Of a DNA stretch of 64,000 nt, positions 1-64,000 are shown piece after piece; position 1 is the first letter of the stretch, and the number at the start of each line of letters is the position of its first letter. The stretch comes from Halosimplex halophilum. Lineage in GTDB: Archaea > Halobacteriota > Halobacteria > Halobacteriales > Haloarculaceae. The translations under genes were made by a program, and so were the position numbers. The DNA lies in NCBI RefSeq assembly GCF_004698125.1, contig NZ_ML214297.1, forward strand, positions 1,710,891 to 1,774,890, given 5' to 3'. The notes below the pieces were generated by a model that had not been told where the DNA came from, ran no database searches, and worked only from the letters and a program-made list of their open reading frames with translations.

Positions 1-81
1 CGAGAAAAAGGTGGTAGCGACATCGTCAACCTGGGCGCAGCCGCCGTGGTGGACGCCCAGCAGCAGGAAGACGAGGAGTAG
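1..81 (+). CDS. C-terminal end of a truncated gene (unrecognised)
   Basis: The window opens inside a reading frame that runs from base 1 to a TAG stop at 79-81. The last 26 residues are visible; they include VNLGAAAVVDAQ and end in the acidic tail QQQEDEE. The fragment is too short to assign a family. The acidic tail fits a haloarchaeal cytoplasmic protein. The gene is on the plus strand and converges on the PQQ-propeller gene that follows. Confidence 0.5.
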   Translation, partial: REKGGSDIVNLGAAAVVDAQQQEDEE

Positions 82-124
82 GCGTCCGGCGCCGGGGCCG
101 CCGGTTCATCGGACCGGCCCGGGG

Positions 125-1330
125 CTACTCCTCTGCGAGCGCGTACACGTCGCCGGCGAACGAGACGAAGTAGACGGTCCCGTCGACGACGACCGGCGGG
201 CTGCGGACCCCGCCGTAGGTCGCGTCGGCGATGGGTCGGTCGCGGACGTCGAACCGCCAGCGTTCGGTCCCGTCGGTGTCGAAACAGTACAGCCGTTCCC
301 GGTCGGTACAGACGACCCCCTCGCGGGTGACGGTCGGCGCGCGGCCGTCGTAGCCGAGCGAGCCGGACCAGCGGCGGTCGCCGTCCGGGTCCAGCGCGAC
401 GAGCGACTGCTCGGTGGGGACGTAGACGGCCTCGTCCGTGGCCGCGACGGAGTGTCTGATGGGGTCTCCCGTGTCGACGTGCCACAGTTCGTCGCCGTTC
501 GCGGGGTCGAGCGCCGACACGCGCCCGTCGCGGGCGCCGACGTAGACGGCGCCGTTTTGGACCGTCGGCGCGGCCCACACCTCGTCGCTGGCCTCGAAGC
601 GCCACAGCTGTTCGCCGCTCTCCGCGTCCAGCGCGTAGGCGACGCCGCGCTGGCCGCCGCAGACGAAGGCCGTCCCGTCGGCGACGGCGGCGGTCGAGGC
701 GTGTTCGCCCGCCTCGAAGCGCCACAGTTCGCTCCCGTCGTCGGCGTCGATAGCGGTCACCTCGGTCTCGTCGAGTCCGTTGCCGGCGTACAGCGTCCCG
801 TCGGCCAGCGTCAGCGGTGCGCTGACTTCGGTCCACGGGGCCGCTCGCCACCGCTCGCTCCCGTCGGCGAGGTCGACGGCGACGACACCCCGTTCGGTGC
901 CGCCCGCGCCGTTCCACGTCGGGACGTACGCCGTCTCGGCCGTCGCCGTCGGCGGAGCGGCGAGGCTGTTTCCCACGTCGGCACTCCAGCGCTGCTCGCC
1001 GTCGTCGCGGTCGAGGGCGACCACGTCCCTGGCGGCGACGACGACCGTGTCGCCCGCGACGGCCACGCCGCCCTCGGCAGGGTCGAGGCGCGTCCGCCAG
1101 CGCCGCCCGGGCGAGTCCGGTGCCGCGGTGTCGACGACGCCCGTGTTCGCCGCGTCGTACTGGTACTGGGTGGTCGGCGGTCCGCCTGTCCCGTCTCCGT
1201 TCGGGTCCCCGCGGTCCGACTCACCGGCCGTCCCGGTGCCGGGACTGGCGACTCGTCCGGGACAGCCGGCGAGCGGAATCGCGGAAAGCGGGACCGCTGC
1301 GCCTCGGAGGAAGCGCCGTCGGGAGACCAT
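125..1330 (-). CDS. PQQ-binding-like beta-propeller Tat lipoprotein
   Basis: This 401-residue protein probably acts at the cell surface. Residues 1-25 form a twin-arginine signal (SRRRFLRG) followed by a lipobox, LAGC, with the lipid-accepting Cys at 23. A Gly/Asp/Thr-rich linker follows. The rest is a chain of blade repeats of about 40 residues with the pattern ALDxxDGxxxWxxxxG (for example ALDRDDGEQRW, AIDADDGSELW, ALDPANGDELW), typical of PQQ-like/BamB-type propellers. Known relatives are quinoprotein-like or scaffold proteins; no catalytic site is evident, so an enzymatic role is not claimed. It is transcribed alone, divergently from the 1476 gene. Export by Tat as a lipoprotein is normal in haloarchaea. 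Confidence 0.85.
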   Translation of the reverse strand: MVSRRRFLRGAAVPLSAIPLAGCPGRVASPGTGTAGESDRGDPNGDGTGGPPTTQYQYDAANTGVVDTAAPDSPGRRWRTRLDPAEGGVAVAGDTVVVAARDVVALDRDDGEQRWSADVGNSLAAPPTATAETAYVPTWNGAGGTERGVVAVDLADGSERWRAAPWTEVSAPLTLADGTLYAGNGLDETEVTAIDADDGSELWRFEAGEHASTAAVADGTAFVCGGQRGVAYALDAESGEQLWRFEASDEVWAAPTVQNGAVYVGARDGRVSALDPANGDELWHVDTGDPIRHSVAATDEAVYVPTEQSLVALDPDGDRRWSGSLGYDGRAPTVTREGVVCTDRERLYCFDTDGTERWRFDVRDRPIADATYGGVRSPPVVVDGTVYFVSFAGDVYALAEE

Positions 1331-1475
1331 GGTCGACAGTCGTCAACGGTGCGATAAATGTCTTCGGTGATCGGCCGTCGCGGGGCAGCGCCCCGACCGG
1401 GATCCGAGCCTCCCTCCGACCGCCCCGCTCGACACAAAACATACGTGTGCGATCCGCGTCGACCCGGGTAGAGCG

Positions 1476-1835
1476 ATGGACAAGACGGTCGACATCTCCG
1501 GCTGGCCGACGCGGGCCTACCAGTATCTGCTGTCCGGCTCCTTCGTGTTCGCGGTGCTGTTCGTCGGGGCGTTCGCGCTCTGGAAGGGACTGCTCGCACT
1601 CGGTATCACGGTCCCGCGCCCGAACGGAGCGGTCTGGCCGGTCGTCTTCGCGGTCCTCTGGGCGGTCCTGACGGGGAAGTGGGTCCGGCACCTCCGCGCG
1701 GCCGACGGCGACTGGTGGGGACCGATCCCGCGCGAGCAGTACCTCGGGCGGTTCGCCGGCTACGGCGGACTGGCCCGACACAGCTGGGAGCGGTCGGTCG
1801 ACAAGCTGTACGACGACGGTGACGACCGCGACTAG
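1476..1835 (+). CDS. small two-TM membrane protein (hypothetical)
   Basis: A 119-residue protein with two hydrophobic segments, at about residues 18-43 and 50-67. They are followed by a soluble tail of about 50 residues rich in Trp, Gly and Arg (DWWGPIPREQYLGRFAGYGG) and a short acidic C-terminus. I do not recognise the family. Start choice: ATG at 1476, with no in-frame upstream alternative before the divergent promoter region. Its stop overlaps the 3' end of the convergent RNase HI gene by 4 bp. No function is proposed. Confidence 0.7.
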   Translation: MDKTVDISGWPTRAYQYLLSGSFVFAVLFVGAFALWKGLLALGITVPRPNGAVWPVVFAVLWAVLTGKWVRHLRAADGDWWGPIPREQYLGRFAGYGGLARHSWERSVDKLYDDGDDRD

Positions 1836-2497
1836 TCGCTCGCGCTGCCGCGGTCGGCCCTGGAGGGCGGCGGGTAGCGGTCGTCGCCGGCCGTGGTGGG
1901 GTCGTCGGGGAGCAGACAGCGGTCGGGTTCGCCGTTGACGTGGGCGTACTCGTCGGGGGCGTTGGCGAGCGGGTGGGCGGGGTTGTACCCGCTGTCGATG
2001 CGGGCGGCGCGGATCTCCGCGAAGTCGCGCAGCCGGGAGCTGATGCCCCGCCAGTGGAGGCCGATGGCGGGCGGGTGGGTCACCGAGTGGGTCGGCTCCA
2101 GCTCGGGGTCGCGCTCGGTCAGGACCCTGGCGTTGACGTTCTCGGCGAGGGTGTCGTGGTCGATGAGCACGCCCACGCTCGCGTCGGCTGGCGAGCGGGC
2201 GGCGAGCACGTCGAGGCCGAGGTGCAGCGCCCGGTACTCGGCGACGTTGTTGTCGGGGGCGCGGTCGGGCACCGACAGCCGCGCGACGCGCTCGCCGTCG
2301 CGCGTCTCGATGACGACGCCGAGCCCGCCGGTGAACTCGCGGGCGTCGTCGCCCGGCGCGGTGCCGCCGGCGGCCCGGTAGGAGCCGTCGGTGGCGAGAT
2401 AGAAGTCCCGGTGGTGTGTCCGCGGCGGGTGTGCGATGTGGGGCGTCGGTGCCTCGTCGAACAGGTCCCGAAGCGTCGGCCGGCCGTATGCGGCCAT
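1832..2497 (-). CDS. rnhA: ribonuclease HI (haloarchaeal type)
   Basis: A 221-residue protein with an RNase H fold, expected to cleave the RNA strand of RNA-DNA hybrids. The acidic active-site positions are visible in order: Asp in ATDGSY, Glu in NNVAEYRALHLGL, Asp in LIDHDTL and a later Asp in IDSGYNPAHPLA. The first 30 residues (MAAYGRPTLRDLFDEAP) are an N-terminal extension seen in haloarchaeal RNase HI, and an acidic, polar insertion replaces the basic handle of the bacterial enzyme. A TATA-like AT-rich stretch (2516-2526) lies just upstream of the start at 2497. Confidence 0.85.
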   Translation of the reverse strand: MAAYGRPTLRDLFDEAPTPHIAHPPRTHHRDFYLATDGSYRAAGGTAPGDDAREFTGGLGVVIETRDGERVARLSVPDRAPDNNVAEYRALHLGLDVLAARSPADASVGVLIDHDTLAENVNARVLTERDPELEPTHSVTHPPAIGLHWRGISSRLRDFAEIRAARIDSGYNPAHPLANAPDEYAHVNGEPDRCLLPDDPTTAGDDRYPPPSRADRGSASD

Positions 2498-2692
2498 ACG
2501 ATGCCTTGGTGATGCGGTAATTTAAACGTAGGGGGGCTTCGGGGGTCGGTCCCACCCCGGTCGCCCGGTTTCCGTCGGTCTACCGACCCGGCGCGCCGTC
2601 GTCGCCCGTTCGCCCGCTCCGACGGGCATCCTCGGCCGGGCGAGCGGGACGGAACCCGAAAGGTTCAGGGTCGGCCGTCCGAACCTCGGGGC

Positions 2693-3640
2693 GTGTCCAC
2701 GTACCGGAACCTCGGACTCTTTCTGGTGCTGTCGGCGCTGTGGGGGTCGGCGTTCGTGGCGATCAAGGCCGGGCTCGCTGCGTTCCCGCCGGTCCTGTTC
2801 GCGGCGCTGCGCTACGACGTGGCCGGCGTCGTGATGCTCGGCTACGCGGCCGTCCGGGCCGACAACCCGTGCCCGCGGGGCCGCGACGAGTGGGCGACCG
2901 TCGCCGTCGGCGCGGCGCTGATGATCGCCGCCTACCACGCGTTCCTGTTCGTCGGCGAGCAGGGGACGACCAGCGCCGCCGCCGCGGTCATCGTCAGCCT
3001 CTCGCCCGTGCTGACGACGGTGTTCGCCCGCGGGCTGCTCCCCGACGAGCGGCTGTCGGCCGTCGGCGTCGTCGGTATCCTGCTCGGGCTGGTCGGTGTC
3101 GTCGCCGTCGCCCAGCCGGATCCGGCGACGCTGCTGAGCAGCGAGACGCTCCCGCAGCTGCTGGTGTTCGCCGCGGCGCTATCCTTCGCGCTGGGGAGCG
3201 TTCTCACCACCTACATCGACGCCGGCGTCGAGATCGAGACGATGGAGGCGTGGTCGATGCTCGGCGGCGCCGGCCTCATGCACCTCGTCAGCCTCGGGCT
3301 CGGCGAGTCGTTCGCGGCGATCACGTGGTCGCCGACGGCGCTGTGGTCGCTGGCGTACCTCTCGGTCGGGGCCAGCGCCGTCGGCTTCCTCGTCTACTTC
3401 GACCTGCTGGAGCGGCTCGGCCCCGTCGAGATCAACCTCGTCTCCTACGTCGCGCCGCTGTTCGCCGCAGTCACCGGGTTCCTCCTCCTCGAGGAGGTGG
3501 TCGACGCCTGGACCGCGGCGGGATTCTGCTGTATCTTCGTCGGGTTCGTCCTGATCAAACGTCGGGCGCTCCGCAGGGAGATCCCGCGGCTGAGAGCGGC
3601 GCTGGCCGGCGGCGATGGACGGCGCCGAGAACGTCGATAG
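2693..3640 (+). CDS. EamA/DMT-family transporter
   Basis: A 315-residue integral membrane protein with about ten hydrophobic helices arranged as two EamA repeats (about residues 5-140 and 155-290). The N-terminal motif LSALWGSAFVAIKAGL and the second-repeat motif GASAVGFLVYFDLLERLGPVEINLVSYVAPLFA are characteristic of drug/metabolite transporters that export metabolites or amino acids. The substrate cannot be inferred. The start is GTG at 2693, giving MSTYRNLG directly before the first helix. The C-terminus is a basic cytoplasmic tail (KRRALRREIPR). It is a monocistronic plus-strand gene. Confidence 0.88.
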   Translation: MSTYRNLGLFLVLSALWGSAFVAIKAGLAAFPPVLFAALRYDVAGVVMLGYAAVRADNPCPRGRDEWATVAVGAALMIAAYHAFLFVGEQGTTSAAAAVIVSLSPVLTTVFARGLLPDERLSAVGVVGILLGLVGVVAVAQPDPATLLSSETLPQLLVFAAALSFALGSVLTTYIDAGVEIETMEAWSMLGGAGLMHLVSLGLGESFAAITWSPTALWSLAYLSVGASAVGFLVYFDLLERLGPVEINLVSYVAPLFAAVTGFLLLEEVVDAWTAAGFCCIFVGFVLIKRRALRREIPRLRAALAGGDGRRRERR

Positions 3641-3723
3641 GCGGTCGGGCGAAGCGCGGTCCGGGGACCTCGGTCGGCGTCGCCGGGGTGGAGGGGGCCC
3701 GGCGGGGCCCGGCGGTCGGCGGT

Positions 3724-3975
3724 TCAGTCGCGGTAGTGGGGGTGGCCGACGAGCAGCGCGACGACGTTCAGCGCCAGCAGGGCGAGGAACGCGTCGGTGT
3801 ACGGCTCGGCGGACAGCCCGGTCGCCAGCAACAGCGGCAGGTGGAGGAAGGGGAGCGCGACGGCCGCCCAGAAGGCGGCGCCGGTGATCGGCGCGACGAC
3901 GCTCCTGCCGACGTCGGGGACGGCGATGTCGGCCGTGTCGAGCGATGGCGTGAGGTCGGACGAGCGACTTGACAT
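3724..3975 (-). CDS. small two-TM membrane protein (hypothetical)
   Basis: An 83-residue protein with two hydrophobic segments (about residues 33-53 and 58-76) and a His-containing C-terminus, GHPHYRD. The start at 3975 (MSSRSSD) is preferred to the ATG 36 nt upstream. The reason is a TATA-like TTATAAGG on the minus strand at about 4014-4021, which places transcription initiation near 3990, between the two ATGs, giving a short-leader mRNA. Family not recognised. Confidence 0.65.
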   Translation of the reverse strand: MSSRSSDLTPSLDTADIAVPDVGRSVVAPITGAAFWAAVALPFLHLPLLLATGLSAEPYTDAFLALLALNVVALLVGHPHYRD

Positions 3976-4219
3976 GCGGGGAACCCTCGTACTTTCACCA
4001 TAGCCCGGCATTACCTTATAACCGTCCGAGGCTTCCGGTCATTTCACAACGTTTCAGACGAACGCCCCGCACGTAGTGGATGTTTTACGAACCCCGATTT
4101 CGTTTCATCGACGCCCGAGAGACGGCGAGACGTTTTATCGAGCGCGCTGCGTCGTTCTCGTCGATCAGTTGACGAGTACTGTGCGATCAGTTGCCAAACG
4201 TACGCCTTCGGTCGGGGGT

Positions 4220-4651
4220 TCAGCCGAGCAGGGAGACCTCGACCTCATGTGGACCGTGGGGGGTCTCGACGGTCGCGGTGTCGCGGACGTGGTCGGTGAC
4301 CGTCTCCCGCCAGGTCGCCACGGCGTCCTCGTGGCGGTCGTGGTGGCGTTCGACGGTGTACTCGGTGTCGGGGTCCGCCCGGAGCCGGTCCTCCGTGTCG
4401 GCGGGCCGCGGGTAGGTCGGGGCCGCGTCGTCGAGCAGCGCCACCGGGTCGACGTGCAGCGGTGCCGGCGACTCGTCGTACTCGCCGGTCTCGACGTGCA
4501 GCCGAGCGCGCATCCGCCCGCTGAACGGCGGCGTCGCCCGCAGCACGACCGGCCGGTCGCGCTGTGCCCGGGCCTCCAGCGCGGCGACCACGTCCTCCGC
4601 GGTCACCGCCAGCGTCCGGATCCGCCGCGGGTCGTCCGACGTGTGGTCCAT
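4220..4651 (-). CDS. haloarchaeal hypothetical protein, 143 aa
   Basis: A soluble acidic protein starting MDHTSDDPRR. It reads as an N-terminal helical segment (VTAEDVVAALEA), then VVLRATPPFSGRMRARLHV, a Pro/Asp-rich middle, and a C-terminal helix with HHDRHEDAVATWRETV. A longer frame begins at 4723, but the ATG at 4651 is where the conserved-looking acidic sequence begins, and the upstream residues are basic and unlike halophilic protein. The middle strand motif suggests a small alpha/beta domain. No catalytic residues or family are recognised. Confidence 0.6.
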   Translation of the reverse strand: MDHTSDDPRRIRTLAVTAEDVVAALEARAQRDRPVVLRATPPFSGRMRARLHVETGEYDESPAPLHVDPVALLDDAAPTYPRPADTEDRLRADPDTEYTVERHHDRHEDAVATWRETVTDHVRDTATVETPHGPHEVEVSLLG

Positions 4652-4762
4652 CCGCCGGGTACCAGGGCGCTCGCCGACATAACGCCGTCGATGGACAGGC
4701 TCGCCGGTCCGCCCTGTTTTCACACATGATAATCAGTGGGATGGTTTTATGCGCTGGTTCAT

Positions 4763-4780
4763 CGGATTACCGGTAATCCG
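4763..4780. promoter_or_regulatory. perfect 18-bp palindrome in the HalX regulator promoter
   Basis: CGGATTACCGGTAATCCG is identical to its own reverse complement over 18 bp. It lies 25 bp upstream of the response-regulator ATG at 4805 and just downstream of a TATA-like GTTTTATG (4744-4751). The expected transcription start (near 4770) therefore falls inside the palindrome. A second, 8-bp palindrome GTTCGAAC follows at 4784-4791. Such a position fits a dimeric repressor or autoregulator binding site. That role is inference from position and symmetry. Confidence 0.6.
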
Positions 4781-4804
4781 TCCGTTCGAACCACGGGACT
4801 CACG

Positions 4805-5389
4805 ATGACAACGCGCAATTCAGGAGACGAAACCGTACTCGTCGTGGACGACGAGCGCGACATCGCGGACCTGTACTCGACCTGGCTGGCCGAGGAGTAC
4901 GAGGTCAGGACAGCGTACGGGCCCCACGAGGCGCTCGAGCAGGCAGACGAGGCGGTCGACATCGTCTTCCTCGACCGCCAGATGCCGGAGATGAACGGCG
5001 ACGAGGTGCTCGAGGCCCTGCGCGAGCGGCGGATCGACTGCCGCGTCGTGATGGTGACCGCCGTGGACCCCGACTTCGACATCGTCGAGATGCCGTTCGA
5101 CGACTACCTGACCAAGCCGGTGATGCTCGACGACCTCCACGGGGCGGCCGAGCGGATGCTGGACCGCGAGGACTACGACGAGCGCATGCAGGAGTTCTTC
5201 TCGCTCGCCTCGAAGAAGGCGACGCTCGAAGCCGAGAAGGACTTCGTCGAACTCCAGGACAGCGAGGAGTACGAGCGGCTCGAATCGGCGGTCGAGGACC
5301 TCCGGCAGGAGGCGGACCGGACGGTCTCGGACCTCGGCGAGGCCGAGGACTTCGAGACGCTCTTCCAGGAGTTCCCCGGCGACGCCTGA
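4805..5389 (+). CDS. HalX-type response regulator
   Basis: A 194-residue two-component receiver protein. Residues 1-125 are a receiver domain: acidic pair in VVDDERD, phospho-acceptor Asp in VFLDRQMPEM, Thr in VMVTAVD and Lys in YLTKPV. Residues 130-190 are helical and match the HalX domain found after receivers in haloarchaea (RMLDREDYDERMQEFFSLASKKATLEAEK). HalX receivers are signalling outputs without a classical DNA-binding domain. No histidine kinase gene is adjacent, so this is an orphan. ATG at 4805 is chosen over the frame start at 4736 because the TATA box and palindrome lie between them. Confidence 0.88.
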   Translation: MTTRNSGDETVLVVDDERDIADLYSTWLAEEYEVRTAYGPHEALEQADEAVDIVFLDRQMPEMNGDEVLEALRERRIDCRVVMVTAVDPDFDIVEMPFDDYLTKPVMLDDLHGAAERMLDREDYDERMQEFFSLASKKATLEAEKDFVELQDSEEYERLESAVEDLRQEADRTVSDLGEAEDFETLFQEFPGDA

Positions 5390-5460
5390 GCGGCGGTTCT
5401 TCGCGATCCTTCCGTGTTCTCCCGGCCAGAGAGTTACGACTCGGGAACGTGAAATATGGA

Positions 5461-5595
5461 TGCCCGGGGAGGGCTCCGAACCCTCGATCTCCGCATGTCC
5501 CAGGTCCGAGGCTGACGGGCCTCGTGGGGGCATGCCGGCTGCCGCGCAAGGAAACCCTATGAGTGCGGCGCTATGTCCAGCTAAGCCACCCGGGC
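5461..5595 (-). tRNA. elongator tRNA-Met (CAT) with a 61-nt archaeal intron
   Basis: On the minus strand, acceptor arms GCCCGGG/CCCGGGC pair and are followed by discriminator A. The T-arm is GAGGG-TTCGGAG-CCCTC and the anticodon stem CCGCA/TGCGG closes loop CTCATAA with anticodon CAT. Exon 1 is 5558-5595, the intron 5497-5557 and exon 2 5461-5496. The junctions form a bulge-helix-bulge: 4-bp helix CUCA/UGGG flanked by 3-nt bulges UAG and ACA, with cuts expected after the second base of each bulge, between tRNA positions 37 and 38. CCA is not encoded. Elongator tRNA-Met introns are known in Haloferax. Confidence 0.93.
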
Positions 5596-5755
5596 GCACT
5601 CGTCGATACTGTGGTGTCGGCCTTTAACCTTCTCATCTCCGCCGGCGACCGCCCGCCGTCCCGTCGTTTCAGTGATCGTTCGGCGGGCGCGGAGTCGGAC
5701 GGTCGGGAGACTGCCCACCCCCGGATTTATACACTCGGACGGGTACACCTCACGC

Positions 5756-7258
5756 ATGGACATCCCGGACCTCGTCAAGGGGGCACTCGACGGCGAGGAG
5801 ATCCAGGCCGGCGTCTCGCTCGGCGACGAGGACGCGGTCTGTCTCACACCGACGCGAACGCTCGTCTACCGCGGCGAAGGCCTGCTCAGCGACGAGACGG
5901 TCGAGGAGTACTCCCACGACATCGAGCAGCTGGCGGTCTCGGAGGGGCGCCGCAAGACGAAGTTCACGATGCAGTACATCGACGGCACCGAGTCGTTCAC
6001 GGTCCCGGCCAACCGCGGCGAGAAGGTGCTCGAACTGTTCCTCGAGGGCGTGCTCAGGCTCGACGGCGTCATCGGGGACCGCGAGTCGCTGGCCGGCGTC
6101 TACCGGTTCAGCGAACTCACGCTCATCATCGCCGAGGGGCGGCTGATCAAACACATCGGTAGCCAGGTCTGGTCCGAGGACTACGAGGTCTACGCCTACG
6201 ACGACGTGACCGGTCTCGAGTTCGAGCGCGCCAGCGTCGCAACGAGCATCGCGCTCTCGGTCGAGGGTCGTCCCCAGCGCATCAAGGTGCCCAACGACAA
6301 GGCGCCCGTCGTCCGCCAGACGCTCGAAGGGGCGCTGTTCGACTACTACGACGTGGCGAACGTCGAGGAACTCAATCGCGTCGTCGGGCCGGAGACGGAC
6401 GCGGGCGGCGTCGAACCCGCGGACGAGGACACCGGAGACGGCTTCTCGTTCGGCGACGACTTCGACCCGCTGGTCAGCGACGAGGCGGACCTCGCCGAGT
6501 CCGTCGAGGGCGAGGAGCGACTCGCCGACGACCCGGGGGCGGGACAGCCCCCGCGACAGCCGGGCGGCCAGCCGGAGGGCCAGCCCGGCGGCCGGTCCGA
6601 CGACCCGGCGACCGGTCGGGCCGCCGACGCCGCGGACGGCCAGACGGCCGATGCGGGAGGCGACACCGCCGACCCGGCGACCGGCGGGTCCAGCGAGCCG
6701 GTCGCCCGCTCCGGAGCGGGCTCCGGCGGGAGTGAGGACCGGGAGACCGAAACGGAGGCGACGGCCGACCGGCAGCCCGATGCGCAGCAGGCCGACACCG
6801 GACGGGGAGAGACACAGCAGGCGGACACCCGTCGGTCGGACACCCAGCAGGCCGACACCGCGGGGACGACCGACCGCCGGGGCGGGACGGACGATACCGC
6901 TGGTCGGACGAGCGCGACCGACGGGACGGCCGACTCGACAGCGGGCGCGGACGCGTCGGCCGACCGCACCGTCGACGACACGGCGGACACCACGGTCGAC
7001 GACACCGCCGACCGCACCGTCGACGACACCGCGGACACCACGGCTACCGAGTCGGGCGGCACCTCGACCGCGGGCGCGTCCGCGGCGTCGGCGAGCGGGA
7101 CCGGCGGGGAGGTCGAGCCCGCGCCGATCACCCGCGAGGAGTTCGAGGCGATGGCCGAGCGGCTGGAGGAGCTGACCGACGCCGTCGACCGGCAGAACGA
7201 ACTGCTCAAGCGCCAGCACCGCGCGCTCAAGCGACTGGTCCAGCAGGACTCCGAGTAG
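5756..7258 (+). CDS. PH-like domain protein with Asp/Thr-rich repeat linker and C-terminal coiled coil (DUF7115-like)
   Basis: A 500-residue acidic protein. Residues 1-205 are a compact alpha/beta region of two related halves (LTPTRTLVYRGEGLLSDETVEEYS; LIIAEGRLIKHIGSQVWSEDYEVYAYDDVTGLEFE) resembling the bacterial PH-like fold and haloarchaeal DUF7115; that name is from memory. Residues 215-450 are disordered Gly/Pro/Asp/Thr-rich sequence. It contains repeated QQADT units and a tandem repeat built on TVDDTADTT/TVDDTADRT. Residues 455-500 form a heptad-like coiled coil ending RALKRLVQQDSE. ATG at 5756 is preferred because GGATTTATACAC (5722-5733) is a well-spaced TATA box. Function unknown; the layout suggests an adaptor or oligomeric scaffold. 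Confidence 0.8.
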   Translation: MDIPDLVKGALDGEEIQAGVSLGDEDAVCLTPTRTLVYRGEGLLSDETVEEYSHDIEQLAVSEGRRKTKFTMQYIDGTESFTVPANRGEKVLELFLEGVLRLDGVIGDRESLAGVYRFSELTLIIAEGRLIKHIGSQVWSEDYEVYAYDDVTGLEFERASVATSIALSVEGRPQRIKVPNDKAPVVRQTLEGALFDYYDVANVEELNRVVGPETDAGGVEPADEDTGDGFSFGDDFDPLVSDEADLAESVEGEERLADDPGAGQPPRQPGGQPEGQPGGRSDDPATGRAADAADGQTADAGGDTADPATGGSSEPVARSGAGSGGSEDRETETEATADRQPDAQQADTGRGETQQADTRRSDTQQADTAGTTDRRGGTDDTAGRTSATDGTADSTAGADASADRTVDDTADTTVDDTADRTVDDTADTTATESGGTSTAGASAASASGTGGEVEPAPITREEFEAMAERLEELTDAVDRQNELLKRQHRALKRLVQQDSE

Positions 7259-7307
7259 CCCGGCAGCCCCCGAGTGGCGCACGACGCTCCGACGGACCTG
7301 AAGTCGG

Positions 7308-7667
7308 TCAGTCCTCGCGGCCGGTGACCTTCCTGATGCACGAGGAACCGAAGGGTCCGTGTTCGCCGGCGTCGAACTCGATGAAGTAGCCGGTGGTGAT
7401 GCCGGCGCCGCAGCGCTGGCAGGTGAACTCCCCGTCCTTGCTGACCACGTCGCCGCCCTCGAAGCTGACGTAGTCGCCGGTCGTCGGGACGACGGTGTCG
7501 CCCTCGCGGTCGATGATCCCCCGGCGCTCGGCGGTTTCGAGGATCTCGCGGGTGACCGCCGGGTCGCTGGTCACCGTCTCGATGCGGTCGACGGCCTCGG
7601 CCAGCGACAGCTCGGCGTGTTCGAGGTTGGCGAGCAGTTCGACGCCGAGTTCGACGCGGTCGTCCAC
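7308..7667 (-). CDS. haloarchaeal DUF5830-like protein with zinc-ribbon-like Cys pair
   Basis: A 119-residue protein. The N-terminal half is helical (DRVELGVELLANLEHAELSLAEAVDRIETV) and looks like a winged-helix segment. The C-terminal half contains CQRCG and a later single Cys in FGSSCIRKVTG, suggesting metal binding with an incomplete classical set. GTG at 7667 is taken as start because conserved-looking sequence begins there (VDDRVELG) and the longer frame to 7742 adds a basic, low-quality extension. The family assignment (DUF5830) is from memory. A role in regulation is possible but unproven. Divergent from the TVP38 gene. Confidence 0.7.
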   Translation of the reverse strand: MDDRVELGVELLANLEHAELSLAEAVDRIETVTSDPAVTREILETAERRGIIDREGDTVVPTTGDYVSFEGGDVVSKDGEFTCQRCGAGITTGYFIEFDAGEHGPFGSSCIRKVTGRED

Positions 7668-7776
7668 GCTCGCCGGTGGGGTCCCAGGGGACCTAAGCGT
7701 TTCCGGGTCCGGCCGCGAGCGCCCGCGGTGTGCGTCGACCACAAGACTTGTGCCGGCGGGGACTGGACGGCGAACG

Positions 7777-8451
7777 ATGGCAGTCAGTCGAGCGACGCGC
7801 CGGCAGCTTGGGGGGTTCGCGACCCTGGCCGTCGCGCTCGCGGCCGGTGCCGTGGTCTTCTCGCCGGCCGCGGTGCTGGAGTCGCTCGTCGCGCTCTCGG
7901 GGGACCCCTGGCGCTTTCTCGCCGTGCTCGCCGTCCTCTACGTCGCCCGGCCGCTGGTCCTGTGGCCGGTCAGCCTGCTCTCGCTGACGGTCGGGTACGT
8001 CTACGGCGTGGCGGTCGGGATCCCCGTCGCCGCCGCGGGGCTCGCCGTCTCCACGGCGACGCCGTTCCTGGTCGCCCGTCGGTTCCGGACCGACGAGGGG
8101 ATCCTCGGGCGGACCGCCGGCGTCGGCGACCGCGTGGTCGCGGCGACCGGCGGCTTCCGCGGGCTCGTGGCCGCGCGGCTGGCCCCGATCCCCTCGGACG
8201 TGATCTCCTCGGCCGCCGGGCTCTCGGATATCTCCCCGCGGACGTACCTGGCGGGGACGCTCGTCGGCGAGACGCCGTGGATCGTCGGCGCCGTCGTCGC
8301 CGGCGCGTCGATGCACACGCTCTCGGTCGAGGGGCTGGACCAGGGGATCGCGCTGGTCGCCGGCGCGACGGCCGTCTCCGGACTCCTGCTCGCCGGGCCG
8401 ACCTACCGGCTGGTCCGCGAGCGCTACGACCTCGGCGTCGACGTTCAGTAG
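7777..8451 (+). CDS. TVP38/TMEM64 (VTT-domain) membrane protein
   Basis: A 224-residue membrane protein with about five hydrophobic segments. The middle holds the VTT signature region: RPLVLWPVSLLSLTVGYVYG, the Gly-rich VAVGIPVAAAGLAVSTATPFLVARRF, then ARLAPIPSDVISSAAGLSDISPRTYLAGTLVG. These correspond to the paired re-entrant hairpins of DedA/TVP38 proteins, which in other organisms act as lipid scramblases or membrane-homeostasis proteins. The start at ATG 7777 follows directly after the divergent promoter region. The 3' end overlaps the convergent zinc-finger gene by 7 bp. Confidence 0.85.
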   Translation: MAVSRATRRQLGGFATLAVALAAGAVVFSPAAVLESLVALSGDPWRFLAVLAVLYVARPLVLWPVSLLSLTVGYVYGVAVGIPVAAAGLAVSTATPFLVARRFRTDEGILGRTAGVGDRVVAATGGFRGLVAARLAPIPSDVISSAAGLSDISPRTYLAGTLVGETPWIVGAVVAGASMHTLSVEGLDQGIALVAGATAVSGLLLAGPTYRLVRERYDLGVDVQ

Positions 8452-8564
8452 AAGGTGTCCGCGCAGTCGTAGACCACGCCGTGTTCCGGGCAGACGTACT
8501 TGCAGTGGCGGTGGGTCATCGGCCGCTCGCAGACCGGACAGGGCCGGCCGCCGGCGTCGCTCAT
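8445..8564 (-). CDS. 39-aa zinc-finger micro-protein
   Basis: The protein starts MSDAGGRPCPVC and reads on through HCKYVCPEHGVVYDCADTFY. It has two Cys pairs (CPVC and CKYVC), a further Cys in YDCAD and three His residues, consistent with one zinc site. It resembles the small CPxCG-type zinc-finger proteins common in haloarchaea (HVO_2523-like, from memory). ATG at 8564 is used because the upstream extension in frame is basic and improbable. The stop overlaps the TVP38 stop region by 7 bp in convergent orientation. Members of this class are often regulators of biofilm or motility, which is not testable here. Confidence 0.72.
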   Translation of the reverse strand: MSDAGGRPCPVCERPMTHRHCKYVCPEHGVVYDCADTFY

Positions 8565-8628
8565 ACCCGACGATCGGACGAGGGGCGCTTGAGTCTTGTT
8601 CTCGCGGTCGCGCCGGTCGACGGACCGA

Positions 8629-9288
8629 CTAGTCGCCCGACAGCAGGACGGCCCCGGTCGGGCGAGCGAGGCCGACACCGAGACCGATCACCACGCCGGT
8701 CAGGTGGCCGACGACGCCGACCTGCGCGGTCCCGGCCGCGAGCGCCAGCAGGCCGAAGACGGCCTGGCCGGCGATGGCGGCCCCGAAGAGGACCCACAGC
8801 GGGGTGAACTCGCCGTGCCAGCCGCCCGTCGCGGCCCGGTAGCGGACGCTGTCGACGACGACCAGCGCCGTCATCGCGAGGACGACCCCGCTGGCGCCGA
8901 GCGTCCCGGCCACGCGGCCCGACGCGCCGAGCGCGACGTACCAGGCGACCTGCGCGCCCGTCGTCGCCAGACCGGCGACGGCGGCGAGCGCGAGGAAGCG
9001 CCGGCGACCCAGCCGGCGCTCGACGACGCCGCCGAACAGGAGCAACTGGACGACGCTCGAGACGAGGTGGCGCGGGTCCGTCGGCAGGTGCGCCAGCGGC
9101 GCGAGCAGCCACCCGACGGAGGGCTCGGGCGTCGCGACGAACAGCGCGACGAACGTCGCGTACCCGAACCGCTCCCAGACGTACCACTCGGCGGCGAAGA
9201 CGAAGACGAAGAGAGCACAGAGGGAGAGAGTCGTCGGAACGGTCCGCAGCCAGCGGAGGCCCCGCGACAGCGCGGGGGCCTCGTCCAT
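8629..9288 (-). CDS. rhomboid-family intramembrane serine protease
   Basis: A 219-residue membrane protein with six predicted transmembrane segments. The catalytic serine motif GASG is in TLGASGVVLAM (about residue 130) and the partner His is in VVGHLTGVVIGLGVG near the C-terminus, as in rhomboid proteases that cut substrates within the membrane. The N-terminal helix-loop carries WYVWERFGYATF. The region before GASG (HLVSSVVQLLLFGGVVERRLGRRRFL) matches the usual H-N helix region, although the first His is followed by LVSS rather than the common LxxN. Substrates unknown. It lies 5 bp downstream of the ribonucleotide reductase gene, so read-through is possible. Confidence 0.86.
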   Translation of the reverse strand: MDEAPALSRGLRWLRTVPTTLSLCALFVFVFAAEWYVWERFGYATFVALFVATPEPSVGWLLAPLAHLPTDPRHLVSSVVQLLLFGGVVERRLGRRRFLALAAVAGLATTGAQVAWYVALGASGRVAGTLGASGVVLAMTALVVVDSVRYRAATGGWHGEFTPLWVLFGAAIAGQAVFGLLALAAGTAQVGVVGHLTGVVIGLGVGLARPTGAVLLSGD

Positions 9289-9293
9289 CTACC

Positions 9294-12200
9294 TCAACAC
9301 TCCGACCAGCCGCAGGACTCGCAGGTCTTGCAGCCCTCGGAGTAGTACAGCGACATCGACGAGCACTCCGGACACTCCGGGCTCTCGCCGGCGTCGATCA
9401 GCTCCTGCTGGTCGCCCCCGGCGGCCTGTCCGGCCTCGGAGCCGGGCTCGCCCGCGTCGCTGCCGGGTCCGGCGCCCATCGAGACGGAGGCGCCGCCGTC
9501 CGTCTCCGGCTCGACGGCCCCCACGTCCTGGTTGGGGTTGCTGTCGTCCTCGCCCGCGCTCTCGGCGGCGCGGCGCGCGTCGCGCTCCTCGGCGGTCTCC
9601 TCCAGCGTCTGCTGCTGGGGGTAGCCCTTGTCGATCTCGTCGTCGAGGTAGCGCCGCAGGGCCGTGCCGATGGCGTCCGGGATGGACTGGATCTGCTCGC
9701 CCTTGTCCCAGGCGACCTTCGGCGACCGGATGCCCTGGAGCTCGTCGGCGATCTCGCGGGGGTCGACGCCCGCGCGCAGCGCCGTCGAGATGGTCTTGGC
9801 CAGCGCCTCCGTGAAGGAGGCGGTGAAGCCGCCGGAGTTGCCGATGTTGGCGAACAGCTCGAAGGGGCGCTCGGCCTCGGGGTCCTCGTTGATGTTGACG
9901 TAGAGTTTCCCGTAGCCGGTGTCGATGCGCTGGGTGACGCCGTGGAGCACGTCCGGCCGCGAGCGCTTCTGTGCGTAGTCGGGCCGCTCGCCGTCGGCGG
10001 CGCCGAGGATCTCCTCGGTCTCGGTCTCGATGGCCGCCTGGACCGCGTCCTCCTCGAGGAAGGCGTCGAAGCCGCCGAAGACCTCCTCGATCTGGGCGAC
10101 GACCTCCTCGGCGTCCATGTCGGCGAACTCCGTGTTCTGGGCGCGCGTCGTCAGCACCTGCTTGCTGCGGGTGCCGTCGCGGTAGTAGGTGACGCCCTTG
10201 CCGCCGTGGTCGTAGATGTACTCGAAGACCTCCTGTGCGTCCTCGACGGTGGAGTCATTGGGCGCGTTGACCGTCTTCGAGATGGCGGAGTCGACGCCCT
10301 CCTGGCAGGCGACCTGGATCCCCGCGTGTTCCTTCGCGGAGAGGTCACCCGTCGTGACGAACAGCTCGCCGACCGCGTCGGGGACCGTCGAGAGGCCGTC
10401 GACGCCGTCGAACTCGTTTGCGGCCATCTGCTCCTGGGCCTCCTCCTTGACGGCGTCGATGTCCAGATCGTTCTCCTCCAGCACGCGGAGGAAGTAGTCG
10501 TCGAACTCGACGAGCATCTCGTCGCCCTGCACGTCGTCGGAGACGTTCTTGTAGTAGGCGACGTTGTAGATGGGCTCGCAGCCGCCGGTGGTGTTGCCGA
10601 CCATCGAGGTGGTGCCCGTCGGCGCGATGGTCGTCGTGTTGTGGTTGCGCAGCGCGAAGCCGTCGGCCCACTCGTCGGCGTCGAGGCCGGTCTGCTTCTC
10701 GAACCACTCGCGGTACTCGGTGGGGTTCGCGAACTTCGAGTTGTCCCACTCCTCGAAGGTGCCACGGTCCTGGGCGAGCTCGTGGCTGGCCCACTTCGAC
10801 TCGTGGTTGATGTGGCGCATCAGCTGGCGGGCGACCTCGTTGGACACGTCGTCGCCGTACTGCATGCCGAGCTGGATGTACAGCTGCGCCAGGCCCATGA
10901 TGCCGAGGCCGATCTTGCGCATCTCCCGGACGGTCTCCTCGATCTTCGGGACCGGGAAGTCCGACATCGTGACCACGTTCTCGAGGAAGCGCGTCCCCAT
11001 CTCGATGCGGTGGTCGAACGCCTCGAAGTCGATGGCCTCCTGCAGGAACGCGTCGACGGCGTCCTCCAGCGAGTCGTACTCGTCGGCGTGTTCGGCCGAC
11101 CAGACGCGCCAGTCCGGCGCGTCCTTCGCCGCGAGCGTCGAGAGGTTGATGTGACCGAGGTTACAGGCCTCGTACTCCTCCAGGGGCTGCTCGCCGCAGG
11201 GGTTCGTCGCGAGGATGCGGTGGTCGGGGTGTTCCTCCACGTCGAAGGAGTGTTCCTTGTTGACGCGTTCGAGGTAGATGACGCCCGGTTCGCCGTTCTC
11301 GTGGGCGCCGTCGACGATGCGCTCCCAGACCTTCCGGGCGGGGACCGACAGCACCTCGCCGACCTCGACGTACTCGCCGAGGTCGAACATCTCGTACAGC
11401 TCCTTCGTCTCCTCGGTGGCGACGTGGGGTTCCTCGGTCCGCGGGTTGGTGAACGTGAACTCCTCGTCGTTTTTCACCGCGTCCATGAAGTCGTCGGTGA
11501 TCCCCACGGAGATGTTGAAGTTCGAGAGGTGGCCCTCGACGGCGTTGCGGAGGTGTTTCGGCACCTTGCCGTCCTCGTCGATGAGCTCGCGGGCCTCCTC
11601 CAGGGCGTCCGCGAAGGAGTTGTGCGTGAAGTCGTCCGGGTCGTTCAGCCGGAGCGTGTGCGCCAGGGATACGTCCTTGTTCTTGGCGTGGATGAACTGG
11701 ATCACGTCCGGGTGCGAGACGCGCATGACGCCCATCTGCGCGCCCCGCCGGGCGCCGCCCTGCGCGATGGTCTCGCACATCTGGTCGAACGTCCGCATGA
11801 ACGTGATCGGCCCCGACGCGATACCCCCCGTGGAGCCGACCGCGTCGCCGTAGGGCCGCAGCCGCCAGAAGGCGTAGCCCATGCCGCCGCCGCTCTGGAA
11901 GACCTGCGCGGCCTCCTTGGCGGTCTGGTGGATGTCGTCGATGTCGTCCTCCGGCGAGTCGACGAAACAGGCCGACAGCTGCTGGAGTTCGTCGCCGGCG
12001 TTCATCAGCGTCGGCGAGTTCGGCATGAAGGACAGGTCCTCCATCAGCCGCTGGAACTCGTCGGCGGTCTCCTCGACGTGCTCGCGTACCCCCTCGGGCA
12101 GCTCCGGGACGACCGTCTCGTAGGCGAACTTGTTGACGTTGTACTGGTCGAGGGTCGTCTCGGCGTCGTCGTCGGCCGTCGTCCCCGTGCCGAAGACCTC

Positions 12201-12497
12201 CGCGGCCAGCTCGTCGCGGCGCGGGTGGTCGGGCTTGAGCTGGTCGGGCGTGACCGTGACCTCCACGTCGCGTTTCTCGGCCTCGTAGACGGCCTCGGCC
12301 AGTGCGATGTTCTTCGCGACGCGGTCGAAGAGATCCTCCTGCTCCTCGATCAGTTCCCCGTCGGCGTCCTTGCGGAGATAGCGCGCGGGCAGAATGTTGT
12401 GGTACGCGTTCCCCGTGAGCCGCTCCTCCAGTGTCTCCCCCTCGGTGCGCTTGATCGGCAGGTCGATGTCGTCGACCCCGAGATCGCCGCTACTCAT
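9294..12497 (-). CDS. nrdJ: adenosylcobalamin-dependent (class II) ribonucleoside-diphosphate reductase
   Basis: A 1067-residue enzyme making deoxyribonucleotides with a B12 cofactor. Visible landmarks are QLSACFVDSPEDD (redox Cys region), GGGMGYAFWRLRP, the finger-loop NPCGEQPLEEYEACNLGHINLS, and the phosphate-binding PTGTTSMVGNTTGGCEP. A C-terminal TSCPD-type domain follows (GFTASFTEALAKTISTALRAGVD) and the protein ends in a four-Cys zinc/redox tail, CPEC..GCKTCESCGWSEC. The Gly/Asp/Glu-rich linker before the tail is typical of halophiles. No intein is present. ATG at 12497 is chosen over an upstream ATG at 12515. A palindrome TTTGGGTCCCAAA lies 95 bp upstream. Confidence 0.93.
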   Translation of the reverse strand: MSSGDLGVDDIDLPIKRTEGETLEERLTGNAYHNILPARYLRKDADGELIEEQEDLFDRVAKNIALAEAVYEAEKRDVEVTVTPDQLKPDHPRRDELAAEVFGTGTTADDDAETTLDQYNVNKFAYETVVPELPEGVREHVEETADEFQRLMEDLSFMPNSPTLMNAGDELQQLSACFVDSPEDDIDDIHQTAKEAAQVFQSGGGMGYAFWRLRPYGDAVGSTGGIASGPITFMRTFDQMCETIAQGGARRGAQMGVMRVSHPDVIQFIHAKNKDVSLAHTLRLNDPDDFTHNSFADALEEARELIDEDGKVPKHLRNAVEGHLSNFNISVGITDDFMDAVKNDEEFTFTNPRTEEPHVATEETKELYEMFDLGEYVEVGEVLSVPARKVWERIVDGAHENGEPGVIYLERVNKEHSFDVEEHPDHRILATNPCGEQPLEEYEACNLGHINLSTLAAKDAPDWRVWSAEHADEYDSLEDAVDAFLQEAIDFEAFDHRIEMGTRFLENVVTMSDFPVPKIEETVREMRKIGLGIMGLAQLYIQLGMQYGDDVSNEVARQLMRHINHESKWASHELAQDRGTFEEWDNSKFANPTEYREWFEKQTGLDADEWADGFALRNHNTTTIAPTGTTSMVGNTTGGCEPIYNVAYYKNVSDDVQGDEMLVEFDDYFLRVLEENDLDIDAVKEEAQEQMAANEFDGVDGLSTVPDAVGELFVTTGDLSAKEHAGIQVACQEGVDSAISKTVNAPNDSTVEDAQEVFEYIYDHGGKGVTYYRDGTRSKQVLTTRAQNTEFADMDAEEVVAQIEEVFGGFDAFLEEDAVQAAIETETEEILGAADGERPDYAQKRSRPDVLHGVTQRIDTGYGKLYVNINEDPEAERPFELFANIGNSGGFTASFTEALAKTISTALRAGVDPREIADELQGIRSPKVAWDKGEQIQSIPDAIGTALRRYLDDEIDKGYPQQQTLEETAEERDARRAAESAGEDDSNPNQDVGAVEPETDGGASVSMGAGPGSDAGEPGSEAGQAAGGDQQELIDAGESPECPECSSMSLYYSEGCKTCESCGWSEC

Positions 12498-13175
12498 GTG
12501 TCGCGCCCCTCCCACGAACGATACCGGCGCCGGATCGAGAGCGTGTCCGCTGTGGCCTCATACCTATCATCTGTGACGGAAATCTTGTTTGTTTGGGTCC
12601 CAAATAACGCTTTGGTTTGCGGGTATTCGTCGCTCGATTCATGTGTTCGAACTTCGAGAGGTCGCGTCGCTACGTGCCTCTCCGGCGATGTAACCGCGCG
12701 TTCCGTGTCATACGGCGAATCCCTCTTAAACGTAGGTGGACCGAAGTGAAAGTAGTTCCGAACCGACGCGAACCGAGTGATAGCGGGCGGATCTGCAGTG
12801 GAAGCGATCGGGGGTTTCGGCTGGAGATCGGGGCGGTCCGTCCCCGATCCCCGTCGACTGCGAGTGCGGATCCATGTGTATAATTGTTCTTATATGACCG
12901 GGCAGACGGCGGCGGCGTGCGCTCCGGTCCGGCGGTTCGGGAACGGGCCGAAAATTTATATAAGAATCATGGTCATTCGAGGGATCGGCGGTCCCGCGGT
13001 CGGTAGCCGAGGGAAGCGACCGCGTGGGACCGAACGGCGGGTGTGACAAGCGGGTGGAACGTACTCGGAAGCGAACCGGCAACCCGGATCGGGGTCCTGA
13101 GGTCGCCCCGTTGTTCCGGGCGCGGACCGTCCGTGAGCCTCCGGCTCGCGAGGAAACCCAGTCCGGAAAAAGTCG
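12498..13175. other. gene-poor interval upstream of nrdJ with two divergent AT-rich TATA islands
   Basis: Together with 13193-13319 this is about 0.8 kb with no convincing gene. It contains the 13-bp palindrome TTTGGGTCCCAAA (12592-12604) in the probable nrdJ promoter zone. It also contains two AT-rich islands, at 12877-12896 and 12951-12967, carrying the inverted 9-mers TTCTTATAT and ATATAAGAA. Short frames here have basic composition unlike halophilic proteins. The rest is GC-rich with small hairpins such as GAGCCTCCGGCTC. The interval may be degraded inserted DNA. Confidence 0.5.
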
Positions 13176-13192
13176 GTAGTGGACTCGCGGGG
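13176..13192 (+). repeat. attachment-site-like 17-bp duplicate of the tRNA-Ala 3' end (distal copy)
   Basis: GTAGTGGACTCGCGGGG is identical to bases 13947-13963, which cover the last 13 nt of the tRNA-Ala gene plus 4 nt beyond it. The flanking bases differ on both sides. The two copies are 771 bp apart in direct orientation and enclose only the hicBA pair. This is the arrangement left by site-specific integration at a tRNA 3' end. Confidence 0.7.
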
Positions 13193-13319
13193 CAGGAGGA
13201 TCGCAATTTGCGGAACGGATCGGTCCCTGAACGTCCTCGGAGCAGTCATCGGACCGAACATTCGGAACGGACCTGGGTCCCCGAACGCTTATTCGGCAGT
13301 GCGCGTTACCGTCACTCAC

Positions 13320-13592
13320 ATGGCTAGTTCCACGCGCGACGGCGATCTCGACCACGAAGACGAGATCCGGATGTGGCGCGAGGGTGACGGCTGGGTCATC
13401 ACCGACGTCGAGACCGGCGTGACTACCCAAGGTGAGACGCGGGAACACGCGCTGGAGATGCTTGACGAGGCCGTCGCACTCCACAAGGGAGAGATCGGCC
13501 GTGAACCGACTGACGAGGAACTCAGGGAACTGGGTATCGACCCGGAAGACAACACCACCGGCAACGAAGAGCCGCCGGAGTTTCTGCAGTAA
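13320..13592 (+). CDS. hicB: HicB-family antitoxin
   Basis: A 90-residue acidic protein. Residues 10-60 fit the HicB partial RNase H-like fold (IRMWREGDGWVITDVETGVTTQGETREHALEMLDEAVAL). The acidic C-terminal tail ends DNTTGNEEPPEFLQ. HicB antitoxins bind and neutralise HicA and usually repress the operon. The gene is first in the pair, the reverse of the common hicA-hicB order, and its TAA stop is followed directly by the hicA ATG. CTTATT at about 13289 could be the TATA box. The pair is enclosed by attachment-site-like repeats. Confidence 0.85.
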   Translation: MASSTRDGDLDHEDEIRMWREGDGWVITDVETGVTTQGETREHALEMLDEAVALHKGEIGREPTDEELRELGIDPEDNTTGNEEPPEFLQ

Positions 13593-13844
13593 ATGGGTCG
13601 GCGGACGTTCTCCGGTATGGAAGTGGCGAAGGTGCTCGTCAACGTGGGCGATTTCGAATGGCGCCGAACGGTCGGCGACCACGCGCAACTCTACTACGAG
13701 CATCCAACCAACGAGGACGACAAACGACAGGTCACGGTCCCACTCCACGACGAACTCAGGATCGGAACGCTTCGGGATGTTGCCAGTGATGCGGGTGCGG
13801 AGGACTTCGATGCGTTCTGCGACTGGATCGACCGCAACGCATAG
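13593..13844 (+). CDS. hicA: HicA-family mRNA interferase toxin
   Basis: An 83-residue protein with the double-stranded RNA-binding-like HicA fold. Visible features are the N-terminal FSGMEVAKVLVNVGDFEWRR, the catalytic His in VGDHAQLYY (family consensus GSH; here Asp replaces Ser), the basic-acidic loop EDDKRQVTVPLH, and the C-terminal helix RIGTLRDVASDAGAEDFDAFCDWI. HicA toxins bind or cleave mRNA in a translation-linked way. Its start abuts the hicB stop with no gap, so translation is probably coupled. The active-site His is intact and the toxin is predicted functional. Confidence 0.85.
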   Translation: MGRRTFSGMEVAKVLVNVGDFEWRRTVGDHAQLYYEHPTNEDDKRQVTVPLHDELRIGTLRDVASDAGAEDFDAFCDWIDRNA

Positions 13845-13946
13845 TTCGTCTGAGCTGCTGATCATCTCGTCACCCCTGTGCGAGAAAGTTCCCGCGAGAA
13901 CCGCAATACCGGCGACTAACCGGATAGTTCGCGGGGAAGAAACGGT

Positions 13947-13963
13947 GTAGTGGACTCGCGGGG
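13947..13963 (+). repeat. attachment-site-like repeat, tRNA-Ala copy
   Basis: This is the second copy of the 17-bp sequence at 13176-13192. It includes the acceptor 3' strand and part of the T-arm of tRNA-Ala, so the tRNA gene stays intact after the presumed integration. No integrase gene lies between the copies. Confidence 0.7.
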
Positions 13964-14022
13964 ATTTGAACCCCGGGCCTCTTCCTTGCGAAGGAAGCGA
14001 TCTGCCACTGATCTACGAGCCC
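13951..14022 (-). tRNA. tRNA-Ala (CGC)
   Basis: On the minus strand the acceptor stem is GGGCTCG/CGAGTCC followed by discriminator A. The third pair is G-T, the alanine identity element G3:U70. The anticodon stem CTTCC/GGAAG encloses TTCGCAA with anticodon CGC. The T-arm is CCGGGG-TTCAAAT-CCCCG-like. There is no intron and no encoded CCA. Its 3' end faces the hicBA cassette. Confidence 0.94.
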
Positions 14023-14143
14023 GCGTGTATCGCTCGCAGCGCAGAGGGGATAAGTCCTGCGCGTGAGAGCGGCTTCGGGAATCAGTCACACGGTGGCGCC
14101 GCGTGGCGACCGGGTGACTGCGACGGCGGGGCCGTCGACCCCT

Positions 14144-14452
14144 CTAGTCCTCGAGGACGATCTCGATGGAGACGTCGTTCGGGACCTGGATCCGCATCAG
14201 CTGGCGCAGCGCGCGTTCGTCGGCGTCGATGTCGATGAGCCGCTTGTGGACGCGCATCTCCCAGTGTTCCCACGTCGCCGTCCCCTCGCCGTCGGGGGAC
14301 TTGCGGGTGGGGACCTCGAGCGTCTTGGTCGGCAGCGGGATCGGCCCCGACAGCTCGACGCCGGTCTTGTTGGCGATGTCGCGGACCTCGCCGCAGATCG
14401 AGTCGAGGTCTTCGGGGCTGGTGCCGGCCAGCCTGACGCGTGCTTGCTGCAT
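14144..14452 (-). CDS. rpsJ: 30S ribosomal protein S10 (uS10)
   Basis: A 102-residue small-subunit protein of the A-site/mRNA entry side. The archaeal S10 signature is clear: [22 protein letters not shown], then [36 protein letters not shown] and the C-terminal [13 protein letters not shown]. Length matches archaeal S10. It starts 3 bp after the EF-1A stop, so it is translated from the same mRNA, as in the conserved tuf-rpsJ pair of archaea. It is the last gene of this minus-strand unit. Confidence 0.96.
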
Positions 14453-14455
14453 GAG

Positions 14456-15727
14456 TTACTCGCGCTCGTTGACCTGCATGACCTGCCCGGCCGCGATGGT
14501 CTGACCCATGTCGCGGATGGCGAAGCTGCCCAGTTCGGGGATGTCGTTGGCCGACTCGATGCTGAGCGGCTTCTGCGGGCGGATGGTGACGACCGCGGCG
14601 TCGCCGTTCTGGATGAAGTCCGGGTTCTCCTCCTCGGCCTCGCCCGTCGCGGGGTCGATCTTCTGGTCGATGGACTCGATGGTACACGCGACCTGCGCCG
14701 TGTGGGCGTGGAAGACCGGGGTGTAGCCGGCGGTGATGACCGACGGGTGCTGCATCACGACGATGCGGGCCTGGAAGGTCTCGGCGACCGACGGCGGGTC
14801 GTCGGCGGGGCCACAGACGTCACCGCGGCGGATGTCGTCCTGGCCGATGCCGCGGACGTTGAACCCGACGTTGTCGCCGGGGCCGGCCTGCGGGACCTCC
14901 TCGTGGTGCATCTCGATGGTCTTGACCTCGCCGCCCACGTCGGAGGGCTGGAAGCTCACGTTGTCGCCCGTGTTGAGCATGCCCGTCTCGACGCGTCCGA
15001 CCGGGACGGTCCCGATGCCGGAGATGGTGTAGACGTCCTGGATGGGGAGTCGGAGCGGCGCGTCCGTCGGCGGCTCCGGCTCGGGCAGGCTGTTGAGGGC
15101 CTCCAGGAGGATCTCGTCGTCGTACCAGTCCATGTTCTCGGAGCGCTCGGCGACGTTGTCGCCCTCGAACGCCGAGACCGGGATGAACTTCGCGTCTTCG
15201 GTGTCGAAGCGGACCTGGTTGAGCAGGTCCTCGACCTCGTCGACGACCTCGTGGTAGCGGCCCTCCTCGTAGTCGGCCAGGTCCATCTTGTTGACGGCGA
15301 CGATCATCTCGCCGATGCCCAGCGTGCGGGCCAGGAAGACGTGCTCCTGGGTCTGGGGCTGGACGCCGTCGTCGGCGGCGACCACGAGCACGGCGTTGTC
15401 CGCCTGGGACGCGCCCGTGATCATGTTCTTGACGAAGTCGCGGTGGCCCGGACAGTCGACGATGGTGAAGAAGTACTCGTCGGTGTCGAACTCCTGGTGG
15501 GCGATGTCGATGGTGACGCCGCGCTCGCGCTCCTCGGCGAGGTTGTCCATGACGTAGGCGAACTCGAAGCCGCCCTTGCCCTTCTCCTCGGCTTCCTCCT
15601 TGTGCTGCTCGATGACGTGCTCGGGGACGCTGCCGGTCTCGTACAGCAGTCGCCCGACCAGTGTGCTCTTCCCGTGGTCTACGTGGCCGATGATGGCCAG
15701 GTTCTGGTGCGGTTTGTCCTCACTCAT
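14456..15727 (-). CDS. tuf: translation elongation factor EF-1 alpha (aEF1A)
   Basis: A 423-residue GTPase that delivers aminoacyl-tRNA to the ribosome. G1 is GHVDHGKS (14-21), switch I has RERGVTID, G3 is DCPGH (about 93) and G4 is NKMD (about 147). These are followed by the beta-barrel domains 2 and 3 (for example [15 protein letters not shown] and [15 protein letters not shown]). The minus-strand TATA-like GGTTTTAAC at about 15775-15783 predicts a start near 15750 and a leader of about 23 nt. rpsJ follows after 3 bp. Homoserine dehydrogenase and its ACT partner lie 238 bp upstream on the same strand. Confidence 0.97.
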
Positions 15728-15965
15728 TGTATCTCACGCGCAGAGGCGCTATGTGGGAATCCTTTGGCGGTTAGTGTTAAAACCATTTCGATAGCGACTC
15801 CACGCGATCCCGGTGCCGTCTTGCGATTTGCCAACCGCTCCCACGGACCGCGACGCGCGCCCTCCCGCCGGGGATCGCGACGGACAGGCGGCGGTCGGCG
15901 GCCGGGACGGAGACAGTGGCGGTTGACGGTCGGCGAGAGCGCGGAGAACGGGTCGCCGGGGGCGG

Positions 15966-16922
15966 TCAGTCGCCGTCCAGCCGGCCAACGTCGGCCAGCA
16001 CCGCGCTCGCCGTCTCGGGCCCGCCCGCGCCGCGCCCGGAGATGTTGAGCCGGCCGGCGTGTTCGGTCTCCAGCTGGACGATGTTCTCGGTGCCCGTCAC
16101 GGCGAGCGTGCCGTTCGCGGGGACCAGTCGCGGGCCGACGCGCACCTCGCCGTCCGACGTGACCTCACCGATGAGTCGGACGGTGCGGCCGTCCTCGGTC
16201 GCCAGGTCGAGCGCGCTGCCCGGGATCTCCTCGATGCCCTGCACCTCGGCGTCGTCGAGGGTGTACTCGCGCTCGTCGCCCGCGAGGACGTTCGCGACGA
16301 TGACGCATTTCAGCGCCGCGTCGGTCCCCTCCACGTCGAAGGCCGGGTCGGCCTCGGCGACGCCGAGGTCCTGGGCCTCCGCGAGGACGTGTTCGTAGTC
16401 GAGCCCCTCGGCGGCCATCCGCGTGAGGATGAAGTTCGCCGTCCCGTTGAGGACGCCGCGGGCGGCCGTGATGTGGTCGGGGTCGAAGTCGGCGATGGTC
16501 GACAGCACGGGCATCGCGCCGCCGACGGTCGCCTCGAACAGCACCTGCCCCTCGCTCGCCCGTTCGAGTTCGCGCACCTCCCCGTAGCGCTCGGCGACGG
16601 GGCCCTTGTTGGCGAGGACGACGTGGCGGTCCCGCTCCAGGGCCGTCCGGACGTGGCCGAAGCCCGGTTGGGCGTCGCCCAGCGTCGTCGGCGTCGCCTC
16701 GACGAGAACGTCGTACGCGCCGTCCAGCGCGTCCCCGGGGTCGTCGCTCCCGACGACGCCGTCGGTCCGCTTGGACTCCAGGGCGGTCGCCACGTCGATC
16801 CCCTCGGGGTCGACGGCGGCCGACGAGGAGTCGGCCAGCGCGGTGACGGTGTGGCCGTAGTCGGCGGCCAGCTCCGCGACCGAGGCGCCGACGGCGCCGG
16901 CGCCCAGCACGGCGAGTCTCAC
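15966..16922 (-). CDS. hom: homoserine dehydrogenase
   Basis: A 318-residue NAD(P)-dependent enzyme converting aspartate semialdehyde to homoserine on the threonine/methionine pathway. An N-terminal Rossmann motif GAGAVGASV (7-15) is followed by the NAD-domain segment LVEATPTT and VVLANKGPVA. The catalytic domain includes FEATVGGAMPVLST and GVLNGTANFILTRM, with the active-site region LGVAEADPAFDVEGTDAALK. It lacks the C-terminal ACT domain of long bacterial forms. Instead, a separate ACT protein gene overlaps its start by 4 bp, suggesting a two-gene regulated unit. Confidence 0.94.
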   Translation of the reverse strand: MRLAVLGAGAVGASVAELAADYGHTVTALADSSSAAVDPEGIDVATALESKRTDGVVGSDDPGDALDGAYDVLVEATPTTLGDAQPGFGHVRTALERDRHVVLANKGPVAERYGEVRELERASEGQVLFEATVGGAMPVLSTIADFDPDHITAARGVLNGTANFILTRMAAEGLDYEHVLAEAQDLGVAEADPAFDVEGTDAALKCVIVANVLAGDEREYTLDDAEVQGIEEIPGSALDLATEDGRTVRLIGEVTSDGEVRVGPRLVPANGTLAVTGTENIVQLETEHAGRLNISGRGAGGPETASAVLADVGRLDGD

Positions 16923-17452
16923 GCCGCATCACCCGCCGTGAGCGGCTCGACCAGCCGAAGGTCCTTCTCGGCGGCGATCTCGCGCAGCGCCGCCAGGGTC
17001 GACTCCGTCTCCCCCTCCTCGGTGGCCAGCCGCAGGCGCGCGCTCGACACGTCGTCGGTCCCCTCCGGGGCCGACAGCGAGAGGTCGGTCACCGTCGCCT
17101 CCGTCGTCTCGCGGATGCGCGAGAGGGTGTGGGAGAGGTCGCTGTCGACGATGTGCCCCGAGAGGACGATCGTCACCGACTCGCTGTAGTGTTGCGCGCC
17201 GGCCTGGATGACGTTGATGCCGGCGCCGCGGAGCGCGTCGACGATCTCGTCGAACCGCTCGGGGGTCGCCTCCAGGTCGACCTCGACGGGGATGTGCCCG
17301 CGCGGCGTGAGGTTGCCCCGCTCGTGGAAGATCGAGAGGAGGTTCCCGCCGTTGTCGGCGATCGGGCCCAGCGCCCGCAGGAGCTCGCCCGGCTCGTCGA
17401 CGAGTTCGAGCCGAACTGTGTACGCGCGTACCTCGTCGGTCGAGTCGCTCAT
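16919..17452 (-). CDS. ACT-domain regulatory protein paired with homoserine dehydrogenase
   Basis: A 177-residue protein with an N-terminal ACT domain (VRLELVDEPGELLRALGPIADNGGNLLSIFHER; residues about 10-85) and a second ACT-like half (TIVLSGHIVDSDLSHTLSRI... to the C-terminus). ACT domains bind amino acids and allosterically control biosynthetic enzymes. The gene precedes hom and overlaps it by 4 bp. The likely role, by inference, is to sense threonine or another end product and modulate the adjacent dehydrogenase, supplying the domain that enzyme lacks. Confidence 0.85.
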   Translation of the reverse strand: MSDSTDEVRAYTVRLELVDEPGELLRALGPIADNGGNLLSIFHERGNLTPRGHIPVEVDLEATPERFDEIVDALRGAGINVIQAGAQHYSESVTIVLSGHIVDSDLSHTLSRIRETTEATVTDLSLSAPEGTDDVSSARLRLATEEGETESTLAALREIAAEKDLRLVEPLTAGDAA

Positions 17453-17527
17453 CGCCCGATCACCTCCCCGGTGCGCTCGCGTGCGCTCATTAGGGGAACG
17501 TCACAGGGGGCGGCTATATCAATCCGG

Positions 17528-17662
17528 CCATTCCGGTCGTCCGTCCGTCGCCCATTCCGGCCGTCCGTCCGTCGCCATTTCGGCCGTCCGTCCGTCGCCA
17601 TTTCGGCCGTCCGTCCGTCTCCATTTCGGCCGTCCGTCCGTCTCCATTTCGGCCGTCCGTCG
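17528..17662. repeat. 23-bp tandem repeat array, about 5.8 units
   Basis: The unit begins CCATTTCGGCC and continues with GTCC iterations. Units start at 17528 (24 bp), 17552, 17575, 17598, 17621 and 17644 (partial, to 17662). The two distal units carry CCATTCC instead of CCATTTC; the inner ones are near-identical and differ only in the final base (G or T). There are no spacers, so it is not a CRISPR. It lies between the divergent ACT and secreted-protein genes (17453-17778), the only other content there being a GC-rich stretch and a TATA-like ACTTATTA at 17742. Confidence 0.9.
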
Positions 17663-17778
17663 CCCCCGCCGGTCGCAGCCGGCCGCCGCGGGCCGCCGCG
17701 GGCCGTCGCGGACGAGTGTGTCGCCGCTCGCGGCCGACCGATACTTATTACTGACATGTCCGTGTAGGCAACGATGGA

Positions 17779-19005
17779 ATGCCCTCCATACCGACAGGCA
17801 CACTGAGTAGTACAGCGGCCAAGGCGGTCGTCGTCGTCGCGTTCCTCGCGGTCGGCGGCGTCGCCGCGGCACAGATGGGCGCGATCGACGGGATCACGGA
17901 CTCGCGGGACTCCGCCCTCCTGGAGTCGGTCCCCGACGGCGTCGACAGCGTCGCCGTCTTCGACGCGAGCGTCATCGAGTCCGACACGGCCGAACGGCTC
18001 TACGCGACCGGCTACAACGCCACCGCCGGCTCGATGAACCAGTCGGCGCCCGCCGACGACGAGGCGATGGACGACGGGATGGAGACCGCCCCGTCGCCGG
18101 TCGAGATGGTTCCGGCGAACCTGACGGGCGCGCTCGACGAGGTCGAGAACGAGACCGGCCTCGACCCGCGCGCGGCCGAACAGGTCATCCTCTACAGCCA
18201 GCGCCAGGCGAACTTCACGTCGCCGCCCTACCAGGGCACCATCGTCGAGGCCGACTGGGCGAAGTCCGACGTGGTCGACGCGGTCGAGGCGGACACCAAC
18301 CGGTCGTACCGCAACACGACCGTCGACGGCGTGACCGTCTACAAGCCCGAACCGCGCGAGGAGGAGAACGTCACGACGTTCGGACCGCCCGAGCCCGACC
18401 AGTGGGTCGCGGTCCTCGGTGACGGCGAGTACGTCTTCGGCACGGAGCAGGCCGTCGCCGACGCCGTCGACGTGGAGGTCGGCGACGCCGACCCCGTCGA
18501 CGGCGACCTCCGCAGCGCGTTCGACAGCACCCGCGACGGCTACCTCCGGTACGCCCAGACCTCCCAGAACGTCAACGTCACGCAGATCAACCGGACGATG
18601 GGCCAGTCGACCGGCCTGAACGTCACCGCGTACGCGGAGGCGTACAACGACCTCCACATCACCTCGGGGACCTACTACATCGGCGAGGACGGCGAGACCC
18701 TCGGCATGGAGTCGCGCATCATGACGAACTCGACGGACACCGCCCGGGACGTGAAGGACCTCGCGCAGGGGTTCGTCTCCATCCAGGCGGGCGCCATCCA
18801 GAACGAGACGCTCGAGTCCGAACTCCGCGCGACCGAGGTGACCCGTGACGGCACGACGGTCACCGTCTCGCGGCAGACGGACATCGAGACCGCCGAGACG
18901 CTCATCCGCTGGTACGCGGACATCCTGACCGGCGGCCAGGGCGGCGCGGCGACCGGCGTCGCGTCGGGGACGACCACGGCGGCGGCCGCGGCACAGAGCG
19001 CTTAA
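17779..19005 (+). CDS. secreted, N-glycosylation-rich protein of unknown function
   Basis: A 408-residue protein. The N-terminus has a Sec-type hydrophobic segment (about residues 14-32, KAVVVVAFLAVGGVAAAQ) with a probable cleavage or anchor site after AAA. The mature part is highly acidic and holds about a dozen Asn-X-Ser/Thr sequons (NAT, NQS, NLT, NFT, NRS, NTT, NVT). It ends in an Ala/Gly/Thr-rich tail. It is probably exported and glycosylated. A TATA-like ACTTATTA at 17742 gives a near-leaderless mRNA. An ABC-2 permease gene starts 27 bp downstream on the same strand, so the protein may be a partner or substrate of that transporter. No family is recognised. Confidence 0.8.
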   Translation: MPSIPTGTLSSTAAKAVVVVAFLAVGGVAAAQMGAIDGITDSRDSALLESVPDGVDSVAVFDASVIESDTAERLYATGYNATAGSMNQSAPADDEAMDDGMETAPSPVEMVPANLTGALDEVENETGLDPRAAEQVILYSQRQANFTSPPYQGTIVEADWAKSDVVDAVEADTNRSYRNTTVDGVTVYKPEPREEENVTTFGPPEPDQWVAVLGDGEYVFGTEQAVADAVDVEVGDADPVDGDLRSAFDSTRDGYLRYAQTSQNVNVTQINRTMGQSTGLNVTAYAEAYNDLHITSGTYYIGEDGETLGMESRIMTNSTDTARDVKDLAQGFVSIQAGAIQNETLESELRATEVTRDGTTVTVSRQTDIETAETLIRWYADILTGGQGGAATGVASGTTTAAAAAQSA

Positions 19006-19032
19006 GACGGCCCCCCGTCTCGCTATTCCCGA

Positions 19033-20103
19033 ATGGCCGCACCGCTCCTCGAGAAGGAACTGTTCTGGCTCCGCCGCAACTGGCGAGCCGTCGCCGTCGT
19101 CTTCCTGCTGGCGCCCGCCCTGTTCGGCGTCGCCACCGCGTCGTTCGACCGGACCGTCCCGCAGGACGTGCCGGTCGCGGTCGCGCCCGCCGACGACGCC
19201 GTGACCGAGGACGAGCTACAGGCCGTCGCCGGGCTCGCGCGGACGGTCTCCGCGCCCAGACAGTTCGACTCGCCCGAGTCGGCGACGACCGCGCTCCACC
19301 GGGAGCGGGTCTACGGCGTCCTCACCGTCGGCCACGGCCTCTACGAGTCGGGCGCGAACGTCACGCTCTCGCTGGCGGTCGACGGCGGGATGGTGACCTA
19401 CGTCGAGCCCTCGCGGGCGGTGACGGGGACGCTCCGCGAGCGGGCGGGCGTGTTCCCGTCGACCGTCACCGTCGAGCGGCGGGTCCTCGGCGCCGAGCGG
19501 ACGCTCCCGGAGTTCCTCTTCACGACCGGCCTAGTCTACCTGCTGGCGATATACGCGTTCACCTACGTCCCCTACCACCTCGCCCGCGAGCGGCGCGTGT
19601 TCGACCGCGTGCGCGTCGAGTCGTCGCTGTGGGCGCTGCTCGCCGCGAAGGCCGCGCTGTTCGGCGCGCTCGGCGCCGCCGCGCTCGCGAGCATGGGGGT
19701 GGCCGGCGTCGCGCTCGGATATCGAGTCGCGCTCGCCGACCCGGCGGCGCTCGGCGTCCTCGGGCTGGTCGGCACCGCCCTCGTCGCGGTGAGCCTCGGC
19801 GTCTCCTTCGCCACCCGTTTCTCCGTCGCCGGCCGGTTCGCCAACGTCGCGCTGCTGGGGGCGGTCGTCGCCTTCTCGAACCCCGTCTACCCGACCGGGT
19901 TCTTCTCGGCGGTCCGCCGAGCTATCGCGGGCTGGAGCCCCGTCTACCACGCGACGGTCGTCGTCCGCGCGCTCGTCCTGAAGGGTCTGTCGCCGGGGCT
20001 GTTCACCGACCGGCTGCTCCTGCTCGGCGGCGTCGCCGCGGCGGCGGTCTGCTGGCTCGCGGCGAGCGTCGTCGCCTACGAACGGGGGGGTCGCGATGGG
20101 TGA
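19033..20103 (+). CDS. ABC-2-type transporter permease
   Basis: A 356-residue membrane protein. One helix at about 17-37 is followed by an extracytoplasmic domain of about 120 residues (residues 40-160). Five or six further helices run from about 165 to 350, including YLLAIYAFTYVPYHLARERRVFDRV and the Ala/Leu-rich LWALLAAKAALFGALG. This ABC-2 layout with a large loop after helix 1 is typical of exporters and multidrug or NatB-like permeases. The ATPase gene overlaps its end by 8 bp, so the two are translationally coupled. Substrate unknown. Confidence 0.85.
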   Translation: MAAPLLEKELFWLRRNWRAVAVVFLLAPALFGVATASFDRTVPQDVPVAVAPADDAVTEDELQAVAGLARTVSAPRQFDSPESATTALHRERVYGVLTVGHGLYESGANVTLSLAVDGGMVTYVEPSRAVTGTLRERAGVFPSTVTVERRVLGAERTLPEFLFTTGLVYLLAIYAFTYVPYHLARERRVFDRVRVESSLWALLAAKAALFGALGAAALASMGVAGVALGYRVALADPAALGVLGLVGTALVAVSLGVSFATRFSVAGRFANVALLGAVVAFSNPVYPTGFFSAVRRAIAGWSPVYHATVVVRALVLKGLSPGLFTDRLLLLGGVAAAAVCWLAASVVAYERGGRDG

Positions 20104-20788
20104 CGGCGGCGAGGGGGCCGACCGCGACTCCGCCCGCGAGATCCGCATCGACGGCGTGGCCAGACACTACGACGGTGTCACGGCGCTCGCGGGCGTCGAC
20201 TTGCAGATCGAGGCCGGCGACCTGCACGCGCTGGCCGGTCCGAACGGCTCGGGCAAGTCCACGCTGCTGTCGCTCGTGCTCGGTCTCGACCGGCCGACCT
20301 CGGGGACGATCACCCGCCCGGAGTGCCGGATCGGCTGCGGGTTCCAGACCCCCAGCGTCTACCCCGACCTGACCGTCGACGAGAACCTGCGCGTGTTCGC
20401 CGCCATGGGCGGAGCCGGCGACGACTGGCTCGCCACCGTTCGCTCGGAGCTGGGGCTGGACGAGGTGCGCGACCGCGTCGCGGGCGAACTCTCGGGCGGC
20501 TACCAGCGCCTGCTCGACGTGGCGCTGGCGTTCGTCCGCCGCCCCCCGTTCGTCCTGCTCGACGAACCGCTGGACGAACTCGACGACGCGGCCAGGGACA
20601 GAGTAGTGGCGTTCGTCGCCGACTACTGCGGGGACGACCGGACGGTGGTCGTCTCGACGCACCACCTCGACGCCTTCGGCCCGTCGCTCGACCGACTGAC
20701 CGTCCTCGCCGACGGCGACGTGCGCTTCGACGAGCGCGTCGACGGGAGCGACGACTACCGGGCGATCTATCGCGACCTGGTCGAGTGA
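20096..20788 (+). CDS. ABC transporter ATP-binding protein
   Basis: A 230-residue nucleotide-binding subunit. Walker A is GPNGSGKST (about 48-56), followed by the Q-loop GCGFQTPSVYPDLTVDENL, ABC signature LSGGYQ, Walker B FVLLDEP, D-loop LDELDD and H-loop STHH. It partners the overlapping permease (8-bp overlap) to form an ABC-2 exporter. The next small gene overlaps its stop through GTGA, making a compact three-gene translational chain after the secreted-protein gene. Confidence 0.93.
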   Translation: MGDGGEGADRDSAREIRIDGVARHYDGVTALAGVDLQIEAGDLHALAGPNGSGKSTLLSLVLGLDRPTSGTITRPECRIGCGFQTPSVYPDLTVDENLRVFAAMGGAGDDWLATVRSELGLDEVRDRVAGELSGGYQRLLDVALAFVRRPPFVLLDEPLDELDDAARDRVVAFVADYCGDDRTVVVSTHHLDAFGPSLDRLTVLADGDVRFDERVDGSDDYRAIYRDLVE

Positions 20789-21012
20789 CCCCCGACGGTT
20801 CCTCGCCCGTTCGCGAAATCCGCTTCGACCGCGAGCGCCGTCCCGGAGGCACGGGCGCGCTCTCGAAGCTGAAGAAACTCCTCGGCCTCGCGGAGAGACA
20901 CGACGACAGGATCGCGAAGGCGGTCAGCAAGCGCACTGACAGGGTCGACGAGAGCCAGGTGAGAGATCCGGTGAACACCGCGGCCTCGAAGGCCCGCGAG
21001 AAAGATCCGTAA
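20785..21012 (+). CDS. 75-aa basic/helical protein co-translated with the ABC exporter (hypothetical)
   Basis: The start GTG at 20785 shares GTGA with the ATPase stop, a translational-coupling arrangement. The protein begins VTPDGSSPVREIRFD and contains a basic segment, LSKLKKLLGLAERHDDRIAK. It ends in a charged helix (TAASKAREKDP). It is unusually Lys/Arg-rich for a halophile and could bind a membrane or nucleic acid. No family is recognised. The evidence that it is a gene is the overlap, the continuous frame and the following terminator-like hairpins. Confidence 0.55.
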   Translation: MTPDGSSPVREIRFDRERRPGGTGALSKLKKLLGLAERHDDRIAKAVSKRTDRVDESQVRDPVNTAASKAREKDP

Positions 21013-21172
21013 GTCGCCGACTGCGGTCCGCTTCTGCGGCGAGTCGTCGAGTGCACGGAAGAGACGGAGAGAGCGGAGAGGCGGAAGAACGTCCGCGCGC
21101 CGCAGGCGCGCGGTTCATCCGCCGAAGCGGGGCGAAGCCCCGCGGAGGCGGCCTTTTTCACCCATGTTTTTG

Positions 21173-21207
21173 GCGGAGGGGTGGGCGCGGTTTGCCCACC
21201 CCTCCGC
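21173..21207. terminator. bidirectional hairpin terminator between the ABC operon and EF-2
   Basis: A perfect 14-bp stem GCGGAGGGGTGGGC (21173-21186) pairs with 21194-21207 around a 7-nt loop. TTTTT precedes it (21167-21171) and AAAAA follows it (21209-21213), so either strand carries a U-tract near the hairpin. A smaller stem-loop, GCGGGGCGAAGCCCCGC, and another TTTTT lie just before it. It sits exactly between two convergent gene ends. U-tracts are the main archaeal termination signal; the hairpin role is inferred. Confidence 0.6.
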
Positions 21208-21219
21208 GAAAAAGATGGT

Positions 21220-23409
21220 TTAGAAGTAGTCGATACTCTCGGGCAGTTCCTGCTTCATGCCCTTGCGCTCGCGGATCTCCATGATGGTCTCGCGCTGGAG
21301 GTTGTCGGCCATGACCTGGAAGCCGGCGTTCTCGGTGTTCCAGGAGGCGCGACCCTCGGTGGCGCTCCGGATGTCGGAGGAGAAGCCGATCATCTCGTCG
21401 ACGGGCGCGACGCCCTCGACGACCATCAGGTCGCCTTCCTGGTACATGTCGTCGACGCGGCCACGACGACCCTGGATCTCGCCGGACGCGGCGCCCATGT
21501 GGTCGTTGGGCACGTCGATGCGGACCTCCTGGATCGGCTCCAGCAGGCGCACCTCGGCGTCGATGAGGGCGTTGTGGATGGCCTGGCGGGTCGCCGGGAT
21601 GACCTGCGCCGGGCCGCGGTGGATGGCGTCCTCGTGGAGCCGCGCGTCGTGGAGGCGGATGAGCGAGCCCTGGACCGGCTCGGCGGCCAGCGGGCCGTCG
21701 TTGAGCGCCTCCTCCATCCCTTCGAGGACCAGCTCCATCGTCTCGTTGAGGTGCTGGATACCCTTCGTGTCGTCGATGATGACGTTCGTGTTGTGGATGT
21801 GCTCGACGTTCTGGGAAGTGTCCTTGTCCATGCCGGCCTCCTGGAGCGCCTCGCGGCGTTCCAGCTCGGGCATGTCCATGGAGGCCTCGCCGTGCTGGAT
21901 GGCCTCGACGATGTCCTCGTCGAGCGGCGTCACGGTGATGTAGAAGCGGTTGTGACGGTTCGGGGAGATGCCCTCGACCTCCCGGGAGTCGGTCTGGGGC
22001 GCCTCGCGGAAGACGACGATCGGTTCGCCGGTGTTGATCGGGATGCCCTGGTTGCGCTCGATGCGCTGGCCGATCACTTCGAGGTGGAGCTCGCCCTGCC
22101 CGGAGATGAGGTGTTCGCCGGTGTCCTCGTTGATCTCGATCTGGATGGTCGGGTCCTCCTTGGCGACCTGCTGGAGCGTCTCGATGAGCTTCGGCAGGTC
22201 GTCCATGTTCTGGGCCTCGACGGACTTCGTGATGACCGGCTCCGAGATGTGCTCGATGGACTCGAAGGGGGTCATCTCGACCGAGGAGACGGTCGAGCCG
22301 GCGATGGCGTCCTTGAGGCCGGTGACGGCGGCGATGTTCCCGGCGGGGACGCGGTCGACCTCCTCGCGCTCGCCGCCCATGTAGATGCCGACCGACTGGA
22401 CGCGGTTGGTCCCGGCGGTCCCGGAGACGTACAGCTCCTGGCCCTTCTCGAGGGTGCCCGAGAAGACGCGGCCGGCGGCGATCTCGCCGGCGTGGGGGTC
22501 GATCCCGATGTCGGTGACCATCAGGACGACCTCGCCGTCCTCGTCGACCAGCTGCATCGACTCGGCCACGTCGGAGTCGGCGTCGCCGCGCCAGATGCGC
22601 GGAATGCGGCGGGGCTGGGCGTCGATGGGGTTCGGGAAGTGCTCGCAGACCATGTCGAGCACCACGTCGGCCAGCGGCGTCCGCTCGTGGAGCTCCTGGC
22701 GCTTGTCCGCGCGTTCGAGCTCCATGATCTCGCCGAAGTCCATGCCCGTCCGCTGCATCGAGGGCATCGAGACGCCCCACTTGTACAGCGCCGAGCCGAA
22801 GCCGACGGTCCCCTCCTCGACGGAGACCGTCCAGTCCTCGTCGATGTCGTCCATCTCCTCGGTCATCCCGCGGATGAGCTCGTTCACGTCGCGGATCACC
22901 GAGAGCAGGCGCTCCTGCATCTCCTCGGGCCCCTCCTGGAGCTCGGAGATGAGGCGGTCGACCTTGTTGATGAACAGGGTCGGCTTGACGCCCTCGCGCA
23001 GCGCCTGCCGGAGGACGGTCTCGGTCTGGGGCATCGCGCCCTCGACGGCGTCCACGACGACGAGCGCGCCGTCGACGGCGCGCATCGCGCGGGTCACGTC
23101 GCCGCCGAAGTCGACGTGGCCCGGCGTGTCGATGAGGTTGATGAGGTGGTTGGTGCCCTCGTACTCGTGGGTCATCGAGACGTTGGCGGCGTCGATGGTG
23201 ATGCCGCGCTCCTGCTCGTCCTCCTCGGTGTCCATCGCGAGCTGCTCGCCCGCGGTGTCGTCGGAGATCATGCCCGCGCCGGCGAGCAGGTTGTCTGTCA
23301 GCGTCGTCTTCCCGTGGTCGACGTGAGCAGCGATGGCGATGTTCCGGATGTTCTCCGGCTTGTCCATCAGCGTCTCACATTCCTGTACGATTTTCTTACG
23401 TCGGCCCAT
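21220..23409 (-). CDS. fusA: translation elongation factor EF-2
   Basis: A 729-residue translocase GTPase. G1 is AHVDHGKTT (28-36), with G3 DTPGHVDF and G4 NKVD. The C-terminal domain IV carries the diphthamide loop [12 protein letters not shown], where the His in AIHRG is the modified residue in eukaryotic and archaeal EF-2. The start is ATG 23409 ([12 protein letters not shown]); the frame extends further upstream but the extension is not EF-2-like. Unlike the usual archaeal order it is not adjacent to rpsG, which lies 7.4 kb upstream on the same strand. The 175-bp gap to the divergent 23585 gene holds both promoters. Confidence 0.97.
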
Positions 23410-23584
23410 TATACGGCACTCTATCAATGGGGGCGTCAAAAGGGTGCTGTTTCCATTCGCGTGCGGCAACCGCCGGCACGCGGACACCGGTCGAGTCCCC
23501 GAGTTCTCCGCCCGCTCCGGCGGAGGCCGAACCGTGCCAAACGCCCGCAAGAGTAATACTCGGGGAAACCCTGGGAGAGAGCGT

Positions 23585-24334
23585 ATGGACGTGCGAGTGC
23601 GCGGCCCCGGCCCGGAGGGTCCGATTCTCGGGGCGCGCGACCTGTTCGAGACCGAACGGACGCTGAAGCGGCCGGTCACCGTCGAGATACGCGAGGACCC
23701 CGACGAACGGACGCGCGTGAGCCACGACGAGGAGGGCCACCTGTTCGTCATCTCCCGGCAGGCGGCCACGTCGGCGATGGCCCGCGAACTCGCGCTCCAC
23801 GAGTTCGCCCACATGCACCACTACGAACGGGACCACCCCTCCCACACCCAGTCGATGGAGGAGGTCATCTTCCTCGCGCTCGCCGGCCGGTCGGTCGAGC
23901 GCCGGAAGCTCACCCACTGCTACCAGATCGCCAACCATATGAAGGACATCTACGCCGACGACGTGTGGCTGGAGGTCGCACCGGCGGACAAACTCGTGGC
24001 CTTCCTCGAATCCAGCCTCGCCGCCGCCGTCGCGGACCGACCGCGGGACCCGCCCGCGTGGGACCGGCTAACTCCCGCCGCCGACCCGGACATCACCGCG
24101 GTCAACGCCGCCTTCGCGCTCGGGCTGGTCGAACGGCACGACCTGGTCGACGACGACCACCGGATCTACGACCTGGCGCACGCGGCCGCACAGGACGCCC
24201 CGGAGATCGACGTGGCGGCGTTCACCCGCCAGTTCCGGACGCTCGCCCGCGACCCCGACGACAGCGAGTACCGGAAGGCGCTGGTCGACGTGACCCGCGC
24301 CTACGCGACCGGCGGCGAGCGGGCCGCGGACTGA
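23585..24334 (+). CDS. HEFAH-motif putative metalloprotein (DUF5781-like)
   Basis: A 249-residue acidic protein. The motif [20 protein letters not shown] (about residues 78-97) contains HExxH in the form HEFAH plus further His residues, which is typical of zinc-metallopeptidase-like proteins. A downstream Glu ([24 protein letters not shown]) could be a third ligand. The name DUF5781 is from memory. ATG at 23585 is chosen; the palindromic GAGTAATACTC (23551-23561) overlaps a probable TATA box about 30 nt upstream. Peptidase activity is inference. Confidence 0.75.
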
Positions 24335-24434
24335 CCGGGGACGGAGCGTCACCCGACGACCCAGGGCTGGATCGAAGCGGTCGACAGTGCTCGCCCGCAG
24401 GTTCAAGTACGATCGGCGACCTAGTTCGTCGTAG

Positions 24435-24713
24435 ATGGCACAGCAGTCGTCGCGGATCGTCCGCGAAGTCCACGACGAACCGCACATCGAGGGCAGCCGG
24501 ATCACGGTTCGTCACGTCTACGAGCGCGTCCACGGGCGAGGGCTCCGCCCGGAGACGGTCGCCGACCGCCACGGCCTCGACCTCGCGGACGTGTACCACG
24601 CGCTCGCCTACTACCACGACCACCCCGAGGAGATGGCGGAGGTCGAGCGACAGCGCGAGGCGGCGATCGAGTCGGCGCGGGAGCGGACCACTATCTCACC
24701 GCCCGACGAGTAA
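24435..24713 (+). CDS. DUF433-family antitoxin
   Basis: A 92-residue protein. The core HIEGSRITVRHVYERVHGRGLRPETVADRHGLDLADVYHALAYYHDHPEEM is the DUF433 helix-turn-helix-like domain, with ISGTRI replaced by IEGSRI. These proteins are antitoxins of PIN-like (DUF5615) toxins and can bind their own promoter. The stop codon TAATG overlaps the toxin start by one base, showing translational coupling. The C-terminus (RERTTISPPDE) would wrap the toxin. Confidence 0.88.
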   Translation: MAQQSSRIVREVHDEPHIEGSRITVRHVYERVHGRGLRPETVADRHGLDLADVYHALAYYHDHPEEMAEVERQREAAIESARERTTISPPDE

Positions 24714-25056
24714 TGGCGGTGTCGGTCCTCCTCGACGAGAACGTGGAGCACGAGGTGTGTCACCGGCTCCGGAGCGACGGCTACGACGCCGACCACGTCG
24801 ACTTCCACGACCGGCTCGGGAAAGGGGACTCCGACCGAGCGCTCGCGCAGTACTCGCTGGAGAACGACGCTCTGATCGTGACCTACGACGACGATTTCGA
24901 GACGCACTACGGCGAGTCGGAGTACTGGGGGTACTCTTTTTCACGGACAACGACTGGGACCCGGCCGACGTCGCCGATACGATCCTCCGGATCCTCGAAA
25001 TCTACCCACCGGCGGAGTTGCGCGGGATGAACGTGGTCGGGCGCGAGTGGCTGTAG
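24713..25056 (+). pseudogene. DUF5615 PIN-like toxin with a one-base frameshift
   Basis: Residues 1-73 (MAVSVLLDENVEHEV..., then ALIVTYDDDFETHYGESEYWG) match the DUF5615 PIN-like fold, with acidic residues in LLDEN and TYDDDF. At the G5 run 24927-24931 the frame breaks. In the -1 frame the protein continues as VLFFTDNDWDPADVADTILRI and ends MNVVGREWL at 25056. One extra G would restore a 114-residue protein. This is either a real inactivating deletion, a sequencing error in a homopolymer, or programmed slippage. The antitoxin gene is intact. The uncorrected frame would stop at 25030. Confidence 0.8.
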
Positions 25057-25065
25057 CCGGCCGGG

Positions 25066-26550
25066 TCACTCCTGAGTCAGCCGGACGAGCACGTCGTCGC
25101 GCTCGCGGGGGAACTCCCCCTTCGCGCGGCCGTCCCGGTTGGACGTGACGACGTAGATGTCGCCGTCTGGCGACTGCTCGACGTGGCGGATCCGGCCGAG
25201 TTCGTTCTTCATCGTCGTGTGGACCGTCGCGGTGTAGGCCTGGTCCGCCCAGTCGCCGGTCACCTGGTCGTAGGCGTTCTCGGCCGGCGGGAGCTCGCCG
25301 CCCTCGGGGGTCAGCGTCGTGACGATCAGCTGCTGGCTGATGAGCCCGCCGGTGACCATCCGGTTCCGCAGGGCGGGCACTTCGTCGCCGGTGTAGAACA
25401 GCGAGCCCGTCGGCGCGAAGCTCGTGGCACGGGTGTTGAACAGCGGCGGGTGGAAGCCGCTGCCGGGGTAGTTGTCGGGCTCGTACACCTCGGGCCAGCT
25501 GTAGTTGTCGCCGGCGACGAGCCGGTTGATCTCGTCGCGGCCCGAGGGACCGTGTTCGGAGGCGACCGGCGTGCCGTCGGGCAGCCAGACGATCCCCTGG
25601 GGGTTGCGGTGGCCGTAGGTGAACACCCGCGGGTCGGCGCCGTCGCCCAGGTCGGGGTTGTCCGGTGCGGGGTCCCCGGAGGGAGTCACGCGGAGGATCT
25701 TCCCGGCGAGGCTGCCGGGGTCCTGGGCGTCCTCGGGCTGGCCGCCGTCGCCGCAGGTGACCCAGAGGTAGTTACGCGGGCCGAAGGTGATCCGCCCGCC
25801 GTTGTGGTAGTTGTTCGCCGGAATCTCGTCGACGACCGTCCCGACCGGTTCGCCCGGGGCCTCCGACTCGACGTCGAAGGCGGCCACCTTGTTGTACTTC
25901 GTCCCCTCGTCGTTCGTGTACGTGTAGTAGACGAAGATGTGCGAGGGGTTCGGGAAGGCAGGGTGGACGGCGATACCGAGGGTCCCGCCCTCGCCGCCCT
26001 TGACCCACCAGGGTCGCTTGTCCGACCCCGGTTCGATAGAGCCGGCGTCGATGGCCCCGGCCGGTTCGGCGACGGTGCGCACGTCCCCGCCGTCGAACCG
26101 CAGGACGCGACCGACGCGCTCGGTGACGAACATATCCCCGTCGGGCGCGAACGCGATGTCCCACGGGACTTCCAGGTTCTCGACGAGGACCTCCGTCCCC
26201 AGGGACGCCTCCAGCGGCGAACTCGTCGGCGCCTCCCACTCGGGGTCGTAGCCCGACCACTCCTCGATCGGGCGGCCGCCGACCGACTCCGGCGTGGGCG
26301 TGTCGCCGGTCGAACCGTCGCTCGTGTCGCCGTCCGAGCCGTCGCTACCGTCCGCACCGCCGTCGCTGCTATCGCCGCCGTCACCGCCGTCGCTCCCGTC
26401 GCCGGAACCGTCCCCACCGCCGTCGGTCGGCGTCGCGGTCTCGGTCGAACAGCCCGCCAGGCCGGCGACGCCGGCGGCGGTCAGGGCGAGAAAGCGGCGC
26501 CGCGAGCGGGGAGGGGCCGCCGCGTCGCGCTCGGTCGAGTCGGGGTCCAT
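25066..26550 (-). CDS. PQQ-dependent sugar dehydrogenase-like Tat lipoprotein (GSDH family)
   Basis: A 494-residue protein. A Tat signal RRRFLALTAAG is followed by the lipobox LAGC with Cys34. A Gly/Asp/Ser linker covers residues 40-85. The six-bladed beta-propeller of glucose/sorbosone dehydrogenases follows, with VPWDIAFAPDGDMFVTERVGRV, HPAFPNPSHIFVYYTYT, NYHNGGRITFGP, YGHRNPQGIVW and SEHGPSGRDEINRL carrying the usual His, Asp and Asn residues near the cofactor. Known relatives oxidise aldose sugars with PQQ; whether this host makes PQQ cannot be judged. It starts 12 bp after ecfT and could be read from the biotin transporter operon. Confidence 0.88.
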   Translation of the reverse strand: MDPDSTERDAAAPPRSRRRFLALTAAGVAGLAGCSTETATPTDGGGDGSGDGSDGGDGGDSSDGGADGSDGSDGDTSDGSTGDTPTPESVGGRPIEEWSGYDPEWEAPTSSPLEASLGTEVLVENLEVPWDIAFAPDGDMFVTERVGRVLRFDGGDVRTVAEPAGAIDAGSIEPGSDKRPWWVKGGEGGTLGIAVHPAFPNPSHIFVYYTYTNDEGTKYNKVAAFDVESEAPGEPVGTVVDEIPANNYHNGGRITFGPRNYLWVTCGDGGQPEDAQDPGSLAGKILRVTPSGDPAPDNPDLGDGADPRVFTYGHRNPQGIVWLPDGTPVASEHGPSGRDEINRLVAGDNYSWPEVYEPDNYPGSGFHPPLFNTRATSFAPTGSLFYTGDEVPALRNRMVTGGLISQQLIVTTLTPEGGELPPAENAYDQVTGDWADQAYTATVHTTMKNELGRIRHVEQSPDGDIYVVTSNRDGRAKGEFPRERDDVLVRLTQE

Positions 26551-26562
26551 GTCCGAGTCCTA

Positions 26563-27300
26563 TTACGCGACCGGAATGAATCTTCCGGGAAGGCGGGCGA
26601 CCGCGGGCCAGGCGACGAGCGCGACGCCCAGCGCGGTCGCGAGGTAGTCGCGCCGTCGGAGCGCCAGCGCGGGGAGCGTCGGGTTCCAGGCGAAACAGCG
26701 CGCCCGCATCGCGAGCGTCAGCCGGTCGGCTCGCAGGAAGGACCGCTGGAGGCTCCGGGTCAGGATCCGCTCGACCCGGTCGCGGAGCGGCCGGCGCTCG
26801 CCGGCCCGCGCGTGGACCGCCCGCCGGGTCGCCCGCACGTCGCGCAGGACCACCGGGAAAAAGCGGAAGACCAGCCCGACGCCGACGCCGAACAGCCGGC
26901 CGACCTTCCCGGGGACCGTCAGCTGGATGGCCGCCCGCGTCTCGCGGACGGGCGTCGTCCGCACGTAGACCGCGCTGGCGAACACCACCGGGACGACCCG
27001 GGCGACCGACCGCAGCGACTCGACGGCCGGCCCGACCCGGAACCACGGCTCGCCCAGGGCCACGCCGCCGACGACCGGCCCGACCGAGAGGAACAGGAAG
27101 ACCGGCCAGTAGGCGCGGACGACTCGCAGCGGGGAGAGCCGCCCGGCCGCGAGCGCGCCGACCGCGACCGCGCCGCCGACCGCGAAGCCCCGCACGGTCG
27201 GGTCGCCGAACACCGCGACCGCGAGGCCGAACTGGACGGCGAGTTTCGCCCGCGGGTCGAGCCCGTGGGCGAGCGAGTCGCCCGGCTCGTAGGTCAGCAT
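26563..27300 (-). CDS. ecfT: ECF transporter T component (BioN-type)
   Basis: A 245-residue membrane protein linking the substrate subunit to the ATPase. The N-terminal DSLAHGLDPRAKLAVQF is the EcfT entry motif. The two coupling-helix ARG-like motifs are AVHARAGERRPL and AMRARCFAWNP. About five hydrophobic segments are visible. Its start overlaps the ATPase gene end by 7 bp. Together with bioY and ecfA this forms a dedicated biotin importer; only one ATPase gene is present, so it would act as a homodimer. Confidence 0.9.
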   Translation of the reverse strand: MLTYEPGDSLAHGLDPRAKLAVQFGLAVAVFGDPTVRGFAVGGAVAVGALAAGRLSPLRVVRAYWPVFLFLSVGPVVGGVALGEPWFRVGPAVESLRSVARVVPVVFASAVYVRTTPVRETRAAIQLTVPGKVGRLFGVGVGLVFRFFPVVLRDVRATRRAVHARAGERRPLRDRVERILTRSLQRSFLRADRLTLAMRARCFAWNPTLPALALRRRDYLATALGVALVAWPAVARLPGRFIPVA

Positions 27301-27998
27301 CGCGGGTCGCGGACGCCCACCTCGTCCAGCCGGTCCAGCGCCGCCGGCGTCGGTTCGTCCAGCACGACTCGCCCGTCGGCCATCCCGGCCACGCGGTCGA
27401 CCAGCCCGACCACGTCGCGCAGGTCGTGGGTGACCACCACGAGCCCGGTCCCGTCGGCCGACAGCGCGTCGAGGCGAGCGAGCACCGACTCGCGGGCCGA
27501 CCGGTCGAGCCCGACCAGCGGCTCGTCCAGCACGAGGTGGGCGGGCTCCATCGCCAGCGCGCCCGCGATGGCGACTCTCGCCTGTTCGCCCCCGGAGAGG
27601 CGGTCGATCCGCTCGTCGCCGCGACCGCTCATGTCGACTGCGTCGAGCGCCTCGTCGACCCGGCGGTCGATCGCCGCCCGGTCGAGCCCGAGGTTCTCCG
27701 GGCCGAACGCCACGTCGGCCCCGACCGTCCCCGCGACGAACTGGTCGCGGGGGTTCTGGAACACCATCCCCACGCGCGTCCGGGCGTAGACGGGGTCGTC
27801 CGTCACGTCCCGACCGTCGACGCGGACCGTCCCCTCGTCGGGCTCCAGCAGCGCGTCGAAGTGTCTGACCAGCGTGGTCTTCCCGCTACCGTTCGCGCCG
27901 ACGACCGCGACGGCCTCGCCGTCGGCGACCGACAGCGAGACGCCGTCGACGGCCGCGACCCCGCCGTAGCGGTGGACGAGCCCCTCGGTCTCGATCAT
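27294..27998 (-). CDS. ecfA: ECF transporter ATPase (BioM-type)
   Basis: A 234-residue ATP-binding subunit. Walker A is GANGSGKTT, the Q-loop region GMVFQNPRDQFVAGTVGADVAFGPENLGL is typical of EcfA, the signature is LSGGEQARVAIAGAL and Walker B is HLVLDEP. The H-loop is VVTHDL. ATG at 27998 overlaps the bioY stop by 4 bp (ATGA), and its end overlaps ecfT by 7 bp. It energises uptake through BioY. Confidence 0.94.
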   Translation of the reverse strand: MIETEGLVHRYGGVAAVDGVSLSVADGEAVAVVGANGSGKTTLVRHFDALLEPDEGTVRVDGRDVTDDPVYARTRVGMVFQNPRDQFVAGTVGADVAFGPENLGLDRAAIDRRVDEALDAVDMSGRGDERIDRLSGGEQARVAIAGALAMEPAHLVLDEPLVGLDRSARESVLARLDALSADGTGLVVVTHDLRDVVGLVDRVAGMADGRVVLDEPTPAALDRLDEVGVRDPRC

Positions 27999-28576
27999 TC
28001 CCGGAGGGCGACGGCGCCGCCCTCGACGACGGCGACGGCGACGAACACCTTCACCACGTCCGGCACGGCGAACGGCGCCATGATCCCGGCGGCCGCGCCG
28101 ATCGAGATGCCCAGTACCTCGGCCATCCACGGGAGGCCGACCGCGTAGACGACGACCAGCCCGGCGGCCACCGCCGCGAGTTCGACCGCGACGGACAGCT
28201 CCGAGACGGGTCGCGGTTCGATCCCGCGGTGGGCGACCGCGCCGACGACGACCGCCGACAGCGCGAAGCCCACGAGGAATCCGCCGGTCCGGCCGCCGAA
28301 GTAGCCGATGCCCGCCGCGCCGTTGGAGAACACCGGCGCGCCCGCCGCGCCCGCGACCAGATAGAGCGCCATCGCGAACCCGCCCCACAGCGGCCCGAGC
28401 AGCAGCCCCGCGAAGAAGGGGCCGAACGGCTGCAGCGAGAACGGGACCCCGACGCTCGGGATCGGGATCGACAGCTGTGCGAGCGCCGCCGTCAGCGCCG
28501 CCAGCACCGCCGCCCCCGCCAGGTTCCGAACCGTGTCGTCGTCCACCAGCTCGACGGACTCGTACTCCTGTGCCAT
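27995..28576 (-). CDS. bioY: biotin transporter substrate-binding subunit BioY
   Basis: A 193-residue, six-helix membrane protein. BioY landmarks are visible: QLSIPIPSVGVPFSLQPFGPFFAGLLLGPLWGGFAMALYLVAGAAGAPVFS, GIGYFGGRTGGFLVGFAL, and the C-terminal MAPFAVPDVVKVFVAVAV. It binds biotin for uptake with EcfA and EcfT encoded directly downstream. The promoter carries a BirA-type operator overlapping its TATA box, so repression by biotin-loaded BirA is expected. Confidence 0.95.
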   Translation of the reverse strand: MAQEYESVELVDDDTVRNLAGAAVLAALTAALAQLSIPIPSVGVPFSLQPFGPFFAGLLLGPLWGGFAMALYLVAGAAGAPVFSNGAAGIGYFGGRTGGFLVGFALSAVVVGAVAHRGIEPRPVSELSVAVELAAVAAGLVVVYAVGLPWMAEVLGISIGAAAGIMAPFAVPDVVKVFVAVAVVEGGAVALRE

Positions 28577-28591
28577 ACCTCTCCGTGCCCC

Positions 28592-28619
28592 GTCAACCGA
28601 TAAATAGACACTGGTTTAC
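28592..28619 (-). promoter_or_regulatory. BirA-type biotin operator over the bioY promoter
   Basis: An inverted repeat GTCAACC-N14-GGTTTAC lies 16 bp upstream of the bioY ATG. The published bacterial/archaeal BirA site is TTGTAAACC-N14/15-GGTTTACAA. One half here matches GGTTTAC exactly and the other has one change (GTCAACC for GTAAACC), with the right spacing. The spacer contains the minus-strand TATA-like TATTTATC (about 28599-28606), so a bound BirA-biotinyl-AMP dimer would block TBP. The match is seen; regulation is inferred. Confidence 0.78.
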
Positions 28620-28742
28620 GCGACTTCGACCCCGTTCGGTCCCGGCTCGGGGCCAGGTCGAAGCCGAACCCGGAACCGGATCGGAGCCGGTCCCGGCCGC
28701 CGCGAGCGGGGGATTTACCACCCGTCCGGTCGCGGTCGACCC

Positions 28743-29561
28743 ATGGAACACGTCACCGTGCAGGGCGCCGAGGTCCCAGCCGTCGGCCTCGGAACGTGGC
28801 AACTCACCGGCGAGGAGTGTTACGAGACGGTCTCGACCGCGCTCGAACTCGGCTACCGCCACGTCGACACCGCCCAGATGTACGACAACGAGGAGCAGGT
28901 GGGCCGTGCGATCGCCGACTCGGACGTGGACCGCGACGACGTGTGGATCACGACGAAGGTCACGCCGGGCAACGCCCGCCGGGCGGACGTGGTCGAGAGC
29001 ACGGAGGAGAGTCTCGACCGCCTCGGCACCGACTACGTCGATCTGCTCCTGCTCCACTGGCCGAACCCCCTCGTCTCCTTCCGCGACACCGCCCGCGGCA
29101 TGGCCGAGCTGCGCGACGACGGCCTGATCCGTCACGCCGGCGTCAGCAACTTCCGGCGCTGGCGCCTGCGCCGCGCCCGCGAGAAGTCGACCATCCCCAT
29201 CCTCGCCGACCAGGTGCGATTCCACCCCTTCTACCCCCACGGCGCCCTCCGGGAGTACTGCGCGAAGGCCGACACGATGCTGACGGCCTACAGCCCGCTC
29301 GCCCACGGCGGGATGATCGACGACCCCGTCCTCGCCGAGATCGGCGAGCGCTACGACAAGACGCCCGCCCAGGTCGCGCTCCGCTGGGCCACCGGCTTCG
29401 AGCACGTCGCCGCCATTCCCAAGACGACCTCCCGCGAGCACCTCCGCCAGAACATCGAAATTTTCGACTTCGAGCTCACCGACGACGAGCGCGACCGGAT
29501 CACCCGCCCGTCCTACCTGAAGTCCGCCGGCCTCTTTCTCCGCAACGAGATGGGGATCTGA
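28743..29561 (+). CDS. aldo/keto reductase
   Basis: A 272-residue NADPH-dependent oxidoreductase with a TIM barrel. The catalytic tetrad is visible: Asp and Tyr in HVDTAQMYDNE, Lys in WITTKVTPG and His in LLLLHWPN. Cofactor-binding segments are GVSNF, ADQVRFHPF, AYSPLAHGG and the C-terminal IPKTTSREHLRQNIEIFDFEL, matching the IPKS/N-E pattern of 2,5-diketo-gluconate-reductase-like enzymes. The physiological substrate is unknown. It is divergent from the biotin operon and followed by a 766-bp gap containing repeats. Confidence 0.93.
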   Translation: MEHVTVQGAEVPAVGLGTWQLTGEECYETVSTALELGYRHVDTAQMYDNEEQVGRAIADSDVDRDDVWITTKVTPGNARRADVVESTEESLDRLGTDYVDLLLLHWPNPLVSFRDTARGMAELRDDGLIRHAGVSNFRRWRLRRAREKSTIPILADQVRFHPFYPHGALREYCAKADTMLTAYSPLAHGGMIDDPVLAEIGERYDKTPAQVALRWATGFEHVAAIPKTTSREHLRQNIEIFDFELTDDERDRITRPSYLKSAGLFLRNEMGI

Positions 29562-29589
29562 GCGGAGACCGAACGAGAGAGTCTGCGGT

Positions 29590-29940
29590 GGCGCGCGCTG
29601 TCGCGCGCTTTCATGCGCGCGACGTAGCCGCGCGAAGTCTTCTCGAACTCGTGAGAGAAGGCTCGTCAGAGCTTGTCTCTGACGGTGGATGAGCCATCGC
29701 AGGCCGCAGGCCGAGAAGTGCAATCGGCTGGGGAGGCTCGTGGCCGTCTGCGGTGCTGTGCGGGGCGGGCGGTGCGGCCGCGGTGCCGTGCAGTCCTGGC
29801 GGACTGAAAGGGCGAGACGCGCTCGCGTTTATGTAGTCGCCTGAGCGACCCCTATCCGAAGCGGCTCTCGGCCGCGAGGATATGTCGCTCAGCGACCGCG
29901 AGCGCGGCGAGGGCTTTCATCGCCCGCTGTCTCCTGCAGT
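29590..29940 (-). repeat. dispersed structured repeat, copy A (351 bp)
   Basis: Read on the minus strand from 29940, this closely matches the plus strand at 42747-43035. Shared blocks include GAAAGCCCTCGCCGCGCTCG, GGTCGCTGAGCG, CGCTCAGGCGACT, CCCTTTCAGTCCGCCAGGAC, GCGGCCGCACC and GCGCGGCTAC. An outer stem GTCGCTGAGCG/CGCTCAGGCGAC encloses an inner stem TATCC...GGATA whose neighbouring pairs differ between copies yet still pair. Copy A has an extra segment of roughly 60 bp with two small hairpins near its distal end. No plausible protein is encoded. Together with 29562-29589 and 29941-29983 it fills the gap after the aldo/keto reductase. Confidence 0.85.
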
Positions 29941-29983
29941 CGCTTCTCCAGCGCGCGAAATCACCCACCGATCGCGCTCAAGC

Positions 29984-30162
29984 TCACTCCCGTTCGGACT
30001 CCAACCCCTCGACGCGCTCCTGCAGTTCGTCGATCTCCCGGCCCCGGCGAAGCGCGCGCTTCAGGAAGCGCCGACGAGAAGCACCACAGGGACCGACAGT
30101 ACGGTCGCGAACAGCAGGACGGTCAGCAGTTCCGCGGAGCCGCCGGACTGGAGCGGGACCAT
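29984..30162 (-). pseudogene. small one-TM/coiled-coil membrane protein, frameshifted
   Basis: From ATG 30162 the frame reads MVPLQSGGSAELL and then TVLLFATVLSVPVVLLV, a membrane helix, and stops at 30061. In a second frame the sequence continues without stops as RRRFLKRALRRGREIDELQERVEGLESERE to a stop at 29984. A basic stop-transfer segment plus acidic coiled coil directly after the helix is what an intact protein of about 59 residues would have, so one base appears to be missing near 30060-30090. The segment 30163-30327 shows only promoter-type sequence. Family not recognised. Confidence 0.45.
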
Positions 30163-30327
30163 GCCCGACGGTGGAACCGCCGATCGGTTCGGTCTTGCGG
30201 ACTCGTGAACACGGATCACCGTGGCTGTTTGACGTGGCGCTACACTGTGGGCGTTCAGTCGCCGCAGTGTGCAAACAGTCCGCACGCCGACCGGGGATTG
30301 ATTGACGGGTCCGCCCAAGCCCCGGCC

Positions 30328-30711
30328 ATGGTCGTCTCGGGGATCCGGCGGTGGAGTTTCACGCGCGACTACGAGGTCGGGGACGGGCCGTGGCCGGTCG
30401 ACGACGAGGCGAGCGTCGAGTACGACGCCGACGACCGGCGGGTCCTGGTCGAGGGCGTGTTCCACGACGGGCCGTCGGATCACGAGGGGTGCGCTCGCCG
30501 CGTCGAGTTCGCTCCAGATGGAGGCGTGCTCCGCGTCGACGTCGGGAGTGTCCGCAACGGCGACGAGTTCGTCTTCGACATCGCACAGCGGATCCACTAC
30601 CGGGTAGAAGTCGTCTTCGCCGACGAACTGCCGACCGTCACCGAGGTTCGCCACGTCCCCGACCCCGAGACCGAACAGTTCGCGACGACGGTCGAGCGCC
30701 CGGACGCGTGA
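30328..30711 (+). CDS. haloarchaeal hypothetical protein, 127 aa
   Basis: The protein starts at ATG 30328 with MVVSGIRRWSFTRDYEVGDGPW. It is acidic and beta-rich, with alternating strands (ASVEYDADDRRVLVEGVFHDG, RRVEFAPDGGVLRVDVGSV, DEFVFDIAQRIHYRVEVVFADELPTVTEV). This suggests a small beta-sandwich or barrel. There is no signal peptide, metal motif or known domain. The longer frame from 30205 is rejected because its residues are basic and Cys-rich. Function unknown. Confidence 0.65.
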   Translation: MVVSGIRRWSFTRDYEVGDGPWPVDDEASVEYDADDRRVLVEGVFHDGPSDHEGCARRVEFAPDGGVLRVDVGSVRNGDEFVFDIAQRIHYRVEVVFADELPTVTEVRHVPDPETEQFATTVERPDA

Positions 30712-30792
30712 GGACACTGACGCGGGAAGACACCCGACGCATGAACGCACCCGCGGCTCCCGGGCGAGCGAAGACGGAAAAGCGGAGAGAGA

Positions 30793-31410
30793 TTACCGGG
30801 CGGCGGCGGCGACGCGTTCCTTCTCTTCCTTCTGGTTGACGGCGTAGGCGGAGACGTCGTCGTTGGCGGCGGAGGCGAGCTGGTTGGCCAGCGCCTCCTC
30901 GGCGTCGGTCGGCGTCTTGAACGAGTCGTTGTAGACGCCCTCGGCGATGAACTTCAGGGCCTGGTCGACGCGGCGCTGGGGCGCGACGTCGACGGCCTTC
31001 GGGACCGAGATACCACCGTACTTCAGGCGGACGGTCTCCTCGCGCGGGGCGGCGTTCTCCACGGCGGAGACGAGCACCTGGACGGGGTTCTCGTCGGTGC
31101 GCTCGTGGATGATGTCGAAGGCGTCGCGCGTGATGCGCATGACCTTCTGCTTGTCGCCGGTGTTCTCCTCGGTCTGCATGAGCCGGTTGATCAGCCGTTC
31201 GACGATGCTGATCTCCGACTTCTGGAACTGCTTGCCGGCGTGGCGACCCATCGTGTGGGCGATGGGCGTGACCGTGATGTAGCGCTCGGTCGAGGGGTCG
31301 GAGTACTCGATGTCGGTGACCTCCCACTCGCCGAACAGCTTGGCGGGCGCGTCCTCGTCGTCCGTCCCGGCCGGGGCGTCCGGCTCGGGCGCTTCGTCGT
31401 CGGCACTCAT
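30793..31410 (-). CDS. rpsG: 30S ribosomal protein S7 (uS7)
   Basis: A 205-residue small-subunit head protein that nucleates 16S rRNA 3'-domain assembly. Conserved blocks are FGEWEVTDIEYSDPSTERYITVTP, INRLMQTEENTGDK, ENPVQVLVSAVENAAPREETVRLKYGGI and AVDVAPQRRVDQALKFIAEG. An acidic N-terminal extension (about 20 residues, DDEAPEPDAPAG) is typical of halophiles. It starts 2 bp after rpsL. In many archaea fusA follows at once; here other genes intervene. Confidence 0.96.
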   Translation of the reverse strand: MSADDEAPEPDAPAGTDDEDAPAKLFGEWEVTDIEYSDPSTERYITVTPIAHTMGRHAGKQFQKSEISIVERLINRLMQTEENTGDKQKVMRITRDAFDIIHERTDENPVQVLVSAVENAAPREETVRLKYGGISVPKAVDVAPQRRVDQALKFIAEGVYNDSFKTPTDAEEALANQLASAANDDVSAYAVNQKEEKERVAAAAR

Positions 31411-31412
31411 GG

Positions 31413-31841
31413 TTATCGGACCGGTTTCTCCGCGTTACCGCGAACGAGTTCGATCATCGAGACGCCGTTGACCTTCTCGACCTTGTAGTTGACCCCCGAG
31501 AGGTCGCCCATCGCGCGGCCCTTCGCGCCGCCGATGCCGGCGATGGTGACCTCGTCGTGCTCGTCGATGAACGAGATGGCGCCGTCACCGGGACAGAACG
31601 CGGTGACCTGCTTCCCGTTCTTGATGAGCTGGACCCGGACGCACTTCCGGATCGCGGAGTTGGGCTGTTTCGCTTCGATGCCGACCTTCTCCAGGACGAT
31701 GCCCCGTCCCTGCGGCGCGCCCTCCAGCGGGTCGGACTTCTGTCCGAGACCCCGCTCGCGGCGCGCGTAGTCGGAGTCGGACCACCGGTGTTGCTGGCGG
31801 TCCTTCTTCAGTTTGCGGGCGGCGTATTTGCCGTTCGCCAT
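31413..31841 (-). CDS. rpsL: 30S ribosomal protein S12 (uS12)
   Basis: A 142-residue decoding-site protein. Signature parts are [35 protein letters not shown], with the PNSAxRK motif, and [25 protein letters not shown]. The start at ATG 31841 ([15 protein letters not shown]) is the archaeal S12 N-terminus. The TATA-like CTTAAGTAC on the minus strand near 31869-31877 gives rpsL-rpsG their own promoter, divergent from the glycosyltransferase gene. Confidence 0.97.
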
Positions 31842-32019
31842 AGTGGCCGTGGATACCCGACGGAGGTACTTAAGCGTCCTCTTTCGGCCCGTCGCCTGTG
31901 ACGCTCCCACGTGGCCCGCCCGTCCCGGTTTCCGACGGCTCCACGTCGCCGGTTTCGTCCCGTCGGTTCGAACGATATCTCAACGAAAATTTATCACCCT
32001 CCGACAAAACGGTAGGGTC

Positions 32020-33621
32020 ATGGGTGTGACAGATTCGGTGGAGTCGACGCTCCCCGACGGTGTGACCGAGCGAGTGGACGACCTGGAGTCGGTCGGGCTC
32101 CCGGGCGCGGTGGTCGTCGTCGCGCTGGTGGTCCGTCTCCGCGCGCTGACGGCCGAGAGCCTCTGGATGGACGAGGTGTACTCGATCACGTACGCCACCG
32201 AGCGGTCGACCCTGGCGATCCTGACGGAGCTGCCCCTGGAGGACCCCCACCCGCCGCTGTACTACCTCCTGCTCCGCGGGTGGACCGCCGTCTTCGGCGC
32301 GAGCAAGGCCGCGACCCGCTCGATGTCGGTCGTCTTCGGCGTCGCGGCCGTCGCCCTGCTGTTCGCGCTCGGCCGACGCCTCTACGACCGCGAGACCGCC
32401 ACCGTCGGGGCGGCGATGCTGGCGCTGTCGGGGATGCACCTCTACTTCTCGCAGGACACGCGGATGTACTCGCTGTACACCGCGCTGGCGGTCGCCTCGC
32501 TGTACTGGTACGTCCGGATCGTGTTCGACGGCGACCGCTCGCGCCGGACGCTCGCCGGCTACGTCGCCGCGACGGTGCTGCTCGGCTACACGCACGTCTT
32601 CGGGCTGTTCCTGGTCCTCGCCCAGAACTGCTACCTGCTGGTCCACGTCCTCCGGACCGAACGCTCGACGGGGGTCGAACTCCTCCGGAACTGGGTCGGC
32701 CTCCAGGCCGCCACGGCCCTGTTGCTCGGCCCGTTCCTGGCGGTCCTCGGGATGCGACTGCTCGGCTACCCGCCGTTCGACAGCGCCTCGCCGACCTGGA
32801 TCCCGGTCCCCGAGCCGGGCCTGCTCGTCGACACGGTCGCCCGCTACTACGAGTACGGCTGGCTGTGGGACTCGTGGGCGATCGGGTTCATCGCCGCCTC
32901 GCTCGTGCTCGGCGGCTGGGCACTCCGCAGCGACACCGACCCCGAGGACCCCGCGGGACGGCTCGACCGACTGCTCCCGTCGCGGCGGGCGACCTTCCTG
33001 CTTTTCGTCCTCGTCGTGCCGGTCGTCGTGCCGTTCGCCGTCTCGCTGACGGTCGAACCGATCTACCGCGCGAAGTACACCGCCGCGGCGTCGATCGGAC
33101 TGTTCCTCCTCGTCGCCCGCGGGATCGCCGAGCTCCGGTGGACGAACATCGGCGCCGGCCGCTTCGCCGTCGCCGGACTGCTCCTGCTGGCGATGGCCGC
33201 CTCGGTCGCCGTGCTCCACGGGTCGCCGCAGAACCCCCAGTGGGAGGGCGCCGTCGAGGGCGTCGAGCGACACGGGGACGACCCGCACATCGTCGTCGTC
33301 GGCGGCGACGTGCCCGAGCGGTTCTACCCCGCCGTCCACGTCGCCGGCGAGGAGTCGGCCACCGCCGTCCAGGCGAGCGAGGCGGACACCCTCGGGGAAG
33401 TCATCGCGGAGCGGCGCGCGCGGGGCGAACAGGTCTGGCTGCTGATCTCGCAGTGGCGGACCGACCGCGACCAGCGCCGCGTCATCGGCGACCAGCTCGG
33501 CAGTCGGGACCTCCGGGCCGACGGCCAGCTCGAATACTTCGCGGTCTGGACGCTCCGGGTCGGCAACGCCACCGACGACGGGGCGAACGCCGAGAGCCGA
33601 CGACCGGCCGCTGTCGGCTGA
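32020..33621 (+). CDS. GT-C (family 39-like) membrane glycosyltransferase
   Basis: A 533-residue protein with about ten or eleven membrane helices. The first extracytoplasmic loop carries ESLWMDEVYS, the acidic Asp-Glu motif of polyprenol-phosphate-mannose-type (PMT/ArnT-like) transferases. DPHPPLYYLLLRGW and FSQDTRMYSLYTALAVASL follow, both typical of this superfamily. The soluble C-terminal 120 residues face one side. It probably transfers a sugar from a lipid carrier during surface glycosylation. AAAATTTATC (31986-31995) is its TATA box, giving a leaderless mRNA. It is oriented opposite to, and splits, the nusA-rpsL junction conserved in archaea. Confidence 0.85.
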   Translation: MGVTDSVESTLPDGVTERVDDLESVGLPGAVVVVALVVRLRALTAESLWMDEVYSITYATERSTLAILTELPLEDPHPPLYYLLLRGWTAVFGASKAATRSMSVVFGVAAVALLFALGRRLYDRETATVGAAMLALSGMHLYFSQDTRMYSLYTALAVASLYWYVRIVFDGDRSRRTLAGYVAATVLLGYTHVFGLFLVLAQNCYLLVHVLRTERSTGVELLRNWVGLQAATALLLGPFLAVLGMRLLGYPPFDSASPTWIPVPEPGLLVDTVARYYEYGWLWDSWAIGFIAASLVLGGWALRSDTDPEDPAGRLDRLLPSRRATFLLFVLVVPVVVPFAVSLTVEPIYRAKYTAAASIGLFLLVARGIAELRWTNIGAGRFAVAGLLLLAMAASVAVLHGSPQNPQWEGAVEGVERHGDDPHIVVVGGDVPERFYPAVHVAGEESATAVQASEADTLGEVIAERRARGEQVWLLISQWRTDRDQRRVIGDQLGSRDLRADGQLEYFAVWTLRVGNATDDGANAESRRPAAVG

Positions 33622-33764
33622 GCGGACGGGAGCCCGCGGGGCGGGTGACGCCGCTGGCGTCGGTAGACGGACCCGAGAAATCGGGAAACGGGTAGCGCGA
33701 TTTGGAGCGGGCTGGAGAAGTCGGGAGACGGGGCCGAAAGAGTTGGGAGATGGGAAGCGCCGCC

Positions 33765-34190
33765 CTACGTCAGTTCGATCTCGTCGATGTCGAAGTGGCG
33801 GGCGGCGAGTTCGCGGGCGGCGTCGATGTTGCGGCCGCCCTTGCCGATGGCGGCGCCCCGATCTTCGTCGGCGACCTCGGCGTAGGCGACCCGGTCGTCG
33901 TTCTCGCTGATCGTGACGTTGTAGACCGCCGCGGGGGCGAGCGCGCTGGCGACGAAGTCCTCGGCGGTCGGCGCGTCCTCGACGAGCTTGATCTCGCGGT
34001 CGAGCTGCTGCTCGACGGCCTGGACGTGCTGGCCGCCCGGGCCGATGGCCTCGCCCATCTCGCCGGCGGCGACGAGGAAGACCAGCCGGTCGTACTCCTC
34101 GTCGACGACGCAGTCGCGGGCGGTCGCGCCGGTCTCGTCCTCGAACAGCGCGATCAGCCGCATCGCCTCGTCCGAGAGGGTGACGGTCAT
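33765..34190 (-). CDS. nusA: transcription elongation/termination factor NusA (archaeal)
   Basis: A 141-residue protein made of two KH domains without the bacterial NTD or S1 domain. The first KH loop is GEMGEAIGPGGQHVQ and the second is RGAAIGKGGRNIDAAREL; both have intact GxxG loops for RNA binding. ATG at 34190 (MTVTLSDEAMR) lies 11 bp after rpoA2, so it is the last gene of the polymerase operon here. Confidence 0.94.
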   Translation of the reverse strand: MTVTLSDEAMRLIALFEDETGATARDCVVDEEYDRLVFLVAAGEMGEAIGPGGQHVQAVEQQLDREIKLVEDAPTAEDFVASALAPAAVYNVTISENDDRVAYAEVADEDRGAAIGKGGRNIDAARELAARHFDIDEIELT

Positions 34191-34201
34191 CCGTCTCGTC
34201 C

Positions 34202-35404
34202 TCAGTCGGCCTCTTCGGCGCCGTCGCGGCCCGCGGCCATCCGCAGGTCCACGTCGCCGGTGCCCAGCTTGATCGGCTTGCCGACGATGACGTTCTCCGT
34301 GACGCCGTTGAGGTCGTCGACCTCGCCGTGGATGGCGGCGTCGAGCAGGTGGTTCACGGTCACCTCGAACGCCGCGCGGGCGAGCACGGAGTCCTTGTTC
34401 CCGGAGATGCCGTGGCGACCGATCGACTCGATGCTCCCGCGGTTGGTCATGATGTCCGCGACGAGCATGAGGTGGCGGATGTTCACGTCGTCGAGCCCCT
34501 GCTCTTCGAGCGTGTTCATCGTCTCGTTGATGATCGCCTCGCGGGCCGCCTCGATGCCGAGGTTGCGGTGGATCTCGTGGATGTTGTTGCACGTCGTCCG
34601 CGAGGCGTCGACGCCCTCGAGGTCGAGCACGTCGCCCAGCGCCGACCCCTCGGTGTAGAGGACGAACTCCTCGCCCTCGTCGGTCTCCTCCTTGCGGATG
34701 ACGACCCGGGAGATCTCCTCGATCCCCTTGAAGACGATCTCACGCAGCTCCTCGACCAGTTGCAGCAGCTCGCGGTAGCTGGGCTCGTCGGGCCCGAACT
34801 GGACGACCGTCGGCGCCGGGGTCTGGACCTCGACGCCGAGCTTCGACTCGATGGTCGAGGCGATGTCGGCCACGACCGACTCGAGGTTGTCGGCGGTCGG
34901 CCACCGCTCCTCCAGGGTGTCCTCGTTGAGGTCGACCTGGACGAGCATGTCCGCGACGTTCGTCGACACGTCCCCCAGCTGGAGGATCTTCGTCGACTCG
35001 ATCTCCCAGACGACCTCGTGGGCGCGCTCGCGGCGCTCCGCGTACTCGTCCTCGAGGTGGATCGTCATCATCGGGGTGTCCGGCTCCTTCCGGGCGTCGA
35101 CCAGCTCGATGAGCCGGGGCAGCCCCTGGGTCACGTCGATCTCCGCGACCCCCGCGTAGTGGAAGGTGTTCATCGTCATCTGGGTGCCCGGCTCCCCGAT
35201 GGACTGGGCGCTGACGGTGCCGACGGGGTCCAGCGGGTCGACGCGGGTGTCGACGTACTCGCTCTCGACGGCCGTGGCGATGTCGTCGACCTGTTCGAGC
35301 GTCAGGTCCCCCCGCTGTTCGACGGCGTCGTACACCTCGTCTTTCAGCCGGCGCGGCAGCTCGGTGTCCTCGACCAGCGCGCGCACGTCCTCGGTGACCT
35401 CCAT
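34202..35404 (-). CDS. rpoA2: DNA-directed RNA polymerase subunit A''
   Basis: A 400-residue C-terminal part of the largest subunit. [48 protein letters not shown] contains the trigger-loop/bridge-helix-adjacent region. The later [18 protein letters not shown] and [27 protein letters not shown] are the clamp-base motifs. The archaeal split from A' is normal. It follows rpoA1 with a 2-bp gap and precedes nusA. Confidence 0.97.
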
Positions 35405-35406
35405 GG

Positions 35407-38400
35407 TCAGTCACCCCCGGCCGCTTCCATCCACCAGTCGTCGGCGTGCTCGGAGATGTTCGTCGGCTCGGGCTCGCGCCCGATGAACCGCTCTTTCTCG
35501 GTCTCGGAGTCGAACTCCGCGTCGACGACGCGGTCGGCGATCTCGTCGACGTCGACGGCCGGCCCCTCGCTGTTCGAGGAGACCTCCACGGGGGAGGTGC
35601 CGTCCTCGCCGAACTCGAACTGGACGATGGTGTCGCTGGTGTCCCGGACGGTGCCGTCGTACTGCGTCTCCAGCTCCGAGAGCGCGTTGATCAGCCGGCG
35701 CTGGAGGTAGCCGGACTTCGAGGTCCGGACCGCCGTGTCGACCAGCCCCTCGCGGCCGCCCATCGCGTGGAAGAAGAACTCCCGCGGTTCGAGGCCGCTA
35801 CGGTACGAGTGTTCCACGAAGCCGTGGGCCTCCGCGGAGAGGTCGTCGGGCTTGTAGTGGGAGAGGGTGCGGTCCTCGTAGCCGCGGTTGATCCGCTCGC
35901 CGCGGACCGCCTGCTGGCCGACGCAGCCGGCCATCTGCGTGAGGTTCAGCATCGAGCCGCGGGCCCCGGAGTCGGCCATGACGACCGCCGGGTTGTCGTC
36001 GCCGAAGTGGTCCTCGGCGATGTCGCCCGCCGTGTCGCGGGCCTTCGAGAGCGTCGACATGATCTTCATCTCCAGGGTCTCGTCGACCGACCGGCCGGGC
36101 AGCGACTCCAGCTCGCCGGCCTCGTAGGTCTCGATGAGCTTCTGGACGCGGCTGTAGGCGTCGTCGATGGCCTCGTCGATCTGCTCCTCGGCCTCCGTGG
36201 GGATCGACTCGTCGTCGATGCTGATCGAGAAGCCGAAGTGCATGATCGACCGCATCGCCAGCGTCGACACCTCGTTGACGAAGATGCGCGCCCGGGTCTT
36301 CGAGTACTGCTTGGCGATGGTGTCGACGACCTCGCCGCCGAAGCCGCCGACCGCGTCCTCGTCGATGGTGCCCGACAGGAGCTGGCCGTCCTCGATGACG
36401 ACCTCGTCGCCCGCCGAGGAGGTGAACTCGACGTCGAGGTCGTCCGGGAGCAGCTCCGAGAACAGCGTCCGTCCGGTCCAGTACTCCGTCCCGTCGTCGA
36501 CGCCGTCTGGCTCGGGCAGCTCGTCGATGCGGGTCGCCCGGAGCAGGTCCAGCGCCTGCGTCTCGTTGAACTGCGGGTTCGTGTGGGTCAGCAGGTACGT
36601 GCCGGTGATGTGGTCCTGGATCGCGCCGATGATGTTCTCGCCGAACCGCGGCGAGAGCATCTGCTCCTGGACGCGCATCAGCACGCGGGCCTCGGCGCGG
36701 GCCTCCTCGTTTTGCAGCGCGTGCATGTTCATCTCGTCGCCGTCGAAGTCGGCGTTGTACGGAGGGCAGACCGTCGTGTTCAGCCGGAACGTCTTGTACG
36801 GCATCACGACCACCTCGTGGGCCATGATGGACATCCGGTGCAGCGACGGCTGCCGGTTGAAGATCACGATGTCGCCGTCGATGAGGTGCCGGGAGACCTC
36901 CCAGCCGGGCTCGACCTTCTCGGCGAGCTCCTCGCAGTTCTTCTCGGTGACCTTGAGACGGCGGCCGTCGTGGCGGCGGACGTAGTTGGCGCCCGGGTGC
37001 TCCTCGGGCCCGTTGGCGACGTAGCGCCGCGCTTCGTCCAGGTTCCGCTCGTTGACGTTCATCGTCTGGGTCATCTCCGTCGCCACGCGGTCCGGGACGC
37101 CGACCTCGTTGAGCGAGAGGGTCGGGTCCGGCGAGATGACCGTCCGGGCGGAGAAGTTGACGCGCTTCCCCGAGAGGCTCCCGCGGAAGCGGCCCTCCTT
37201 GCCCTTCAGGCGCTGGGAGAGCGTCTTGAGTGGGCGACCCGAACGGTGCCGGGCCGGCGGGGTCCCCGAGATCTCGTTGTCCATGAAGGTGGTGACGTGG
37301 TACTGCAGCAGCTCCCAGAGGTCCTCGATGATCAGCTGGGGCGCGCCCGCCTCGCGGTTCTCCATGAACCGCTGGTTGATGCGGATGATGTCGACCAGCT
37401 TGTGGGTCAGGTCGTCCTCGGAGCGCTGGCCGTTGTCGAGCGTGATGGAGGGACGGGCCGTCACCGGCGGCACGGGCAGGACGGTGAGGATCATCCACTC
37501 CGGCCGGGAGCGGTCGGGGTTGATCCCCAGCGCCTCGATGTCCTCGTCGGGGATCTCCTCGAACCAGTCGCGGATGTCCGAGGGCATCAGCTTGTCCATG
37601 TCCTCCTCGACCAGGTACTCGGCGGCGGAGCTCACGTCCTCCTCCAGTTCGTCGAGGTCGTTGAGCCGGCCCAGCGCGCGGCCGAGGTTCTTCAGCCGCT
37701 CGATGTCGTTGCGGTCCGGGCGGTAGGTGCCGGAGAGCAGCTCGCGGATGCGCTCGGCGTCGAAGTCGCCGTCGTCGAGCTCCTCGGCGATGTCGCTCGG
37801 CCGGACGGCCTCGCCCTCCGGCGGGTCCATCGCGCGTTCGAGGCGCTTGGAGAGCTCGCCGTGGGGCACCTCGATGATCTCGTAGTAGGTGGTCGGCTTC
37901 TCGTGTTTGATGTCGAACTGCTTGGCGCCGCAGTAGGGACAGTAGTCGACCTTGCGGCACTCGCGGATGGCCGACTTGAGCACGTCCGAGAGGTCCTCGT
38001 TGAGCTCGCCCGCGCGGTCGAGCTTCTCGCGGTACTCCCGCTTGCGCTCCTCCGCTTTCTCCTCGGCGTCGGCGACGCGGCGGCCGTCGACGGGGGTCAG
38101 CCGCGAGCACTCGCGGCAGGTCCCCCGCAGCAGGCGGCGGATGAGCTTGGCGAAGCCGACGTGGATGACCGGCGCGGCCAGCTCGATGTGGCCGAAGTGG
38201 CCGTTACACGAGCCGGAGTGCTTGCCGCAGGTCTTGCACTCCAGGCCGGGGTCGATGACGCCCAGCCGCGGGTCCATCAGCCCCATGTCGATGGGGAAGC
38301 CGTCGTCGTCGTAGGTGTCGGCCGTGATGACCTTCGTGGCCGACATCTCGCGGTACTCCTCGGGGTCCATCAGCCCGAAGCTGAGTTCGCCGATCTCCTG

Positions 38401-38421
38401 TGGTGTTCCTTGTACTGACAT
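35407..38421 (-). CDS. rpoA1: DNA-directed RNA polymerase subunit A'
   Basis: A 1004-residue catalytic subunit. The active-site magnesium motif [12 protein letters not shown] is intact, as are the N-terminal zinc motif [20 protein letters not shown] (about 60-78) and a second Cys cluster ([16 protein letters not shown]). The end segment covers the funnel region [23 protein letters not shown]. The C-terminal tail of about 120 acidic residues before the A'' split is typical of haloarchaea. No intein interrupts the active site. It follows rpoB1 after 1 bp. Confidence 0.97.
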
Positions 38422-38422
38422 G

Positions 38423-40252
38423 TTAGACTGCGTCCTCCAGTTCGATGCGCGGCGCGATGCCCAGCGCCTTCATCTCGTCGAGGAGGAGCTTGAACGCGTA
38501 GCTCATCTCCACCTCGTGGACCTCCGTCTCCTCCTCGCAGTTGGGGCAGTAGACGCGCCGTTGCTCGACGTTCTCGACGGCCGTCATGCCGCACTCGCCG
38601 CAGACGTAGATCCACTCGCGGTCGGACTCGTCGAGCAGCCGCTCCTTCAGGGTCATGGCCGCGCCGTGTCCGATGAACACGTCGCGCTCCATCTCACCGA
38701 TACGGAGGCCGCCCTCGCGGGCGCGCCCCTCGGTGGGCTGGCGGGTCAGCACCTGCACCGGCCCGCGCGAGCGGGCGTGGAGCTTGTTCGAGACCATGTG
38801 GTAGAGCTTCTGGTAGAAGATGGTCCCGACGAAGATCTCCGCCTCGATCTGCTCGCCCGTGATGCCCGAGTACATGACCTCCTTGCCGCTGGACTTGAAG
38901 CCGCGCTCCTCCAGCGAGCCGCGGAGCTCGTCCTCGTCCTCGCCGGTGAAGGCGGTGCCGTCGACGCGCCGCCCCTCCAGCGAACCGACCTTGCCGCCGA
39001 TCATCTCGAGGATGTGCCCGACGGTCATCCGGGAGGGCAGCGCGTGGGGGTTGAGGATGAGGTCCGGCACGACGCCCTCCTCGGTGAACGGCATGTCCTC
39101 CTGGGGCGCGATGTGGCCGACGACGCCCTTCTGGCCGTGGCGGGAGGCGAACTTGTCGCCCAGCTCGGGGATGCGCTCGTCGCGCACCGACACCTTCGAG
39201 AGCTTCGAGCCGTCCTCGCCCTCCATCAGCGTCACGGTGTCGACGACGCCCGATTCGCCCGAGCGCATCGTCACGCTCGTCTCGCGGCGCTTCTGCGGGG
39301 AGAGCCCGCCCATGTCGTCGGGCTCCTCGAGGAACCGGGGCGGCGAGGTCTTCCCGAGCAGGACGGCGTTCTCGTCGACCTCCGTCTCGGGGTTGACCAG
39401 GCCGTCCTCGTCGAGGTGGGTGTAGGCCTCCTCGCCGCGGGCGCCCCGGACCTCCTCGTCGGGGATCTCGAAGCGGTCCTCCTGACCGCCGGGGTAGCGC
39501 CGCTCCTCGCCCTCGTAGGTGCGGAAGAAGTGCGACCGGGCGAGCGCGCGGTCGACCGACCCCTTGTTCATGACCAGGGCGTCCTCGATGTTGAACCCCT
39601 CGTAGCTCATCACGGCGACGACGAAGTTCTGCGCGGCCGGCCGGTCGTCGTAGCCGATCTGCTCGGTGGTCTGGGTCTTGACCAGCGACAGCTGCGGGTA
39701 GTGCAGGAGGTGCTGGCGCGTGTCCGGCCGGATCCGGTAGTTCGCGCTGGGCAGGCCCAGCGACTGCTTGATCATCCCCGACCCCATCGTAATCCGGGGC
39801 GAGGCGTTGTGCTCGGGGTATGGGATCATCCCCGCGCCGATGCCGAACATCAGCTGCGGGTCGACCTCGAGGTGGGTGTGGTCCTCGTTCAGCTCGTCCT
39901 CGTTCACCGCGACGTAGATGTCCTCCTCCTCCTCGGCGTCGATGAACTCGATGTAGCCCCGTTCGACGAGGTCCTCGAACTCGAGGTCGCCGTCCTTCAG
40001 CGCCTCGATCTCCTCGTCGGAGGCGAGCGGCTCGCCGTCCTCGACGACGAGCAGGGGTCGGCGCGCGCGGCCGGCGTCGGCGTTGACGATGACCTCGCGC
40101 GTGCGGTCCTTGACCGAGACGTTGACCATCTCGCTCACGTCGCCCCTGCGGCGGGCCTGTCGGATCTGGTCTGCGAGCTGATGCGGGTCGGGGTGTGTCC
40201 CGACCAGGCTCCCGTTGACGTAGACTTTGGCTTCTCGTGTTTGCTGGCTCAT
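38423..40252 (-). CDS. rpoB1: DNA-directed RNA polymerase subunit B'
   Basis: A 609-residue C-terminal portion of the beta-like subunit. Conserved segments are [68 protein letters not shown], and the C-terminal [19 protein letters not shown] with the zinc cluster CGECG...CPNCEEE. Splitting of B into B'' and B' is typical of haloarchaea and many methanogens. It follows rpoB2 after 1 bp. Confidence 0.97.
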
Positions 40253-40253
40253 G

Positions 40254-41819
40254 TTAGTCGTCCGCTGGCTGCTGGTCGATGGACTCGATGCCCGGGATGC
40301 CCGAGACGCCCATCGCCGCCAGTTCCTGTTTCAGTCCCTGTTCGTCCTCGACGTTCTGTGACAGCTCCATCGCCTGCGCGAAGTTCTTCACCAGGCCGCA
40401 GTTCGGCCCCTCGGGCGTCTCCGAGGGACAGATGCGACCCCACTGGGTCGCGTGCAGGTCCCGCGCCTCGAAGTGCGGCTGCGAACGGCTGAGCGGCGAC
40501 CGAAGCCGCCGCAGGTGGGAGAGAACCCCCATGTAGTCGGTCCGGTCGACCAGCTGGCTCACGCCCGAGCGGCCGCCGACCCAGTTGCCCGTCGCGATGG
40601 GGTGTTCCAGCCGCTCGGTCAGCACGTCCGAGCGCACGACCGTCGAGACCGAGAGCTGGCGGTTGCGCATGTTGGCGCGCTCCAGCTGGTACTTCACGTC
40701 CCGGGCGAGCTTGTTCAGCGCCGTCCGGAACAGGTCCTTCATCAGGTCGCCCGAGACCTTCAGGCGCTTGTTGGCGTAGTGGTCCTTGTCGTCGGCCTCG
40801 CGGCGGTCGAGGGCGAGCTCGAAACACGCCTCGGCCATCCGACAGAGGTAGTACGCCTTGTTGATGCGCACGTCCTCCTCCTCGACGCCGTCCTCGTGGA
40901 GGTGCGGCAGGAGGTAGCGGTCGATGACGTAGTTGGCCCGCTTGAGCTGGTAGTTCTTGCCCTGGCCGGAGGCGACGCGCTTGCCGAGCTCCTCGATGGC
41001 CTCCTCGGTCGTCTGGACCTCCGCGGCCTCCAGATTTTCGAGCATGAACTTCACGATCTCCGGGTCCTCGGAGACGCGGTGGACGATCTCCTCGTCGCTC
41101 TCCAGGCCGAGCGCCCGGACGAGCGTCACGAAGTTGATGCTGCCCGAGACCGACGGGAACGAGACTTCCAGCAGGCCGTCGCGCTGGCGCTCGACCAGCA
41201 CGAGGGCGCGGTAGCCGCGGCGCTGGGAGAAGGTCTTCGCGACCTCGATGGTGTCGCCGTACTTCGTGTCGGTCTCGGCGAGGATCTTGTTCGGCGCGAG
41301 GTCCTCGCTGGTCATCAGCACTCGCTCGGAGCCGTTGACGATGAAGTAGCCGCCGGGATCGGCGGGGTCCTCGCCGATGTCGATCAGCTCCTCGCGCGTG
41401 AACCCGGCGATGTTACACTTGTCGGAGCCGACCATGACCGGCATGCGACCGATCTTGGTCTCGGTCTGGTCGACGACCCGCTCTTCCTCCTCCTCGCCGC
41501 CCTTGATGATCGCCATCTCCATGAAGACGGGCGCGGCGTAGGTGATGTTGCGCAGCCGGGCCTCCTGGGGGTAGAGCAGCTCCTCGGAGCCGTCGGCCTC
41601 CCGGACGCGGGGCGTGACCACCCGAACGTCCCCGAGCTCGACGTAGACGGGCTCCTCGCCCTCCTTGTCGCCGATGTCCGTCTCGATGGTCGCCTTCTCG
41701 TCGACGACCTCCTGCATCCCCCGGTTGAGGAACGCGTTGAACGAGCGGAAGTGGTGTTCTGCGAGCCGTTCCCTCGAGAAATACTCGCGCGATATGTCGC
41801 GTCTGTCCTGAATGTCCAT
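40254..41819 (-). CDS. rpoB2: DNA-directed RNA polymerase subunit B''
   Basis: A 521-residue N-terminal part of the beta-like subunit. It begins with the lobe/protrusion region ([29 protein letters not shown]), continues with [22 protein letters not shown], and ends with the fork segment [45 protein letters not shown]. It lies 1 bp after rpoH and is co-transcribed with the rest of the polymerase genes. Confidence 0.97.
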
Positions 41820-41820
41820 G

Positions 41821-42057
41821 TTATTCCACTACGAGTCGGTATACGACTGCCCGGTCGGTCGTCCGCGAGTCCCGCGTCACCTGGACCACGTCGCCCGTCT
41901 CGACGTCGGCCTCCAGGTCCCGCAGCGCGGGGTCGGTGCGCTTGATCTTCGGCAGGTCGGTTTTCTTGACGTTGTACTCCTCGAGCACGTCCTCGATCTC
42001 CTCGCCGTCGAGGACCGTGTGGTCGGGAACGAGTTCGTGTTGGCTTACGTCTACCAT
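41821..42057 (-). CDS. rpoH: DNA-directed RNA polymerase subunit H
   Basis: A 78-residue subunit equivalent to the C-terminal domain of eukaryotic Rpb5. The signature is [42 protein letters not shown] followed by [12 protein letters not shown] and VVYRLVVE. It is the first gene of the operon rpoH-rpoB2-rpoB1-rpoA1-rpoA2-nusA. Two TATA-like boxes lie upstream at 42104-42126. Confidence 0.96.
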
Positions 42058-42103
42058 GTGTTGGCCTGTCTGGGAGAAGTTGCTGTCACGAGATACTACA
42101 GGC

Positions 42104-42126
42104 GCCTATAACCGCGAGCTATAAAA
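42104..42126 (-). promoter_or_regulatory. promoter region of the rpo operon (two TATA-like boxes)
   Basis: On the minus strand TTTTATAG (42119-42126) and GTTATAGGC (42104-42112) lie 47-69 bp upstream of the rpoH start at 42057. With initiation about 25 nt downstream they give leaders of about 40 or 25 nt. They are in the 280-bp gap between rpoH and tRNA-Asp (42058-42337), which holds no other gene. Confidence 0.55.
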
Positions 42127-42337
42127 CGCTTACCAAGTCGGCCGAGCACGGCTACTCGCACCGCGAGCAACCGTCGTGGGGCCGCGACGTTGTCGGTTCG
42201 TGCCCAGGGATACGCGGAAGTCCCTGATAGGTGTTGGGGTACGGGAGGTATTGGCACGGTCGAGGCGGCGGGATCGGGCGATGGCGCCGTCGTAACTGGA
42301 AAGCCTTTTCCGTGTGTTCCCCCCAGGTGTGAGTGTA

Positions 42338-42410
42338 GCCCGGGTGGTGTAGTGGCCCATCATACGACCCTGTCACGGTCGTGACGCGGGTTCAAATCCC
42401 GCCTCGGGCG
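42338..42410 (+). tRNA. tRNA-Asp (GTC)
   Basis: The acceptor arms GCCCGGG/CTCGGGC pair (one G-T), with discriminator G. The D-arm contains AGTGGCCCATCAT. The anticodon stem CGACC/GGTCG encloses CTGTCAC with anticodon GTC. The T-arm is GCGGG-TTCAAAT-CCCGC. No intron. Its last 22 bases are repeated exactly 148 bp downstream. Confidence 0.95.
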
Positions 42411-42412
42411 CT

Positions 42413-42467
42413 TCTCCGATTTCACCGACGCGGAGTTTCATCTCCGCGTCTCTCTCGAAATCGGAGA
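42413..42467 (+). other. nested perfect hairpin immediately downstream of tRNA-Asp
   Basis: The outer 11-bp arms TCTCCGATTTC (42413-42423) and 42457-42467 enclose a 9-bp inner stem GACGCGGAG (42427-42435) with 42442-42450 and loop TTTCAT. It begins 3 nt after the tRNA and could be a terminator, processing signal or recombination structure. The rest of 42468-42536 contains an inverted copy of the T-arm (GGATTTGAACC at 42479-42489). Confidence 0.7.
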
Positions 42468-42536
42468 GCAGCAGTACTGGATTTGAACCCTATCAGTCGC
42501 GCGCAGCGAGTGCAACGAGCGAGCACGTCTGATTCC

Positions 42537-42558
42537 GGTTCAAATCCCGCCTCGGGCG
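42537..42558 (+). repeat. 22-bp duplicate of the tRNA-Asp 3' end
   Basis: The 22 bases here are identical to 42389-42410, from GGTTCAAATCCC to the discriminator base. Flanks differ on both sides. The direct repeat brackets 126 bp without a gene, containing the nested hairpin and an inverted T-arm fragment. It has the form of an integration scar or minimal inserted element at a tRNA attachment site. Confidence 0.75.
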
Positions 42559-42698
42559 TCTTCTGTCGATATCGACTCGCCAGCGGTCGCGCCATCTCAA
42601 GTGCCGGAAGAGATTGTCGCACTCGATCCGACTCGACCGCACTCGACGGTGAGCGCTGAACGCCCTCGACGCGCTCAGCAGTGACCGCGACTACAACT

Positions 42699-42733
42699 GA
42701 CAGCAGGCGATGAAAGCCCTCACCGCGCTCGCT
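42699..42733 (+). repeat. partial copy of the dispersed repeat 5' block
   Basis: GACAGCAGGCGATGAAAGCC and the following CTCACCGCGCTCGCT repeat, with two changes, the start of copy B at 42756-42790. The offset is 57 bp. A more degenerate version (CTGAACGCCCTCGACGCGCTC) is at 42656-42676. These are truncated tandem fragments of the same element. Confidence 0.6.
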
Positions 42734-42746
42734 ACCTGGAGTCTCT

Positions 42747-43035
42747 ACTGCAGGGGACAGCAGGCGCTGAAAGCCCTCGCCGCGCTCGCGGTCGCTGAGC
42801 GGGATATCCGCGCTCTCCGCACCGCCCGCGCGGATAGTGGCCCGCTCAGGCGACTCCCGGCGCGAGCGCGCCTCGCCCTTTCAGTCCGCCAGGACAGCAC
42901 AGTATCGCGGCCGCACCACCCACCCCGCACAACACCGCAGACAGCCACATACCTCCCCAACCGATTCGCTCCTGGCGTCGCTCATCCCTCGCGCGGCTAC
43001 GGTCGCGCGCATGAAAGCGCGCTCCAGCGCGCGCC
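42747..43035 (+). repeat. dispersed structured repeat, copy B (about 289 bp)
   Basis: This matches the minus strand of 29590-29940 throughout, but lacks the segment of roughly 60 bp carried there near the distal end. The inner stem is TATCCGCGC/GCGCGGATA, where copy A has different bases that also pair. It lies between the tRNA-Asp 3'-end duplicate and a membrane-protein gene, within a 727-bp stretch (42411-43137) that has no credible gene. Frames crossing it are basic and Arg/Ser-rich. Confidence 0.85.
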
Positions 43036-43137
43036 GATTCGGGGGTTTCACGGCCGTCGCCGGTGGGAGCAGACCGGTCGCGGTCCGGGTTCCTGTCGGT
43101 CGAACGAACTATGTGGCGGGCCCGTCTCCGTCGAGGT

Positions 43138-43542
43138 ATGGAGTCCGACACGGTCCCCGGTCGCTGGCTGCCCGAACGGACGCCGACGTGGACGGACGTA
43201 CTCGTGGGAATCCTCGGGGCGGTGCTGTTCCTGAGCAACCTGACGACCCTGCCCGGGCTCGACTGGCCGTGGGTGGCCGGCGGGTTCGTCGCAACCGCGG
43301 TGGTCCTCGGGCCGGTCGCGCAGTCGTCGCTCGCGGCGCGCGTGGGGGAGTGGTCCCGGGGCGGCGGGGCGCTGGTCGGGGTCGCGCTGATCGCGACGTT
43401 CGTCGCGGTCGCCTGGGTCCTCCGCGACGTGGTGGGGGTGCCCCAGCCCGTCCTGTCGGGAGTGGCGAGCGGGGTGTTCCTGGCGTCGGCGGCCTTCGTC
43501 GCGGCGCACGTCCTCTCGCAGCGGACCGTCGAGGGGTGGTAG
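43138..43542 (+). CDS. four-TM membrane protein (hypothetical)
   Basis: A 134-residue protein starting MESDTVPGRWLPER. Four hydrophobic segments are visible at about 19-36, 42-60, 73-90 and 104-122, the first containing LVGILGAVLFLSNL. Loops are short, with an Arg-rich turn (SSLAARVGEWSRGGG). No conserved motif is recognised. The start at 43138 lies well outside the repeat element that ends at 43035. Confidence 0.68.
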   Translation: MESDTVPGRWLPERTPTWTDVLVGILGAVLFLSNLTTLPGLDWPWVAGGFVATAVVLGPVAQSSLAARVGEWSRGGGALVGVALIATFVAVAWVLRDVVGVPQPVLSGVASGVFLASAAFVAAHVLSQRTVEGW

Positions 43543-43612
43543 CCGCCGGGGCCCGGCGACGGCGGGTGTGCAGGTCCGCCAGAGCGATATGGCTGGCTGC
43601 GAATGGGCAGGT

Positions 43613-44266
43613 ATGGACGAGATCGACAGTCAGGCGATGCCGCGGGTGCTCGTCGAGGAGTTCCTCGAACGCGAGGAGGGGACCCGCGCGCTGCTCGACG
43701 ACCTGGAGCGGGAGACCCTGGAGGGCAACCACGAGGGCGTCCGCGAGCGGATCCGCGACCTGGCGGAGAACAACCAGCACGTCTTCTACGCGGTCGCGCT
43801 GTCGCTGTCGGGCTCGAAGCAGTTCTACGGCGACGTGGAGTCCCAGCTGGGCGTCGAGGCCGCGGACGTGCTCCGGGACCTGGGCGACACCTACCCCGCC
43901 CTCGCGGAGCCGTTCGGGGTCGTCCGGACCGAGCAGACCCGCGAGCGGCGCAACCCCGTGACGGAGCTGGAAGCGACGACGACCTACCACGCGGAGGCGG
44001 AGGTTCCCGTGGTGAGCTACACGCCGAAATCGGGGGCGGTCGAGCTGTTCGACGCGCAGGGCTCGCCCGAGGAGGTGCTGCAGTTCGCCTCGTATCTCGT
44101 CCAGGCGACGACCGACTCGCTGGACAGCGCGCTGGACCACGACTACTCGGTCAACACGGAGGAGCTCGGCGCGCTCATCGACCGCCAAGAGGAACTGGAG
44201 AGCGAACTCGGCCGGCTGCGCGACCAGATCGACGAGCTGCGGCGGACGCCGGTCGGCGACGAATAG
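43613..44266 (+). CDS. acidic coiled-coil haloarchaeal protein, 217 aa (hypothetical)
   Basis: Soluble and strongly acidic. Residues 5-85 are helical (VLVEEFLEREEGTRALLDDLERETLEGN..., ENNQHVFYAVALSLSG). A central beta-containing part (TTYHAEAEVPVVSYTPKSGAVELFDA) follows, and residues 180-212 form a coiled coil (DRQEELESELGRLRDQIDELRR). ATG at 43613 is chosen over 43568 because the upstream residues include Cys/Trp-rich non-halophilic sequence. Function unknown; the shape suggests an oligomeric cytoplasmic protein. Confidence 0.7.
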   Translation: MDEIDSQAMPRVLVEEFLEREEGTRALLDDLERETLEGNHEGVRERIRDLAENNQHVFYAVALSLSGSKQFYGDVESQLGVEAADVLRDLGDTYPALAEPFGVVRTEQTRERRNPVTELEATTTYHAEAEVPVVSYTPKSGAVELFDAQGSPEEVLQFASYLVQATTDSLDSALDHDYSVNTEELGALIDRQEELESELGRLRDQIDELRRTPVGDE

Positions 44267-44373
44267 GGTCGTGGGCGGGGGGGCGCGGCCGCAGTCGTGT
44301 CGACCGTGCGGGAGCCGAATTCGGCATCTGCGACATTTATTACCGACGGGGGGAATAGACCCGGTGGGCTTTC

Positions 44374-44661
44374 ATGGTGGAACGACTGACCAAACAGGTC
44401 GAGAAGGAGGAACGGGACCTGCGGATCCTGGAGGCGGTGATCGAGTCGGGACCGATCGGGATCGTCCGGCTGGCCGAGGAGACGGACGTGCCCGAACACA
44501 AGGTGCGCTACTCGCTGCGGATGCTGGAGGACGACGGGCTGATCGAGCCGACGCCGAACGGCGCGATCCCCGCCGACGGCCTCGGCGAGCGCGTCGACGA
44601 GATGAACGACGGGATCGACGACCTGGTCGGGCGACTCGAAGACCTCAAGGACATCTTCTGA
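44374..44661 (+). CDS. winged-helix transcriptional regulator, 95 aa
   Basis: Residues 10-62 form a winged helix: ERDLRILEAVIESGPIGIVRLAEETDVPEHKVRYSLRMLEDDGLIEPT, with the recognition helix at HKVRYSLRML. Residues 70-95 are an acidic dimerisation helix (RVDEMNDGIDDLVGRLEDLKDIF). It resembles small haloarchaeal DNA-binding proteins that sense nothing obvious. ACATTTATTACC (44332-44343) is a good TATA box about 31 nt upstream. It lies 48 bp before the nucleotidyltransferase gene on the same strand. Confidence 0.8.
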   Translation: MVERLTKQVEKEERDLRILEAVIESGPIGIVRLAEETDVPEHKVRYSLRMLEDDGLIEPTPNGAIPADGLGERVDEMNDGIDDLVGRLEDLKDIF

Positions 44662-44709
44662 CTCTCTCGCGGCAGCGTTTAGTGGGCGGGCGGCGTGGGC
44701 CCGGACAAG

Positions 44710-45420
44710 ATGAAAGCAGTCATCCCGGCGGCCGGGCGTGGGACGCGGCTCCGGCCGCGCACCGAGGACCGACCGAAGCCGCTCGTCGCGGTCGGCGACC
44801 GTCCGTTGCTGTCCCACGGGCTCGACGCGCTGGCCGAGCTGGGCGTCACGGAGTTCGTGGTCGTCGTCGGCTACCGGAAGGAGGCGATCATCGACCACTA
44901 CGGCGACGAGTTCGACGGCGTCCCGATCACGTACGTCCACCAGCGCGAGCCGAAGGGGCTGGCCGACGCCGTCCTGCGTGCCGAGACCGAGGTCGACGAG
45001 GACTTCCTGGTGTTCAACGCCGACAACGTGATGACGGGGAACTTCGACGAGGTGGTCGAGCGCCAGCGGACCGACGGCGTGGACGCGACGCTGCTCGTCG
45101 ACGAGGTCTCCCGGGACGAGGCGGCCGATACCGGCGTGTTCGTCACCGACGACGACGGCCGCCTCGACGCGGTCGTCGAGAAGCCGTCGAACCCGCCGTC
45201 GACGCGGGTGCTGACCGGGCTGTTCGCCTTCTCGCCGGACATCTTCCACGCCTGTCACCTCGTCCAGCCCTCCGAGCGGGGCGAGTACGAGCTGACCGAC
45301 GCGATCGACCTCTTCCTGCGCGCCGACCGGCGCGTCGAGACGGTCGCGTTCGACGGCCGGCGGGTCAACGTCAACACGCCCGAAGACCGCGACCGCGCCG
45401 AGCGGCTGGTCGAGGAGTAG
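44710..45420 (+). CDS. sugar-phosphate nucleotidyltransferase
   Basis: A 236-residue NTP-transfer enzyme activating a sugar 1-phosphate, most likely glucose or a related hexose with UTP or dTTP (AglF/RmlA-like). The N-terminal MKAVIPAAGRGTRLRPRTEDRPKPL is the family signature with the catalytic Arg and Lys. FNADN holds the metal-binding Asp. EKPSNPPS and GEYELTDAIDLFLR are the sugar-binding loops. ATG at 44710 puts the signature at residue 1. It could supply the surface-glycosylation pathway, but no glycosyltransferase is adjacent. Confidence 0.9.
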   Translation: MKAVIPAAGRGTRLRPRTEDRPKPLVAVGDRPLLSHGLDALAELGVTEFVVVVGYRKEAIIDHYGDEFDGVPITYVHQREPKGLADAVLRAETEVDEDFLVFNADNVMTGNFDEVVERQRTDGVDATLLVDEVSRDEAADTGVFVTDDDGRLDAVVEKPSNPPSTRVLTGLFAFSPDIFHACHLVQPSERGEYELTDAIDLFLRADRRVETVAFDGRRVNVNTPEDRDRAERLVEE

Positions 45421-45609
45421 CGGCGCCCGGAACGGCCGGTCGGAGCGTGGCGGCACCCGCCGGGTCGCCGATCCCGGTAAGGCGCGGCTACCGCCGGGAA
45501 CGGGGGTCGGCGGGCGGCTCCCCGCGGTCCGGGGACGACCGACGGGTATGTCAAACAGAATTTGAGATTGACCAACCTTGATGAGGGGGTCGTCCGTTCC
45601 CCGACGTGC

Positions 45610-46572
45610 ATGGTGGACAGAGCCGACTCGACCAGGACGACCACGGTGCTGTACGTGATCGTCGTGGTCGTCGCCGTCCTGATTGGCACCGTACTCGCGC
45701 CGGTCGTCTGGAGCGCCACCCAGTCGTCCGGGAGCGATTCGGGGGAGTCGACCGTATCGGTCGTCACGCTGCGGGCCGGGACAGACGCCGGCCCGGTGAA
45801 CGACCTCAAGGAAGACCTCCGAGAGGCGAGAACCAACGACTCCGTCGAGGCGGTCGTGTTGCGGATCGACAGCCCCGGCGGCGCCGTCGCGTCGAGCGAG
45901 GAGTTCTACCTGGCGGTCAACCGGACCGCCGCCCAGATGCCGGTCGTCGCCTACGTCGAGGGGACGGCCGCCTCGGGCGGCTACTTCGGGATCGCGCCCG
46001 CCGACCACATCTTCGTCAAACCCAGCTCGACCGTCGGCTCCATCGGCGTCATCGTCAGCGCGCCGCTGAGCACGGTCGAACAGGCCGAGGCCCAGAGCAA
46101 GACCTACCTCCGGACGGGTCCCGACAAGGCGACGACGGAGAAAGACCAGCTGCGCGAGCAGATGGAGACGCTCCACAACGCCTTCGTCGACACGATCGTG
46201 AAACACCGCGGCGAGAACCTGTCGCTGAGCCGTAGCGAGGTCGCACACGGCGACGCCTACATCGGCCCGACCGCGGTCCGGAACGGCTTCGCCGACGAGA
46301 TGGGCGACCTCAACTCGGCCATCGAGTTCGCGGCGACGCGGGCCGACGGCATCGAGGGCGACCAGTACAACGTCGACTACAACGCGCCCGTCAGCCCCTC
46401 CGGCGGTGCGATCGTCCTCTCGAAGGACGTCGAGCGCGTCGACGGGAACGTCGTCTACGTGGACGGCGCCGGGGAACAGGACACGCAGTTCCAGGAACCG
46501 TACCAGTTCCACGCGGTCTGGGGCGTCCCGGTCACCGAGGACGCACAGGAGGTGAACGATGAGAGCGAGTGA
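45610..46572 (+). CDS. sppA: SppA-type membrane serine protease (S49)
   Basis: A 320-residue protein with one N-terminal membrane helix (12-32) and an extracytoplasmic protease domain. The Ser in EGTAASGGYFG (Ser122) and the Lys in RTGPDKA (Lys173) match the Ser-Lys dyad spacing of about 51 residues in archaeal and Bacillus SppA. Ahead of Ser, LRIDSPGGAV is the oxyanion-forming strand. These enzymes degrade leftover signal peptides. The next gene overlaps by 14 bp. ATG at 45610 is preferred to the TTG at 45562. Confidence 0.9.
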   Translation: MVDRADSTRTTTVLYVIVVVVAVLIGTVLAPVVWSATQSSGSDSGESTVSVVTLRAGTDAGPVNDLKEDLREARTNDSVEAVVLRIDSPGGAVASSEEFYLAVNRTAAQMPVVAYVEGTAASGGYFGIAPADHIFVKPSSTVGSIGVIVSAPLSTVEQAEAQSKTYLRTGPDKATTEKDQLREQMETLHNAFVDTIVKHRGENLSLSRSEVAHGDAYIGPTAVRNGFADEMGDLNSAIEFAATRADGIEGDQYNVDYNAPVSPSGGAIVLSKDVERVDGNVVYVDGAGEQDTQFQEPYQFHAVWGVPVTEDAQEVNDESE

Positions 46573-47623
46573 GATACTCAAGCCGCTCGGCGTCTTCGTC
46601 GTCGTGATCGCGGTCATCCTCGCCGGCACGGCCCTGGTCGGGACCCTCGGCGGGTCCGGCTCCGCGGGACCGGCCGACGGCGAGGAGATCGAGGGACAGG
46701 CCCCCGGCCAGTTCGCCCCGGAGAACGTGCTGGCGACCAGCGCGCCCGAGGACGGCGAGATATCGCTCGATAGCTCCGGCGAGAGCAAGCGGATCCTCGT
46801 CGACAGCGGCCACAGCAACCGGTACTCGCAGTCGGACCTGGCCCCGCTCGTCGAGGCGCTCGCGCGGGCGGGCCACGAGGTCGACTTCACCCCCGACGTG
46901 CCGGGCGACGGCGGCGGGTTCGGCGAGAGCAGCTACAACGCGACGCTGCGGGCGTACGACGCGGTGCTGATCGTCCAGCCGACCGCCTCGTTCTCCGACG
47001 GCGAGATCGCCGGGCTGGAGGCCTACGCCGACGGCGGGGGCCGGATCGCGGTGCTCGCCGAGCCGCCGCAGCTGTCCGTCGGCAGCGGCCTGAGCGCCCA
47101 GATCTCCGAGGTCCGGTTCGGCGCGCAGGAGCTGACCCAGACGTTCGGGCTCCGGATGGGTACCGAGGGCCTCTACAACATCGAGGACGGCGGCAACGAC
47201 AACAACTACGAGAGCATCATCGCCAGCCCGGACGGGTCGAGCGCGCTGACGGAGGGCGTCTCCAACGTCACGTTCGACTCCGCCGGCTACGTCGTCCGGA
47301 CCGGCGACGCCCCGGAGATCCGGATGCGCGCCCTCTCGGGCACGCGGACGCTCGAACGCCGGCAGGCCGGGCAGTACCCCGTCGCGGCCCAGAACGGCAA
47401 CTTCGTGATGGTCGCGGACACCTCGTTCCTCAAGTCCTCCGAGCTGTACGACCTCGACAACGAGCGGTTCGCCGGCAACCTCCTGGAGTTCCTCGTCTCC
47501 GGCGACAAGGACGAGGACGTGCCCCGGGGGAGCGGCGGTAACGGCGGCTTCGGCGGTGACGGCGGCGGCGAAAACGGTGGCGGCGGAGGCGGCGATACCA
47601 CGCCGATCACCCCGTCACCGTAA
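46559..47623 (+). CDS. DUF4350-like exported protein, coupled to SppA
   Basis: A 354-residue protein with an N-terminal helix (10-30, GVFVVVIAVILAGTALVG) and an outside domain. The fold looks like a flavodoxin-like DUF4350/GATase-type domain: RILVDSGHSNRYSQSDLAPLVEAL, DAVLIVQPTASFSDGEIAGLEAYADGGGRIAVLAEP. The last 40 residues are Gly/Asp-rich and lack structure. The 14-bp overlap with sppA implies co-translation. A partner or adaptor role with the protease is inference. It could alternatively bind a small ligand or glycan. Confidence 0.78.
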   Translation: MRASEILKPLGVFVVVIAVILAGTALVGTLGGSGSAGPADGEEIEGQAPGQFAPENVLATSAPEDGEISLDSSGESKRILVDSGHSNRYSQSDLAPLVEALARAGHEVDFTPDVPGDGGGFGESSYNATLRAYDAVLIVQPTASFSDGEIAGLEAYADGGGRIAVLAEPPQLSVGSGLSAQISEVRFGAQELTQTFGLRMGTEGLYNIEDGGNDNNYESIIASPDGSSALTEGVSNVTFDSAGYVVRTGDAPEIRMRALSGTRTLERRQAGQYPVAAQNGNFVMVADTSFLKSSELYDLDNERFAGNLLEFLVSGDKDEDVPRGSGGNGGFGGDGGGENGGGGGGDTTPITPSP

Positions 47624-47690
47624 CTCCCGCAGTGTCGCTCCCCGGTCCGACGCTTCGTTCGGTCCGGCGGAGATAAAAACGGCCGTGCGG

Positions 47691-48020
47691 TTACCCTTTC
47701 TTGAAGCCGACGAGGAACCCGCCGGTGAAGCCGGCGCTGACCGGGATGACCGACAGCAGGCTCACGACGATCCCCGGCGGCTGTCCCCCCGTCGCGGCGT
47801 CGGTCGCGGCGCTGCTCGCGTTGACGAGCCCCGCCGAGAGGCGGTCCCAGTCCACGATCAGGATGCCCTGCGACTCCAGAAATTTGAACAGCGCCAGTTC
47901 GAGGCCCACGAGGATGGCGATGATCTTCGCGACCTTCTTGGCGGTGAACCCGATCAGCCCCCCGATCACGGCGCCCGAGCCGAGTTCCAGCCCGATCTGT
48001 TGCAAGCCGATGTCTACCAT
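47691..48020 (-). CDS. FUN14-family membrane protein
   Basis: A 109-residue protein with a FUN14 domain. GSGAVIGGLIGFTAKKVAKIIAILVGLELALFKFLESQGIL is the conserved Gly-rich helix pair, and the C-terminus, SLLSVIPVSAGFTGGFLVGFKKG, ends in the family-type GF-x-G-G-F-x-x-G-F. In eukaryotes FUNDC1 acts in mitochondrial quality control; the archaeal role is unknown. ATG at 48020 (MVDIGLQQIG) is used because upstream residues are not conserved-looking. Divergent from hflX. Confidence 0.85.
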   Translation of the reverse strand: MVDIGLQQIGLELGSGAVIGGLIGFTAKKVAKIIAILVGLELALFKFLESQGILIVDWDRLSAGLVNASSAATDAATGGQPPGIVVSLLSVIPVSAGFTGGFLVGFKKG

Positions 48021-48215
48021 ATCCGTCCCGGTGACGGCGGCGGGATAAGGCTCTTGTGCCCGCCGGCCAGCGCGGGTAGCCACGGCTTACCGCGGTCGGC
48101 CACGTGTCCGCCGCCCGGCAGATCGGCCGTCTGAGCGGGTGAGTCGTCAGACCTGCCGGCTCGCCGGCCCCGAGCGACCAGAGTTTAAATACGCGGGCGC
48201 CGTAGCCACGCGCGA

Positions 48216-49526
48216 GTGACGGAGACAGGATCCGAACGGCGGGCTGTCGTCGCCAAGCGCGTCGACAGCGGACGGGCCGACACGACGGAGATCCGCGACC
48301 TCGCGCGCGCGGCCGGCTACGAGGTGGTCGGCGAGGTGACCCAGACCAGGAAGGAGGACCCGGCGACCCACATCGGCGAGGGGAAGGTCGCCACGCTGGC
48401 GCGCCGGGTCGTCGAGACGGATGCGACGGTCGTCGTCTTCGACAACCAGCTCGGCCCCTACCAGACGTACAACATCGGCAACGAACTCCCCGAGGGCGTC
48501 AAGCTGGTCGACCGGTTCCGGCTCATCCTCGAGATCTTCGGCCAGCGCGCCCAGACGCGCAAGGCCCAGCTGCAGGTCGAACTCGCGGAACTGCGCTACG
48601 AACTCCCGCGCGCGGAGGCCAAGGCCAGCCTCGCCCGGCGCGACGAGCGGCCGGGGTTCATGGGACTGGGCGAGTACGACGAGAGCCGCGAGCAGGACAT
48701 CAAGGCCCAGATATCCCGCATCCGCGACGAACTGGAGCAGATCGAGGAGACCGAGGAACACCGTCGGGCCCAGCGCCGCGAGTCGGGGTTCGACCTGGTG
48801 GCGCTGGCCGGCTACACGAACGCCGGGAAGTCGACGCTGCTCCGGCGGCTCGCCGAGGACGTCGAAGTGGACGAGAACGAGGATCTGCACCCCGACCTGG
48901 ACACGACCGCCGAGTCCGAGGACCGGCTGTTCACGACCCTGGGGACGACGACCCGGCGGGCGGACATGGACCGGCGGGACGTGCTCGTGACCGACACCGT
49001 CGGGTTCATCTCGGACCTGCCCCACTGGCTGGTCGAGTCGTTCAAGTCGACGCTGGACTCGGTCTACCGGGCGGACCTCGTACTGCTGGTCGTCGACGTG
49101 AGCGAGTCGACCGAGGAGATCCGCGAGAAGCTCGTCACGTGTCACGACACGCTCGCCGAGCGCAACGAGGCGCCGATCGTGACGGTGCTGAACAAGGTCG
49201 ACAAGGTCGACGCGGAGGAAGTACAGCGCAAGCGGGAGGCGCTGTCGGCGCTGGCGCCCAATCCGGTCGCGGTGTCGGCGCGGACCGGCGAGAGCGTCGA
49301 CGACCTCCGCGAGCGGATCCACGCGGAACTGCCCGACTACGAGCGCGAGCGGCTCGTCCTGCCGATGACCGACGACACGATGTCGCTCGTCTCGTGGATC
49401 CACGACAACGCCCAGGTCGACTCGGTCGACTACGGCGACCAGGTCGTCATCGAGTTCGAGGCCCGCCCCGCGGTCGTCGAGCGGTCGCGGTCGAAGGCGG
49501 GCGACCTCGTCGAGGCGTCGGCCTGA
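48216..49526 (+). CDS. hflX: GTPase HflX
   Basis: A 436-residue ribosome-associated GTPase. The N-terminal HflX domain (1-165) contains THIGEGKVATL and DNQLGPYQTYNI. A coiled-coil linker (RAEAKASLARRDERPGFMGLGEYDESRE) leads to the G domain, with G1 AGYTNAGKSTL, G2 TLGTTTR, G3 DTVGF, G4 NKVD and G5 VSAR. Known HflX proteins split or rescue stalled 70S ribosomes. GTG at 48216 is the start; the TATA-like GTTTAAAT (48183-48190) is correctly spaced for a leaderless transcript. Confidence 0.95.
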   Translation: MTETGSERRAVVAKRVDSGRADTTEIRDLARAAGYEVVGEVTQTRKEDPATHIGEGKVATLARRVVETDATVVVFDNQLGPYQTYNIGNELPEGVKLVDRFRLILEIFGQRAQTRKAQLQVELAELRYELPRAEAKASLARRDERPGFMGLGEYDESREQDIKAQISRIRDELEQIEETEEHRRAQRRESGFDLVALAGYTNAGKSTLLRRLAEDVEVDENEDLHPDLDTTAESEDRLFTTLGTTTRRADMDRRDVLVTDTVGFISDLPHWLVESFKSTLDSVYRADLVLLVVDVSESTEEIREKLVTCHDTLAERNEAPIVTVLNKVDKVDAEEVQRKREALSALAPNPVAVSARTGESVDDLRERIHAELPDYERERLVLPMTDDTMSLVSWIHDNAQVDSVDYGDQVVIEFEARPAVVERSRSKAGDLVEASA

Positions 49527-49556
49527 GAGGCCCCGCGGGTGCCTTCCCGACCCCGC

Positions 49557-50006
49557 CTACTCCTCCCGGTCCCGACGCCACGCCAGCGCCCGCTCGCGCA
49601 GTTCCCGACAGCGCTCGCCCTCGACGGTCAGATCCGGGACCGGCACGGGCGAGCCGTCCTCGTCGATGGCGACGAAGACGAACTGCGACTCGGTGGTCAT
49701 CTCCTGCTCCCCCGTCCGGGGGTTCTCCCGGGCGGCCCGGAGGTGGACGCTGACGCTGGACCGGCCCTCGTCGTAGACGAACGCCTCGATGACGACCACC
49801 TCGCCGGTCGGGACCGGGCGGTGGAAGTCCATGCGGTCGATCGAGGCGGTGACGCAGGGTTCGCCGGCGAACCGCATCGCCGACATCGCGCCGAGTTCGT
49901 CCATCCACTTCATGACGTTGCCGCCGTGGACGGTCCCGTAGTTGTTGGCGTGGTTCGGCTGGACGCGCCATCGGTTCTCCAGGTAGGTGTCGCTGACCCT
50001 CGGCAT
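49557..50006 (-). CDS. acyl-CoA thioesterase (hotdog fold)
   Basis: A 149-residue protein of the BACH/YciA type. VQPNHANNYGTVHGGNVMKWMDELGAMSAMRFAGEPCVTASIDRMDFHRPVPTGEVVVIEAFV covers the hotdog helix with the Asn/His-rich entry and the catalytic Asp in WMDE. The C-terminal part (SQFVFVAIDEDGSPVPVP) fits as well. It hydrolyses acyl-CoA; chain-length preference is not predictable. It is monocistronic on the minus strand, convergent with hflX. Confidence 0.9.
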   Translation of the reverse strand: MPRVSDTYLENRWRVQPNHANNYGTVHGGNVMKWMDELGAMSAMRFAGEPCVTASIDRMDFHRPVPTGEVVVIEAFVYDEGRSSVSVHLRAARENPRTGEQEMTTESQFVFVAIDEDGSPVPVPDLTVEGERCRELRERALAWRRDREE

Positions 50007-50097
50007 GGTCCGACAGAGGGGCGGGAGGCTTGTCGGTCTACCGGCGCCGAGGCGTCGCCCGCGGGTCGCTCACCAGAGGGCTCAGGCTGCGGGCCGC

Positions 50098-50601
50098 TCA
50101 CCCGGGGACGCCGGCGGCGAGCAGCGCGGCGTCGACCAGCAACAGCGCGGCGAGCGCCGCCGAGGCGCGGAGGTACGGCCGGAACTGGTCCGCCGCCCGC
50201 GACACGTCGGTAACCTCGTCGCTCCCGAACGGGACGACGAAGTGACGGACGAGTCCGATCGTGCCCCCCGCTCGCAGACGGTAGACGCCGAGTTCGATGA
50301 CTCCGTTCATCAGGCCCCACAGCGCGGCCATCCCGACCACGAGGTGGCCGCGGCCGGTCGCGACCAGTGCGTCCAGCGGATAGAGCACCCACACCTGATA
50401 GGCGCCGGTCAGCGGGAGCGCGACGCCGGTCCAGCGCGTCACCTGCAGCACGCCGTCGACGGTCGCGCCGAACGCCTCCGCCCCGAGGTGGCCGGCGTCG
50501 GCCGCCGGCAGTACCGCGTAGGCGGCGTAGAGCACGCTGCCCGTCCAGAGCGCCGCCGAGACGACGTGGACGACGTACGAGAGGGTCAGTATCGCTGTCA
50601 C
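50098..50601 (-). CDS. CopD/DUF2269-like membrane protein
   Basis: A 167-residue protein with four hydrophobic helices. YVVHVVSAALWTGSVLYAAYAVLPA near the N-terminus places a His and a Trp in helix 1 as in CopD-like proteins, and RWTGVALPLTGAYQVWVLYP and GMAALWGLMNGVIELGVYRL follow. Relatives are associated with copper export or haem-type cofactor binding, but the copper motif is not complete. Function is therefore left as a CopD-like membrane protein. It lies 74 bp after the alcohol dehydrogenase stop on the same strand. Confidence 0.65.
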   Translation of the reverse strand: MTAILTLSYVVHVVSAALWTGSVLYAAYAVLPAADAGHLGAEAFGATVDGVLQVTRWTGVALPLTGAYQVWVLYPLDALVATGRGHLVVGMAALWGLMNGVIELGVYRLRAGGTIGLVRHFVVPFGSDEVTDVSRAADQFRPYLRASAALAALLLVDAALLAAGVPG

Positions 50602-50675
50602 GGGCGATCACCGGCGGGCGATACGGGAGCGGCCGGAAAAAGCGCGGTACGCAACTGCGTGGGCTCGCGCCGGAC

Positions 50676-51722
50676 TCAGGGTTTCACGAGCACCTTGATG
50701 GCCTCGCGCTCGTCCATCGCGCGGTAGCCCTCGGCGATGTCGTCCAGCGAGACGGTCTTGGTGAAGATAGGGGAGGGGTCGAGCGTGCCGCCGAGCACGT
50801 CCGCGAGCAGCTCGTCGGCGTAGGCGCGGACCGGCGCGACGCCGCCCGAGAGGGTCACGTTGTCGCCGAAGAAGGGGAACAGGTCGAGCCCGTCGCCCAT
50901 GCCGTGGGGGACGCCAACGTACCCGACTGTGCCGCCCGGGCGAGCGGCGCCGACGGCCGTCCCCATCGCGCCGGCCGCGCCGACGCATTCCAGGACGTGC
51001 TCGGCGCCGCCGTGGGTCAACTCCCGGACGCGCTCGGCCTCGTCGTCGACGCCGCCCTCGCCGCCGAGGACGGTGTCGGTCGCGCCGAACTCCTCGGCGA
51101 GGTCGAGGCGGTCGGCGTGGTGGCCGACGGCGACGATCCGCGAGGCGCCCAGCCGGCGAGCAGCGAGGACGCCGCAGAGGCCGACGGCGCCGTCACCGAC
51201 GACGACGCAGGTGTCACCGGCTTCGACGCCGGCGCTGACCGCGGCGTGGTGGCCAGTGCCCATCACGTCGGTCAGCGGCAGGGCGGCCTGCAACGCGTCC
51301 TCGTCGTCGGCGTAGCGGTCGGGGATCCGGACCAGGGTCCCGTCGGCGTGGGGCGCGCGGACGTACTCGCCTTGAGCGCCGCCGTTGTCGCCGCCCCAGC
51401 CGTCGCCGTTCACGCAGGAGGTGTGCAGTCCCCGCCGGCAGAACTCGCACTCGCCGCAGCTGACGACGAACGGCGCGAACACGCGGTCCCCGGGCTGGAC
51501 GCTCCGCACGTCGTCGCCGACCTCCTCGACGATCCCCATCGGCTCGTGACCGATCCGCGAGGGCGTGTCCCGGTCGCTCCGTCCCCGGTAGGGCCACAGG
51601 TCCGACCCGCAGATGGCCGTGTGGGTCACGCGGACCAGCGCGTCGCCGGGGCTCTCGATCTCCGGTCGGTCCACGTCCTCGACGCGCACGTCCCGCTCGC
51701 CGTGATAGATCGCTGCTCGCAT
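50676..51722 (-). CDS. zinc-dependent alcohol dehydrogenase (MDR family)
   Basis: A 348-residue protein. The catalytic zinc residues are in AICGSD (Cys) and IGHEPMG (His-Glu). The structural zinc Cys cluster is SCGECEFCRRGLHTSC. The nucleotide-binding motif is VVGDGAVGLCGVLAARRLGAS. The layout GxGHHAAVSAGVEAGD is typical of MDR dehydrogenases acting on glutathione-independent formaldehyde or polyols. The substrate is not determined. ATG at 51722 (MRAAIYHGER) is taken over the upstream frame start at 51749. Confidence 0.9.
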   Translation of the reverse strand: MRAAIYHGERDVRVEDVDRPEIESPGDALVRVTHTAICGSDLWPYRGRSDRDTPSRIGHEPMGIVEEVGDDVRSVQPGDRVFAPFVVSCGECEFCRRGLHTSCVNGDGWGGDNGGAQGEYVRAPHADGTLVRIPDRYADDEDALQAALPLTDVMGTGHHAAVSAGVEAGDTCVVVGDGAVGLCGVLAARRLGASRIVAVGHHADRLDLAEEFGATDTVLGGEGGVDDEAERVRELTHGGAEHVLECVGAAGAMGTAVGAARPGGTVGYVGVPHGMGDGLDLFPFFGDNVTLSGGVAPVRAYADELLADVLGGTLDPSPIFTKTVSLDDIAEGYRAMDEREAIKVLVKP

Positions 51723-51936
51723 GCGCGAACCCACGGCTACGACCACCAAAAATCGGCCGACCCCGGCGAACGCGAGGGGTTCGTGTGGCGAACAGGCGAC
51801 GCGCCGATGGCTCCGCGCGGCGGTCGCGTCGCGCGACCGCAGGCCGCCGCGCGGCGAGTCTCAGCGCATGGACGGCCCTGGTCGCGTTCCGGTACTTGAA
51901 GCCTCGGACCCGAACGCGAGGCGCGCGACCGCGGGG

Positions 51937-51955
51937 GCGGCCGCTCCGCGGCCGC
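51937..51955 (-). terminator. GC-rich stem-loop after moaC
   Basis: GCGGCCG (51937-51943) pairs with 51949-51955 around a 5-nt loop, beginning 6 bp downstream of the moaC stop at 51961. There is no strong U-tract, so a termination role is uncertain. The rest of the 238-bp gap to the alcohol dehydrogenase promoter (51723-51936) contains other GC-rich inverted repeats but no gene. Confidence 0.35.
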
Positions 51956-51960
51956 GGCGG

Positions 51961-52470
51961 TCACTCCAGCGGCCGCTTGGTCTTCTCGACGACTTCGACG
52001 GACTCGATCCCGGTCTCGGGGTACTCGCCGTCGGCGCCCTTCTCGGCGGCCTTCACCATGTCCCAGACGACGTTGAGCCCGGTCGTGACCCCTTCCAGCG
52101 CCTCCATCTCGCAGCCGGTCTTGCCGGTCGTCTCGACGGCGACGGTAAGCTCAATGGCGTCGTCGCCGAGCGCGAAGTCGGTGTCGACGTTCGTGACCGG
52201 GATCTGGTGGCACATCGGGATCGTCTCCCAGGTGTGTTTGACCGCCTGGATCGCGCCGATCCGGGCGGTCGCGAGCACGTCGCCCTTGTCGACCGCGTTC
52301 CCGCGGACGGCGTCGACCGTCTCGGGGCGCAAGCGGATGACCCCGCGGGCGACGGCCCGCCGCGCGGTGTCGGGCTTGTCGCCCACGTCGACCATCTGCG
52401 CCTCGCCCGACTCGTCGGTGTGGGTGAGCTCCGTATCCGTCTCCCCGTTCCCGTTGTTCTCGCCGCTCAC
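51961..52470 (-). CDS. moaC: cyclic pyranopterin monophosphate synthase MoaC
   Basis: A 169-residue molybdopterin-biosynthesis enzyme that makes cPMP from the MoaA product. The catalytic core is ARIGAIQAVKHTWETIPMCHQIPVTNVDTDF plus KTGCEMEALEGVTTGLNVVWDMVKAAEK, with the conserved Lys and Asp. The N-terminal 25 residues are an acidic, Gly/Asn-rich extension. Its start overlaps the end of the nnr gene by 4 bp, so the two are expressed together. Confidence 0.95.
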   Translation of the reverse strand: MSGENNGNGETDTELTHTDESGEAQMVDVGDKPDTARRAVARGVIRLRPETVDAVRGNAVDKGDVLATARIGAIQAVKHTWETIPMCHQIPVTNVDTDFALGDDAIELTVAVETTGKTGCEMEALEGVTTGLNVVWDMVKAAEKGADGEYPETGIESVEVVEKTKRPLE

Positions 52471-53915
52471 GCCTCGCCACCCCGGTCGGTCCAGAGGACG
52501 GCGGGGATCTCGTCGTGCAGGTCGGTCGCGGTGAGGCCGTTGTTGCGGCGCTCGTAGACGCGGTCGCCCGCCCTGCCGTTGGCGTAGGCGGCCATCGCGG
52601 CGGCGTGGACCGGCTCCTGCGTCGCCGCGAGCGCGCCGGTGATCCCCGCGAGCACGTCGCCGGTGCCGCCGACGGTCATGCCGGCGTTGCCGGTGCGGTT
52701 GACGCGCGTGGTCTCGCCGTCGGAGATCACGTCGTACTTCCCCTTGACGAGGACCGTCTGGCCCAGGTCGGCGGCGAAGTGCTCGACGTAGTCGGTCCGT
52801 TCCTCCCAGTCGTCGGTGACGCGTCCGCCCATCTCCGCGAACTCGCCCTGGTGGGGCGTACAGATCAGGTCGGCGTCCGTGTCGACCTCCGGCACGCGGG
52901 AGAGCGCGTCGGCGTCGACGACGGCCGTCCCGGAGTACCCCGAGAGGATGCCCTCGACCGCTTCGAGCGTCTCCTCCTCGTCGCCGAGGCCCGGACCGAT
53001 GACCACGGTGTCGTGGTGGCGGGCCATCTGGAGGAGGAACCCGACCTGCTTGGGTTCGAGCTGTTTGCCCTGGTAGGGGCGGACGATCAGGTCCTCGCCG
53101 AACCCCTGGAGCTCGCGGCCGACCACCATCGGACAGGCCACGCGGACCAGGTCCGCTCCGGCCCGGAGCGCGGCCTTCGCCGACAGGGCCGGCGCGCCGG
53201 CGTAGGGCCCGCCGCCGACGACGAGCACCTCGCCGTTCTGTCCCTTGTGGCTGTCCGGGTCGCGGTCGTCGAGCCGCATCAGGTCGCCCCGCTCGACGAA
53301 CCGCTCGGCGGCCGCGGGGATGCCGATGTCCGCGACGGTCACGTCGGCGTCCAGCTCGGCGAGGCCGGGCTTGGTGTCGTGGAACGTGACCACGCGGTCG
53401 GCCTCGACCGCGGTGTCGGCGAGGTCGCCCGTCTCGGCGTTCAGACCGGAGGGCACGTCGACCGAGACGACGGTCGCGTCGCTGTCGTTGATCGCCGCCG
53501 CGGCGGTGCGCTCGGGTTCGCGCAGGTCGCCCGCGATACCGGTCCCGAGCATCGCGTCGACGACCACGTCCGGATCGTCAAGTTCGAAACCCGTGGAGTC
53601 GCGGACCGTCTCGGTGTCGTACTCGCCGGCCGCGAGGGCCCTCCAGTTCTCGCGGGCGATGTCGGTCGTGATCGTCTCCGGGCGACCGAGCAGGCTCGTC
53701 GTCACGTCGTAGTCGTCGAGAAAGCGGACCGCGACGAAGGCGTCGCCGCCGTTGTTCCCCCGGCCGGCGACGACGCGGACGCTCGCGCCCGGGTCGGCGG
53801 CCTCGCGGACCGCGCGGGCGACGGCGTGCCCGCTGGACTCCATCAACTGCTTGCGCGGGACCCCCATGGCCGCGGCGTTCTCGTCGACCACGGCCATCTC
53901 CGTGCCCGTAATCAT
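52467..53915 (-). CDS. nnr: bifunctional NAD(P)HX epimerase / ADP-dependent NAD(P)HX dehydratase
   Basis: A 482-residue repair enzyme for hydrated NADH/NADPH. Residues 1-215 are the YjeF_N epimerase domain, with VVAGRGNNGGDAFVAVRFL and VVDAMLGTGIAG. Residues 225-482 are the ribokinase-like dehydratase with DKGQNGEVLVVGGGPYAGAPALSAKAALRAGADLV, an Asp-containing VDADAL and the terminal GGTGDVLAGITGAL, which holds the catalytic Asp. The Gly-rich GRGNNGGD loop is intact. It overlaps moaC by 4 bp. Confidence 0.94.
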   Translation of the reverse strand: MITGTEMAVVDENAAAMGVPRKQLMESSGHAVARAVREAADPGASVRVVAGRGNNGGDAFVAVRFLDDYDVTTSLLGRPETITTDIARENWRALAAGEYDTETVRDSTGFELDDPDVVVDAMLGTGIAGDLREPERTAAAAINDSDATVVSVDVPSGLNAETGDLADTAVEADRVVTFHDTKPGLAELDADVTVADIGIPAAAERFVERGDLMRLDDRDPDSHKGQNGEVLVVGGGPYAGAPALSAKAALRAGADLVRVACPMVVGRELQGFGEDLIVRPYQGKQLEPKQVGFLLQMARHHDTVVIGPGLGDEEETLEAVEGILSGYSGTAVVDADALSRVPEVDTDADLICTPHQGEFAEMGGRVTDDWEERTDYVEHFAADLGQTVLVKGKYDVISDGETTRVNRTGNAGMTVGGTGDVLAGITGALAATQEPVHAAAMAAYANGRAGDRVYERRNNGLTATDLHDEIPAVLWTDRGGEA

Positions 53916-54003
53916 GGACGGGCGTTCGCCCGCCCCCCGGAAAAGGGTGGGGGCAACCGGCCGTCGGTTCCGGCTGTTTCACCGGACGGCGGCCGGACGC
54001 CGG

Positions 54004-54282
54004 TCACCGCCGGATCTCGAACCCGTCGAGTCCCTCGGGCTCGCCGTACTCCGCCTCCACGTCCTCGACGCGCGCCCGGTCGCTCCCCTCGTGGCACCAC
54101 TCGACCATCGCCTCGACCGCCGGCTCGGGGCCCTCGAAGACCGCCTCGACCCGGCCGTCGTCGAGGTTCCTCACCCAGCCGTCGACGCCCCGCTCGCGGG
54201 CCTCGTCGCGAGTCGTCGCGCGGTAGAAGACGCCCTGCACTCGTCCGGAGACGTACACGTGTGCTCGCGTTCGGTCGGTCAT
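54004..54282 (-). CDS. acyP: acylphosphatase
   Basis: A 92-residue enzyme hydrolysing acyl-phosphate bonds. The active-site Arg is in VSGRVQGVFYRATTRDEA (Arg before AT) and the catalytic Asn in GVDGWVRNLDDGRVEAVFEG. The sequence ends DGFEIRR. ATG at 54282 is selected because it starts the conserved domain (MTDRTRAHVYVSGRVQG). It is the typical compact archaeal form. It stands alone on the minus strand, divergent from citrate synthase. Confidence 0.95.
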   Translation of the reverse strand: MTDRTRAHVYVSGRVQGVFYRATTRDEARERGVDGWVRNLDDGRVEAVFEGPEPAVEAMVEWCHEGSDRARVEDVEAEYGEPEGLDGFEIRR

Positions 54283-54525
54283 ACGCGCCGGTAGCGCGCC
54301 CGCGGTGAAAAAACCGTCCTGGCTCGCCTCGCTCGCGCTCGGCGGGAAGTGCCCCGACCGGCCCGGTCGCTTGCACGGCCGGGTTGTACACCTGTCGATA
54401 CAGCCGTCGACAGTTGGACGATAGCGGATCGATTCGCCGGGTCGATGCCGAAAGTTCGAGCGAAATCGCGGAAAACTCCGGCGTGTTCCAACAGTACTTT
54501 GGTGGTCTCCCACCGATGCGTGGGC

Positions 54526-55659
54526 ATGCGTGACGAGGAACTGAACCGCGGGCTGGAGGGTATCAGGGTCGCGGAGACGCGGCTGAGCGACATCGACGGC
54601 GAGGCGGGCGTGCTCACGATCGGCGGGTTCCCCGTCGACGAGCTCGCGCGCAACGCCACCTACGAGGAGAGCGTCTTCCTGCTGTTCGAGGACCGGCTCC
54701 CGACGGCCGACGAACTCGACGCCTTCCGGGCGGACCTGGCGGCCCGTCGCGGGATCGGCGACGAAGTGAAGGCGGTCCTGCGGCGGGCCGCCGAGGAGGA
54801 GAGACCGGCGATGGACGCCCTCCGGATGGGCGCCGCGGCGGCGAACCTCGGGACCGGCGCGGAGGACCCCGAGGCCGACGCCCGGCGGGTCGTCGCCGTC
54901 TTCCCGACCATCGTCGCGGCCTACTGGCGCTACCGTGACGGCGAGGAGCCGGTCGAACCCCGCGAGGACCTGCGCCACGCGGCGAACTACCTCTACATGC
55001 TAACCGGCGAGGAGCCCGACGCGGCCGCGGTCCGCGGACTGGAGACGTACCTCAACACGGTCGTCGACCACGGGCTGAACGCCTCGACGTTCACCGCCCG
55101 TACGGTCGTCTCGACGGAGTCCGACGTGGTCTCGGCGGCGACCGCGGCCGTCGGCACCCTCAAGGGACCGCTCCACGGCGGGGCACCGGGACCCGTCCTC
55201 GACATGCTCAAGGACATCCACGAGTCGGGCGACCCCGAGAGGTACGTCCGCGAGAAGCTGGAGGCCGGCGAGCGGCTGATGGGCTTCGGCCACCGGGTCT
55301 ACCGCGTCAGGGACCCGCGGGCGGCCGTCCTCGAAGCGGCGGCGTCGGAGTTCTACGAGGAGGCCGGCGACTCCGACTTCTTCGAGACGATCAAGGAGTT
55401 CGAGGACATCGCGGTCGAGGCCCTCGCCGAGCACAAGCCGGGCCGGGACCTGGAGACGAACGTCGAGTTCTACACCGCCGCCCTGCTCGACGGCGTCGGC
55501 GTCCCCAAGGAGCTGTTCACGACCTGCTTCGCCGTCTCCCGCGTCGGCGGCTGGACCGCCCACGCGCTCGAACAGCTGGACGACAACCGCCTCATCCGCC
55601 CGCTCTCCGCCTACGTCGGCGACCACGACCGCTCGTGGACGCCCGTCGACGAGCGGTAG
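54526..55659 (+). CDS. gltA: citrate synthase
   Basis: A 377-residue TCA-cycle enzyme joining oxaloacetate and acetyl-CoA. Catalytic His residues are in GPLHGGAPGPVLDML and LMGFGHRVYRVRDPRA. DHGLNASTFTARTVVSTESD is the preceding active-site segment. At the usual third catalytic position (NVDFYS in most citrate synthases) this protein has NVEFYTA, with Glu instead of Asp. Length fits archaeal and Gram-positive type enzymes. ATG at 54526 (MRDEELNRGLEG) is preferred. A 2-methylcitrate synthase function cannot be excluded. Confidence 0.9.
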   Translation: MRDEELNRGLEGIRVAETRLSDIDGEAGVLTIGGFPVDELARNATYEESVFLLFEDRLPTADELDAFRADLAARRGIGDEVKAVLRRAAEEERPAMDALRMGAAAANLGTGAEDPEADARRVVAVFPTIVAAYWRYRDGEEPVEPREDLRHAANYLYMLTGEEPDAAAVRGLETYLNTVVDHGLNASTFTARTVVSTESDVVSAATAAVGTLKGPLHGGAPGPVLDMLKDIHESGDPERYVREKLEAGERLMGFGHRVYRVRDPRAAVLEAAASEFYEEAGDSDFFETIKEFEDIAVEALAEHKPGRDLETNVEFYTAALLDGVGVPKELFTTCFAVSRVGGWTAHALEQLDDNRLIRPLSAYVGDHDRSWTPVDER

Positions 55660-55701
55660 CCGGCCCGCCCCGTTCCGCGCCCCGTCGTTCTCCCGTCCGC
55701 G

Positions 55702-56598
55702 CTACCGCAGGTAGTGGAACACGTAGGTCTGGGCGTAGCCGGCGTACTCGCCGCCGAAGGCCTCGCGGATGGCGCGGGAGGTGTCGGCGTAGTTGCCGCG
55801 GTCGCAGTCGGGGTAGTACTCCTCGATGGTCGTCCGGATCCAGGTGTCCAGCGGGACGGCCTCCAGGTAGTCGAGCGCGAACAGCAGGACACAGTCGGCT
55901 ACCTTGTCGCCGACGCCGACGAAGCGGGTGAGCGACTCGCGGGCGTCCTCGTAGTCCAGCCCGGCCGCCTCCTCCGGGTGGGCCTCGCCGTCGGCGACCA
56001 TCCGCGCCGTGTCGCGGACGTACGGCGCCCGGTAGCCCAGCCCCAGGTCGCGGAGTTCGGCCTCGCTGGCCTCGGCGAGTTGCTCGGCGGTCGGGAACGC
56101 GTGGTAGGTCCGGCCGTCGAACTCGACGGTCGAGCCGAACGCGCGTTCGAGTTCCCGCTGCATGCCGTGGATGCGGGCGACGCGCATCTGGGCCGAGCAG
56201 ATGAACGATATCAGCGACGGGACGGCGGGGTCGTCGACGAGGCGCATCCCCCAGTAGGCGTCGAAGGCCGACTCGACCACCTCGTCGTCGGGCGTCGCCG
56301 CCCGGATCGCCGGGAGGTCGTCGCCCAGTCGCAGCCGCTCGCGGAGTATCGGGACGGCGTCGACCGACGACTCCCACTCCAGGCGGTCGTCGACCTGGCG
56401 GACGCGGACGACGGCCGGGTCGCCGTCGACGCGGACGACGGTCTCGTACCAGGCGTCGCCGCCGAAGGCACCCGTCTCGTCGTACATCCGGCCGTCGGCG
56501 CGGTCCCAGAGGTACGACTGGCCGCTCTCGACGGTCGACTGCAGGTCGAACGGACCGGGAAACTCATCGAGGGCGAGGACGCCGCGTTCGACGGTCAT
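55702..56598 (-). CDS. ogg: 8-oxoguanine DNA glycosylase / HhH-GPD DNA glycosylase (OGG1-like)
   Basis: A 298-residue base-excision repair enzyme. The helix-hairpin-helix GVGDKVADCVLLFALDYLEAVPLDTWIRTT has the catalytic Lys and Asp of bifunctional glycosylases. The N-terminal domain (FDLQSTVESGQSYLW) resembles OGG1 substrate-recognition strands. YRAPYVRDTARMV completes the fold. 8-oxoguanine is the most likely substrate. It is transcribed alone. Confidence 0.88.
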   Translation of the reverse strand: MTVERGVLALDEFPGPFDLQSTVESGQSYLWDRADGRMYDETGAFGGDAWYETVVRVDGDPAVVRVRQVDDRLEWESSVDAVPILRERLRLGDDLPAIRAATPDDEVVESAFDAYWGMRLVDDPAVPSLISFICSAQMRVARIHGMQRELERAFGSTVEFDGRTYHAFPTAEQLAEASEAELRDLGLGYRAPYVRDTARMVADGEAHPEEAAGLDYEDARESLTRFVGVGDKVADCVLLFALDYLEAVPLDTWIRTTIEEYYPDCDRGNYADTSRAIREAFGGEYAGYAQTYVFHYLR

Positions 56599-56837
56599 AC
56601 CCGGGCCAGGCGTCGGGGTGCCTTCGACCTTTCGAGAGCGACCCGGCGGGGAATCCGACTGGGCCCGTTCGACGCCGCCGGATCGACCGGGCCCGTTCGG
56701 CCGGACGGCTTCGACGGCACCGGATCGACGCGGGCGGTCCGCCGCCGGTTCGGACGGGCGAGGGCCGCCCCCGCGGAGGGGTGTGTGCCGTGCTATCGAG
56801 GCGAACCTTCATGTCGCTGCGCGGCGAAGGCGGGCAC

Positions 56838-57353
56838 ATGAACTGCAGAGTTGTCGTCGAAGCGGCCGTCCCCGTCTACGACGTGGAGACGGCCGACGAG
56901 GCGGTCCGGATCGCCATCTCGAAGACGGGGGAGATGCTCAACCCGGACCTCAACTACGTCGAGATCAACATGGGCGAGCGGTCCTGTCCCCACTGCGGCG
57001 AGGAACTCGAACCGGCCTTCATCGCCGCCGACGAGAGCCTCGTCGCGCTCGAGCTGGAGATCACCGTCTTCAACGTCGAGCGCGAGGAGCACGCCGCCCG
57101 GATCGCCCGCAAGGAGATCGGCCAGCGCCTCGAGAACATCCCGCTCGAGGTCCTCGAGATCGAGCAGGTCGACGAGGACGGCGACGAGGACGAGGAGGAA
57201 TCGGGAGACGACGAGAGCGAGCCCGCGGCCGACGAGGGGGAGGAGCCGGTCCGGGAGGACCGGTCGGGCGACGAACGGGGCGACGGGGGGTCGGGCGACG
57301 AACGCGGCGACGACGTGTTACCCGAGTTCGAGGAACTCATCGACGAGTCGTAG
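56838..57353 (+). CDS. UPF0212 (DUF555) family protein
   Basis: A 171-residue protein. Residues 1-110 match the archaeal UPF0212 family: RVVVEAAVPVYDVETADEAVRIAISKTGEMLNPDLNYVEI, followed by SCPHCGEELEPAF, a Cys pair that may bind metal, and NVEREEHAARIARKEIGQRL. Residues 115-171 are an extremely acidic, Gly/Asp/Glu-rich tail, long for the family but normal for halophiles. ATG at 56838 begins the conserved domain. Function is unknown. No operon partner. Confidence 0.88.
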   Translation: MNCRVVVEAAVPVYDVETADEAVRIAISKTGEMLNPDLNYVEINMGERSCPHCGEELEPAFIAADESLVALELEITVFNVEREEHAARIARKEIGQRLENIPLEVLEIEQVDEDGDEDEEESGDDESEPAADEGEEPVREDRSGDERGDGGSGDERGDDVLPEFEELIDES

Positions 57354-57488
57354 CGGCGCTCCACGCCGGCCGGTAACGGGATTCTCGCGGTCGTATTCGG
57401 AGGTGCCGAGCGGTGTGACCCACAGACGGGCGGGACAGCGACGCCACTGGGCGGTCGGGTGTCGGGAGGACGGGACGAGTCGATTCGT

Positions 57489-57725
57489 TCAGTCCGCGGA
57501 GGCCGGGACGCGCTCGCGCGTCTCGGTCTCCATCTCCGAAGTGATGCCCTTCGCCAGGGCGAAAACGGCGTTCTTGTGGTCGGTCTTCGACTTGTGGATC
57601 GAGGTCGGCCGTACGCCGAGAGAAGTGTACTCGTCGTGTTCCACCTCTTCCCCTGTCTCCATTTCGTAGTGGTTCTCCACCTGAGCAAGCAGGCCGTGAA
57701 GGTGAATGAGCTCCTGCTTTTTCAT
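57489..57725 (-). CDS. UPF0058 family protein
   Basis: A 78-residue protein, MKKQELIHLHGLLAQVENHYEM followed by YTSLGVRPTSIHKSKTDHKNAVFALAKGI. This is the typical UPF0058 sequence, with His residues in the first helix and HKSKTDHKNAV. It occurs almost only in archaea. The small size and conserved His/Lys cluster suggest nucleic-acid or metal binding, which is inference. The upstream region to 57790 is AT-rich by local standards (TTAATA, TTAAAA). Confidence 0.9.
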   Translation of the reverse strand: MKKQELIHLHGLLAQVENHYEMETGEEVEHDEYTSLGVRPTSIHKSKTDHKNAVFALAKGITSEMETETRERVPASAD

Positions 57726-57981
57726 AGTCGTCCCGTCCTAACCACTGGAGGTTAATAGTAGTATCCTGAGTCGCGTTAACACACACCTGCTTAAAAACCG
57801 TGTACAAAAGCCTCTCGATATCGGTTTCGGCGGGCGGTGGCGATCGGGGTGGGGTCGTCGACAGGGGCGCAGTAGTCGGGCGGTTGCGACGCGAGCGACG
57901 GTCGGTGGGTGCGGACCGGAACGCCGGGTGCGCGGCCGCGGGGTTGAAAGACTTTTAGGCGGGGACGGGCTTCTCACGGGT

Positions 57982-58386
57982 ATGGACTACGACGACATGC
58001 TCGACCGGGCGATGGAGGAGACGCCGGAGATCGAGGGGAGCTCCGACCGGTTCGCGGTGCCGGACCCGGACATCCGCCAGGAGGGCAACGTGACGGTCTA
58101 CGAGAACTTCCAGGACACCTGCGACCGCCTGGGCCGCGAGGACGACCACGTCATGCAGTTCCTCCAGAACGAGCTGGGGACCAGCGGCCACATCGACGAG
58201 AGCGGCCGCGCGCGGCTGACCGGCGAGTTCAGCGAACGCCGCGTCAGCAACGCCGTCGACGAGTACGCCGACGAGTTCGTCCTCTGCCCGGAGTGTGGCC
58301 TGCCGGACACCCACTTCGAGCGCGAGGGCGGCGTGTTGCTCCTCCGCTGTGAGGCCTGCGGCGCGCGGTCCGCGACGAGCGGCTAG
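57982..58386 (+). CDS. eif2b: translation initiation factor aIF2 subunit beta
   Basis: A 134-residue aIF2-beta that, with alpha and gamma subunits, delivers initiator tRNA. It has an alpha/beta core (DDHVMQFLQNELGTSGHIDESGRARLTGEFSERRVSNAVDEYADEFVLC) and a C-terminal zinc ribbon, CPECGLPDTHFEREGGVLLLRCEACGA. ACTTTTAGG near 57951-57959 is the TATA box. The N-terminal helix (MDYDDMLDRAMEETPE) contacts the gamma subunit. It overlaps the next, convergent gene by 4 bp. Confidence 0.94.
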   Translation: MDYDDMLDRAMEETPEIEGSSDRFAVPDPDIRQEGNVTVYENFQDTCDRLGREDDHVMQFLQNELGTSGHIDESGRARLTGEFSERRVSNAVDEYADEFVLCPECGLPDTHFEREGGVLLLRCEACGARSATSG

Positions 58387-58562
58387 CTCAGTCGCTTCAG
58401 CGTCTGCAGGTCCCGGTCGGTCCGCGTGAACTCCGCGAGCCGGCGGCTCGCGTGGCAGTTGGGGCAGTGAAAGAGGTCGGTGTGTTCCGGCAGGTCCGTC
58501 GGCGTCGACTCCCAGTCTTTGGTACACTCGGGGCAGAGCAGTCGGACGTACGCTTCCTCCAT
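58383..58562 (-). CDS. 59-aa zinc-ribbon protein
   Basis: The protein starts MEEAYVRLLCPECTKDWESTP and continues PEHTDLFHCPNCHASRRLAEF. Two CPxC pairs (CPEC, CPNC) plus His residues form a single zinc ribbon. It resembles the haloarchaeal DUF7836-like zinc proteins, from memory. ATG at 58562 is the natural start; the upstream extension is hydrophobic and unrelated. It converges on aIF2-beta with a 4-bp overlap of the ends. Function unknown. Confidence 0.75.
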   Translation of the reverse strand: MEEAYVRLLCPECTKDWESTPTDLPEHTDLFHCPNCHASRRLAEFTRTDRDLQTLKRLS

Positions 58563-58679
58563 GCGTGATATCCACACGCACGACGAATACAAAAAGGCTT
58601 GTGCGGCGAGCGACGGGACCGGCGGCCGGGCGCGGCCGGCACACACCGACGGGTCCGTGGTGGGCCGGCTACCGGACGA

Positions 58680-59654
58680 TCAGGCCGGGGCGTCGACGGA
58701 TTCGAGCAGTTCCTTGTAGCGGTTGCGGATGGTGACCTCGGAGATGTTGGCGACCTCGCTGACCTCCGACTGGGTGACCTTCTCGTTGGTCAGCAGGGCG
58801 GCGGCGTACACCGCGGCGGCGGCGAGGCCGACCGGGCTCTTCCCGCTGAGGATGCCCTGGTCGCGCGCGCTCTCGATGAGCTCGCGCGCCCGGCGCTCGG
58901 TGTCGTCGCCCAGCGCCAGGTCCGAGACGAACCGCGGGAGGTAGCTCTCGGGGTCGGCCGGCCTGATCTCCAGGTTCAGCTCGCGGACGACGTAGCGGTA
59001 GGTCCGCGTGAGCTCCATCTTGTCGACGCGGGAGACGGCGGTCATCTCGTCGAGGCTGCGCGGCGTGTTGGCCTGCCGGGCGGCGGCGTACAGCGCCGAC
59101 GTGGCCACGCCCTCGATGGAGCGGCCGGGCAGGAGGTTCTCCTCCAGCGCGCGGCGGTAGATGACCGAGGCCGTCTCCCGGACGGTCTTCGGGAGGCCGA
59201 GCGCGGAGGCCATGCGGTCGATCTCGCCGAGCGCCTGCTTGAGGTTGCGCTCCTTCGAGTCGCGGGTCCGGAACCGCTCGTTCCAGGTGCGCAGCCGCTG
59301 CATCTTCTGGCGCTGGTTCGACGACAGCGAGTTGCCGTAGGCGTCCTTGTTCTGCCAGCCGATGTTGGTCGAGAGGCCCTTGTCGTGCATCATGTTCGTC
59401 GTCGGCGCGCCGACGCGGGACTTCTCGTCCTTCTCCGAGGGGTTGAACGCCCGCCACTCGGGGCCGTGGTCGATCTCGTCCTCCTCGACGACCAGGCCGC
59501 ACTCCGAACACACGGTCTCGCCGTGCTCGGTGTCGGCGTCGAGCCGACCGCCGCACTCGGGGCACTCGTGCTCGGTGGTCGACTCCTCCTGCTCCGCCCG
59601 CAGCCGTTCGCTCGTCTGTTCCTCGGCGCCGGTTCGAATTGTCGTGTCGCTCAT
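58680..59654 (-). CDS. tfb: transcription initiation factor TFB
   Basis: A 324-residue basal factor recruiting RNA polymerase to TBP-bound promoters. The N-terminal zinc ribbon is CPECGGRLDADTEHGETVCSEC (about 31-52). The B-reader/finger is GPEWRAFNPSEKDEKSRVGAPTT. Two cyclin repeats follow (about residues 125-215 and 220-315), the second ending NEKVTQSEVSEVANISEVTIRNRYKEL. Haloarchaea encode several TFBs, so paralogues elsewhere are likely. ATG at 59654 begins the acidic leader. TATA-like CATTTAAG is near 59740 on the minus strand. Confidence 0.96.
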   Translation of the reverse strand: MSDTTIRTGAEEQTSERLRAEQEESTTEHECPECGGRLDADTEHGETVCSECGLVVEEDEIDHGPEWRAFNPSEKDEKSRVGAPTTNMMHDKGLSTNIGWQNKDAYGNSLSSNQRQKMQRLRTWNERFRTRDSKERNLKQALGEIDRMASALGLPKTVRETASVIYRRALEENLLPGRSIEGVATSALYAAARQANTPRSLDEMTAVSRVDKMELTRTYRYVVRELNLEIRPADPESYLPRFVSDLALGDDTERRARELIESARDQGILSGKSPVGLAAAAVYAAALLTNEKVTQSEVSEVANISEVTIRNRYKELLESVDAPA

Positions 59655-59940
59655 GATTGGTCTCCGGAGCGGCTCACCGGTGGCGAAAGCCATAAGAATC
59701 CGATGCCGCGCTTCCTAACACTACGTAAGTCCGAAAAGCTCTTAAATGTTTCGATGATCGCGGCGTGACAACTGGTCCCAAATGTCGGTGTAGCGGGGCC
59801 GTCACCTCCGGTTCCGGCGGTTTCGAAGTTCGGCGCGACGCGGGGGGCTGTCGCGGGTTCGAACCGTCTGTGACCGGTGACAGGAGGGGCTCGACAAGAG
59901 GGCGTCGTCGGTCGGGGACGGCCGTCGGCCGGCCCGTCGG

Positions 59941-60537
59941 TCAGGTGCGTTCCACCCGCAGGAGCACGACCGCGAAGACCCACATGAAGACCGCGCCGAC
60001 GGGGACGGTCGGCTGGTGCTGGAAGAACATCGCCGTGGCGACCGAGAAGGCGACCGCGAGGACCGCGAAGCAGGCGCCGAACACGCGGACGGGGTCGAGC
60101 GTCAGCCTGGCCGCGGCGGCTCCGGGGACGGCGTCGGCGAGCGCGTCGGGCGCCCCGCCGGCGATCCGTGTCTCGGCTCGCTCGGCGGCCGCTTCGAGCT
60201 GCTCGTCGCGCGCGTAGTAGACGAGACTCAGCAGGAGCATGCACCCGAAGAACCCGGCGGTGGCGAGCCAGAGCTGTCCCTCGGGCACCTGGTTCGGGGG
60301 GACGAACCCGGGGATCTCGGGGACGAACTGGACGAGCCCGTCCAGCGACTGCCGGCCCAGCGCGACCCCGAACAGGTAGTGGAACTGGAGGAAGACGAAC
60401 CGGATGTTGACGACGGTGAAGGTGCCGTCGAGCCAGGAGGGCGACTCGCGCAGCACCGACACCGACCACGGCAGGAGGGCGGTCAGCCACGTCGCGAGAA
60501 CGGCCAGTTCACCGGCGTACTCCGAGCGGACCCACAT
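59941..60537 (-). CDS. four-TM haloarchaeal membrane protein (DUF7549-like)
   Basis: A 198-residue protein. Hydrophobic segments are at about 12-32, 50-68 (FVFLQFHYLFGVALG), 88-108 (WLATAGFFGCMLLLSLVYYA) and 150-195 (two helices). A basic/acidic cytoplasmic loop (RDEQLEAAAERAETRIAGG) separates the second pair. I have no functional motif. The DUF7549 label is from memory. ATG at 60537 (MWVRSEYAGEL) is used; the long upstream frame is a shadow of another strand. Confidence 0.68.
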   Translation of the reverse strand: MWVRSEYAGELAVLATWLTALLPWSVSVLRESPSWLDGTFTVVNIRFVFLQFHYLFGVALGRQSLDGLVQFVPEIPGFVPPNQVPEGQLWLATAGFFGCMLLLSLVYYARDEQLEAAAERAETRIAGGAPDALADAVPGAAAARLTLDPVRVFGACFAVLAVAFSVATAMFFQHQPTVPVGAVFMWVFAVVLLRVERT

Positions 60538-60687
60538 GGCCAGACTCGCCGTCGCCGCCCGTATAAAAGCTACCGGCTCCCGGGGCGACGGTCGTCCAGA
60601 CGCGCTCGGGCCCAGCGCGGTCGGCCCAGCCACGGCCGGCATCGGCGTTACGTTCATGCACGCCCGTTCCCTAGTGGGGGGTGTCGA

Positions 60688-61143
60688 ATGAGGCGCGATT
60701 ACGTCACGCTGGAACTCCGTCACGTCGACCGGGACGGCGACCGCCTGCCGACGGCCGCGTTGCGCTACGACGGCCCGTCGGACCTCCTCGAGGAGCGCCT
60801 CACGGACGCCGGGGGCGACCGGCTGGACCGCGACCGCGTCGACGTCGCCTTCCGCTTCCGGACGGCCGGCGACGACGACGCCGCCGGCGTCTTCAGCCTC
60901 ACCAACCGGGTGACCGGGGAGTTCGTCGTCGAGGTCAACGCCGACGCCGGGTCGGTGCGGGAACTCGTCGACGCCGCCCGCCGCGAGGACGACCCCGACG
61001 ACGCCGACGGCTGCTACCGCGTCGTCGTCGAGCGCGACGGCGAGACGGTCGCCGACTTCGAGAAACGCACCCTGCTCGTCTACGACGACGAGGGGAGTCT
61101 CCTCCGCCAGCACAGTCTCATCCCCAGCGGCGTCGAGCTGTAG
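60688..61143 (+). CDS. DUF5793-like haloarchaeal protein, 151 aa
   Basis: An acidic, beta-rich protein: MRRDYVTLELRHVDRDGDRLPTAALRYDG, then RVDVAFRFRTAGDDDAAGVFSLTNRVTGEFVVEVNADAG, and RVVVERDGETVADFEKRTLLVYDDEGSLLRQHSLIPSGVEL. The pattern fits a single domain that binds neither metal nor nucleotide visibly. The DUF5793 name is from memory. ATG at 60688 lies 14 nt after GTGGGGGGTG. Function unknown. Convergent with the sirtuin gene. Confidence 0.75.
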   Translation: MRRDYVTLELRHVDRDGDRLPTAALRYDGPSDLLEERLTDAGGDRLDRDRVDVAFRFRTAGDDDAAGVFSLTNRVTGEFVVEVNADAGSVRELVDAARREDDPDDADGCYRVVVERDGETVADFEKRTLLVYDDEGSLLRQHSLIPSGVEL

Positions 61144-61206
61144 CCCGGCCGTCCCCGGGCCCCGTGTGCCCGTCGCCGATTCGCCCGTCGGCCGCCCGTC
61201 GCCGTC

Positions 61207-62037
61207 CTACCCGTCGAGCGCCGCGACCAGCGCCGGCAGCGCCGCCGTCGCGTCCGCCCGGAGATCGTAGGCCGCTCGTTCGGAGTAGTCCGTCTCGTCG
61301 AGGTTCACGACGGCCAGCGTCGCGCCCGACTCGGCGGCGATCTCGGGCAGCAGCGCCGCCGGCCGCACCGTCAGCGACGACCCGACCGCGAGGAACACGT
61401 CGCAGCGCCGCGCGGCGGTCTGGGCCCGGTCGAACGCCTCGTCCGGCAGCGCCTCGCCGAACAGCACCACGTCCGGTTTGAGGACGCCCCCGCAGTCGCA
61501 AGTCGGCGGCCGCTCGCCCTCGCTGACGCGCTCGAAGACCGGGTCGGCCGGTCCGGTCGCGCCACAGCGGTCACAGACCACGCGGGCGCTCGTCCCGTGG
61601 AGTTCGACCACCGACTCCGAGCCCGCGGCCGCGTGGAGCCCGTCGACGTTCTGGGTCAGCAGCGTGTCGAGGTAGCCCCGCGATTCGAGCGTCGCCAGCG
61701 CCTCGTGGGCCGCGTTCGGCTCGACCCCGTCGCCGTACAGCGTCTCCCGGAGGGCCAGCCGGTCGGTCCAGAACCCCTCGGGGTCGGCGTCGAAGCGCCG
61801 CCGGTGGAAGTCCGCGGGGTCGTGGGTCTCCCAGACCGGGTCTGGCCCGTCGTCGCTCGACTCGCCGCGGAACGGCGGGATCCCCGACGGGACGCTCACG
61901 CCCGCGCCGGTGAGCGCGACGACCCGCTCGGCCGCTTCGATCTCGCTCGCGAGCGCCGACACCGCCGCCCCGTCCGCGCCGCTGGCGTCTGTCACTCCTG
62001 CCGGGTCGCCCCCGCTCTCGGCGTCGTCGCCGTCCAT
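61207..62037 (-). CDS. cobB: NAD-dependent protein deacylase (Sir2/CobB)
   Basis: A 276-residue sirtuin. The NAD-binding motifs are LTGAGVSVPSGIPPFRG, LLTQNVDGLH and the catalytic His in VELHGT. The zinc ribbon is CDRCGATGPADPVFERVSEGERPPTCDCG. The later VGSSLTVRPAALLP and NLDETDY complete the Rossmann fold. The first 30 residues are an acidic Gly/Asp-rich extension. The target is unknown; acetyl-CoA synthetase is a frequent one. Confidence 0.92.
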   Translation of the reverse strand: MDGDDAESGGDPAGVTDASGADGAAVSALASEIEAAERVVALTGAGVSVPSGIPPFRGESSDDGPDPVWETHDPADFHRRRFDADPEGFWTDRLALRETLYGDGVEPNAAHEALATLESRGYLDTLLTQNVDGLHAAAGSESVVELHGTSARVVCDRCGATGPADPVFERVSEGERPPTCDCGGVLKPDVVLFGEALPDEAFDRAQTAARRCDVFLAVGSSLTVRPAALLPEIAAESGATLAVVNLDETDYSERAAYDLRADATAALPALVAALDG

Positions 62038-62156
62038 ATCCGTGAGGACGGGTGAGACCGGGAAAAGTCACTCGTCGCGCTACGCGGACGGGAGCGGACG
62101 GAGGTCGGCGGTCGCTACGCGGTGCGGTCGCTCCCTGGTGGCGAGCGAACGGTGGA

Positions 62157-62214
62157 AAGAGAGGGTGGGTGGAACGGCGGAAAGGGTGGGGTGGAATCGG
62201 TGGGGTGGGTGGGG
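62157..62214 (+). other. G-rich tract with G-quadruplex potential in the sucC upstream region
   Basis: Seven runs of three or four G occur in 62163-62214, including GGGG-TGGAATCGGT-GGGG-T-GGG-T-GGGG (62188-62214). The whole gap 62038-62370 has no gene; the rest holds the divergent promoters. ACTTAACC near 62306 and GATTTAAGC at 62336-62344 are the sucC TATA candidates, the second well spaced for a leaderless start at 62371. Confidence 0.5.
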
Positions 62215-62370
62215 TGCGGCGCCGTCGGGCGCCGACACGCGTGATCGGTTTCGTCGGCAATAAGTGCCTTGTGGCCCAATTTTCGTGAACGATACCTGCC
62301 GGTGTACTTAACCGGGAGCCGGTCGATACCGTCGGGATTTAAGCGCTCGCCGGCCGCGGGTTCGAGTGAC

Positions 62371-63518
<1,148 letters not shown>

Positions 63519-63522
<4 letters not shown>

Positions 63523-64000
63523 GTGTTCTCGTCGACGAAGACAGCCGCGTCATCGTGCAGGGTATCACCGGCGGTGAGGGCAAGTTCCACACCGAGCAGA
63601 TGATCGAGTACGGGACGAACGTCGTCGCCGGCGCCGTCCCCGGCAAGGGCGGCCAGGAGGTCGCGGGCGTCCCCGTCTACGACACCGTCGCCGAGGCCGC
63701 CGAAGAGGAGGACGCCGACACCTCCGTCGTCTTCGTCCCGCCGGCGTTCGCCGGCGACGCCTGTTTCGAGGCGCTGGGCGTCGACGAGCTCGACCTGGTC
63801 GTCACCATCACCGAGGGCATCCCGACCCAGGACGTGTCGCGGGTCTACCGCCGCCTGCAGGAGACCGACGCCTACCTCGTCGGCCCGAACTGCCCCGGCG
63901 TCATCACGCCGGGCGAGGCCAAGCTCGGCATCCTGCCGGGCAACATCTTCGAGGCCGGCCGCGTCGGCCTCGTCTCCCGCTCGGGCACCCTGACCTACCA
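63519..64000 (+). CDS. sucD: succinyl-CoA synthetase alpha subunit (partial, cut by window end)
   Basis: The first 160 codons are present. The N-terminus [45 protein letters not shown] is the CoA-binding Rossmann region. Later motifs are VVTITEGIPTQDV and LVGPNCPGVITPGEAKLGILPGNI. The catalytic phospho-His lies beyond the window end. It pairs with the overlapping sucC to make the alpha/beta enzyme. Confidence 0.95.

Follow-up and report, generated by a model that had tools for sequence, protein, structure and literature searches.

At the locus, a two-gene operon lies beside a tRNA-Ala(CGC) gene and is enclosed by two copies of the 17-mer GTAGTGGACTCGCGGGG (Table 1). The hicA product carries the HicA toxin domain of HicAB type II toxin-antitoxin (TA) systems (PF07927, 37.7 bits against a cut-off of 27), and a DUF7387 gene adjoins it in the position of hicB. 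The AlphaFold model of the DUF7387 protein has the order strand-strand-strand-helix (pLDDT 79) and its best match by fold in the PDB was 2yzt, a weak match (E 0.056); NCBIfam returned no match for either product. HicA and HicB would be expected to act as toxin and antitoxin in this unit. The presumed promoter/operator, CCGAACGCTTATTCGG, contains a CTTAT box, and a similar box is found at L146 and L153. An earlier note on this DNA had stated that only hicB and hicA lie between the two 17-mers, which was confirmed by the open reading frames and their Pfam matches.

Table 1 Features of the hicBA unit and its tRNA-Ala(CGC) target (LE, left arm; att, attachment site)
Feature	Position	Strand	Basis
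Native tRNA 3′ flank with T5 tract, pushed away by the cassette	13161..13175	-	Comparison with relatives
Distal att copy	13176..13192		Exact 17-mer
Right-end motif CTCCTG, immediately before the core	13193..13198	-	G004, G001 and order-wide pattern
Presumed own promoter/operator of hicBA, CCGAACGCTTATTCGG	13280..13319	+	Read from the sequence (presumed)
hicB antitoxin gene (DUF7387)	13320..13592	+	Pfam PF24113, E 1e-34; AlphaFold model
hicA toxin gene	13593..13844	+	Pfam PF07927 (HicA_toxin), E 2.2e-9
Left arm (LE), about 80 bp, common to other elements	13870..13950	-	Comparison with G001 and G004; six-arm alignment; arm model matches
Invariant left-arm motif GCGAACTATCC, 18 nt from att	13922..13932	-	Scan of att copies
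tRNA-side att copy (13 nt of tRNA 3′ end plus CTAC)	13947..13963		Exact 17-mer
tRNA-Ala(CGC) gene, integration target	13951..14022	-	ARAGORN

The two copies of the 17-mer are in the same orientation on the + strand, 771 bp apart. The exact recurrence of the tRNA-Ala 3′ end at this distance had been claimed before and holds, these being the only two exact copies in the 4.47-Mb genome (reversed control, 0), and no further copy with up to three mismatches is present in the window, by which we mean the whole stretch of 64,000 nucleotides analysed (0.58 expected at three mismatches). ARAGORN called the tRNA gene at 13950-14022 on the minus strand; by reading, the gene boundary was placed at 13951 rather than 13950, so that 13 of the 17 att bases are the tRNA 3′ end and the other four (CTAC) lie outside the gene. 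The hicBA unit is accordingly flanked on either side by att sites in the form of a 17-bp direct repeat, as in cis-mobilizable (CIME) or other non-autonomous integrative elements.

The ends of the unit were compared with those of other elements at the same tRNA gene. The left arm is 94.9% identical over 79 bp to that of G001 (H. aquaticum) and 86.9% identical over 99 bp to that of G004 (H. pelagicum). The motif GCGAACTATCC, defined beforehand from six aligned left arms, was found with up to two mismatches within 45 nt of 15 of the 160 distinct att copies, and at exactly 18 nt in 13 of these 15; in the 13 copies the spacers between motif and att differ in sequence while the distance of 18 nt is held. 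A model built from the six arms matched 16 of 146 Haloarculaceae genomes at E≤0.01. Seven matches were read, of which five (L204-L208) lie directly after a tRNA-Ala(CGC) gene or an att copy, and the weak matches at L209 and L218 do not. The left arm was also considered as a folded single-stranded DNA site, a candidate rejected on weak and unconvincing z scores (-1.16 and -1.50).

At the right end, 23 bp including the core are identical between the window and G004, and in the G001 element three features stand one after another, namely the integrase end, a right end with this CTCCTG and the core, and a further left arm. Integrase-bearing elements were also found in G081 and G086, which are among the genomes with GCGAACTATCC at exactly 18 nt from the att copy at the tRNA; their integrases (61.6% and 62.7%, respectively) end beside the distal att, 16.6 kb and 11.4 kb away, and in G027 the motif and an integrase are on the same contig, about 25 kb apart. 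Relatives of the integrase of G002 are present in 119 of the 146 family genomes, and at 23 of the 30 loci read the core CCCxGCGAGTCCA occurs within 160 nt after the integrase stop. The strict form YCCTR precedes the core at 1 of the 23 first-list integrase loci having the core, and the right-end pattern is a loose one. A search of 392 genomes of the order with the pattern YCCTRCCCSGCGAGTCCA gave seven places in six genomes (one match for the reversed control): five are beside the integrase clade of this site (61-64%) and two beside hicBA, the latter being the window, which matches by construction, and G103, where hicA is truncated by a stretch similar to the type-2 right end described below. 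Larger elements at this site carrying hicBA together with an integrase had been suggested as a check; the integrase-bearing elements were found, but none of the three large ones examined (G002, G081 and G086) carries hicBA. The hicBA unit itself contains no integrase, and autonomous relatives with the same ends occupy the same target. The lack of an integrase at the locus, as first noted, was borne out, with no match in the window to the integrase clade of the tRNA-Ala(CGC) site at E≤1e-4. Four related integrases elsewhere in the genome are only 37-43% identical, and the tRNA-Ala(CGC) tail is not found beside any of the four.

The S10 gene was used to locate the site in eight Halosimplex genomes, seven of which matched. 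The site is framed by rpsJ, tRNA-Ala(CGC), a variable stretch and then, in Halosimplex, the ribonucleotide reductase gene nrdJ, and the seven loci represent seven different arrangements after the same tRNA. The window allele holds hicBA within 771 bp, and G004 holds a diverged hicBA within 758 bp. G003 is a near-empty allele, in which a second tail follows after 63 bp and is succeeded by the native flank; in G005 the tRNA is followed by a hairpin segment of 130 bp, behind which lie an arm and a decayed hicA; G006 differs again, with a segment of 71 bp and other genes; and the G002 locus is occupied by an element of 16.7 kb whose tyrosine integrase ends next to the distal att. G001 has an arm at the tRNA; its chromosome is rearranged, and at another place in it an integrase split by an insertion sequence (IS) is followed by a further att copy and arm. 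Positions 249198, 602297 and 1386083 of G001 contig C1 mark the IS-split integrase and the rearrangement around the tRNA-Ala element. A 784-kb "element" between two att copies in G001 was dropped because the integrase halves lie far apart, which indicates that the chromosome is rearranged there.

A flank resembling that beyond the distal copy of the window follows the distal copy in G002, G003 and G004, and follows the tRNA directly in L022, a Haloarculaceae metagenome-assembled genome (MAG) with one tail copy running straight into this flank. L022 is an empty-site allele. The earlier note had asked for such an allele among relatives and named its absence as grounds for rejection; both L022 and, within the genus, the 63-bp allele of G003 answer this. 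Vertical descent of hicBA, the other ground named, fared no better. The hicBA DNA of the window and G004 is 58.5% identical, compared with 94.3% for the 600 bp upstream of the tRNA, and in the hicBA tree the two are far apart and not sisters; the two cassettes have both ends in common, yet they are not the product of one vertical insertion. Judged from these comparisons, inheritance of hicBA at the tRNA-Ala(CGC) site is evidently not vertical. In another genus, G010 carries hicBA (HicB 88%) at tRNA-Ala(CGC) with a partial tail copy. The acceptor stem of that tRNA gene (L153:1958-2029) is altered on both strands (GGGCCGG/CCGGTCC), and its distal tail retains the usual CGAGTCC.

Across the class the site is a hot spot. 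Of 80 named haloarchaeal loci, 74 have the tRNA-Ala(CGC) gene downstream of rpsJ. From 86 loci, five without a recognised tRNA and three with less than 500 bp downstream were removed, and in 35 of the remaining 78 the tail recurs within 2.5 kb. Allowing one mismatch at most, the 78 loci together have 47 such copies, compared with an expectation of 0.05 from shuffled tails, and no copy is inverted; an earlier count over the 74 loci, with two mismatches allowed, found 48 downstream, nine upstream, two for the anticodon control and none inverted. Between tail copies, many genera also have short hairpin segments of non-coding DNA, 59-90 bp or 106-205 bp long, for example downstream of tRNA-Ala(CGC) at L043:7235-7318, L082:7214-7297, L063:6559-6689 and L098:1616-1745. 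Single-strand folding was strong in six of the seven tested (z -2.96 to -6.24; the seventh, -2.38), and we offer the reading that these segments are MITE-like units of the site.

At least five genomes from several genera have, at the same tRNA tail, integrase-free cassettes with other TA-like gene pairs and a conserved second type of ends (type 2); the right ends of these cassettes have about 55 bp in common. One pair is shared by three segments, of 1565, 1567 and 1568 bp, found in Halorientalis marina, Halalkalirubrum salinum and a MAG. In this pair the 209-aa protein matches DUF7437 and, weakly, a helix-turn-helix (HTH) domain, and the 182-aa protein has no Pfam match and was judged PIN-like by reading. 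In L051 and L056 there is another pair; the L051 copies match ParE_toxin and, below cut-off, RHH_1. Beyond this pair, L056 has hicA as well. The type-2 right-end pattern occurs at seven places in the 392 genomes, four of them adjacent to the 209/182 pair; of those four, two match the L025 and L091 cassettes exactly and so are probably the same genomes. Type-2 cassette identities were 85.9% for L025-L091, 83.6% for L025-L054 and 82.2% for L054-L091, against 81.8%, 86.0% and 82.7%, respectively, in EF1a/S10 DNA, and as evidence for transfer they are mixed.

The earlier note had left open whether hicBA is the remnant of a lost element or a minimal cassette mobilised in trans. That alternative is supported, and because the ends are shared with integrase-bearing elements and other integrase-free cassettes occupy the same tRNA, the choice tilts to the cassette. 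Since its ends match those of larger integrase-bearing elements, the unit looks like a tiny hitch-hiking cassette, and 13176-13963 is probably a non-autonomous integrative cassette that depends for its movement on tRNA-Ala tyrosine integrases acting in trans. The 771-bp unit would consist of a left arm, hicBA with its own promoter, a right end and the att core, with the tRNA-Ala(CGC) 3′ end as its insertion site; having the DNA ends used by the tyrosine integrases of tRNA-Ala(CGC) elements and no integrase of its own, it would presumably rely for excision and insertion on the integrase of a virus or plasmid, either resident or incoming, and HicBA addiction presumably retains it. We infer both the action of an integrase in trans on the cassette ends and the way in which the cassette would pass between cells. 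No excised circle, attP or second location of the window cassette was seen. Viral contigs gave no match to a joined attP pattern, four right-end matches, none with an integrase or hicBA, and no HicA relative, results which are taken as giving no support.

The main rival is a decayed, frozen remnant, in which a larger hicBA-carrying element lost the rest by deletion and left an immobile unit kept by toxin addiction. The site does gather remnants, as seen in the decayed hicA of G005, the truncated hicA of G103 and the IS-split integrase of G001; the window genome has no matching integrase; and CIMEs are described in PMC5704250, for the ICE and IME families, as elements whose integration and transfer genes are lost and whose attL and attR are kept. 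Against this, the compact layout (hicB to the right end, hicA to the left end and nothing more) is repeated in the window and G004 with strongly diverged hicBA, no integrase-related stretch was detected in the window, and type-2 cassettes with other pairs follow this minimal plan too, their ends being intact and three of the cassettes near-equal in length. As to derivation by loss of integration or transfer genes, there is no hicBA-bearing parent among the three large elements checked. We regard a remnant as rather unlikely. Movement by homologous recombination alone, through the S10/tRNA and nrdJ flanks or tandem att copies and with no site-specific step, is improbable: the conserved rpsJ-tRNA-nrdJ surroundings in Halosimplex would permit flank-mediated exchange, but the breakpoints lie at the att core and arms, and the excess of extra tail copies, none inverted, speaks against it. 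That the 17-mer is a chance or regulatory repeat of the tRNA end and no att site, for which nothing but its shortness (17 bp) speaks, can be dismissed given its two exact copies in 4.47 Mb, the same core bounding integrase-bearing elements at the same tRNA, and the occupied, near-empty and single-copy alleles.

A cassette mobilised in trans resembles several known systems in part. Like CIMEs in the description of PMC5704250, it is an att-bounded segment without integration genes, with tandem accretion at the end of a host gene. It differs in its 771-bp size with a single TA operon, its recurrent compact layout with different cargo and its archaeal tRNA-Ala site, and an origin by decay is only putative. 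The ViPRE loci of Halomicrobium mukohataei and Haloarcula are likewise haloarchaeal and are bounded by a complete tRNA-Ala gene on one side and part of a second copy on the other; as described in the available text of PMC3622292, they span 25-39 kb, are virus- or plasmid-like and carry an integrase, and that description includes no minimal TA unit. A likeness, not a family assignment, exists to SNJ2-type integrases, described in PMC8371274 as tyrosine recombinases of haloarchaea for which tRNA ends serve as sites. Integron gene cassettes and CALINs, as described in PMC9668308 and PMC11389934, are similarly small, integrase-free, beside recombination sites, mobilisable in trans and found in arrays; the words "Halobacteri" and "haloarchaea" are absent from the main text of PMC9668308. 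In contrast to integron cassettes, the hicBA unit has the 3′ end of a tRNA gene as its site, and its left arm and right end are separate. In Tycheposons, which are bacterial and much larger than the hicBA unit, tRNA-end duplications flank the cargo as they do here. Tycheposons are named in PMC11389934. Titles and abstract openings of the open-licence literature yielded no lone TA cassette at a haloarchaeal tRNA, a scope that is no proof that earlier descriptions are absent.

Among 32 hicBA loci tested, eight have a tight flanking direct repeat scoring above 14.5 (95th percentile of the cross-locus null, 12.0; three values at 20.5-22). The sites include tRNA-Ala, a gene 3′ end (L143, L163) and a repeat array (L146, L147). 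At L143 and L163 (G082 and G086), hicBA lies between the intact 3′ end of a gene, an SDR by reading, and a 27-31 bp copy of that end, which is, to all appearances, a second kind of gene-end att. At L148 (G131) a 138-bp direct repeat flanks hicBA, with more long duplications nearby. The array repeat CTACTAGTAGNNNNTCGCCCGGTAGTGTTCCGGGCG occurs, for example, at L166:9594-16065 (G132), L167 and L168, at a spacing of mostly about 0.8-1.8 kb. The pattern is present in 34 of the 146 Haloarculaceae genomes and 9 of 22 genera (control, 0), in no genome on both strands. Six hicA genes lie 54-258 bp from a CTACTAGTAGNNNNTCGCCCGGTAGTGTTCCGGGCG repeat, and the L166 array carries hicBA, a DUF433/DUF5615 pair and, by reading, other TA-like genes. 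No Rfam RNA underlies the first array repeat at the array loci. The whole looks like an integron-like array of TA cassettes.

A wider and more tentative possibility is that the Halobacteria have an integron-like cassette economy without integrons, in which single TA operons between conserved arms and an att core may be captured at the tRNA-Ala(CGC) 3′ end, where two or more end types occur, as well as at the ends of other genes and in a repeat array set apart from these, with viral or plasmid integrases acting in trans and hicBA as a recurrent passenger of all. TA operons are found dispersed over genomes, and the way in which a single one moves is usually unclear; here a vehicle is visible, of about 770-1570 bp with defined arms and one att core. 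With a predictable empty site and candidate integrases having the same ends, movement of a lone TA operon in trans becomes testable, and tRNA-Ala(CGC) is marked as a place to seek archaeal TA cassettes.

Follow-up and report, generated by a model that had tools for sequence, protein, structure and literature searches.

Two structured repeats of Halosimplex halophilum, here called copies A and B, belong to a family of dispersed, non-coding, MITE/REPIN-like small repeats whose mobility is supported by the arrangement of their sequences, and the hairpin core of this family is homologous to a cis element of haloarchaeal plasmids that is linked there to a gene for an OB-fold (SSB/RPA-like) protein. 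We put at about even the chances that this MITE-like family carries a plasmid single-strand site, amplified in chromosomes, as its core, a function that is putative. Both copies lie in the window, i.e., the whole 64,000-nucleotide stretch of DNA that was analyzed, and a sequence-only reading had offered a non-coding RNA, a MITE-like mobile element or a recombination site for the repeat. The MITE-like option was supported, the non-coding RNA was disfavoured, the recombination site is close to the plasmid-site reading, and the link to the SSB-like gene on conjugative plasmids was found beyond the window.

The match reported by that reading, between the minus strand of 29590–29940 and the plus strand of 42747–43035, is real: copy A (29590–29960, minus) aligned at 82% over 233 bp to plus 42736–42966 and at 94% over 47 bp to plus 42989–43035. 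All of the proposed pairings of the approximately 110 nt structure (GTCGCTGAGCG/CGCTCAGGCGAC, the two differing inner stems, GAAAG/CTTTC and CGCGCTCGCG/CGCGAGCGCG) were found, forming a single stem in each copy, and the folds were more stable than those of shuffled sequences (z = -4.4 and -3.3 for copies A and B, respectively). The copies differ by an extra module of about 50–85 nt, consisting of cassette hairpins, which is present in copy A and missing from copy B, and by one additional upstream 57-bp arm unit in copy B (Table 1).

Table 1. Features of the two repeat copies in the window (positions counted from its first letter)
Feature	Positions	Strand	Evidence
Copy A, whole element	29590..29960	-	
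Copy A, hairpin core, ~123 nt	29801..29923	-	covariance model R1, 137.5 bits
Copy A, 5' foot arm GAAAGCCCTCGCCGCGCTCGC	29898..29918	-	
Copy A, stem P1, 5' side GGTCGCTGAGCG	29886..29897	-	
Copy A, stem P1, 3' side CGCTCAGGCGAC	29836..29847	-	
Copy A, 3' foot arm CGCGAGCGCGTCTCGCCCTTTCAG	29804..29827	-	
Copy A, mini-hairpin P2 CAGTCC-GCCA-GGACTG	29791..29806	-	sequence
Copy A, C/A-rich unpaired segment ending in CCTCCCCAGCCGATT	29722..29790	-	
Copy A, exchangeable cassette hairpins, missing from copy B	29636..29720	-	
Copy A, tail hairpin CGCGCGCATGAAAGCGCGC..AGCGCGCGCC	29590..29621	-	
Copy B, whole element	42687..43035	+	
Copy B, weak further upstream arm	42600-42676	+	
Copy B, extra tandem 57-bp arm unit 5' of core, 5' arm without partner	42687..42732	+	
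Copy B, hairpin core, ~124 nt	42764..42887	+	covariance model R1, 124.2 bits
Copy B, 5' foot arm GAAAGCCCTCGCCGCGCTCGC	42769..42789	+	
Copy B, stem P1, 5' side	42790..42801	+	
Copy B, stem P1, 3' side	42843..42854	+	
Copy B, 3' foot arm CGCGAGCGCGCCTCGCCCTTTCAG	42861..42884	+	
Copy B, mini-hairpin P2 (GTCC-GCCA-GGAC)	42882..42895	+	
Copy B, C/A-rich segment ending in CCTCCCCAACCGATT	42896..42966	+	
Copy B, tail hairpin	43004..43035	+	

Between the rpo genes and site B (42338–42560), the window also contains a tRNA-Asp, behind which its own 3' end recurs as a satellite of palindromic units GGATTTGAACC...GGTTCAAATCCCGCCTCGGGCG with hairpins between them, in roughly 1–4 units depending on the Halosimplex species. 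RpoA1 of the genome under study is 91% identical to that of Halosimplex salinum YPL4. The rpo genes of other genomes gave two separate observations: RpoA'' of one Halosimplex genome (G002, locus L169, ~5800–8478) is broken by ~1.3 kb within the gene, possibly an intein, and an RpoA1 match with an in-frame TAG was found in a Halosimplex assembly with 10% estimated contamination (G005:C1:622127-625138).

A DNA search of the same genome returned at least 40 copies with E-values from 1e-182 to 1e-45 (308 candidates), thus the match of A and B is not due to chance, and five elements were present in five 20-kb stretches (100 kb) picked regardless of the repeat. With the covariance model R1, 150 candidates were scored in this genome and at least 89 cores recovered, the figure for seven other Halosimplex genomes being 15–97 and all of these counts being lower bounds, while the structured core was detected in 86 of the 292 sampled Halobacteria genomes and in 39 of 77 genera; several genomes outside Halosimplex are saturated with it. 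The further copies that the earlier reading had suggested looking for are therefore present in quantity. The elements are short, non-coding and multi-copy, in line with the definition of MITEs. All 46 copies considered were intergenic, and their orientation to the genes was without bias (29:17 and 24:22, p = 0.10 and 0.88). A protein-coding origin was rejected, since overlapping open frames are not shared among copies and the indels and module swaps of the family break the frame, in agreement with the remark that no open frame explains the repeat. Searching phages with the core gave no match, IMG/VR held no exact match to it, and no description of this hairpin repeat was found in the literature searched, which covered few subscription journals.

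Halosimplex elements start with one to four tandem units of ~57 bp, each ending in the arm GAAAGCCCTCGGCGCGCTCGC, and continue with the hairpin core and the mini-hairpin CAGTCC-GCCA-GGACTG. Next comes a C/A-rich stretch with CCTCCCCAGCC at its end, then a variable number of exchangeable hairpin cassettes, from none to several, and last a tail hairpin that closes with AGCGCGCGCC. In the core (~110 nt), GAAAGCCCTCG / CTCGCCCTTTC form a foot that contains a conserved internal loop of mismatches; a long stem follows, and the apical hairpin on top is exchangeable and occurs in interchangeable types.

The plasmid search recovered the core from Haloarcula, Halovenus, Halorussus, Haladaptatus and other records. 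Most of the matching Haloarcula records have it at a single place, in most of them about 0.5–0.6 kb upstream of a gene of 320–410 aa on the same strand; in GH36, the annotated gene downstream of the core differs from this one. The C-terminal part of the product is an OB fold resembling replication factor A/SSB, a match to known SSB/RPA families at the domain level and below curated cut-offs, and a PDB sequence search with the protein found nothing. Members of the gene family are present in 196 of the 292 haloarchaeal genomes. Among 40 retrieved loci, 26 had a core 0.4–0.9 kb upstream on the same strand, spanning at least four families (f1, f4, f6, f12) and two apical types; none of the 40 had a core placed elsewhere at E ≤ 0.01, some had no detectable core, and the type-2 model added a few further loci with a core. 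A Haladaptatus plasmid has a homologue with 31% identity downstream of its core. In the genome under study, an OB-fold gene of this kind lies at C2:317982; a core precedes it at a distance of ~1.7 kb, and close by is a member of a VirD4/HerA-like cluster, a type of gene present in only about 5 of 20 such neighbourhoods. The neighbours of the OB-fold gene module often include a DUF6735 gene along with small hypothetical genes that are conserved, and some loci have primase-associated (NF038197) and primase-like genes (L310, L312–L318, L321).

On pNG500 and on plasmid 4 of CBA1115 the genes for a pilin, a conjugal transfer protein and a VirD4-like protein follow one another, and the OB-fold gene and its core face them. 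The origins of pNG500 are predicted at its orc/cdc6 genes (PMC3528665), and the orc1/cdc6 genes are about 17 and 62 kb away from the core on this plasmid and about 21 kb away on that of CBA1115. An Orc1/Cdc6 replication origin was consequently rejected, as no such gene is adjacent and the nearest is ~17 kb away (pNG500), and so was a Rep-Arvir rolling-circle origin, these being ~22-nt hairpins downstream of the rep gene (PMC13107129), unlike the core. A large hairpin that precedes an SSB-type gene, lies beside conjugation genes and is set apart from the vegetative origins is most simply accounted for as a single-strand site.

We propose that the core would work as folded DNA, most likely single-stranded, during conjugative or replicative transfer, and that on plasmids it may serve either as an oriT-like nick or termination site or, in the manner of Frpo/ssi, as a promoter or priming site on single strands for the ssb-type gene. 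What is seen of such sites here is a core that precedes the ssb-type gene, shares its strand and heads the presumed leading region, and we regard it as quite possible, somewhat short of an even chance, that the core is a site of one of these kinds, active in the single-stranded state of the plasmid. The elements in chromosomes would have arisen from the plasmid site by capture and amplification, spread by plasmid or host machinery that acts on the hairpin ends and afterwards homogenized by gene conversion.

The signs of mobility come mostly from elements organized in pairs. Inverted pairs of convergent cores, 270–670 bp in total, are found in other genera; their ends share a ACCGCAAACACCTCGAAAGCCCTCG-type motif and, in several genera, the conserved form 'ACCGCRAACA..GAAAGCCC'. 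Halosimplex has a second dispersed family, in which type-2 cores (model R2) form inverted pairs of ~283 bp; these have the sharp ends ACAGCGTGAAAGCCCC / ACCGCRAACAGCGTGAAAGCCCC and frequently adjoin short tandem repeats with ACCGC in them (L332–L351; e.g., G000:C2:837981-838246). Copies A and B, by comparison with the inverted pairs elsewhere, have one core and a divergent tail. No target-site duplication was seen at the ends of the pairs from other genera or of the second Halosimplex family. The MITE-like option of the sequence-only reading is supported by the many copies and by the inverted pairs with conserved ends.

These observations leave room for a serious though unlikely alternative, that the family is an ordinary MITE-like non-autonomous transposon with ends cut by a haloarchaeal DDE or tyrosine transposase, of which plasmids merely acquired a copy. 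The inverted pairs with their conserved ends, the high copy numbers and the intergenic placement would all be expected of it, but besides the missing target duplications no autonomous copy was found among the loci retrieved, and the one candidate island, a 13-kb interval between inverted cores in G008, holds glycosyltransferases and flippases instead of an autonomous element. Nor does an ordinary MITE fit with the Haloarcula plasmids, where in most records a lone copy keeps a fixed distance to one and the same gene, or with the abundance of type-1 copies in Halosimplex, which are without a second inverted core. No transposase or relaxase could be tied to the element, and a Y1 transposase was rejected as partner, the only Y1_Tnp of the genome under study being encoded at a locus (L192) without a core. 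The G008 interval is of interest in its own right, as a 13-kb polysaccharide gene cluster (L232, G008:C1:1091441-1104594) enclosed by two inverted, 88%-identical hairpin cores, and may be a cassette that can be inverted or exchanged.

Of seven Halosimplex genomes, six have a copy at site A and four have one at site B, which makes these insertions old; the comparison of both sites for empty counterparts gave no clean empty site, the sequences being too diverged for exact junctions. Nearly all copies in the 64 kb are common to the seven genomes, and recent movement is thus rare or absent. Orthologous copies were 87.1% and 87.4% alike, compared with 88.5% for paralogues within a genome, the apical module differs between species at one and the same site, and two copies in another genus combine identical stretches with diverged ones. 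Orthologues being no more alike than paralogues, the copies evolve in concert, presumably by gene conversion.

Stable positions across species, concerted evolution, dispersal between genes and the many plasmids with one core could also be read as marks of an immobile chromosomal architecture or partition repeat, bound by a nucleoid, SMC or ParB-like protein. We hold this to be improbable, because the G003 matches listed show no strand polarity, copy numbers vary widely between genomes, most of the sampled haloarchaea are without the core, and the ParA genes of pNG500 are far from it.

The pairing data bear on whether the hairpin is maintained as DNA or as RNA. Among 54 Halosimplex-type copies, 16 of the 34 pairs differ on both sides (4.4 expected; none of 500 shuffles reached 16), and in 84 distinct sequences from other genera and plasmids this rises to 30 of 34 (17.4 expected; again 0/500), with a covariation score of 0.373 compared with 0.102 for shuffled alignments and ≤ 0.047 for slid structures. 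The 84 sequences were collected afterwards and apart from the model set and are hence an independent alignment; it was fitted to the model, which inflates the percentage of paired positions and does not create compensatory types. The covariation read from just two copies was therefore genuine, and selection on the structure is supported. Template switching between the arms at the DNA level could explain part of the apparent covariation without selection, but the foot retains a near-invariant mismatched loop (CCCTCG opposite CTCGCC) flanked by two conserved helices, which such switching should have erased, making it unlikely as the sole means of upkeep.

G.T accounted for 14 of 2833 cells in the core pairs (0.5%), as opposed to 85 of 986 stem pairs (8.6%) in a control of 46 distinct haloarchaeal tRNAs from the same loci. 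A.C mismatches in the core were at least as common as G.T on both alignments; ARAGORN tallies allowed pairs only, so the zero A.C of the tRNA control is by construction. Moreover, the 5' arm alone is duplicated in tandem upstream of the core, and Rfam found two tRNAs and nothing else above the gathering score in the window. Few G.T pairs, the duplication of a single arm, the exclusively intergenic copies and their lack of orientation bias together indicate selection on a DNA hairpin, and the constraint looks to be at the level of DNA and not of RNA. A dispersed structured RNA, i.e., small RNAs or UTR elements made from many loci, is thereby very improbable, as the points in its favour, the strong covariation and a TATA-like TTTATAAA that most G104 elements carry at their outer ends some 30 bp ahead of the core, are set against the scarcity of G.T relative to tRNAs with A.C no rarer, the unbiased orientation, the tandem copies of one arm alone, the lack of an Rfam family, and sense and antisense cores that converge within one element. 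Of the former reading, selection on structure is supported and the non-coding RNA is disfavoured. The TTTATAAA-like octamers themselves occur ~30 bp before the core on both sides, at most outer ends of the G104 elements (L203, L218, L233–L239), and are either archaeal TATA boxes or an insertion-site motif.

For haloarchaeal conjugative transfer the genes are known, but we know of no defined cis site. That the core is this missing site in archaeal conjugative plasmids (an oriT, or a promoter or priming site on single strands), with some 100 or more chromosomal copies in Halosimplex and relatives, seems to us rather unlikely in this full form; if true, the conjugation machinery could mobilize, prime or rearrange chromosomal DNA at the copies, and these may contribute to the high recombination rates of haloarchaea. 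The plasmid core, conserved and linked to an SSB-type gene, is a defined sequence that lends itself to deletion in laboratory strains of Haloarcula. The family further calls for caution in RNA discovery pipelines, because strong covariation marks a DNA hairpin here and not an RNA, and a covariance model is now supplied for an abundant intergenic repeat of haloarchaea.

REPINs are inverted doublets of REP sequences, which are dispersed intergenic hairpins present in more than 100 copies per genome. Like REP/REPIN, the hairpin family consists of dispersed intergenic hairpins, single or in inverted doublets, with a related single copy beside a gene, but its core is ~110 nt long compared with the ~25 nt of REP. 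REP sequences are associated with RAYT transposases (PMC2817692), whereas the gene linked here encodes an OB-fold SSB-like protein and not a Y1 transposase. In bacteria, the leading regions of plasmids that conjugate have Frpo/ssi single-strand promoters or priming sites (PMC11541004, which cites Masai and Arai 1997). The core resembles these in being a large DNA hairpin 5' of an ssb-type gene, on the same strand, near conjugation genes and on many plasmids; it differs in being archaeal, in its distance of 0.4–0.9 kb and in being amplified in chromosomes as well, and would be at most a putative site of this kind. SMR-A/B of Haloquadratum walsbyi are transposase-free repeats with inverted ends, no target duplication and tens of copies, SMR-A being ~110 bp long (PMC3119063). 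The hairpin family is equally haloarchaeal, without a transposase, with prominent inverted ends, with tens of copies and with no target duplication seen. Unlike SMR-A, which inserts into PATE/IS605 palindromes, its elements are found in plain intergenic DNA, and unlike the SMRs, with which they were compared by description and not by sequence, they measure 270–670 bp and have a covarying core and a link to a plasmid gene (PMC3119063). PATEs, with IS605-type ends, are haloarchaeal as well; they are non-autonomous, have their palindromes in subterminal position and show no target duplication (PMC3119063), and the present elements are likewise non-autonomous and palindromic with no target duplication seen; in place of the left and right hairpins of the IS605 type they have two inverted hairpin ends, and no TnpA/TnpB relative was found at the element. 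As the family has no RAYT linked to it and its parent gene is a different one, it was counted in neither SMR nor REP/REPIN; by structure, the SMRs of Haloquadratum and the REP/REPIN systems are its closest counterparts.
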